A model generated the notes under the pieces. The model was not told where the DNA came from. It ran no database searches and saw only the letters and a program-made list of their open reading frames with translations. Source: Synergistaceae bacterium (GTDB lineage: Bacteria > Synergistota > Synergistia > Synergistales > Aminobacteriaceae). Taken from it: DNA of 48,905 bases. The stretch spans positions 1-48,905 of the forward strand of contig JAFSJJ010000023.1 in NCBI GenBank assembly GCA_017439345.1, read 5' to 3'. The position numbers and the translations under genes were made by a program. Positions 1-48,905 of this stretch are shown here, in pieces. Positions within the stretch are counted from its first letter, which is position 1. Each line of letters begins with the position of its first letter.

Positions 1-38
1 ATCCTTTACCCCCAGTTCGAGTCTGGGTGCCGCCTCCA
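1..38 (+). tRNA. 3' part of a tRNA, probably tRNA-Cys (cut by window edge)
   Basis: Only the end of the gene is inside the window. A T arm (CCCAG, loop TTCGAGT, CTGGG) is followed by the 3' acceptor strand TGCCGCC, discriminator T and an encoded CCA. The bases before it look like the 3' side of an anticodon stem and a short variable region. The acceptor strand implies a 5' GGCGGCA, which together with the residual anticodon-stem side resembles bacterial tRNA-Cys. The anticodon itself is outside the window, so the identity is an inference. Confidence 0.75.
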
Positions 39-158
39 TTCAAGTTAATAAAATTAACCGCAATAATCACTAATCACTAAAATTAATCGCTGTGTTATAC
101 TCTGAATTTGAATTTGTAGATTAAATATATTTAAATTCAGGAGGAGAAATTTTCTATC

Positions 159-848
159 ATGTTAGGCTACGGTCTTGACTCTAGTATATTAATACTCATA
201 CCGGCGTTATTATTATCAATGTGGGCTCAGCATAAAGTCAGCTCTACATTCAGCGAGTACAGCAGGATAGCAGCAAGAAGCAATGTTACAGCGGACAGTG
301 TTGCAAGAATGCTCTTAACTCTCTACGGAATGGGAAACATGCCGATTAATCACGTTTCAGGAAATCTCACGGATCACTATAACCCGCAGAATAAGACTCT
401 TAATTTATCAGACAGCGTTTATAACTCTAACAGCATTGCTTCAATTGGAGTAGCAGCTCACGAGGTCGGCCACGCAATACAGCATAATGAAGCCTATACG
501 CCGTTAATATTCAGAAATAGTATTGTCCCTGTCGTTAATCTTGCTTCGAGTGCATCAATGCCCCTTTTCATGATAGGCTTAATTGCGGGAATGATGTCTC
601 TTGTTAATATCGGGATTATATTATTCTCGGCGACTCTTGTATTTCACCTGGTAACGCTTCCCGTTGAGATCGATGCAAGTTCACGCGCTTTAAGACTTCT
701 TGAGCAGACCCGCACGTTAAATAATCAGGAACTCGCAGGAGCCAAGAAAGTATTAACTGCGGCGGCATGGACTTATATAGCAGCGGCCTTGATGAGTTTA
801 TTGCAGCTCGTGAGATTAATAATGCTTCGTAACTCCAGGAGGCGTTAA
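159..848 (+). CDS. Membrane zinc metallopeptidase, YugP family
   Basis: A 229-residue integral membrane protein. An N-terminal hydrophobic segment (about residues 8-25) precedes a soluble stretch. The HEXXH-type zinc site reads AAHEVGHAIQH (about residues 100-110), followed by two hydrophobic segments (about 125-165) and a further one near the C-terminus (about 203-222). This layout and length match the YugP/Zn_peptidase_2 family of putative membrane proteases. The substrate is unknown in the family. The ATG lies about 14 nt after a GGAGGAG ribosome site, and a TATACT -10-like box lies at 96-101. The stop codon is followed after one base by the TTG start of rsmB, so the two are translationally close and probably co-transcribed. 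Confidence 0.85.
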   Translation: MLGYGLDSSILILIPALLLSMWAQHKVSSTFSEYSRIAARSNVTADSVARMLLTLYGMGNMPINHVSGNLTDHYNPQNKTLNLSDSVYNSNSIASIGVAAHEVGHAIQHNEAYTPLIFRNSIVPVVNLASSASMPLFMIGLIAGMMSLVNIGIILFSATLVFHLVTLPVEIDASSRALRLLEQTRTLNNQELAGAKKVLTAAAWTYIAAALMSLLQLVRLIMLRNSRRR

Positions 849-849
849 A

Positions 850-2187
850 TTGCGGGGAATAGAAGCAGCTCTCAAGATATTGACTCAGAATAATATTAAT
901 GAAGGCTCATTTGCCAGCGAGTTACTCAGGAAACTTGCAGATCGTGAAAAAATGAAGGCTCCTGATATATCGTTAGCTTCGTCGTTGATTTATATTTTCA
1001 TGAGACGGCGCGAACTCTGGGAGAAGATTGCAGCAGATTATATTAATGCCCGTGAGAAGCTCCCCCGTGAAGTATATATTGCTCTTATAATGGGAACAGG
1101 AGGAATTCTTGAGCTCAGGAGATTTTCAGAAGGAGTCTTAATCAACGGCATACTTGAGCATATAAAGAAAAATAAAGCATTAACGAAATATTCAGGCTTG
1201 ATTAATGCAGTCCTTCGCAGGATAAATGAAGCAGGCACTGAGAGACTCGAGAGGTTCAGAAAGTCCCCTTCACTTGAGGGCCGTGCAATGTGGGCAGGCG
1301 TTCCCGTCTGGACTCTTCCGGCTTGGTTAAAGTCTTGGCCTAGACCAGAGCTTAACGAGTTATTCGAGTCAATGAATCAGCCTTGTAATTCGTCGTTAAG
1401 AGTCTCACCCGGAAAATCTGAAGAGCTAATCAAGTTATTAGAGTCAGGAGATATTCACTTTCACGAGTCTGATTTGATTTCAGGAGCGTTAAGACTCAAT
1501 GAGACTTATTTCCCGTCCAGCATTCCGGGATTTAAAGAGGGCTTGTGCAGTGTTCAATCAGAAGGCAGCATAATCGCAGCGTCAATCGTGAAAAAATATT
1601 ATAGTGATAAAGGCTTAATCCTCGATATGTGTTCAGGCAGGGGAGTAAAGTCAGGGCAGATCTTGCAGGAGAATATTAACGCAAATATAGAATGCTGGGA
1701 GTTATCAGGCAAGAAATCAAAGAGTGCAGAAAGTGAGCTTTCAAGACTCGGAGTCAGAGATCGTGCAGTCATGAAAACCGGAGACGCATTGAGTCTTAAT
1801 CCCGAGTCAAATCCTGATTTTATAATTCTTGATGCTCCCTGCTCGTGTTCGGGGACTTGGAATCGCAAGCCTGAGTCAAAGTGGCGGCTGAACTGGTCAA
1901 GACTAGATAATTTTGCGTTGACTCAGAAAAAATTATTAGAGCGAGCATTGAGTCTTTGTGATTCAGGTTCATTTGTGTTATATATCACGTGCAGTTTGTT
2001 CAAGCAGGAAAATGAAAATGTCATCGCAGAAGTATTAGCAAGTAATCCTGACTGTGTGGAAATGCCTCTTGACTTCAATTTTTCAGGACATAAAGAATTT
2101 CGCAGGGGAAAGCCCTATGGAATGTATATCCTGCCTGTTAATGCGTGGCTTGACGGTTTTTATTGTTCGTTAATAATGAAAAAGTAA
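850..2187 (+). CDS. rsmB: 16S rRNA m5C methyltransferase RsmB (Sun family)
   Basis: A 445-residue SAM-dependent RNA methyltransferase expected to make 5-methylcytosine in 16S rRNA. The N-terminal third looks like the helical NusB-type RNA-binding domain found in RsmB. The catalytic Rossmann domain contains the SAM site DMCSGRGVKSGQ (in place of the usual DAAPGGKT form), the motif IV DAPCSCSGTW and the motif VI TCSLFKQENE, carrying the two cysteines used by this family. The start is TTG at 850, seven bases after AGGAGG, and no better ATG exists. It lies one base after the metallopeptidase gene. Confident at family level. The exact cytosine modified is inferred from orthology only. Confidence 0.88.
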   Translation: MRGIEAALKILTQNNINEGSFASELLRKLADREKMKAPDISLASSLIYIFMRRRELWEKIAADYINAREKLPREVYIALIMGTGGILELRRFSEGVLINGILEHIKKNKALTKYSGLINAVLRRINEAGTERLERFRKSPSLEGRAMWAGVPVWTLPAWLKSWPRPELNELFESMNQPCNSSLRVSPGKSEELIKLLESGDIHFHESDLISGALRLNETYFPSSIPGFKEGLCSVQSEGSIIAASIVKKYYSDKGLILDMCSGRGVKSGQILQENINANIECWELSGKKSKSAESELSRLGVRDRAVMKTGDALSLNPESNPDFIILDAPCSCSGTWNRKPESKWRLNWSRLDNFALTQKKLLERALSLCDSGSFVLYITCSLFKQENENVIAEVLASNPDCVEMPLDFNFSGHKEFRRGKPYGMYILPVNAWLDGFYCSLIMKK

Positions 2188-2234
2188 ATAATACATACAC
2201 TAAGATTATTAAGAAGGAGGCTTTAATATTTCAA

Positions 2235-3530
2235 ATGGGAAAATTAGTCCGGCTTGTATTGCTGTTCGTAGTTACAGTTATATTTGCGTCAGGAGCTATA
2301 GCGGTCTACACAGTTTTTTTCAGGCCAGAAGTTGAAAGCATAGTCCCTGCTCTTCGTGAGAGAAATTTAACGGAAGCTGTTGCAGAAGCTGAGAGATTAG
2401 GCTTCGTAGTCCAAGTTGAGTCAGTTGCGTCAACTCTGCCAAAAGATAGAGTCTTGGCTCAAAGTCCTGAATCAGGCATGAAGGCCCGCAAAGGTCAGGT
2501 GATAGTCCTTCAGGTCAGCAGCGGCGGTGAACTTCATGAAGTCCCTGATGTCAAGGGGCAGACTCTCGCACAGGCTCAGGCAGCTATAAAGGCTAGGGGA
2601 TTCGCTATGGGCGATGTTGTCAAGATTCGTGAGGCAGGAGTCCAGCCAGGTACGGTCATAGCTCAGAGTCCGGCAGCTCCGGCCAAGATAGCATCAGGAC
2701 GCAAGATAGATTTATTATTGCAGGACGGCGGAAATTCTGAAGGCGTTGTTACTATTCCTGATGTTAATAGAATGACTGAGTCAGAAGCAAGAAATGTTCT
2801 TGAAGCAAGCGGTGTTAAAGTTCAAGCGGTTGATAGAGTCTACAGTCCGTTACTGCCTGAAGGATTAGCCATCGAGACAAGACCGGGTGCAGGAAGTACG
2901 TTAAGAACCGGTCAAGGGGTAATATTAAAACTAGCGACTCAGAGAAGACCTGCGGGCTACATGGATGCTAATTCAGATAATCCAAACGTGAGACGGGTTT
3001 CAAGCCAGAATAATAATAATCAGACTCAGAATCAGAATCAACAGACAAGGGCGCAGACTCCGACTCAGGCTCAGAATCAGAATAATAACCGGCAGCAAAG
3101 ACCTGTAAGCGTTCAAGTTCCCGGTCAAGATGATGTCTTCATAGGCGATGACTACGAGACTCCAGTAGCTAATAATAATACAAGGACTCAGACAAGGGCG
3201 CAGACTCAGACTCAGACTCCGACTCAGAATAATAATCAGACTCCAGCTCCAGCGAGTACCACTGCGGCGAATAATAATGCACCAGCACAGACTCCGGCAG
3301 CGTCATCACCAGGAGGCAATAAGACAGCGAGAATACGCTATATAGTTCCGCCGATTGGGAGGCCTATGGATTTAAGAATCGAACTCACTGACCCTTCAGG
3401 AACAAGAAATGTCATGAGCAGGCAGGTCAAGGGCGGAGAGAGCATTAACACGACTGCGAGCTACTCAAATGAATGTGTTGTAAGCATTTACTTGGGCGGC
3501 CAGTCAGTTTGGCAGGAAAGGCAGAGGTAA
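2235..3530 (+). CDS. Membrane-anchored PASTA-repeat protein without a kinase domain
   Basis: A 431-residue protein: one N-terminal membrane segment (about residues 5-25), then three PASTA repeats (about 32-97, 98-163, 170-236). These are recognisable from VPDV/IPDV starts, Q-SP-x-x-G turns and closing V-x-L-x-V strands. A Gln/Asn/Thr-rich low-complexity stretch of about 120 residues follows, then a compact C-terminal domain of about 65 residues. PASTA domains bind peptidoglycan fragments and usually sit behind Ser/Thr kinases or on penicillin-binding proteins. Here there is neither, so a wall-sensing or septal scaffold role is an inference. I chose ATG 2235 because it opens directly into the membrane helix. 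AGGAGG ends 14 nt upstream, which is a long spacing, so an upstream start is possible. The linker DNA contains CAGACT-type short repeats. Confidence 0.8.
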   Translation: MGKLVRLVLLFVVTVIFASGAIAVYTVFFRPEVESIVPALRERNLTEAVAEAERLGFVVQVESVASTLPKDRVLAQSPESGMKARKGQVIVLQVSSGGELHEVPDVKGQTLAQAQAAIKARGFAMGDVVKIREAGVQPGTVIAQSPAAPAKIASGRKIDLLLQDGGNSEGVVTIPDVNRMTESEARNVLEASGVKVQAVDRVYSPLLPEGLAIETRPGAGSTLRTGQGVILKLATQRRPAGYMDANSDNPNVRRVSSQNNNNQTQNQNQQTRAQTPTQAQNQNNNRQQRPVSVQVPGQDDVFIGDDYETPVANNNTRTQTRAQTQTQTPTQNNNQTPAPASTTAANNNAPAQTPAASSPGGNKTARIRYIVPPIGRPMDLRIELTDPSGTRNVMSRQVKGGESINTTASYSNECVVSIYLGGQSVWQERQR

Positions 3531-3534
3531 TATA

Positions 3535-4224
3535 ATGACATCACGAAAAGTTTTATTAGCACCGTCTTTATTAGCAGCAGATAATTTAAATATCGAACGC
3601 AGCATTGACTCACTGGGCAATAATTACGACTGGCTTCACTTGGACATTATGGACGGACATTTTGTTCATAATCTTTCATTCGGGCCGGACATGGCAAGGG
3701 CATTAAGGGCGAAATATCCTGACATGTTTATTGACGTTCATTTAATGATAGACAGACTTGATATATTATTGCCGCTCTTTATCGAAGCAAAGCCTTCACT
3801 GATTACTATTCATGCAGAGTGCGAGGGGCATTTACTGCACGCTTCGTTAAGCAGAATCAAGAAAGCAGGCATTAAAACGGGAATATCTTTATGTCCTCCG
3901 ACTCCAGTCAGAAATATTGAGTCAGTTATTGATCTCGCTGACTTAGTATTAATCATGTCAGTTACACCGGGATTCGGCGGCCAGAAATTAATAGCGTCGA
4001 GTCTTGATAAGGTTCGCGAACTCGTGAGTCTTCGTGAGGTTCACAAATATAATTACCTGATTGAAATTGACGGGGGCATAAACGACAATACTATAATGGA
4101 TGCTGCCAGGGCAGGCTGTGATGTTTTAGTAGCAGGCAGTGCAGTATTTGACAACGAAAATCCCTGTGAATGGCTTGCAAAATATAAGGAGGCTTTGAAT
4201 AATCTTGACATTTACAGAATATGA
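3535..4224 (+). CDS. rpe: Ribulose-phosphate 3-epimerase
   Basis: A 229-residue TIM-barrel enzyme that interconverts ribulose 5-phosphate and xylulose 5-phosphate in the pentose phosphate pathway. It shows APSLLAAD at the N-terminus, HLDIMDGHFV and DVHLMI (metal-binding His/Asp residues), MSVTPGFGGQ (phosphate loop), EIDGGI and VAGSAVF. Length and motif order are those of the full family. The ATG is four bases after the PASTA gene stop, with an AGAGG ribosome site inside the end of that gene. Its 3' end overlaps the next gene by 20 nt, which points to one operon. The rsmB - PASTA - rpe order resembles the rsmB-stp-prkC-rsgA-rpe order of Firmicutes with the kinase, phosphatase and GTPase missing. 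Confidence 0.95.
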   Translation: MTSRKVLLAPSLLAADNLNIERSIDSLGNNYDWLHLDIMDGHFVHNLSFGPDMARALRAKYPDMFIDVHLMIDRLDILLPLFIEAKPSLITIHAECEGHLLHASLSRIKKAGIKTGISLCPPTPVRNIESVIDLADLVLIMSVTPGFGGQKLIASSLDKVRELVSLREVHKYNYLIEIDGGINDNTIMDAARAGCDVLVAGSAVFDNENPCEWLAKYKEALNNLDIYRI

Positions 4225-5173
4225 TGACAACGCATTAAGAGAACTCGGACAGATAGCAGCAGAACGGCGCGAAAGTATAGGGATGACCCTTGAGACAGTT
4301 TACGACAGGACTAAAATCAGGCTCGAATATCTCAGGGGCATTGAAGAAGGAGATTATACGAATTTCCCTGAAGTTGTGTATATCAAAGGCTTCGTTAGGA
4401 CGTATTTGAAGCTGATCGGTGCAGAAGACCTGCAGGACGACTTCATGAGCCAGTTAAACAAGTTAGAGCCTCCTGATAATTTCCAGATTCAAAGCTCAAG
4501 CTCAAGCTCAAGACATGATAACGAGCCAAGACGAAGGCAGAGTCAGAGTCAAAGAAATATCAGCAGGGTATTAGGCAACGGCTCATCACTTCCAAAAGGC
4601 TTTAAACCTGCGTCACACTTCTGGTTATTTCTCGTGTTGATTCTTGCTCTTGCAGGAACAGGAGTCTACGTCTGGTACGCTGTGAAATATGAAGGCTTGG
4701 ACTTACGCAACATGAAATTTTTCAGTTTTTCAGGCAATAATAATATATTCACTGAGTCAAATGCTTCGTCAAGTGATGTGAACTCAAATACTAATACTGA
4801 ACCTGTGAGCGTCCCTGTCTCTGAAGATTTAGCTGCTAAAGAGAATGAACAGGAAGAAGCTAAATCCGAAGTAAAGCCGTTTATCGAGATTCATGCAGTT
4901 AATGATGTCTGGCTTAGTGTGAGATTCGGCAATGCCCAGCCCGTCTTCAGCAGGACTCTTAAGAAGGGTGATTTTATGCGATGGGACTTGAACGAGAATG
5001 AGCCTGCAAGAGTTGTATTCGGAAGGCCGAGATCTGCTCAAGTGATACTGAACGGCAATGACTTAGGAGTCGTCAATCCTGCGGCAAAGAGAAGCGAGAC
5101 GTATATTTATAACTCGGACGGAACTTTTTCAAGAGTCCAGAGAAAGAATAATAATAAGAATAATAATAATTAA
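4205..5173 (+). CDS. RodZ-like membrane protein with cytoplasmic HTH domain
   Basis: A 322-residue bitopic protein. Residues about 8-75 form the RodZ-type helix-turn-helix (from GQIAAERRESIGMTLE through IKGFVRTYLK), which in RodZ contacts MreB. A Ser/Arg/Gln-rich linker follows. One membrane helix lies at about 138-160 (HFWLFLVLILALAGTG) and an extracytoplasmic C-terminal domain of the DUF4115 type lies at about 222-310. The tail is Asn-rich. RodZ organises cell-wall elongation. The start is TTG 4205, 12 nt after AGGAGG, overlapping rpe by 20 nt. No mreB lies in the window, so the role is by family resemblance. A terminator-like hairpin follows at 5220. Confidence 0.8.
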   Translation: MTFTEYDDNALRELGQIAAERRESIGMTLETVYDRTKIRLEYLRGIEEGDYTNFPEVVYIKGFVRTYLKLIGAEDLQDDFMSQLNKLEPPDNFQIQSSSSSSRHDNEPRRRQSQSQRNISRVLGNGSSLPKGFKPASHFWLFLVLILALAGTGVYVWYAVKYEGLDLRNMKFFSFSGNNNIFTESNASSSDVNSNTNTEPVSVPVSEDLAAKENEQEEAKSEVKPFIEIHAVNDVWLSVRFGNAQPVFSRTLKKGDFMRWDLNENEPARVVFGRPRSAQVILNGNDLGVVNPAAKRSETYIYNSDGTFSRVQRKNNNKNNNN

Positions 5174-5219
5174 TAAAAATAGTGAGTGGTGAATATTTAA
5201 GCTGCTCACTAAAATTCTT

Positions 5220-5250
5220 GCCTCAAAAAGTTTTAGGCGTTATTATTTAT
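5220..5250 (+). terminator. Rho-independent terminator after the rodZ-like gene
   Basis: The stem GCCT(C)AAAA / TTTTAGGC with a 2-nt loop and one bulged C is followed by a T-rich tract (TTATTATTT). An additional weaker hairpin, AGTGAG / CTCACT, lies just upstream at 5181-5210. Together they separate the first operon from lepB. Confidence 0.7.
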
Positions 5251-5335
5251 CAGCAAAAATTTTCAGGATCACACATAAATTAAATATAAAGTTTTAAGTT
5301 CTAAGTTCTAAGTTAAATGGAGGATTTATACATAA

Positions 5336-5881
5336 ATGGCTGAGGCAGCTGTTAAACCCTGGTGGCGCGAGACAATTGAAACGATTGTATGGGCATTTGT
5401 CCTCGCAATGATTATCAGGACATTTATAGTTCAGGCTTTCTGGATTCCAAGCGGCTCTATGATTCCGACTCTAGAAGTAGGCGACAGAGTATTAGTAGCG
5501 AAATTCTGGAACTGGTTCTTCAAGCCCTCAAGAGGTTCACTGTACGTGTTCCAGTATCCTGTTGACAGGGAACGCGATTTCGTGAAGAGAGTTATTGCAG
5601 TTCCCGGCGACGTTGTAGATATTAAAGGCGGTGTAGTGTATATAAACGGTAAAGCTACCGATGAGCCTTATGTCAAGCATCATGACAGGTTCACGTTAAG
5701 ACCGAGCAATATTTTCCCCGAAGTGCCTTTCACTGTACCTGAGAATAAATATTTCATGTTAGGCGATAATAGATCTAACTCACAGGACAGCCGTTACTGG
5801 GGATTTGCTTCACTGGATGACATGAGAGGACCTGTATTTTTACGATATTGGCCGCTGAATCGAATAGGTATCCCGAAATAA
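5336..5881 (+). CDS. lepB: Signal peptidase I
   Basis: A 181-residue type I leader peptidase with one N-terminal membrane helix (about residues 13-34). The catalytic serine is in PSGSMIPTL (Ser41) and the general-base lysine in KRVIAVPGD (Lys84). The conserved GDNRSNSQDSRYWG box is near the C-terminus. It cleaves signal peptides outside the cytoplasmic membrane and would process the exported proteins encoded in this window. Its length fits the short Gram-positive-type enzymes. The start ATG follows a GGAGG site. The leader just upstream contains three tandem copies of TTCTAAG-like sequence (about 5293-5316). It begins a second operon with rbgA and rnhB, as in many bacteria. Confidence 0.95.
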   Translation: MAEAAVKPWWRETIETIVWAFVLAMIIRTFIVQAFWIPSGSMIPTLEVGDRVLVAKFWNWFFKPSRGSLYVFQYPVDRERDFVKRVIAVPGDVVDIKGGVVYINGKATDEPYVKHHDRFTLRPSNIFPEVPFTVPENKYFMLGDNRSNSQDSRYWGFASLDDMRGPVFLRYWPLNRIGIPK

Positions 5882-5888
5882 AAATATC

Positions 5889-6737
5889 ATGCCCCGTTCT
5901 GTCTGGTATCCCGGCCACATGGCTAAAGGGAAAAGAGTAATTCACGAGATAATTTCAAAACTTGATATAGTCGTTGAAGTAAGAGACTCAAGAGCTCCTG
6001 CTTCAACTTCTTCGCCTTTGATTAAGAGTATAGCGAAAATAAAGCCCGTTATTCATGTCTTGTCGCATAAAGATTTGGCTGACAGCGAGAAATTAAATTT
6101 ATGGCTGAAAGAGTTAAAATTCACGTATCCTGCTGACTTGAGAAATAAAAGCGGTATATCGTTAATACGTGCTGCATTAATGAAATTCAGGCCGGAACAT
6201 AGAGAATTAAGACTCGCTGTAGTAGGAATTCCCAATGTAGGGAAGTCGTTATTGCTTAATGCGTTAATTAATAAATCAAGTGCTGTAGTCGGAAATCTGC
6301 CAGGCGTTACTAAGTCAGTGAGCTTTTACAGGAATTCAGGAATGTTAATCGTTGACTCCCCCGGAATCCTTGATCCTCATGCAGAGAAAGGCGCGCATTT
6401 AGTCTTGTCGTGGCTCGGCTGTGCAAAGGCTGAAGTCGTCGGAGGCTTCGAGAACGCTGCGTTAATGCTGATAAAGTTCTTGACTCTCAAGAAATTATAT
6501 GAATTATTACCGGTTGAGTATATTAATGATGAACTGCCTGAATTGACTCTTGAACGAATAGGAAAGAAGACAGGCTGCTTAATATCAGGCGGCAGAGTCA
6601 ATACAGAACTTGCAGGACGTAAATTTATCGAAGCATTCTCATCCGGAAGATTAGGCCCGGTGTGTCTTGAATTACCAGGTGAAGAAGCTGCAATAAAATT
6701 CGGTGAACATGAGGAAGCAATTGACGTTGTTCAATGA
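5889..6737 (+). CDS. rbgA: Ribosome biogenesis GTPase RbgA/YlqF, with unusual G4 motif
   Basis: A 282-residue circularly permuted GTPase that in Bacillus helps late assembly of the 50S subunit. The N-terminal WYPGHMAKG signature is intact. The permuted order is visible: G4 region near residues 57-62, G1 as GIPNVGKS (about 113-120) and G3 as DSPG. A C-terminal helical RNA-binding domain follows. The oddity is that the G4 motif, normally NKxD, reads SHKD (residues 59-62), so the guanine-contacting Asn is lost while Asp62 remains. It starts seven bases after lepB and overlaps rnhB by 35 nt. Family assignment is secure. The effect on nucleotide specificity is unknown. Confidence 0.92.
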   Translation: MPRSVWYPGHMAKGKRVIHEIISKLDIVVEVRDSRAPASTSSPLIKSIAKIKPVIHVLSHKDLADSEKLNLWLKELKFTYPADLRNKSGISLIRAALMKFRPEHRELRLAVVGIPNVGKSLLLNALINKSSAVVGNLPGVTKSVSFYRNSGMLIVDSPGILDPHAEKGAHLVLSWLGCAKAEVVGGFENAALMLIKFLTLKKLYELLPVEYINDELPELTLERIGKKTGCLISGGRVNTELAGRKFIEAFSSGRLGPVCLELPGEEAAIKFGEHEEAIDVVQ

Positions 6738-7395
6738 TTTGATTCTGAATACCAGAGCAGATATTAACGAAGCTAGAGAATGTCTCATGGAACTCAAGGC
6801 TCAAGGCATAGTCATAGGCACAGACGAAGCAGGCAGGGGAGCATTGGCAGGACCTGTAGTAGCAGCAGCAGTGTATTTGACTCAGGAGCAGGAAGACGAA
6901 TTATTGACTCATAAATTGCGAGACTCTAAAAGATTGACTCAGAATTCCCGCGAAAAAATTTTTGCCTTCATGAACGAAATCGGCGTAAAGTGGTCAGCTT
7001 ATCCGGCAGGCATTGACTTAATCGAGCGTAAAAATGTATTGAGAGCGTCATTATTTGCAATGGGTAAGAGCGTTATGAATCTCGTTAAGAAAATAGCCAG
7101 GCCTCCCGAGTGCGTTATAGTTGACGGCAATGAAAGAATAGATAATTTACTCTTCCAGCAATGGACGTTAATTAAAGCTGATGATCTAATCCCCGTAGTA
7201 TCTGCTGCTTCGATAGTCGCTAAAGTCATTCGAGACAGGTTAATGCAAAATTTTGATGAGAAATACCCCGGATATAATTTCACTAGAAATAAAGGCTATC
7301 CGACACAACAGCATATTGACATAATAAAGATTCGAGGAATTTGCGATATACACAGAGAGTCTTTCTGCCGAAAATTTTTATTGAACAGGAGATGA
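6703..7395 (+). CDS. rnhB: Ribonuclease HII
   Basis: A 230-residue endonuclease that cuts RNA in RNA-DNA hybrids and removes single ribonucleotides from DNA. The catalytic signature GTDEAGRGALAGPV supplies the first Asp and Glu, IVDGN the next Asp, and ASIVAKVIRDRLM follows as in the family. Start options are GTG 6703 and ATG 6709. Both lie inside rbgA, and neither has a strong ribosome site, which suggests translational coupling to rbgA. The rbgA-rnhB order is widely conserved and continues here with ylqG- and ylqH-like genes as in Bacillus subtilis. Confidence 0.94.
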   Translation: MNMRKQLTLFNDLILNTRADINEARECLMELKAQGIVIGTDEAGRGALAGPVVAAAVYLTQEQEDELLTHKLRDSKRLTQNSREKIFAFMNEIGVKWSAYPAGIDLIERKNVLRASLFAMGKSVMNLVKKIARPPECVIVDGNERIDNLLFQQWTLIKADDLIPVVSAASIVAKVIRDRLMQNFDEKYPGYNFTRNKGYPTQQHIDIIKIRGICDIHRESFCRKFLLNRR

Positions 7396-7401
7396 TAAAG
7401 A

Positions 7402-8517
7402 ATGCCGGCCATAAATAATTTGAACGTTCAGATAGATCAAGGCTACGCACAGCAGACTCAGCAGAATATTAATACACGTGGCGGTCAGGTAATCTCACAG
7501 CCTCAAGTTACCCAGCCCGGATTATCAACACGATTTGCAGGAATAAGAACCGGTATGGTAGTCGAAGGCAGCGTGTTAGCTCAGAACAATGACGGAACTT
7601 ATTTAGTGCGCGTTGACGTTAATGGAACTGCACAGGAGTTAAGAGCAAGAGCTACGATTTCATTAATTCCCGGTGAACACTTCAGGGCAGTATGGGATGC
7701 TTCAGGGCCTGACGGTGTGCCTGTGTTGAGGCTTTCGCAGGGTGAGTTGTCCTTCTTGTCGCAAATTCCGGCTAGAGACAGAGAACTTGCAACAGCTTTA
7801 TTAGCCCGCGGACTCCCGTTATCAAGTGAAGTATTAAGCGCGATAAAAGATGCATGGCGTAAATCCGGTTCACCTGAAGAGCAGCTTTCTTCGTTTATAG
7901 AACTATGGGCCCGCGATGTGCCTATGACTCAGGAGAACGCGTTGTTATTATCTCAGTATGCAGCAATGAACGGCAGTGAAGCAACTCAAATGTGGGAGAA
8001 GATCCGCAAAGAATTAAAATCCCGGACATCAAAAGGCTCTGACCCTGTGAAGGCTCTTAAAGACATGAAAGACGGCAGTGATGACATTGCTAAATTTTTA
8101 CAGGCTCAGTCAATCTTAATGAAATCACCTAGACCTGAAGTGAATCCTGCTTTATTAGCTGCACCGTTCTGGCCTCTGGTTGAGAATACTTCGCAGAATA
8201 TGACAGCAAAAGTTTTTGTTGGACGTTCGGCTTCTGACTCAGACGGTCAAAGATACTGGCAGGTAGGCTTCGGGATAACAGGCTCAACGCTGGGGGAAGT
8301 CGGGGGCTTAGTCGAAAGCGACGGCAAGAGCTGTAATTTGACTCTTAATGCAGAGAAGGCTTCAACGTGCAAATTAATCGAACGAAGACGCAGGGAATTA
8401 CGCAAAGAGCTTCAGGGAGTCGAGATACCTGTTACGTTTATAGGCATTTCCCAGAGGGCAGCAGAGACTGAACGCGATATGTTATTAGCAGGACGCGGAC
8501 TCGATATTACGGTGTAA
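7402..8517 (+). CDS. FliK-like protein (YlqG type)
   Basis: A 371-residue soluble protein without signal peptide. A Gln/Asn-rich start (residues 1-35) is followed by a beta-rich segment (about 45-110), then a helical middle (about 120-245) and a C-terminal region of about 120 residues that looks like the FliK C-terminal (Flg_hook) fold, ending in an Arg-rich segment and LLAGRGLDITV. In B. subtilis the gene after rnhB, ylqG, encodes a FliK paralogue, and its neighbour ylqH encodes a FlhB C-terminal paralogue. The same order here is the main support. FliK measures flagellar hook length and FlhB is its export switch, so a role linked to secretion is plausible but unproven. Confidence 0.6.
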   Translation: MPAINNLNVQIDQGYAQQTQQNINTRGGQVISQPQVTQPGLSTRFAGIRTGMVVEGSVLAQNNDGTYLVRVDVNGTAQELRARATISLIPGEHFRAVWDASGPDGVPVLRLSQGELSFLSQIPARDRELATALLARGLPLSSEVLSAIKDAWRKSGSPEEQLSSFIELWARDVPMTQENALLLSQYAAMNGSEATQMWEKIRKELKSRTSKGSDPVKALKDMKDGSDDIAKFLQAQSILMKSPRPEVNPALLAAPFWPLVENTSQNMTAKVFVGRSASDSDGQRYWQVGFGITGSTLGEVGGLVESDGKSCNLTLNAEKASTCKLIERRRRELRKELQGVEIPVTFIGISQRAAETERDMLLAGRGLDITV

Positions 8518-8535
8518 AGATTAGGAGAAATCATC

Positions 8536-8820
8536 ATGCCTGAAAATAATAATAATCAACGTGAAAAGGCTGTAGCTGTCAAATATGATAATAAGCAGAT
8601 GCGCGCTCCTCAAGTTGTTGCTAAGGGTGAAGGCTTCATAGCCCGTAAAATTGTCGAACGTGCAATTGAAGCCGATGTTCCCATTGTTGAAGATGCTGCC
8701 CTTGTATCGGCTTTAATATCGCTTGAGCTCGGTGAAGAAATTCCAGCAGAATTATATGAAGTCGTAGCAAGAGTCTTAGCTTGGGTCTACAAACTCGACA
8801 AAGAGGCAGGTTCACGATAA
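8536..8820 (+). CDS. FlhB C-terminal domain homologue (YlqH/FlhX type)
   Basis: A 94-residue soluble protein matching only the cytoplasmic substrate-switch part of FlhB/YscU. AVAVKYDNKQMRAPQVVAKG corresponds to the strand region after the NPTH cleavage site, followed by ARKIVERAIEADVPIVED and a helical end, VYKLDKEAGSR. No membrane segments and no NPTH autocleavage motif are present. It is preceded by a good ribosome site (AGGAGA) and forms a pair with the FliK-like gene upstream. Such stand-alone domains are known (B. subtilis YlqH) but their function is unsettled. Confidence 0.8.
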   Translation: MPENNNNQREKAVAVKYDNKQMRAPQVVAKGEGFIARKIVERAIEADVPIVEDAALVSALISLELGEEIPAELYEVVARVLAWVYKLDKEAGSR

Positions 8821-9221
8821 TTAATAATCTTGACTCTAATTTACTTGGCCGGAGCAGTGAAGATTTAGCAGCAAATTATATATTATCTCTGGGATGGCCT
8901 ATACTTGCACGCAACGTTAAGAATCAATACGGTGAACTTGACATCATAGCGATTGACTCGAAATCTAATCCCGAAGAGCTTGTTATTATCGAAGTCAGGG
9001 CGCGTACTACAGGAAAGATTCAATCAGCAATAGACTCAATAGGGCCTCACAAGCTGCGCACACTCATAAAGGCTGGCCGTGAAGTTGTGAACCTGCTTAA
9101 CTGGTCAGGTTTCTGGCGGATTGACGTAGCGGGAATAACTTTTCATGACAAGAATGATTTGACTAACTGGACTCTTGAACACGTTCGAGACATTACAGCC
9201 GGGATGAATTTGCTATCGTAA
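8781..9221 (+). CDS. YraN family (UPF0102) nuclease-fold protein
   Basis: A 146-residue protein of the UPF0102 family, which has the fold of Holliday-junction resolvases and PD-(D/E)xK nucleases. Seen here: GRSSEDLAANYI at the start, the GELDIIAID strand with conserved Glu/Asp, and IIEVRARTT, where the usual ExK reads ExR (Glu71, Arg73). The start is uncertain. TTG 8781 overlaps the FlhB-like gene by 40 nt, and no ATG or GTG lies before the conserved block, so the true start may be shorter and non-standard. Its stop is only nine bases from the stop of the convergent restriction gene, with no terminator between them. Confidence 0.8.
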   Translation: MGLQTRQRGRFTIINNLDSNLLGRSSEDLAANYILSLGWPILARNVKNQYGELDIIAIDSKSNPEELVIIEVRARTTGKIQSAIDSIGPHKLRTLIKAGREVVNLLNWSGFWRIDVAGITFHDKNDLTNWTLEHVRDITAGMNLLS

Positions 9222-9230
9222 ATAAAATGA

Positions 9231-10097
9231 TCAGCTGCATGGAATATCTAGTTCATTAAGTATTTTTATAAAGTCATTAAGCGAGTTATTATTATTTCTC
9301 AACATTAAATATTTTACGCTCCGTTCTTCAAGCTGTCTGCAATTCTGTTCGCTCAGTGTGTCAGCTATAAATATATCAGAGTCCCTTGCAAAAACAGCAT
9401 CAGCACTTTCGGGATTGCCTTTGCCCATTAATTTCACTTCAACGCGGTAAATCCTGCCCTGCCTGCTGATTAATTTATAATCTGTTTCTCTGTCATATGC
9501 CAAATTTTTATTTTGCCTGAACGGTGTATTATCTATATTTTCATTAGGGACTCCTGCCAGCCTGCACAGTTCATCAACAAGAGGCTTCTCGACCCTTTTG
9601 CCTATAGTACTCCATGCTCCGCCCCTGATCTGCAATTTTTTCGTTGCAAGGGCATTTATTACTAACATACTTTCAGTTAAAGAAAGTTCTACTGTTACAC
9701 CGTTATATTTAATTTGTATAGTTACTGCCAGGCCGTCTTCTGAGTCCTTTTCGAGTTCAGATAGAATATTACATAAATAATCAAAATTATTGCGTGCTGC
9801 GTCTAACATGATGTTTTTTGATGAAGTTCCGTAAGTATTCATTACTGTCTTCTTGTTAAGTCCTGCATAAATAATCGACTCGTCCGGTGTGAATGCGTCT
9901 GAGTCTATAAAATATTCGCGGTACCAGTTAAGATTTATTTCACGGGAATCAAATTTTGCCCTGACGATCTGCTTGAAAAATTCAATGCTGAAGTCAAAAA
10001 ATATATTATTTACATAGTTAATTATCTCATCACGGTAATCAAAGCCCGATAGTAATTTGCTGACTGTATTTCTTATTGTCTCTTCCCCGAACGTCAT
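9231..10097 (-). CDS. Type II restriction endonuclease, probably CfrBI-like
   Basis: A 288-residue protein encoded directly after, and overlapping by 59 nt, a DNA methyltransferase, which is the usual layout of a type II restriction-modification pair. The C-terminal part carries a PD-(D/E)xK-like core: Asp206 in RETDYK, then the strand VEVKLMGKGNPESAD with Glu220 and Lys222, followed by FARDSDIFIADTLSEQN. I recall this arrangement, with a long C-terminal tail after ExK, from the CfrBI family (recognises CCWWGG). That assignment is by memory of the family and should be treated as tentative. The start ATG has a GTGAGG site 12 nt upstream inside the methylase gene. The gene looks intact. Confidence 0.65.
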   Translation of the reverse strand: MTFGEETIRNTVSKLLSGFDYRDEIINYVNNIFFDFSIEFFKQIVRAKFDSREINLNWYREYFIDSDAFTPDESIIYAGLNKKTVMNTYGTSSKNIMLDAARNNFDYLCNILSELEKDSEDGLAVTIQIKYNGVTVELSLTESMLVINALATKKLQIRGGAWSTIGKRVEKPLVDELCRLAGVPNENIDNTPFRQNKNLAYDRETDYKLISRQGRIYRVEVKLMGKGNPESADAVFARDSDIFIADTLSEQNCRQLEERSVKYLMLRNNNNSLNDFIKILNELDIPCS

Positions 10098-11235
10098 AAT
10101 AGCCTAAAGCCTCACTTTCTATAATTTCTGCGTACTTGTCGTTTATTTCGCATAAAACAGGAATTCGTCCCATTCTCCTTGCAACCCGTCCTAATGTCCC
10201 GGAGCCTGCAAAAGGGTCAAGCACCGAATCGCCTTCAAATGAGTAATATTTTAATATTCTCCTGCATAATTCTTCAGGAAACACTGCCGGATGATTCTTA
10301 TCTGATTTAGGGGCAATGTACCAGCAGTTAGACGAGTCTATTTCTTCGCCGTCGTGTTTGTCATAAGATTTATATTCTTTCATGTTCCTGTCAAGCAAAA
10401 AATTGCATTCACTGCGATAAATCATAATGCTTTCTGTTATGCAGTTCGGTTTGTATGACAAAGGCTTTCTGGTCTGTCTGTAGCCGCTGACTCTGTCCGG
10501 GACTGAAGGTTCAGGTTTAATCCATATAATCTCGTCAATGAAATAAAATCCTGCTTCAGTTAATATCCTGTGAAAATCAAAATGTATAGGGTATCTAATG
10601 CTCTCGAACTCGCGGCCGGGTCTCTTTGTGATGACTGGCGAAACGTTGATAATTATGAATCTGCCTTCTTCAAGGACTCTTCTGCACGAAATCAATATTT
10701 CTTTCATTCGGGATAAATACTCGCTGTAAGAATTATAATCAGAATATTCACGGGCATTATAATATGGCGGTGAAGTAAATATTAACTGTATTGAATTATC
10801 CGGAAGCTGCTTGAGGGTCTCCCGGCTGTCTCCTACTAGTAAAAGGGGTTCTGCAATTCTCTGATCGCTTGTTGACTCGTGTCCGCTCTGTCTGTAAATA
10901 TAGTAATCATGCATTTTGTCTATAATCTCGTTGTGATAAAAATTTTTGATTCTCAGGCCGAGTTCATGAAATTTTTTATCTTCACGGCTCTTGTATAAAC
11001 ACGTTCTGAACATCTGATATATTAATTCCATGTGATTGGCTTTATTGAAGGCTTCACGAGTCAGAAAACTATAAATTTTATCGTTATCGTTCTGCCTGCC
11101 TATTGACGAGACAACTTCGCGCTTTATATCAATTGGTAAATTCAAATTCTCTCTGAATATTCGCAGAAGTTTATCAAGATTCTCCGGAGTCCTTTCTTTT
11201 CCCAGTGCTTTTATATATTCAAGAGTGTATGCCAA
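10039..11235 (-). CDS. DNA methyltransferase (beta-type, TSPPY; likely N4-cytosine), type II R-M
   Basis: A 398-residue methyltransferase. After about 130 helical residues comes the catalytic motif IV TSPPYYNAREYS, then a target-recognition middle region, and near the C-terminus the SAM motif DPFAGSGTLGRVARRMG. This motif IV-before-motif I order is the beta class, and TSPPY is typical of N4-cytosine enzymes. I choose TTG 11235 as start because GAGGGG lies eight bases upstream, rather than a longer frame that would reach 77 nt into cobJ. It overlaps the end of cobJ by 17 nt and the endonuclease by 59 nt, so the whole pair is translated from the topA-trmFO-cobJ transcript. Confidence 0.82.
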   Translation of the reverse strand: MAYTLEYIKALGKERTPENLDKLLRIFRENLNLPIDIKREVVSSIGRQNDNDKIYSFLTREAFNKANHMELIYQMFRTCLYKSREDKKFHELGLRIKNFYHNEIIDKMHDYYIYRQSGHESTSDQRIAEPLLLVGDSRETLKQLPDNSIQLIFTSPPYYNAREYSDYNSYSEYLSRMKEILISCRRVLEEGRFIIINVSPVITKRPGREFESIRYPIHFDFHRILTEAGFYFIDEIIWIKPEPSVPDRVSGYRQTRKPLSYKPNCITESIMIYRSECNFLLDRNMKEYKSYDKHDGEEIDSSNCWYIAPKSDKNHPAVFPEELCRRILKYYSFEGDSVLDPFAGSGTLGRVARRMGRIPVLCEINDKYAEIIESEALGYYDVRGRDNKKYSQQITIGL

Positions 11236-11956
11236 GTTTATAACCCCTCGATGTAATAATTTTCCCGTCAAGAATATAACTTTGCGAGTTGCCAATAATA
11301 ACAGTGCATGACATATCGATTAAATCACACTCTTGAATTTCTTTAAGAGTCATAACTTGAGAGATTTCTCCCTCACGATTGATATTCTTCACGAAACCTG
11401 AAGGAGTCTCCGGTGATTTATACTCGAGCATAATTTTGCAGGCTTTAATAAAATTTTCCGGTCTATGATGACTCGCAGGATTATAGAGACATATAACAAA
11501 GTCCCCTTCACATGCCTTGATTAATCGCTTCTTAATAACGTCCCACGGAGTCAATAAGTCGCTCAGGCTTATATTAACATAGTCATTCATTAGAGGCGCG
11601 CCAAGAATCGCAGCACATGAATTCGCAGCAGTGATACCAGCAATAATTTTCACGTCAACGCCGGAACCTGAAGCTATCTCCAGCATCAACCCCGCCATTC
11701 CGTAGACACCTGAGTCACCGCTTGAGATTAACGCAATATCTTTGTTTAATTCACGCGAAATTTTCAGGACTTCCTGACAGCGCAATACTTCGGACTTCAT
11801 AGGAAATGAAAGAAAGTTTTTGCCCGGTAAGAATTTTTTCACTAGGTCAATATAATTCTTGTAGCCTGCAATGATCTCGCAAGACTTCAACGCTTCGAGT
11901 GCCTGAGGGGTAACCATGTCTTCACTGCCCGGGCCTATGCCTATAACGTAAATCAT
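11219..11956 (-). CDS. cobJ: Precorrin-3B C17-methyltransferase
   Basis: A 245-residue SAM-dependent methyltransferase of cobalamin (corrin ring) biosynthesis, which contracts the ring by methylating C17 (CobJ/CbiH). Seen: the N-terminal MIYVIGIGPGSEDMVTPQA, GYKNYIDLV, the SSGDSGVYGMAG loop and ICLYNPASHHRPENF, all standard for this branch of the tetrapyrrole methylases. It is the only corrin gene in the window. It overlaps trmFO by 4 nt (ATGA), so it is co-translated with a tRNA-modification gene rather than with other cob/cbi genes. The rest of the pathway would have to lie elsewhere in the genome. Confidence 0.92.
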   Translation of the reverse strand: MIYVIGIGPGSEDMVTPQALEALKSCEIIAGYKNYIDLVKKFLPGKNFLSFPMKSEVLRCQEVLKISRELNKDIALISSGDSGVYGMAGLMLEIASGSGVDVKIIAGITAANSCAAILGAPLMNDYVNISLSDLLTPWDVIKKRLIKACEGDFVICLYNPASHHRPENFIKACKIMLEYKSPETPSGFVKNINREGEISQVMTLKEIQECDLIDMSCTVIIGNSQSYILDGKIITSRGYKLGIHS

Positions 11957-13272
11957 GATGATATAGCCTCCATAAAATTCTTGAATGCATTAATTGCGTT
12001 GTCCCTGTGAATCTTCGCGCGATCCTGCTTACTCTTAATCTTGACTCTTATTTCAGGGAACAAGCCCAGATTTATATTCATTGGCTGAAAATGTTTTGCT
12101 TCTGTAGTGTTAAGATAATGCAAGAGTGAACCTATTGCGCTTTCACGAGGCCAAGTTAATAATTCTTTGCCTGCTAAGACTCGAGATGCGTTTATGCCTG
12201 AAACAAGTCCCATTGCTGTACTTTCCATGTAGCCTTCGACTCCTGTGATTTGACCTGCGAGAAAAATATTTTTGCGTTCACGAAGCCTCAAGAACTCATC
12301 TAGTACAACAGGAGCATTTACGCTTGTATTTCTGTGCATTACTCCAAGTCTTGCGAATTCAGCGTGTTCAAGTCCCGGAATCATCGAGAAGACTCTTTTC
12401 TGTTCTCCCCATTTGAGTCCCGTCTGGAAGCCTACGAGATTATATAACGTCCCGTCAAAGTTATCCTGTCTTAATTGGACTGCTGCGAAAGGTTCACGAC
12501 CTGTAACGGGATTTATCAAGCCTCTTGGTTTCATGGGGCCGAATCTGAGTGTGTCCCTGCCTCTCTCTGCTAGGGCTTCAACGGGCATACAGCCCTCAAA
12601 GTATTTATTGCGCTCGAAATCGTGAGGCAAATTGCGTTCTGCGTTAATCAATGCGTCATAGAATGCGTAATATTCATCTCGAGTCAACGGACAGTTAATA
12701 TAATCATCGCCCCTGCCGTAGCGTCCTGATATAAAAACTTTATTCATGTCAATAGAGTCTCTCATGACAACAGGAGCAACTGCATCATAGAAATATATTC
12801 TCTGGCCTGCTAAATCTTTTAACGAGTCTGCAAGTCTATCTGAAGTCAGTGGGCCTGAAGCAATTACCGCAAGTCCTGAGTCTGAGTCCGGAATGTGTGA
12901 ATATTCTTCGCGGATTAATTTTATATTAGGGTGTGAAGTTATTTTGCGTGTTACTAATTCCGAGAATTTATCGCGGTCGACTGCTAAAGCACCTCCTGCC
13001 GGGACTCGTGATTCTCTTGCACAGGATAATATAAGAGAATCTGCGAGTTCAAGCTCTTCTTTCAAGATACCTGCTGCCGAGACTCTTTCATTCTTGTTCT
13101 CAGAGCCAAGAGAGTTACTGCAAACTATTTCAGCAAGCAAGCCCGTCTTATGAGCAGGAGTTAATAAAGCCGGCCTCATCTCGTAAAGACTCACTGTGAA
13201 GCCGTTATTTGCGATTTGCCATGAGGACTCGCATCCTGCAAGCCCTGCACCGATAATTTTTATATCACTCAT
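11953..13272 (-). CDS. trmFO: Methylenetetrahydrofolate-tRNA-(uracil-5-)-methyltransferase TrmFO
   Basis: A 439-residue folate- and FAD-dependent enzyme that makes 5-methyluridine at position 54 in the tRNA T loop. The FAD-binding start IIGAGLAGCESSWQIA, the EMRP motif, CSNSLGS and the C-terminal QITGVEGYMESTAMGL are all present. I chose ATG 13272 because it opens directly into the dinucleotide fold. The open frame runs 61 codons further into topA but without family similarity. It overlaps topA by 8 nt. The topA-trmFO order is conserved in Firmicutes and relatives. The T-loop substrate is of interest because a tRNA-mimicking RNA with an intact T loop is encoded 28 kb away. Confidence 0.95.
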   Translation of the reverse strand: MSDIKIIGAGLAGCESSWQIANNGFTVSLYEMRPALLTPAHKTGLLAEIVCSNSLGSENKNERVSAAGILKEELELADSLILSCARESRVPAGGALAVDRDKFSELVTRKITSHPNIKLIREEYSHIPDSDSGLAVIASGPLTSDRLADSLKDLAGQRIYFYDAVAPVVMRDSIDMNKVFISGRYGRGDDYINCPLTRDEYYAFYDALINAERNLPHDFERNKYFEGCMPVEALAERGRDTLRFGPMKPRGLINPVTGREPFAAVQLRQDNFDGTLYNLVGFQTGLKWGEQKRVFSMIPGLEHAEFARLGVMHRNTSVNAPVVLDEFLRLRERKNIFLAGQITGVEGYMESTAMGLVSGINASRVLAGKELLTWPRESAIGSLLHYLNTTEAKHFQPMNINLGLFPEIRVKIKSKQDRAKIHRDNAINAFKNFMEAISS

Positions 13273-15511
13273 TAGATTCTGACTCAGCTTTGTATTTACA
13301 CTTAGCACAAAATATAGTCGATCCCCGCTTGTATAACTCTTCTCCGCATTCGGGACACTTCTCGCCGGCCGGTCTGTTCCATGCAACGTAATCGCATTCA
13401 GGATAACGCGAACACCCGTAAAAAGTCCTGCCGTTTTTGCTTTTACGTTTGACAATGTCGCCCTCTCCGCACTTGGGACACTTTACACCGATTGTGCTTA
13501 ATATAGGCTTTGTGTAATTGCATTTCGGATAATTAGAACACGCTATGAACTCCCCGAATCTCCCTCGCTTCTTGACTAAATCATGACCGCAGTCAGGGCA
13601 TTTTTCGCCTATTGGTTCAGGTTCAGGCAGAGGCACTCTCGGAGCTGACTGGGCTTCTTCTAAAGTGTTCGAGAACTCTCCCCAGAACTCGCTTACTACA
13701 TCGAGCCACTTTCTTTCAGCTTCTTCTACTTCATCGAGTTCCTTTTCCATTTGAGCCGTAAATCCTGCGTCAACGATTGAAGATAAATCCTTCCTGTTGA
13801 AGTACTGCGCCAGGAATTCATCGACAATCAGGCCAAGTGCTGTAGGATAAAATCTTTTCTCCTCGTTCTTCTCGATATAGTCCCGTGATTCAAGAGTCCC
13901 TGCTATAGTCGCATATGTTGAAGGCCGTCCGACTCCGTTTTCTTCAAGAGTCTTAATCAATCCTGCTTCAGAGTATCTTGCAGGCGGTTTCGTGAATTTC
14001 TGTTCTTGAGATACTTCAATGAGCCTTAACATTTCGCCCTCATTAATCTTTGCTAACTCGCTGCCCTTGAGTTCCAGAGGCCATAATTTGCTCCAGCCGT
14101 CAAATATTAAAGTTTCGCCCTCCTGCTTTAAGCTCACTCGTCCTGCATCTGCCTTGAGAGTCGCTTTTGCCGTTACAGCAGGAGTCATCTGTGAAGCTGT
14201 GAATCTGTTCCATATGAGCGAATATAATCTATGCTGTTCAGGTGTCAATACATCGCGCATTTTGTCAGGAGTCAAGTTTATATCAGTAGGTCTTATAGCC
14301 TCGTGAGCGTCTTGAATCTTCACGTTCTTAGCTGTTGAGCCATAAGTGTTTGGAGTCTTCGGCAAATATTCAGGACTGTAATTAGCTTTGATAAATTCAC
14401 GGCATGACGTTAAAGCCTCCTGAGAGATTCTAAGGCTATCAGTTCTCATGTAAGTTATTAACCCTATATGACCGCGTCCCGGAATATTCAAGCCCTCATA
14501 TAACGCCTGAGCAATTCTCATAGTGTGAGCCGGCAGCATTCCCAATTTCCTCGAGGCTTCCTGCTGTAAAGTACTCGTTCTAAACGGTGCTGGTGCTGTG
14601 TGAGGACTGTCCTTGCTCTTGAATTCTCTTACGACAATATTATTTGCCTTGATCTCGTCAATGATTTCCTGTGCCTTCTCAGGAGTATTAATTAACAGAG
14701 GCAGATTATTTTTCATTAAGGTCTTGCCGTCAAGTTTGTATGCTCTGAGTTCGTAAATATTGCCTGATTCAGACTCAGACTTCGCAGTTATGACCCAGTA
14801 GGGATCAGGAATGAACTTCATGATTTCGCGTTCACGTTCGCAGATTAAATTTAACGCAACGGACTGGACTCGACCTGCTGAGAGACCATAACGAATCTTT
14901 TTCCAGAGCAAAGGACTCAAAGTGTAGCCTACGAGTCTGTCAAGAATTCTGCGCGCTTGCTGAGCTTCGACTTTATTAGAGTCAATATAGTCAGGATTCT
15001 TAACAGCTGCTTTGACTGCATTCTCTGTGATCTCGTAAAATCTGACTCTGCATTTTTCTGATAAGTCAACATGCAATAAATCTGCTAAGTGCCATGCTAT
15101 AGCCTCGCCTTCTCTGTCAGGGTCAGAAGCAAGCAATACATGTGATGAACTCTCAGCGAGCTTGAGCAATTCATTCTTGAGAGCAGCTTTGCCCTTAACG
15201 AGAATATATTCGGGTTCAAAGTCATGTTCAATGTCAATAGCGAGTCTGCTCTTGGGTAGATCGCGCATATGTCCTTTGCTTGATTTGACTATATAGCCGC
15301 GTCCTAACATGCTTGAGAGAGTCGCTGCCTTTGACGGAGACTCAACGATGATTAACACTTTGCCTTTACTGAGCGAGTCTTCAACGAGTTTAGCTGCTTT
15401 AGTCCTGGCCTTAGCAGTCTTTGTGCTTTTAGCTGCTGTCTTGGTCTTAGTTTTCGTGCCTTTAACTTCTTTAATTTCTTTATCTTTAACTGAAGATTTT
15501 TTCTCAGACAC
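13265..15511 (-). CDS. topA: DNA topoisomerase I
   Basis: A 748-residue type IA topoisomerase that relaxes negative supercoils. A Lys/Thr/Ala-rich tail (residues 1-40, possibly DNA-binding) precedes the Toprim domain with VLIIVESPSKA and SDPDREGE (Asp130, Asp132, Glu134). The active-site tyrosine lies in GLITYMRTDS (Tyr354). Three C-terminal four-cysteine zinc ribbons follow, the last with CPECGE and CAKCK. The start is GTG 15511. Its ribosome site is weak, and the frame stays open upstream with similar Lys/Ser-rich codons, so a slightly longer product from a non-standard start cannot be excluded. It heads the topA-trmFO-cobJ-methylase-endonuclease transcript. Confidence 0.95.
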   Translation of the reverse strand: MSEKKSSVKDKEIKEVKGTKTKTKTAAKSTKTAKARTKAAKLVEDSLSKGKVLIIVESPSKAATLSSMLGRGYIVKSSKGHMRDLPKSRLAIDIEHDFEPEYILVKGKAALKNELLKLAESSSHVLLASDPDREGEAIAWHLADLLHVDLSEKCRVRFYEITENAVKAAVKNPDYIDSNKVEAQQARRILDRLVGYTLSPLLWKKIRYGLSAGRVQSVALNLICEREREIMKFIPDPYWVITAKSESESGNIYELRAYKLDGKTLMKNNLPLLINTPEKAQEIIDEIKANNIVVREFKSKDSPHTAPAPFRTSTLQQEASRKLGMLPAHTMRIAQALYEGLNIPGRGHIGLITYMRTDSLRISQEALTSCREFIKANYSPEYLPKTPNTYGSTAKNVKIQDAHEAIRPTDINLTPDKMRDVLTPEQHRLYSLIWNRFTASQMTPAVTAKATLKADAGRVSLKQEGETLIFDGWSKLWPLELKGSELAKINEGEMLRLIEVSQEQKFTKPPARYSEAGLIKTLEENGVGRPSTYATIAGTLESRDYIEKNEEKRFYPTALGLIVDEFLAQYFNRKDLSSIVDAGFTAQMEKELDEVEEAERKWLDVVSEFWGEFSNTLEEAQSAPRVPLPEPEPIGEKCPDCGHDLVKKRGRFGEFIACSNYPKCNYTKPILSTIGVKCPKCGEGDIVKRKSKNGRTFYGCSRYPECDYVAWNRPAGEKCPECGEELYKRGSTIFCAKCKYKAESESNE

Positions 15512-15565
15512 GGATTTTTTCGACGATGGAATCGTAATTACCCCCGTAAATAAAAATTTTTAAAT

Positions 15566-15595
15566 ATTCTACAAATTTATATCACACATTATCAA
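15566..15595 (-). promoter_or_regulatory. Probable topA promoter
   Basis: On the minus strand TTGATA (15590-15595) and TAGAAT (15566-15571) are separated by 18 nt. Each matches five of six consensus bases for a housekeeping sigma factor. They lie about 55 nt upstream of the topA start. Confidence 0.55.
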
Positions 15596-15836
15596 GATAT
15601 AACGGCAAAAATTTTTTCTTGAGCTATAATATATACATAAAACTTTTCACATGAGACAAAAATAGATTACTAATACAATTACTAATACAATTAAGCAGAC
15701 TCTCAAGCCCTCATGACTGAATTAACATGATGACTCGATTATAATAAATCATCACGATTAAAGCGTTAAAGCATTCACGTCAATGCACCGACACTAATAC
15801 AAAATTTTATTAAAGCAAGAATGGAGGCTTTCTTTA
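15596..15836. other. Intergenic region between topA and the flagellin leader
   Basis: About 240 bases with no convincing gene. It is AT-rich and holds a perfect tandem 12-mer (15667-15690, listed separately), a further partial copy near 15791 (ACTAATACAAAA), and several TATAAT-like boxes on both strands that I cannot rank. The flagellin transcript presumably starts in or just after this stretch. Confidence 0.5.
15667..15690. repeat. Perfect tandem duplication of a 12-mer
   Basis: TTACTAATACAA occurs twice in direct succession. A second tandem pair with the same 12-nt period lies at 36346-36369, some 20 kb away in another intergenic region. The sequence is not palindromic. It could be a pair of regulator half-sites on about one helical turn, or a remnant of a mobile repeat. 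Confidence 0.85.
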
Positions 15837-15908
15837 ATGCACGTTAGCTATATTCACGAGATTAACTACGTAATTTGCATTAGGTTAGGGGGGGGGCAAG
15901 CTCTTTAG
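15837..15908 (+). CDS. Possible 23-residue leader peptide containing a G9 tract
   Basis: ATG 15837 lies nine bases after GGAGG, a better ribosome site than many genes here. The reading frame MHVSYIHEINY... includes three Gly codons made by the uninterrupted G9 tract (15888-15896) and stops at TAG 15906. If the tract lost one G or gained two, the frame would instead run to a TGA that overlaps the flagellin ATG (15984-15987). With ten Gs it would stop at 15913. No similarity is recognised. The gene call rests only on ribosome site and context, so it is speculative. Confidence 0.3.
   Translation: MHVSYIHEINYVICIRLGGGQAL
15888..15896 (+). repeat. Homopolymeric G9 tract upstream of flagellin
   Basis: Nine consecutive guanines, the longest G run in the window, lie 87 nt before the flagellin start in an otherwise AT-rich leader. 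Tracts of this length are known to be slippage-prone in phase-variable genes of other bacteria. Confidence 0.9.
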
Positions 15909-15983
15909 TGTAAAATTTTCGTCCTCTTATTCAATCCTGAGTCATGATTGCCGGTTAATAATAACTCAGGAGGCCGGGCAGTC

Positions 15984-18809
15984 ATGAGAATCGCTAATAA
16001 TCTTCCTGCACTAACTGCTTTCAACGCACTTAACGCCGCTAACAAGAAACTTCAAAAGACAATCACACAATTATCAACAGGACTTAGAATCAATTCTGCT
16101 TCGGACGACGCTGCGGGCTTTGCTGTCAGTGAGAGAATGCGTTCTCAGATTTCCGGGCTTGATACTGCTTTGCGAAATTCACAGGACGGAATATCTTTAT
16201 TGCAGACTGCTGAAGGCGCACTCGGTGAGACAAACTCAATGCTTCAAAGAATGAGAGAGTTAGCTGTCCAGGCAAGTAATGACTCGCTAACATCAAATGA
16301 CAGAAATTATATACAGCTTGAGATTAATGAGTTACAAGACCAGATTAACAGGATCGCAGGGACGACTCAGTTTAACAAGAAACGCATTCTTGACGGAAGC
16401 TCCGGGACTCTGTGGGCATCAAGTGATTTGAATCTCAAGGCGCGAGTTAACGGCGGATTGAGTTATATAGACGAGTTCGGCCAGAAGGTCAGCAGTGAAG
16501 GGAATTACAGAATCGAAGTTAATGCAGAGCCCGGAGAGTGTCAGGTTCAGAAGAGCAATATTATGAACATTGCAGAAGAGAAGACTCAAACTGTAATAAA
16601 GTCAATTCCTATAACAGAAACGCATACTCAAACACTGGAGCGCGAATATGTAATTAACTTAAGCACTATGCTTGACAACAGCGAGACTCCTGCAAGTTCC
16701 GGGAACGGCTGGGAATTTACTACTGATAGTAACGGCAATGACATTCTCAGAATCTACTCTAATGGGAAATTCAATTTAACCGGTACTGCTCCTTCTGGAA
16801 TGTATGTTAATGTCGAAAGAAGCGTAACTAATGCCGCAGTGTTTTTATCAGGAGTTACGATCGATAACAGTGAAAATGAACTTCCTGCGTTCTTGGTTAA
16901 TCCAGGTGCAAATGTCGATATGTATTTGAGCGGTACTAACTCATTAATCAGCGGTGAAAGATATGCAGGTCTTGTTGTCCCGATTGGTGCAGAGCTGACA
17001 ATATCAAGTCAGAATGGTGATTTCTCTGCAAATGGTACTCTTATTGCAAAAGGCGGTTACGGCGGTGCGGGTATCGGCGGAGGAAACGGCTATGATAATG
17101 CCAGAACGGGAACAATTACGATTAACGGCGGAACGATTCAAGCTTCAGGCGGTGCAGAAGCTTCGGGAATTGGGTGCGGGAGCAGCGGGGGCCCTCGTGA
17201 AGGAAGTATAAATATTAACGGCGGTAATATAAATGCATTTGCAGGAGATTATTCAAGTTCAATTACAACAAGCCCCTATGGATATTATTATAATCAGAAT
17301 GCAGGTGCAGGCATTGGCTGTGCAGGTCTTCCCAATCTTAATAATATGCAGATTAACATTACAGGAGGCATTATAGAAGCAAAGGGCGGAACTGTGACAT
17401 TACTATATGATGGCGAGGCACTTGCTAATATCGGTGCTTCAGGTATAGGCGGGAGCATAGATACAGGTTCTGGAATTATAAATATTAACTCTGATGTTTC
17501 TGTTACAGCTGTTCCAGGTGCAGTAAGTTTTTTTGATAATTGGACTTCACATTTTCCCTTACCTGCGATGCGTCCTGAACAATCAATGGAAGCTGAAAAT
17601 ATCGGCTTAGGATGGAAAGGACTTCTAACTCAAAGAAATATCAATCTTGATGCAGGCCTTAGTCCTCCCTTGGCTCGAACAGTTCCAGATAAAGATATAA
17701 TCACAATCACTGAAAACTCTGAAATTATCATTGGCTATGATACTAAAGAAATCACTGAAAAAGTTACCAGTTACAGGACTCTTAACAAAATATCACAGTT
17801 CTATGACTCAAACGGAGTATTTTTACTTTCACAGCCTCAGACCCTCACAATCACTCAGGGCAATGGTCAGACAGCTTCAATCACTCTTTACGAGACCGAC
17901 ACAATGAACGATGTAGCAGCAAAAATTAACAATGCTATAGCAAATTCGCTTGGTCAAGGCTCATACACTGACAACCCTAATAAATTCTGCACGCTCTCAG
18001 ACGGCACACAGAACACTTCAGAGTCAGTTTATTCACGCAATCCAATTTATGACGATAACGGCAATTTAACAGGCTACGAGATTTATTCTACTATGTTAGT
18101 TCGCTCAGTGATACCAGGCAAGGCAGGCGATCTTACTTTCTCGGGCGATGAAGATTTATTAAAGGCTCTGGGACTCAACACGATTCAATCATCAAGCGAA
18201 AGTACATACACAGCTTCAATTTACGATGCCCACTCAGGCCGGGCAGTTACAAGAGCAGTAAAACTCACGGGAAATATTCTCAAAGGCGTAGTAAATCCTA
18301 ATATCGACATAGAATTTGACCCAATGGCAGGGATAAACGCTTCATGGGACGAAAGCACTAAACGTTATATATTATCTGACTCTGAAAATTACTCGGCAGC
18401 TTTGCACTTGAAGGACAACTCTATAACTTTTCAGACAGGAGCAGATAACGGCGAAGATTTTATTATTCAATTAGGAGACACTTCAAGCCTTGCACTCGGA
18501 ATAGAAGGCGTTAATCTCTTGACCCGCGAGAGTGCTTCACGTTCTATAACGATTCTTGATCAGGCAATTAATAAAGTCTCAAGTCAACGCGCCAAAATCG
18601 GAGCATATAACAACGCCCTTGAACACACTATAGAGAACTTGACAACAACAAGCCTCAATCTCGCTGAATCAGAATCAAGAATAAGAGACACTGACATGTC
18701 AAAATCAATTCTCGAACTTGTGAGACTCCAAATTCTGAATCAGTCAGGGACATCAATGCTCGCACAGGCTAACCAGCTGCCTCAAAATATATTAAGCCTC
18801 TTGCAGTGA
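15984..18809 (+). CDS. fliC: Giant flagellin with a long repeat-bearing insert
   Basis: A 941-residue flagellin, two to three times the usual length. Residues 1-150 form the conserved D0/D1 N-terminal part (MRIANNLPALTAFNALNAAN and QRMRELAVQASND at 88-100, the stretch that TLR5 recognises in other flagellins). Residues about 850-941 form the matching C-terminal part ending QLPQNILSLLQ. Between them are about 700 residues. The section about 300-500 is rich in Gly/Asn turns with recurring INGGTIQASGG and GAGIGGG units typical of right-handed beta-helix proteins. ATG 15984 follows CAGGAGG and begins exactly at the family start. The insert would project from the filament surface. Its function (adhesion or glycan binding) is inferred. 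Confidence 0.93.
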   Translation: MRIANNLPALTAFNALNAANKKLQKTITQLSTGLRINSASDDAAGFAVSERMRSQISGLDTALRNSQDGISLLQTAEGALGETNSMLQRMRELAVQASNDSLTSNDRNYIQLEINELQDQINRIAGTTQFNKKRILDGSSGTLWASSDLNLKARVNGGLSYIDEFGQKVSSEGNYRIEVNAEPGECQVQKSNIMNIAEEKTQTVIKSIPITETHTQTLEREYVINLSTMLDNSETPASSGNGWEFTTDSNGNDILRIYSNGKFNLTGTAPSGMYVNVERSVTNAAVFLSGVTIDNSENELPAFLVNPGANVDMYLSGTNSLISGERYAGLVVPIGAELTISSQNGDFSANGTLIAKGGYGGAGIGGGNGYDNARTGTITINGGTIQASGGAEASGIGCGSSGGPREGSININGGNINAFAGDYSSSITTSPYGYYYNQNAGAGIGCAGLPNLNNMQINITGGIIEAKGGTVTLLYDGEALANIGASGIGGSIDTGSGIININSDVSVTAVPGAVSFFDNWTSHFPLPAMRPEQSMEAENIGLGWKGLLTQRNINLDAGLSPPLARTVPDKDIITITENSEIIIGYDTKEITEKVTSYRTLNKISQFYDSNGVFLLSQPQTLTITQGNGQTASITLYETDTMNDVAAKINNAIANSLGQGSYTDNPNKFCTLSDGTQNTSESVYSRNPIYDDNGNLTGYEIYSTMLVRSVIPGKAGDLTFSGDEDLLKALGLNTIQSSSESTYTASIYDAHSGRAVTRAVKLTGNILKGVVNPNIDIEFDPMAGINASWDESTKRYILSDSENYSAALHLKDNSITFQTGADNGEDFIIQLGDTSSLALGIEGVNLLTRESASRSITILDQAINKVSSQRAKIGAYNNALEHTIENLTTTSLNLAESESRIRDTDMSKSILELVRLQILNQSGTSMLAQANQLPQNILSLLQ

Positions 18810-18877
18810 TAATGTTAGAGTATAATACTTTGCAATATTCTTAAATATATATCAACACGAAAAGAGGTAATCAAACA

Positions 18878-19714
18878 GTGAAAAAATTTCTATGCGTACT
18901 CTTAGCACTCATGCTTATATCAAGTTGTCTATACGCTGCTGATGTTCTCAAGGTCGGACAGCTGGCAAAACTCAATATCAGCCCGGAAGACTTCAAGCTC
19001 TTAGTTCTGGGTATTCCTACGGCAAAATTTCAGGAGTTCAGAAACACCGCTGCACCCGATGGACGTTCATATAAGTTCTATAACTCGTTAATGACTATGT
19101 TAATGGGACTGAACAGGGGCGAAATTGACGAGATTCACTTACCCAAAGACGTAGCTAATTACGTTGTGAAAAATAATGATACTGTCGAAGTTACAGCGAT
19201 ACTCAAGACGAATCAGAATTTTCTTGCTATAGGCTTTCACGACACAGAGAAGGGGCAGAAGATTAAATCGCTAATCAACAATGCACTAATTACCCTTGAG
19301 AACAACGGCAAACTCGCAAACTTGAAGTCTATCTATATCACTGATCCCGGAATCGGTGAGCCTGAACCCGTTAAATTCGAGAAATTTGACAATGCAGAGA
19401 CAATCAAAGTAGCCGTTACAGGTGATATGCCTCCCATTGACTTTATTGACTTGGACGGAGACCCCGCAGGCTTTAACACAGCAGTACTTGCCGAAGCAGC
19501 AAAGATAGCAGGGATTAATATCGAACTCGTGAATATTGACTCAAGTGCCAGAGCAGCAGCCCTAGTATCAGGACGTGTTGACGCAGTGTTCTGGTTCCAG
19601 ATTGACTCAGGTTTCGAGATCGACAAGCAGCCCGACTTACCTGAAGGGATAATTCTCTCAGAGCCTTATTATTCATGGGATGAGATTTACGCGCTCAAGA
19701 TTAAGGCCAAATAA
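18878..19714 (+). CDS. Periplasmic solute-binding-type protein
   Basis: A 278-residue exported protein. The signal sequence is followed by LISSCLYAAD, which could be read as a lipobox (Cys17) or as a signal peptidase I site after LYA. The mature part looks like an amino-acid-type (family 3) binding protein. The second half is clearest, with AETIKVAVTGDMPPIDFID, AGFNTAVLAEAAKIAGINIEL and ALVSGRVDAVFW. The first half lacks those landmarks. No permease or ATPase gene is adjacent, so it may be a stand-alone sensor or a decayed transporter part. The start is GTG 18878 after AGAGG, with a TATAAT box at 18821-18826. A strong terminator follows. Confidence 0.7.
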   Translation: MKKFLCVLLALMLISSCLYAADVLKVGQLAKLNISPEDFKLLVLGIPTAKFQEFRNTAAPDGRSYKFYNSLMTMLMGLNRGEIDEIHLPKDVANYVVKNNDTVEVTAILKTNQNFLAIGFHDTEKGQKIKSLINNALITLENNGKLANLKSIYITDPGIGEPEPVKFEKFDNAETIKVAVTGDMPPIDFIDLDGDPAGFNTAVLAEAAKIAGINIELVNIDSSARAAALVSGRVDAVFWFQIDSGFEIDKQPDLPEGIILSEPYYSWDEIYALKIKAK

Positions 19715-19734
19715 TTATTTGTGTATATTAAGTG

Positions 19735-19769
19735 CAGTCTCTTGACTTTGACTCAGGAGGCTGTTTTTT
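19735..19769 (+). terminator. Rho-independent terminator
   Basis: The stem CAGTCTC / GAGGCTG (7 bp with one G-U pair) and a 15-nt loop are followed directly by TTTTTT. It ends the transcript of the binding-protein gene. Confidence 0.85.
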
Positions 19770-19847
19770 ATTGCGTAAAATTACTTACTTTTCAGGGAAA
19801 TTTAGAATATAATAATCAAAAAATTTTTCGGGAAGGAAATTATTACC

Positions 19848-22800
19848 GTGCGTTTATTCGGTTCGATCATAAAATTTTTTATATACATGTTCATAATCTT
19901 AATCGCCGCAGGTTCTGCCTTGTTCTGGTTCGATACAGGCTCATGGCTGGTGAAGCCTCTTGCTCAAGGTGCTGCGAGATTCTTTTTATATCCCATGAGA
20001 CTCGAAATCAACGATGTTAAAGGCTCATTGCGTAACGGCTACTCTATTGAGGGCTTGAAATTATTATCAGGCGATGAGAAATATTTCACTCTTGACTTTG
20101 CCAGCGTCTCTCCTGACTGGGAGTCAGTTCTTGACGGAATGCACGGAGTCCCATTCGTGAAAAATGTTATAGTCAAGGGCATTAGATCGGACATGAATAA
20201 GATTATCGAAGTCGCAAATCACGCTTCAAAACTTGCCGGAAGTTCTAATAACGAGTCAAAGACGACCGAAAGCACATCACTTACTCTAAAGCCGTTCAGC
20301 CTGATTATTCAAGACGTGTATATAACGAGTCCTTATGGGAAATTAGCTCTTGATGAATTATCGCTGAATGAGTCAGGAGGATTAATTCTTGACTCGAAAA
20401 TTATCGCGCGTAATAAAGCTCTTCCCGTAAAGGCAAATGCATTACTAGACATTAATAATCTCAAAATAGCAACATCAAGCCTCAACATTGGCAAAGGAAC
20501 AGGAAAACTTGCAGCTTCTCTTGAACCTCTTGACGTAAAATTATTCTTGACTGCATTATCACTCGAAGAATTAATGAACTTGGCACCGATTGAACGCAAA
20601 GACTTTCACGCATCGGGACGAATTGACGGCAAATTTTTTGTCTCGAGCATAAACAACGCAATTCAAGCATCAGGTGTATTATCAATGCCGCGGGCTAACA
20701 TAATGGACATTCCGTTAAGTTTCAGGCTTCCGTTTAAGTGGGACGGTATCGAAACATTTTCACTTGAAGGGGCTTCACTCAAGACTCAGGCAGCTTCACT
20801 CAAGCTCAATGCGTCGGCAAATATTAACGCGCTCAAGATTAAAGCAGACGGTGAGGCAAATAACATTTCACTTTACGAGATAGGCAGGATTTTCGCACCA
20901 GAGGCAAAATTAAAGGGGGAAGGAGGCAATATCAAGTTCGACATTGACACGCTTATAAATGATGATGTCCTTGCTAATACCCGGGCAGATATTAGGGCAA
21001 ACATTCCGTCAATATCGGCAGCAGGAATTAATATCTTGCAGTCCCTTGAAGGTCATGCAAAGCTCTCACGCGGTGAAGCTCCTAAAGTTGCGTTAAACGG
21101 TAAAATTTTCGGCGGTAAAGTGTTCGCACGCGGAGAAGTTGACTCGAACATGAAGCCCAGTGCAGTAATCTCAATCGTGAATCTTGACGTGCCGACTCTA
21201 TTGCGAACGTTCCCGGAGGCTGCGAAGTCAGTTAAGAACGCTTCAGGGAAAATTACGGCTCGAACTGTGATACCATCTAATTTAAATATCAAGACGAATA
21301 TTAAATCAGACAAGTTAAGCGCATTCGGTGTGAGTATAACTAATTTGCTTGCTGATGTTATATACAACTTCAATCACTCTAAGGCAGAACTTGAGCATTT
21401 ATCGCTTAATCTCGGCAAAGGCTTAATCAAGGCTTCAGGCAGTGTGAATCTCAAGAGCAATGAATTCGACTTCAATGCAAATACAGAAAATTTTGACCCT
21501 CATTTTATAAGCGAACTTAAAGACTTAACCGGAGCATTTAATATCAAAGCAAGTGCTTCAGGAAAATTCACGGATATAAAGACTATCAACGCTAATGCAG
21601 AGGTCAAAGCAACTAATGCAGGCTACGGAGGGATAAGGCTCGGCAATCTTGATTTACCTGTAAAGTTCGCAAATAATATATTAACTATTCCAAATGCTCG
21701 AGGCTCGCTCCCCGGGGGCAATTTGACTTTCGGAGGCACTGTTAATCTTCACAACGCAGCTAATCCTGCACTTGACATTAACGCTTCAACGAAGGGAGTC
21801 AACATTGCAGAGGTCTTGAAAACTTTCAGCCTTCAAGATAAATCAATGCCCATAACAGGAAGAGTAAGAGGCAGCCTGAACGTCAAGGGAGCTTTGAACA
21901 CTGCAACGGTGAACGCAAATTTATATGTCGATAACTTCAAAGCAGGTAAAGCAATTAACATGCCCAGTGCAGCACTCGAAGCAAGCGGAAATATGAATCG
22001 TGTAACAGTCCGAAAACTTCAAGCTAAGATTAACAACGCAGATATAAACGGTAATGGATCGATGTCGATTAATCCCAAAAATTTTATGAGGAGTACTCTT
22101 AATATTAATGCGAATGTGAGAAGACTTGAATTAAAGACTTTATTAGCCCAGTTCATGGAAAAGCCTCCTGTTACAGGTGAACTCAGGGGAAATATAAGCG
22201 TCAAGGGGACACTTGCACAGCCTCAAGCAGAGATAAAATTATCAGAGCCGTTATATTATGGCATTATCAAAATCGAGAATATAGCACTCAAGCTCAAGGC
22301 ACCTGAAGAGAATCACTATGTAATCAACGCAAAGCTGCGGGCCAAGAACTTCACTCCCGAACTTGATATAGATTTAAAGCAGTCAGGCAGTAATTATCTT
22401 TATGACATCAGGACTAACCCTCTTGATATAAATAAAGCTATCGAAGTTCAGACAGCTTCAATGCAGGGTATCTTAAAGGGAGCCGCTACAGTCCGGGTAA
22501 ATGGATCCGTCAGCACTAAATTTGATAAGTTCTCGCCTGTTAATATAAATGTCAGGTCGCCGTTAATAAAAGTCATTGATAAAATCAGCATAAATAAAAT
22601 CAATCTGCCTCTTGTCTATAATATCTCGTCAGGAAAATTAAGCATGAAGAACGGCAAAGCAGTAATCAGCAACGGAGATATTAACTCACACTTTGAACTC
22701 GACACGAAAAAGAATTCATGGAACGGTCAGCTTAACGCAGCTCATCTTGATTTCGGGAAGCTCGCACAGCCTTTTTTACCAGAAGGCGAATTAATAGGAC

Positions 22801-23498
22801 AGGTTGACGCAGATGTTACGGCAAAAGGGACACTTGGGACTATGCCTACAAGTTTTGCTAACGGGAAATTTGCAACGACACCGGGCTATATTCACAAGAT
22901 GGCAGTAATTAACAGGGTATCGCCTACGAAAAAAATAACGTTCGAGAAGATTTCAGGTTCATTTTTCTGGAACGGCAGAGATTTATTCTTGAATCCAGGC
23001 ACAGGAGCGCGCGCTGACAACAAAGAGCCTCTATACCGCTACGTATCGATTAACGGAGCTATGGGAATACCGGGCAAAGGCTTAAGACTTAACTTTGACG
23101 GACGCTTTGACTTGAAGATTCTCGATAGATTCTTAGGCGCAATGAAAGGAGTCTTTCAATACATGACAGGAGGACTCACGGGGTCAACTGGTTTCTTACG
23201 CGATGCAGCAGGACGAATGCTCGGGGTCAAGCGCAGAGATTATCAGAACGTTTCATTCACCCTTGCTAACTCGTGGAGTAATCTGCAATTCCTGGATCTC
23301 AAAGTTTCTAAGCCTATTGAAGACTTCCTGCCGATTAACCTGCTCAACAAGAATCCGGAAGCCCAGCGTTCAGAACAGAAATTCAAGTTACAGCTCAAGT
23401 TCCCTGTAGGTCCCGGAAATCATGACCCTGAAGATGACTCACCGGCTGACCAGTTCAAGCAGCAATTAATAGACAATTTATTTGACATGGGATTATAA
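19848..23498 (+). CDS. TamB/AsmA-like envelope protein
   Basis: A 1216-residue protein anchored by one N-terminal helix (about residues 7-27), followed by a very long beta-rich region made of repeated segments. It ends with a TamB/DUF490-type C-terminal domain (about 970-1216, including GQVDADVTAKGTLGTMP and LNFDGRFDLKILDRF). TamB and its AsmA-like relatives span the periplasm as hydrophobic grooves and are linked to phospholipid transport to, or protein insertion in, the outer membrane. Its presence indicates a diderm cell. The start is GTG 19848 after GGGAAGGAA, with TATAAT at 19808-19813. No tamA/bamA gene is next to it. It is a single-gene transcript closed by the hairpin at 23515. Confidence 0.85.
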   Translation: MRLFGSIIKFFIYMFIILIAAGSALFWFDTGSWLVKPLAQGAARFFLYPMRLEINDVKGSLRNGYSIEGLKLLSGDEKYFTLDFASVSPDWESVLDGMHGVPFVKNVIVKGIRSDMNKIIEVANHASKLAGSSNNESKTTESTSLTLKPFSLIIQDVYITSPYGKLALDELSLNESGGLILDSKIIARNKALPVKANALLDINNLKIATSSLNIGKGTGKLAASLEPLDVKLFLTALSLEELMNLAPIERKDFHASGRIDGKFFVSSINNAIQASGVLSMPRANIMDIPLSFRLPFKWDGIETFSLEGASLKTQAASLKLNASANINALKIKADGEANNISLYEIGRIFAPEAKLKGEGGNIKFDIDTLINDDVLANTRADIRANIPSISAAGINILQSLEGHAKLSRGEAPKVALNGKIFGGKVFARGEVDSNMKPSAVISIVNLDVPTLLRTFPEAAKSVKNASGKITARTVIPSNLNIKTNIKSDKLSAFGVSITNLLADVIYNFNHSKAELEHLSLNLGKGLIKASGSVNLKSNEFDFNANTENFDPHFISELKDLTGAFNIKASASGKFTDIKTINANAEVKATNAGYGGIRLGNLDLPVKFANNILTIPNARGSLPGGNLTFGGTVNLHNAANPALDINASTKGVNIAEVLKTFSLQDKSMPITGRVRGSLNVKGALNTATVNANLYVDNFKAGKAINMPSAALEASGNMNRVTVRKLQAKINNADINGNGSMSINPKNFMRSTLNINANVRRLELKTLLAQFMEKPPVTGELRGNISVKGTLAQPQAEIKLSEPLYYGIIKIENIALKLKAPEENHYVINAKLRAKNFTPELDIDLKQSGSNYLYDIRTNPLDINKAIEVQTASMQGILKGAATVRVNGSVSTKFDKFSPVNINVRSPLIKVIDKISINKINLPLVYNISSGKLSMKNGKAVISNGDINSHFELDTKKNSWNGQLNAAHLDFGKLAQPFLPEGELIGQVDADVTAKGTLGTMPTSFANGKFATTPGYIHKMAVINRVSPTKKITFEKISGSFFWNGRDLFLNPGTGARADNKEPLYRYVSINGAMGIPGKGLRLNFDGRFDLKILDRFLGAMKGVFQYMTGGLTGSTGFLRDAAGRMLGVKRRDYQNVSFTLANSWSNLQFLDLKVSKPIEDFLPINLLNKNPEAQRSEQKFKLQLKFPVGPGNHDPEDDSPADQFKQQLIDNLFDMGL

Positions 23499-23514
23499 GA
23501 GAGCATAAAAAAAA

Positions 23515-23550
23515 ATTCCCCCTGAGATAAATTAATTCTACAGAGGGAAT
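23515..23550. terminator. Bidirectional terminator between tamB-like gene and secF
   Basis: ATTCCCCCTG pairs with CAGAGGGAAT around a 16-nt loop. A-runs lie on the left and AT-rich sequence on the right, so it can stop both the plus-strand tamB-like transcript and the minus-strand sec operon. Confidence 0.75.
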
Positions 23551-23564
23551 ATATTAATTTCTTA

Positions 23565-24428
23565 TTACTTCTTGAGCTGCCACTCTACAAGCAAGCCCGT
23601 TGCTACGAACATTGAGCTCCATGTACCTGCGATGATGCCTATTAACATTGCGTAACTGAAAGCCATTAACACAGGGCCTCCCCATACGCACAAGGCTATA
23701 ACAGGAAACAGAGTCGTTAATGTAGTATTAATAGTTCGTGAAAGAGTCTGATTGAGCGATTTATTCACAAGACTCACGATTCCTTCACGTGATAAAGTTC
23801 CCCAGTTCTCGCGGACTCTGTCAAGAATAATGATCGTGTTATTCAGCGAGTAGCCTACTATAGTCAATATAGCTGCAATGAATGACGAGCCTATTTCTAA
23901 TTGAGTCAAGCTAAAGAAACCTAACGCAATTATTACGTCATGGACAAGAGGTACAACGCTGACAACTGCAAATCTAAACTGGAACCTGAACGTTATGTAA
24001 ATCAATATCGCAAGCAGAGCTATTGATGTTCCGATTATTGCCTGCCGCCTTAACTCTCCGCCTATGACAGGGCCGACCTTCTCAAAGCCTGTAACTTTCA
24101 TTTCAGGATATGCAGCACTCATTGCCTTAATCACTGCTTCGCGGCTCTGTTCAGTGTCCTCGTTAGTTCTGATTATGATTCCTTTATCGCCGAAGTTCTG
24201 AATCATTGCACCCTTTGCGACTACTTCAGAAATTACTTTGCGAACTGACTCTATTTCAGGTCTGGTATTAAATTCAGTCTGAATGACATTGCCGCCAGTA
24301 AAATCGATTCCCAGATTTAAGCCGCGTGTCAAGAGCAAAATTATGCTTGCAATCACGAGGACAAGGCTTATAGTGAGAGCTATCTTTCTGTGCTTCATGA
24401 AGTCGATATTAAGATTTAATCTGCTCAT
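23565..24428 (-). CDS. secF: Protein translocase subunit SecF
   Basis: A 287-residue RND-superfamily membrane protein with six membrane segments: one near residues 12-33, a periplasmic domain, then five C-terminal helices. The family signature GIDFTGGNVIQTEF follows helix 1, and SLNNTIIILDRVRENW lies in the C-terminal part. With SecD it uses the proton or sodium gradient to help complete export through SecYEG. Its ATG overlaps the secD stop by 4 nt, so the two are made in equal amounts from the eno-ridA-yajC-secD-secF transcript. Confidence 0.95.
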   Translation of the reverse strand: MSRLNLNIDFMKHRKIALTISLVLVIASIILLLTRGLNLGIDFTGGNVIQTEFNTRPEIESVRKVISEVVAKGAMIQNFGDKGIIIRTNEDTEQSREAVIKAMSAAYPEMKVTGFEKVGPVIGGELRRQAIIGTSIALLAILIYITFRFQFRFAVVSVVPLVHDVIIALGFFSLTQLEIGSSFIAAILTIVGYSLNNTIIILDRVRENWGTLSREGIVSLVNKSLNQTLSRTINTTLTTLFPVIALCVWGGPVLMAFSYAMLIGIIAGTWSSMFVATGLLVEWQLKK

Positions 24429-25816
24429 CTCTTCTTTACTATCTCCTTTCCCCGTTTGATAAATAATTGCAGTATCGCACGTGTTACAACGACATTAGCA
24501 AAGACGCTTGCTACAAGTCCTACGCTTAACGTAACACCGAAGCCCCTGACTGAACCTGAGCCGAAATAGAATAAAACAAGTGCTGCGATTAAAGTCGTTA
24601 TATTCGAGTCAAGAATCGTAACAAGTGCTTTTCTGAATCCCGAGTCAAGTGCTGCCATAGGAGTCTTGCCTGTCTTGAGTTCCTCGCTTATTCGTTCGTA
24701 AATTAAAACGTTGCCGTCTACTGCCATTCCAAGAGTTAATATAATTCCTGCGATACCGGGAAGAGTCAAAGTAGCATTGAAAGCAAGTAACCCTGCAAAG
24801 ATTAATAAAACAGTAACAGCAAGTGCAAAGTCAGCCGCTAAGCCTCTGAACTGGTAATATAACAGCATGAACACGAGAACCATTGCTGCTCCGAATAAAC
24901 CTGCTTCGAGTCCCTGTTGAATCGAGTCAGCTCCCAAGCTCGGCCCGACGGATCTATTCTCTGCGATCTCGACTGCTACGGGCAACGCTCCAGCCTTAAG
25001 CATAATTGCTAATCTTGAAGCCTCATCATTCGTGAATCTTCCTGTAATCTGAGCGCGTCCTCCTGAAATTCTATCCTGAACGACAGGTGCAGAGATAACT
25101 ACATTATCAAGAACGATAGCTAACTGTTTGCCTATTAACTTGCCTGTAGCTTCTTCAAACAATCTTGCGCCCTGTGAATTAAATTCAATCGATACGCCCA
25201 TACGTCCCAGACTGTCGGGAGCCATAGCAGCGTCCGTTAAATCTTTACCTGATAAGAGAACAGGGCCGAGTAAATAATATCTGCCTTCTTCTTCACCAGG
25301 TGCAGCTATCCAGCCGGGATTTTTCTTAGCGCGTTCGTTAAATTCATTGCCTGAAGTGCTGAGACTCTCCATTGCTTTTTTCCAGCGTTCCTGAGCGTCA
25401 ATAAACTGCTTGTCATCGTCATAATTTTTTCTCTCAGGTGCAGGGGGAGCAGAGTTATTCGAGTCAATTACCTCGCGAAAATCCATCTGTGCAGTACGTC
25501 CGATTAGTTCAAGAGCTGCTGCGGGGTCTTGAATTCCTGGTAAATCTACAATGATTCTATCAGAACCTGACTTCTGAATAATTGGCTCAGCGACTCCGTA
25601 CTGGTCAATACGATTTCTCAACACTGCTAAGAGTCTATCAATGCTGTCGTCTCTTAACGGATTTTCTGGAGTGTCCTTAGCCTGCAAGACTATGTGAGCA
25701 CCGCCTTTTAAGTCAAGACCGAGATTTAATCTGCCAGTCAAAGGCCATGCATAGATCAACGCCCCTACAACTACGATTAAGACTATCCAGAGGCGCATTT
25801 TGTCAGCACGATTCAT
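24425..25816 (-). CDS. secD: Protein translocase subunit SecD
   Basis: A 463-residue partner of SecF. The signature GLDLKGGAHIVL follows the first membrane helix, and the periplasmic P1 region includes VDLPGIQDP and SIEFNSQGARLFEEAT. Five C-terminal helices carry the conserved GMAVDGNVLIYERISEEL (with the functionally important Asp) and TLIAALVLFYFGSG. The two-gene (unfused) form and short P1 domain are typical for many bacteria outside Bacillus. It starts two bases after the yajC stop. Neighbours confirm the role in Sec export. Confidence 0.95.
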   Translation of the reverse strand: MNRADKMRLWIVLIVVVGALIYAWPLTGRLNLGLDLKGGAHIVLQAKDTPENPLRDDSIDRLLAVLRNRIDQYGVAEPIIQKSGSDRIIVDLPGIQDPAAALELIGRTAQMDFREVIDSNNSAPPAPERKNYDDDKQFIDAQERWKKAMESLSTSGNEFNERAKKNPGWIAAPGEEEGRYYLLGPVLLSGKDLTDAAMAPDSLGRMGVSIEFNSQGARLFEEATGKLIGKQLAIVLDNVVISAPVVQDRISGGRAQITGRFTNDEASRLAIMLKAGALPVAVEIAENRSVGPSLGADSIQQGLEAGLFGAAMVLVFMLLYYQFRGLAADFALAVTVLLIFAGLLAFNATLTLPGIAGIILTLGMAVDGNVLIYERISEELKTGKTPMAALDSGFRKALVTILDSNITTLIAALVLFYFGSGSVRGFGVTLSVGLVASVFANVVVTRAILQLFIKRGKEIVKKR

Positions 25817-25817
25817 A

Positions 25818-26195
25818 TTAGGATGCTGCCTCCTGCTTCTTTACGCGCTTGGTCTGAACAGCTGACTTGAGAATACTAACTCGTACTCCTTCAGCCAGTT
25901 CAATCTGGAACGTATCATCACGGACATCTTTGACTGTGCCTAAGAAGCCGCCTATCGTAACAATTTCATCGCCGCGTCCTATTCCTGCAATCATGTTATT
26001 ATGCTGCTTATCACGTTTACGCTGGGGACGAATAATAAAGAAATAAAATATCAATACAAATATGGCAAGAGGGAATAACATTCCCATCAAGCCTCCCTGC
26101 TGAGCTGCTCCTTCTGTCCCTGTTCCAGAGCCGCCGGAACTTCCTGAAGGTGCACTGCCTCCGCAAGGTGATACTGCTGTTGTTGTTTCTGCCAT
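25818..26195 (-). CDS. yajC: Preprotein translocase accessory subunit YajC
   Basis: A 125-residue single-pass protein that associates with SecDF. A Gly/Ser-rich N-terminal tail of about 35 residues, longer than usual, is followed by the membrane helix MLFPLAIFVLIFYFFIIRPQ and the conserved RPQRKRDKQHNNMIAGIGRGDEIV, then a small SH3-like domain. It lies directly before secD with a 1-nt gap. The ribosome site (GGAGG) lies in the 24-nt gap after ridA. Confidence 0.92.
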   Translation of the reverse strand: MAETTTAVSPCGGSAPSGSSGGSGTGTEGAAQQGGLMGMLFPLAIFVLIFYFFIIRPQRKRDKQHNNMIAGIGRGDEIVTIGGFLGTVKDVRDDTFQIELAEGVRVSILKSAVQTKRVKKQEAAS

Positions 26196-26219
26196 TAAAT
26201 TAACTACCTCCGAAAAAAA

Positions 26220-26633
26220 TTATTCACGCCACGCAACTGCTTCGATTTCGATTTTGACTCCTTTGGGCAAATCCTTCACTGCAACGAATGAACGTGCGGG
26301 AGCTTCTTTAGTGAAATACTGAGCATAAACTTTATTCACTTCTGCGAAATCTTTTATATCAGCTGCAAAAATCGTAGTCTTCACGACGTTGCTTAATGAA
26401 TATCCGGCTGCCTCAAGAATAGCTTTCAAATTCTCAAGACTCTGCTTGGCCTGAGAAGCTATATCTTCAGGAACTTCACCGCTTACAGGGTTAACAGGAA
26501 TTTGACCGGAAATATAGAGAAAATGTCCTGCTTGAATAGCCTGTGAGTAAGGTCCGATTGCTGCCGGAGCTTTGTCTGTGTTAATTACGCGCTTGACTCC
26601 TGAAAGAATGAAATCCGGTTCAACTAATGCCAT
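26220..26633 (-). CDS. ridA: RidA family reactive-intermediate deaminase
   Basis: A 137-residue RidA/YER057c protein, which hydrolyses reactive enamines and imines released by PLP enzymes such as threonine dehydratase. Seen: APAAIGPYSQAI near the N-terminus, LYISGQIPVNP, the substrate-binding arginine in PARSFVAVKDLP, and KIEIEAVA with its conserved Glu. It carries about 13 extra N-terminal residues compared with most family members. It sits between eno and yajC with short gaps (21 and 24 nt), so it is expressed with glycolysis and secretion genes. That placement is odd but gives no functional clue. Confidence 0.92.
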   Translation of the reverse strand: MALVEPDFILSGVKRVINTDKAPAAIGPYSQAIQAGHFLYISGQIPVNPVSGEVPEDIASQAKQSLENLKAILEAAGYSLSNVVKTTIFAADIKDFAEVNKVYAQYFTKEAPARSFVAVKDLPKGVKIEIEAVAWRE

Positions 26634-26654
26634 GACTGCGAGCCTTCTTACTTC

Positions 26655-28025
<1,371 letters not shown>

Positions 28026-28301
28026 TTAAAACGGTTTTTCATCGGGCTTAACTTGTCTCTCGTCTAGCTGTTCCCATGAAATTACTTTAGGACGCTTTAA
28101 TACTGCCTCATCTGCACACAAGACTTTTACTTTGAGAACTCTATTTATATATGCAATCTCGATTATATTCCCTTCACGGACTTCACTTGAAGGCTTGCAC
28201 TCTCTGCCCTCGAGTCTCACAGCTCCCAACTCTATCATTTCCTGAGCTGCTGTCCTGCGCTTAACGAGTCTTGCGAGCTTTAGATATTTATCAAGCCTCA
28301 T
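28026..28301 (-). CDS. rqcP: S4-domain RNA-binding protein, RqcP type
   Basis: A 91-residue protein consisting of one S4 domain: MRLDKYLKLARLVKRRTAAQ is the signature helix pair, followed by GAVRLEGRECKPSSEVREG. The size and sequence match the YabO/RqcP group, which acts with RqcH in rescue of stalled large ribosomal subunits, rather than the longer Hsp15 proteins. GGGAGG lies nine bases before the ATG. It lies downstream of the AEC permease gene and upstream of eno. rqcH is not in the window. Confidence 0.85.
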   Translation of the reverse strand: MRLDKYLKLARLVKRRTAAQEMIELGAVRLEGRECKPSSEVREGNIIEIAYINRVLKVKVLCADEAVLKRPKVISWEQLDERQVKPDEKPF

Positions 28302-28411
28302 GATTCACTGCCTCCCCTCGTATGAAATGCACGTATTATTTACCCCCGAAAACTCCCATTAAGGACTTTTCTCACCCTGCCTACTCGTAGCCGTATGTTA
28401 AAGGCAAATGT

Positions 28412-28460
28412 TATTTACTCCCACCCACCCACCCAATCTACTGCGTAGATTGAGTAAATA
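28412..28460. other. Hairpin carrying a four-tract G-quadruplex motif
   Basis: An outer 8-bp stem (TATTTACT 28412-28419 with AGTAAATA 28453-28460) encloses four C3 tracts separated by single A (28420-28434) and an inner 8-bp stem (CAATCTAC 28434-28441 with GTAGATTG 28445-28452). On the minus strand the tracts read GGGTGGGTGGGTGGG, the ideal short-loop parallel quadruplex sequence. It lies in the 3' untranslated region of the AEC permease gene. A smaller inverted repeat, CTACTCGTAG, lies at 28381-28390. No T-run follows, so it is not an ordinary terminator. Confidence 0.75.
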
Positions 28461-28473
28461 GTAGAAGATTAGC

Positions 28474-29415
28474 TTACATCAAGCCCATTGAACTTAATAC
28501 AAACGTCCACGCAAATATAGTGAACACTGATAACACAGTCGTAGTACATACTAACTGACCCGCTAACTGTCCGTCAGCTCCCATAGCTACAGCCATTGGA
28601 TACGAAGCTACAGCAGAAGGCGCGGCAAATACTATCATCATTGCGCAGAGACTCTGACCCCTGAAACCTGCAAGAACTGACAACGGCATGAAAATTAACG
28701 GAATTACTAACATTCTTAACACTATGCCTAATGTTAACGCGAATTTATCAGTATGTGATTTCGCCATGTCAAGACCTACGCCTAATGAAATAAAGCTCAC
28801 TGTTGTAGTAGAATTTGCAACGCTCTTAATAACAGACCATACAGGAGCAGGAATAGAAACAGCAAACGCCTTGAAGATAAATGCAATAATTGCGCCGACT
28901 ATCATGGGATTCTTGAGTATCGCTATAAATAATTTTACAGGACTGCTCTTGCCTGACCTGTTGAGCTCAAGAATTACAGCTGAGAAAGTATTTATCGCAG
29001 GAATTACAAGAACTCCTAACATTACGACCATACCGGCACCGCCCTCGCCGTAGAGAGCTTCTGAGACTGCAACACCGAACAAAATATAATTGCCCCGCCC
29101 GATTGCCTGGCCTATGACGCTTGACTTATTGCCGTCCTTCACAAATATTCTTGGGACAATATAAGCAAATATAAATATTACGAGAAGACAAATACTAGCA
29201 AAGATCATCTCTTTCACTGCGAAGCCTTGAGAAAAATCCATGTCATAAATATTCTTGAATAATAACGTAGGCATGAAAATTTTGAAGATTAATCTGTCAT
29301 ATTCCTTCATTGAGTCACGCGTTATCATTCCCTGAGTCCTAGACAGCCAGCCTATTAACATTAATAACATCATGGGAACTACGACTCTTAGAGCCGCAAA
29401 AAAACTTTCTGTCAT
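28474..29415 (-). CDS. AEC family transporter (auxin efflux carrier/malate permease type)
   Basis: A 313-residue membrane protein with about ten hydrophobic segments in two halves, typical of AEC (auxin efflux carrier) proteins. In bacteria these include malate and malonate permeases. PMMLLMLIGWLSRTQG at the N-terminus and APSAVASYPMAVAMGADGQLAGQLV near the end are family-like stretches. It is the last gene of the malic enzyme - 2HCT transporter - unknown - AEC cluster, 10 nt after the previous gene, so transport of a dicarboxylate is the best guess. The direction and exact substrate are unknown. Confidence 0.82.
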   Translation of the reverse strand: MTESFFAALRVVVPMMLLMLIGWLSRTQGMITRDSMKEYDRLIFKIFMPTLLFKNIYDMDFSQGFAVKEMIFASICLLVIFIFAYIVPRIFVKDGNKSSVIGQAIGRGNYILFGVAVSEALYGEGGAGMVVMLGVLVIPAINTFSAVILELNRSGKSSPVKLFIAILKNPMIVGAIIAFIFKAFAVSIPAPVWSVIKSVANSTTTVSFISLGVGLDMAKSHTDKFALTLGIVLRMLVIPLIFMPLSVLAGFRGQSLCAMMIVFAAPSAVASYPMAVAMGADGQLAGQLVCTTTVLSVFTIFAWTFVLSSMGLM

Positions 29416-29425
29416 GATAAATAAT

Positions 29426-29974
29426 TCACTCCCTGTTTACGAGTTCAATAGCTTTTCGGGAAATTGCAGGCAGTAAGTTATATTTCTCCGCGAGTTCTTC
29501 AGGTGACTCAGCGCGCTTGATTTCATCAACAAGAATATAACTCAAATCATTATCGTTATACTTGGCAGGAGCAGACTCAACAGCACACTTGAAAGCAATC
29601 TTCTCTAGTGCCTTATCACGAGTCAACGAGAGCAAAACTTTACGTTCTGACAAAATCTTTCTCACCGAGTCAAACATTCCCGCACCCCCGCAGAACAACG
29701 CAGCAGGCCTGATTATCCTGAAAGCTACAGGGTAATTATAAAGCGTTATCATGAATGTCAAAACGAGTCCGGCAAGAAATATAATCATGAACGGGAAAAC
29801 TTTAACAAGAATCCTTCTGACAGGAAAAATAACAGCCCGCATCTCAGACTCAACGCAGGCCGTGTTTACGCTTAATTCTCGAAAGTCCCCTAAAGCCTGT
29901 ACTATCTTCTCGCCGCTGAAATCACGAACATGAAGGGTATGAACTTCGAGGACTTGAAACTTGTAATCACTCAT
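29426..29974 (-). CDS. Unrecognised two-helix membrane protein
   Basis: A 182-residue protein I do not recognise. It has a soluble N-terminal part (about residues 1-55, with VHTLHVRDFSGEKIVQAL), a strong hydrophobic hairpin (about 57-100, PFMIIFLAGLVLTFMITLYN then AALFCGGAGMF), and a charged helical C-terminal half. Both ends would face the cytoplasm. It lies 9 nt after the 2HCT transporter and 10 nt before the AEC permease, so it is certainly co-transcribed with malate genes and may regulate or assist one of them. The ribosome site is weak, suggesting translational coupling. Confidence 0.6.
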   Translation of the reverse strand: MSDYKFQVLEVHTLHVRDFSGEKIVQALGDFRELSVNTACVESEMRAVIFPVRRILVKVFPFMIIFLAGLVLTFMITLYNYPVAFRIIRPAALFCGGAGMFDSVRKILSERKVLLSLTRDKALEKIAFKCAVESAPAKYNDNDLSYILVDEIKRAESPEELAEKYNLLPAISRKAIELVNRE

Positions 29975-29983
29975 TAAGAAAAG

Positions 29984-31367
29984 TTATAACATACTCCCTA
30001 AAGTCGAAAGCATGAGGCTGCCTATAATTAATATAATTGCTCCTCCAAGTCTTGACGAAATCTGAGCAAACGGCATTAATTCCATTCTGTGAGCTGCTGA
30101 CAAGACCGCAACGTCTCCAGTTCCGCCCATGTTGGACATGCAAAGCCCCGCCGTGATACCTGCCTCAACAGGATAGAAGCCTACAAGAGCTCCGATAACT
30201 GACGCGCCGATAAATGCCCCGATACATGATAAGAAGCACAGAAGCAAATATGTCATTGAGAAGCTGTTGATAACTACATCAAGGCTCAAATAGCAAAGTC
30301 CTATTCCGACCATTAACATAGAAGTCAAATTCTTCATTACGAACTGGAACCACTGATAACAGCAAATTTCTATGAACTCAGGCAATACTCCGAAGACTTT
30401 ACATAAAGCAACTGAGATAATCATCCACGCATAAGCATGAATATTAACGGCAGGGACTAACTTAATCCAGATACCTGCAACTATATAGCCCCATGCAAAG
30501 AATGACGTTGCTGCAAGTAATCCGATTCCCAAATTAGTAACGCTGACCTTATCGCGCTTGGCCTGCATCTCCGGGGAAATCTCGAACTCTGCGGGATCGT
30601 CGTTAGCTCCTGTCTTCATGAGCGAGCCTTGACCGTTGAAAAATTTACCTGCAAGGACTTTCACGAGAATACCTGCTAAAACGATTGAAGTTGCGTTGCC
30701 TATAGCTACAGCGGGATTCATGATAGAAATTGCCTCTTCAGCTGTCATAGTTCCTGAAGACTCAAAAATTTTACTGAGGGGTACTGCTCCTGCTCCCATA
30801 CCTCCGCCCATGATGGGAAGTGCTATTAATAATATAGACTTTACGACTCCGAAGCCTGAAAGATGTCCGGCCAGTGCTGCAAGACCGAATGAGACCGCAA
30901 TAGCTCCGAATATAGCAGGGAAGTAACGGGCCGCTGCCTTAACGAGTAATTTGCGATTCATTCCAAGTATAGAACCTGTGATTAACGCTGCAATGTAGAA
31001 ATCAAGAAATGCTCCTGCTGGCTTGAAGAACGTATCAATATTTTTCATGAGAGTCGCTGTGTAACCTGCTCCGCCTTTAGCAATTAACCCAGAGAATAAA
31101 TCAAAGACTCCGAAAAAGTTCACGTAACGCAAGAAACCCATTCCGAAAATTATTACGACTGGGCCGCCGCCTAAGAAAGTATTCACGATAGGAAGATGAT
31201 CGCCGAGTTCCTGCAATATAGCTCCGCACACTATCATGAACGCGAAACAGCCTGCCATACCGGGAGGAATGACTCCGAGCATAGCCGACAAGAGAACTAT
31301 ACACGCAAATAACGCAAAATATTTCGGGGGAAGATTAAATAATTTTAAAGCCTCTGTATTCGTCCAT
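29984..31367 (-). CDS. 2-hydroxycarboxylate transporter (CitS/MleP family) with apparent frameshift near the start
   Basis: A sodium- or proton-coupled symporter for malate- or citrate-type acids. Both re-entrant loop signatures are present, PIMGGGMGAGAVPLS and SNMGGTGDVAVLSAA, with about eleven membrane segments. ATG 31367 has GAGG nine bases upstream and encodes MDEYRGFKII, then a TAA (31335-31337). The frame one base further reads NLPPKYFALFACIVLLSAML, the expected family continuation (compare GFKIFGMPLP in Klebsiella CitS). Dropping one T at 31337-31339 joins them into a 460-residue protein. Without it, translation could start only at TTG 31297 or ATG 31291, losing the first helix. This could be a sequencing error, a real mutation, or +1 recoding at ATT-TAA. 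Confidence 0.8.
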
Positions 31368-31370
31368 AGT

Positions 31371-32546
31371 TTACAACCTCGCTACTCCTGATTTACGTGC
31401 AGCTTCAGCAACTGCCTTCGATACTGCCGGGCCGACTCTTGGGTCAAACGCTGCGGGGATAATATAATCAGGGCTTAACTTCTCAGGTTCAACGAGTTCC
31501 GCCAAAGCATGGGAAGCAGCAACCTTCATAGCTTCGTTAATGTCGCTTGCTCTGACGTCAAATGTACCTCTGAAGATTCCGGGAAACGCTAAGACATTAT
31601 TAATTTGGTTAGGGTAATCGCTTCGTCCTGTCGAGATAACTTTTGCTCCGGCTGCCTTTGCATCGTCGGGGAAAATTTCGGGCGTAGGATTTGCACAGGC
31701 GAATATAATCGGATCTCTAGCCATTGACCTTACCATGTCTTGATTAACTGAACCGGGGGCAGACACTCCTATGAAGACGTCAGCGCCTTTCATTGAGTCA
31801 GCAAGTGAACCCTTGAGTCCTTCAGGATTAGTGATTTCGGCCATCTCATTTTTGATCCAGTTCATGCCCTTTTCACGGCCTTTGTATACGATTCCTGTTC
31901 TATCGCATAAAGTTACGTTCTTGGCTCCTGCTGAGATTAATAATTTTGTGATTGCTATAGCTGCTGCTCCTGCTCCGTTTACTGCAATTTTTATCTCGTC
32001 AAGTTTCTTGTCTACAACCTTAAGCGCGTTAATCAATCCTGCAAGGGTAATAACTGCTGTTCCGTGCTGGTCATCGTGGAAAATGGGAATGTCGCACTTC
32101 TCCTTGAGCTTGCGTTCTATCTCAAAGCATCGTGGTGCTGCGATGTCCTCTAAGTTAATGCCTCCAAATGAGCCTGAAATGTTATAGACAGTCTCAACGA
32201 ACTCGTCAACGTCCTTAGTCTTGACGCATAAGGGGAAAGCATCGACTCCGCCGAACGCCTTGAACAATACGCATTTACCTTCCATGACGGGCATACCAGC
32301 TTCAGGGCCGATGTCTCCGAGTCCTAATACTGCGCTTCCGTCTGTTACTACGAGACACAAATTATGTCGTCTTGTGAGAGTATAACTCTTGTTGATGTCC
32401 TTCTGAATTTCAAGACAGGGCTGGGCGACTCCGGGAGTGTAGGCAAGCGATAAATCTTCTTTTGTAGCTACCGGTACAGTTGCTATGACTTCGATTTTGC
32501 CCTTCCACTGCTCGTGAAGCCTGAGTGATTCTTTTGCATAGTCCAT
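31371..32546 (-). CDS. NAD(P)-dependent malic enzyme
   Basis: A 391-residue enzyme that oxidatively decarboxylates malate to pyruvate. Visible are LAYTPGVAQPC (catalytic Tyr), the metal-binding EDIAAPRCFEIE and FHDDQHGTAV, the nucleotide loop VNGAGAAAIAI, and FACANPTPEI with YPNQINNVLAFPGIFRG. It is the short bacterial form without the phosphotransacetylase tail. I chose ATG 32546 because GAGGGTGG lies eight bases upstream. It is followed after 3 nt by the 2-hydroxycarboxylate transporter gene, giving a malate uptake and conversion unit. On the minus strand a TATAAT box lies at 32612-32617. Confidence 0.93.
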   Translation of the reverse strand: MDYAKESLRLHEQWKGKIEVIATVPVATKEDLSLAYTPGVAQPCLEIQKDINKSYTLTRRHNLCLVVTDGSAVLGLGDIGPEAGMPVMEGKCVLFKAFGGVDAFPLCVKTKDVDEFVETVYNISGSFGGINLEDIAAPRCFEIERKLKEKCDIPIFHDDQHGTAVITLAGLINALKVVDKKLDEIKIAVNGAGAAAIAITKLLISAGAKNVTLCDRTGIVYKGREKGMNWIKNEMAEITNPEGLKGSLADSMKGADVFIGVSAPGSVNQDMVRSMARDPIIFACANPTPEIFPDDAKAAGAKVISTGRSDYPNQINNVLAFPGIFRGTFDVRASDINEAMKVAASHALAELVEPEKLSPDYIIPAAFDPRVGPAVSKAVAEAARKSGVARL

Positions 32547-32631
32547 GATAATTACCACCCTCATAAAAAATTTTTTGGTACTGAATTAATAAGAAAAGTT
32601 GTGATGTGATTATTATACAGTAAATAAGCAT

Positions 32632-32664
32632 AAAAAATAGCAGACCTGAATGACTCAAGCCTGC
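32632..32664 (-). terminator. Rho-independent terminator of the ThDP/aldehyde dehydrogenase operon
   Basis: On the minus strand GCAGGCTTGA and TCAGGTCTGC form a 10-bp stem (two G-U pairs) with a 5-nt loop, followed by TATTTTTT. It ends transcription after the gene at 32758-34239 and insulates the malic enzyme operon. Confidence 0.85.
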
Positions 32665-32757
32665 CTTTTGTCTAGTTGTTAATTAATAGCGGGTAGTGGC
32701 TAGAAAAAATCTTTTGCCTTTACTATCAACTATTCACTTGTTTATCCTCACTATCAA

Positions 32758-34239
32758 CTATTCTTCATCCATGCCGTCCTGGTAGAACTCGCCGAATAAT
32801 TCCTTAAGTGAAGGCATATCCTCTGGAATAGGACGCGCTACCCATGTCGTATTCATGTAGTGCTTCAGGGTAATATTTTCGCTGACGATGTTTCCGCCCC
32901 AAGTTCCGCAGCCCATTGAGTTAGTCGGAGGCATTCCGTTAGTTGCTGATCCTGCATTGCCGCGGTTATTAGGCTGTCTAATCATGCAGCGTGAGACCGG
33001 TGCACACATTCCAAGCCTGTTAATGTGGTCGTCATCGAACGAGTAAAGCCCGCATGAGTGTCCCTTACCGCCTGCTTTGTCAAATATCGTGAGCATAATA
33101 TCTAATGCCGTCTGGAACTCTCCGCCGTACTTGAACAGAGTCAATAACGTAGTAAGTTTCTCGGTCGAGAAGAAATGCTCTTTGCCGATGCACTTTGCTA
33201 TGTCTTCAGCGTTCCTGATTGTGAAGCCTTCCGGTTGTCCATTATTGGGAACTGCTATAAATTTACGGTCTGCGGGAATCTCAAAACCTGCTGCCTTCGC
33301 CAATGCCTGCGCACTGATTGCAACTGTGTCGGGGAGTCTGTGTCCTGTCTCGTCCCACATTACGCGCTTAATCTTCTCTGCCTCTTCCCATGTAGGAATA
33401 TACGCGCCTTCCTTCACGAGTCCTTCTACGAAATCATCATAGACATCTTCATGAACGATTAAATTTCCATCGCATGAACAGCCAGAACCGAAATCAGCAC
33501 ACTTTGAAATTCTGGTGTTAGTAGCTGCCTCGTAAGCTCTCTCTTTAGTATTCGCAGTGTTGTCAACGATTACCGTAGAGTTTCCTGCGCCTGAACCGTA
33601 AGCCGGAACTCCTGCCGAGTAAGCTGCCTTGACCATAGGACGGCCTCCGGTTGCAATGATTAAATCTACGCGCTTCATTAATTCTTGAGTCAATGTGATG
33701 CTGGGCTCCTCGATGACCTGAATAATATCAGCAGGTGCACCTTCACGGACAAGGACATCACGAATTATATTAACTGTCTTGCATGTAGTCTTCTTTGCTC
33801 TGGGATGCGGCGAGCAGATAAGGACATCACGGGCTTTGACTGCATAAATTGCCTGGCCTGCAGGAGTTACACAGGGATTAGTCGTCGGGACAAGTGTTGT
33901 GATTACTCCGACCGGTTTAGCATACTTGACAAGACCCTTCTCCGGAATCTCTTCGATGATGCCTACGCTCTTATTTCTGAGACAGTCGCGTAATATTAAC
34001 TTTAACTTGTTGCGTTTGTTGCGTTTAGTAACTTTATCGCCGAGTCTAGTCTCGTCAACTGCTTCATCGCAGATAGGCCCCCAGACCTTCAACGGGTAAA
34101 CAGCTGCGCAGATTGCCTGACATAAACGGTCGACTCTTGCCTGATCGTAAGTAGCGATAACTTCAGCCGCGACTCTTGCCTTACGCACCATTTCTTCGAT
34201 CATTGCGATTTCTTCGGGTGTTACTTCATGATGTGCCAT
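32758..34239 (-). CDS. CoA-acylating aldehyde dehydrogenase, sulfoacetaldehyde dehydrogenase-like
   Basis: A 493-residue protein of the acylating aldehyde dehydrogenase group (relatives: the AdhE N-terminal part, EutE, SauS), which interconverts an aldehyde and its acyl-CoA with NAD(P). The likely catalytic cysteine is Cys254 in ADFGSGCSCDGN, aligned with the DNGMICAS region of AdhE. LVPTTNPCVTPAG and GSGAGNSTVIVD are family loops. The overall sequence is closest in my memory to SauS (sulfoacetaldehyde dehydrogenase, acylating). The Asn/Gly-rich C-terminal part (NRGNAGSATNGMPPTNSMGC) is also as in that group. It follows the ThDP enzyme by 36 nt and has AGAGGAG before its ATG. The substrate is inferred, not shown. 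Confidence 0.75.
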   Translation of the reverse strand: MAHHEVTPEEIAMIEEMVRKARVAAEVIATYDQARVDRLCQAICAAVYPLKVWGPICDEAVDETRLGDKVTKRNKRNKLKLILRDCLRNKSVGIIEEIPEKGLVKYAKPVGVITTLVPTTNPCVTPAGQAIYAVKARDVLICSPHPRAKKTTCKTVNIIRDVLVREGAPADIIQVIEEPSITLTQELMKRVDLIIATGGRPMVKAAYSAGVPAYGSGAGNSTVIVDNTANTKERAYEAATNTRISKCADFGSGCSCDGNLIVHEDVYDDFVEGLVKEGAYIPTWEEAEKIKRVMWDETGHRLPDTVAISAQALAKAAGFEIPADRKFIAVPNNGQPEGFTIRNAEDIAKCIGKEHFFSTEKLTTLLTLFKYGGEFQTALDIMLTIFDKAGGKGHSCGLYSFDDDHINRLGMCAPVSRCMIRQPNNRGNAGSATNGMPPTNSMGCGTWGGNIVSENITLKHYMNTTWVARPIPEDMPSLKELFGEFYQDGMDEE

Positions 34240-34275
34240 TGTAAAAAATTTACTCCTCTCGATAATTATTATTAT

Positions 34276-48905: not shown

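Follow-up and report, generated by a model that had tools for sequence, protein, structure and literature searches.

A Synergistaceae flagellin with a predicted stalked β-helix head at a junction shared by its paralogues

The flagellin gene F16 and its domain layout

The window analysed here, a stretch of 48.9 kb, is contig C16 of a 2.54-Mb Synergistaceae assembly (98% complete) and carries housekeeping genes along with a flagellin gene, denoted F16. The gene and its domain layout are established computationally, while the fold of the middle region and its stalk are predicted. The features are as follows.

15767..15794, + strand: sigma-28-type promoter-like site TAAAGCAT-N12-ACCGACAC, 217 nt upstream of the flagellin ATG, score 20/25
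15837..15908, + strand: putative leader mini-ORF MHVSYIHEINYVICIRLGGGQAL with a GGAGG ribosome site in front; the layout recurs upstream of several related flagellins
15888..15896, + strand: G9 tract, in frame inside the leader mini-ORF; the window has no other G/C run of at least 7
15984..18809, + strand: flagellin gene F16, intact ORF of 941 codons (941 aa)
15984..16403, + strand: N-terminal D0/D1 core, residues 1-140 (Flagellin_N at residues 3-139, E 1e-43)
16404..16562, + strand: N-side part of the outer domain, with the junction QVQKSNIM (residues 187-194) at its end, conserved in all paralogues
16563..16646, + strand: predicted stalk strand 1, residues 194-221, a single continuous strand in the AlphaFold models
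16653..17687, + strand: predicted β-helix head, residues 224-568, Cthe_2159-like (pLDDT mostly 85-98; structural and profile matches)
17697..17774, + strand: predicted stalk strand 2, residues 572-597 (AlphaFold models)
17796..18542, + strand: C-side part of the outer domain (D2b), residues 605-853 (match to 9au6, E 4e-22)
18546..18803, + strand: C-terminal D1/D0 core, residues 855-940 (Flagellin_C, E 2e-23)

Both terminal domains score above their cut-offs (Flagellin_N 149.1 bits, cut-off 26.6; Flagellin_C 83.1 bits, cut-off 23), in agreement with an initial annotation that had described a 941-residue flagellin with two intact conserved ends. The TLR5-type stretch listed there as retained is present as well (QRMRELAVQ at residue 88), a feature general to flagellins. 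The β-helix insert of about 700 residues proposed between these ends has to be divided: a β-helix is indeed present, but only about 400 residues are cargo, and about 300 (residues ~141-194 and 605-853) form an ordinary outer domain common to the paralogues and to the flagellum of Geovibrio thiophilus (9au6). This outer domain is split into two halves in F16, with the cargo between them. Among solved structures, 9au6 is the best sequence match for F16, covering residues 2-201 and a stretch within the supposed insert that ends at residue 852, and it is also the best whole-protein match in a fold search. D2b is 44-68% identical to its counterparts in paralogues and relatives, and the core, the junction (with small variations) and D2b are common to all paralogues. 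The cargo of F16 (residues ~195-600) hence sits at a fixed junction. No DNA tandem repeats were found, which indicates that the protein repeats are old. Elsewhere in the window, a 1216-aa ORF without Pfam match (19848-23498, + strand) has a sequence resembling that of a TamB/AsmA-type translocation protein.

For the cargo alone, AlphaFold returns a confident model (pLDDT 90.4, pTM 0.86) of a right-handed β-helix flanked by two strands of 25-28 residues each. The same order, strand, β-helix, strand, is seen in the whole-protein model (pLDDT 78; input of 11 sequences from the window and related loci), where head and core are positioned relative to each other with low confidence (pTM 0.45). The possibility that the middle is merely disordered is excluded by the cargo model. 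The Pfam β-helix repeat PF18889 falls just above its curated cut-off when the cargo is searched alone (E 3e-6) and just below it in the whole protein. As read from the model, the two long strands pair with each other and would form a stalk of about 9 nm (26 residues at 3.3 Å per residue). Over 23 relatives, in some of which the arms are short, the lengths of the two arms co-vary (Spearman 0.54, p 0.008, after hand correction of one row, G053, without which significance was not reached), which is moderate evidence for a stalk.

The predicted head and its likeness to Cthe_2159

In Foldseek searches with the cargo model, the first-ranked structure is Cthe_2159 of Clostridium thermocellum (PDB 4peu, 4phb), with E-values of 5e-3 and 2.8e-2 and a probability of 1.00, whereas all others reach at most 0.1. 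Pairwise alignment by VIA-align gives Z 24.0 and an rmsd of 3.0 Å, with 226 of 248 residues aligned at 25% identity; the next-best fold reaches Z 12.8. An independent sequence profile of the cargo also leads to 4peu (E 3e-5), the only solved protein below E 1e-3. The modelled head matches 4peu/4phb in fold and in sequence profile and is thus a Cthe_2159-like β-helix, which bears out the earlier suggestion of a right-handed β-helix of polysaccharide-binding or lyase-like type in the exposed middle. PF14262, the Pfam model of the Cthe_2159 family, does not match F16 and matches one of 11 relatives (E 0.016); the head is therefore named Cthe_2159-like and not assigned to this Pfam family. A viral origin of the β-helix was also considered, and the best BFVD match (E 0.08) was not convincing.

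Cthe_2159 domains are β-helix proteins for which binding of cellulose and polygalacturonic acid has been reported (PMC6712302). The ligand is not deducible from the β-helix alone, since the matches span lyases, epimerases and tailspikes, all of which use this fold. A displayed pectate-lyase-like enzyme, as the initial annotation had allowed, would fit the similar folds of several polysaccharide lyases and polygalacturonases (VIA-align Z 10-12) and the designation of Cthe_2159 as lyase-like in the titles of its structure entries. The conservation pattern speaks against it. Across 22 related β-helix cargos, 100 columns are conserved at 70% or more, mainly Gly, Ile, Ala, Asn and similar residues; only two are charged, both acidic, and no K, R or H column is among them. 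One of the acidic columns is D231, and at the other F16 itself carries a valine (V331). The combination typical of pectate lyases, a conserved basic catalytic residue with acidic calcium ligands, is absent from these 22 cargos, as is any conserved acidic/basic cluster, and an enzymatic filament is accordingly very improbable. The lack of conserved catalytic-type residues makes a binding head likelier than an enzyme, and the most likely role of the F16 head is to bind polysaccharides, be they plant cell-wall polymers (pectin, cellulose) or other gut glycans.

Paralogues, relatives and the exchange of heads

A Flagellin_N search of the same genome gave 14 matches. When combined with the C-terminal search and inspection of reading frames, these resolve into seven other intact flagellins, two broken ones (on contig C8 and, with a frameshift and a stop, on C32), FlgL and minor matches, so that F16 is accompanied by at least nine flagellin genes, two of them broken, a count which may include strain mixing because the assembly is fragmented. 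The paralogues differ in what they carry: no cargo on C24; a domain without Pfam match, here labelled D3-like, on C4 (twice) and C35; a β-helix on C36, as on C16; a β-helix with a D3-like domain on C6; and a von Willebrand A (VWA) domain on C41 (Pfam VWA E 1e-10, above cut-off). Two of them, F4a (C4) and F35 (C35), belong to conserved orthologue groups and are the apparent genes of the main filament. The best sigma-28 site, near-perfect at 24/25, is that of F35; the site of F16 is weaker. The initial annotation had envisaged a filament with thousands of copies of the cargo. From the number of other flagellins, the two conserved groups and the promoter of F35, it is concluded that F16 is probably an accessory, perhaps phase-variable, flagellin subunit.

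Several related loci deserve mention in their own right. L013 (3876-6200, - strand) encodes a flagellin in which a von Willebrand A domain with a DxSxS motif replaces the β-helix. L014 (3237-6918, + strand) holds a β-helix flagellin broken by a frameshift and a stop codon. L017 (2017-3745, - strand) is a broken copy of F16 whose flanks, including a leader with a G10 tract, show 83% DNA identity, and whose cargo gives no blastn alignment to that of F16. L016 (3145-6783, + strand) encodes an FlgL-type protein of 1213 aa, far above the usual size. A 7.4-kb stretch carrying both F4a and F4b (L009 against L176) has 99.99% identity to a contig from the assembly of another species, which might reflect recent transfer or shared binning.

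Named relatives with the F16 type of flagellin are Synergistaceae assemblies, several labelled Fretibacterium, and come mostly from ruminant digestive tracts (goat, deer, sheep, reindeer); judging from these sources, the host organism of F16 presumably lives in the rumen. Scanning the genome contigs with the cargo found no relative, and the D2b alignment as query did recover them. The cargo profile matches 35 of 43 genomes of the genus, in many cases inside flagellin genes, as well as 45 of the 81 family genomes, with part of the matches in non-flagellin proteins; such a comparison of inserts among relatives, as proposed with the initial annotation, shows the cargo to be more than a chance occurrence. 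Relatives with VWA cargo occur in 16 of the 43 genomes. Pfam assigned β-helix repeats to 27 and VWA to four of 57 sampled cargos. Classification with our own profiles gave 30 D3-like, 26 β-helix and 13 without cargo, besides four with β-helix plus D3-like, two VWA, two with VWA nested in a D3-like domain and five others.

A tree of the flagellin core (76 rows, cargo left out) requires 15 changes of cargo class, compared to a mean of 40.8 after shuffling; cargo is clustered, yet not tied to lineage. On starred branches, at least eight changes are forced for the β-helix label. The clade of F16 (16 rows, 98%) contains nine β-helix cargos, three β-helix plus D3-like, two VWA and two D3-like plus VWA, and the row closest to F16 by N-terminal core (85%) bears a VWA-containing, non-β-helix cargo. 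The orthologue groups of F4a, F4b and F35 each keep a single cargo throughout. Display domains have been repeatedly exchanged at one junction on this tree. The cargo also evolves faster than the core: between F16 and its nearest orthologue, dN is 0.38 in the cargo and 0.14-0.26 in the other regions, at saturated dS. Two further arrangements were seen among other loci, namely two flagellin ORFs, 1958 and 1963 aa long, with middles of 1400 residues in other families of the order (L096 499-6372; L097 266-6154) and, in one relative, four flagellin genes in tandem, each of about 800 aa (L043 2-9788).

Middle regions of flagellins are classic antigens. The higher non-synonymous change in the cargo than in the core, and its swapping among paralogues with switching possible, would also be expected of a hypervariable head that binds no specific ligand and serves to evade flagellotropic phages, protozoa or host antibodies. 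Such diversification is possible, though rather doubtful, given that the heads retain one specific fold instead of arbitrary sequence and that exchange brings in folds of ligand-binding type (β-helix, VWA), not mere loops. A second alternative regards the extra domain as a mechanical layer that thickens or stiffens the filament for viscous, fibre-rich fluid. In its favour, giant flagellins form thick filaments (PMC6248924), and the top whole-protein match of F16 is the G. thiophilus filament; the length of the stalk and the type of cargo differ greatly, however, even within one genome, which would be hard to pack in a regular sheath, and the conserved paralogues carry another, D3-like outer domain suited to that role. 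This explanation appears unlikely. Still less probable is a silent or decaying F16 gene whose product stays out of the filaments. The genome contains two broken relatives, other flagellins show more conservation and the promoter site of F35 is better, but the ORF of F16 is intact across 941 codons, dN to the nearest orthologue lies far below the saturated dS, and the promoter-like site, the ribosome site and both core ends are in place.

A poly-G leader, known systems and the proposed role

FliA is encoded in the genome. The score of the sigma-28-type site of F16 was reached by nine of 400 dinucleotide shuffles, and the site is also kept in the broken paralogue on C8. With eight G in its tract, the leader mini-ORF would extend to a TGA that overlaps the ATG of the flagellin; nine or ten G bring an early stop. 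Four of five poly-G leaders permit this overlap at one tract length, a result equalled by 122 of 5000 shuffles, the leaders of F16 and C8 being close copies, so that the overlap is suggestive only. Poly-G tracts lie upstream of four of the 16 genes of the F16 clade and of none of 60 others (Fisher 0.0014, for related genes and a clade picked post hoc). Among the first 100 of 140 listed windows from across the genome, at least 35 distinct runs of nine or more G were counted against 3.6 expected at window composition; such tracts (e.g. 15888-15896 in the window and loci L191-L210) are about tenfold over chance genome-wide, and several are located inside ORFs. From its sequence, the genome looks like a contingency-locus genome, and the tract in the leader mini-ORF suggests phase-variable expression of F16. 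Some poly-G tracts are preceded by TACGTAAT (six places, none in the reversed control). A sigma-70 promoter across the tract was looked for by eye, and no convincing -35/-10 pair was seen. Long G tracts are shared with the poly-G contingency loci of Campylobacter type (catalogue in PMC6321876); there, the tract is in the main reading frame, and in F16 it is in a leader mini-ORF before the flagellin.

As anticipated in the initial annotation, F16 is analogous to cargo-bearing flagellins such as flagellinolysin, which have a functional domain in the flagellin middle and display it on the filament surface (PMC5595980). The cargo of flagellinolysin is a metallopeptidase and that of F16 a β-helix: the model NF033876 of flagellinolysin, with its HExxH metallopeptidase in the middle region, reaches only 68.9 bits on F16, far under the cut-off of 205 (best stretch residues 777-872), and Pfam finds no peptidase domain. 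Among 26,587 flagellins, the survey reports vWFA in 21 and metallopeptidases in 86, and its top-ten domain list, out of 61 domains in all, includes vWFA and no β-helix (PMC5595980). Giant flagellins, e.g. of Bermanella marisrubri and the G. thiophilus filament 9au6, resemble F16 in their oversized outer region, 9au6 also in core and outer domain sequence. Synergistetes are among the phyla listed with giant flagellins, and the accessible part of that source describes neither a stalked β-helix cargo nor a cargo-exchanging paralogue set (PMC6248924). Cthe_2159 shares the right-handed β-helix and differs in standing outside any flagellin. The sequence and structure matches of F16 further include the cell-surface flagellin homologue of Sphingomonas (3k8v, 2zbi). 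This cell-surface protein is reported to bind the polysaccharide alginate and is not known to have a β-helix cargo. A partial literature search, which covered the top-ten list of the survey (PMC5595980), found no β-helix cargo and no exchange set within one genome. Cargo-bearing flagellins are thus known already; new here is a β-helix cargo in a swappable paralogue set.

The explanation preferred here, at a probability of about one half, is that F16 is an accessory flagellin displaying a stalked polysaccharide-binding β-helix head, drawn from an exchangeable paralogue set and perhaps switched by poly-G. Concerning co-assembly, ligand, expression switching and benefit, we infer the following. 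F16 would co-assemble into the flagellar filament via its intact D0/D1 core, and the two-stranded β stalk, of the length given above, would hold the head outside the usual outer domain. The head would bind polysaccharide, either plant cell-wall polymers (pectin, cellulose) or other gut glycans, so that a filament containing F16 may act as a long multivalent adhesin, and the poly-G tract in the leader ORF may switch its expression. A wider version is advanced only tentatively: a genus-wide, switchable flagellar display might consist of a scaffold with a fixed junction, exchangeable heads (Cthe_2159-like β-helix, VWA, D3-like or none) and poly-G leaders that toggle the heads by translational coupling, with filaments of different binding specificity within one population.

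If this holds true, cargo flagellins would extend from single insertions to a modular family in one genome, and an uncultured gut lineage would possess a plausible plant-polymer-binding head. It becomes testable how flagella can work as adhesins with many binding sites for fibre, and whether a bacterium mixes its filament heads or switches between them. The junction would be a natural fixed site for showing folded domains on flagella, and a filament used for swimming may at the same time be a sticky surface that can be switched.
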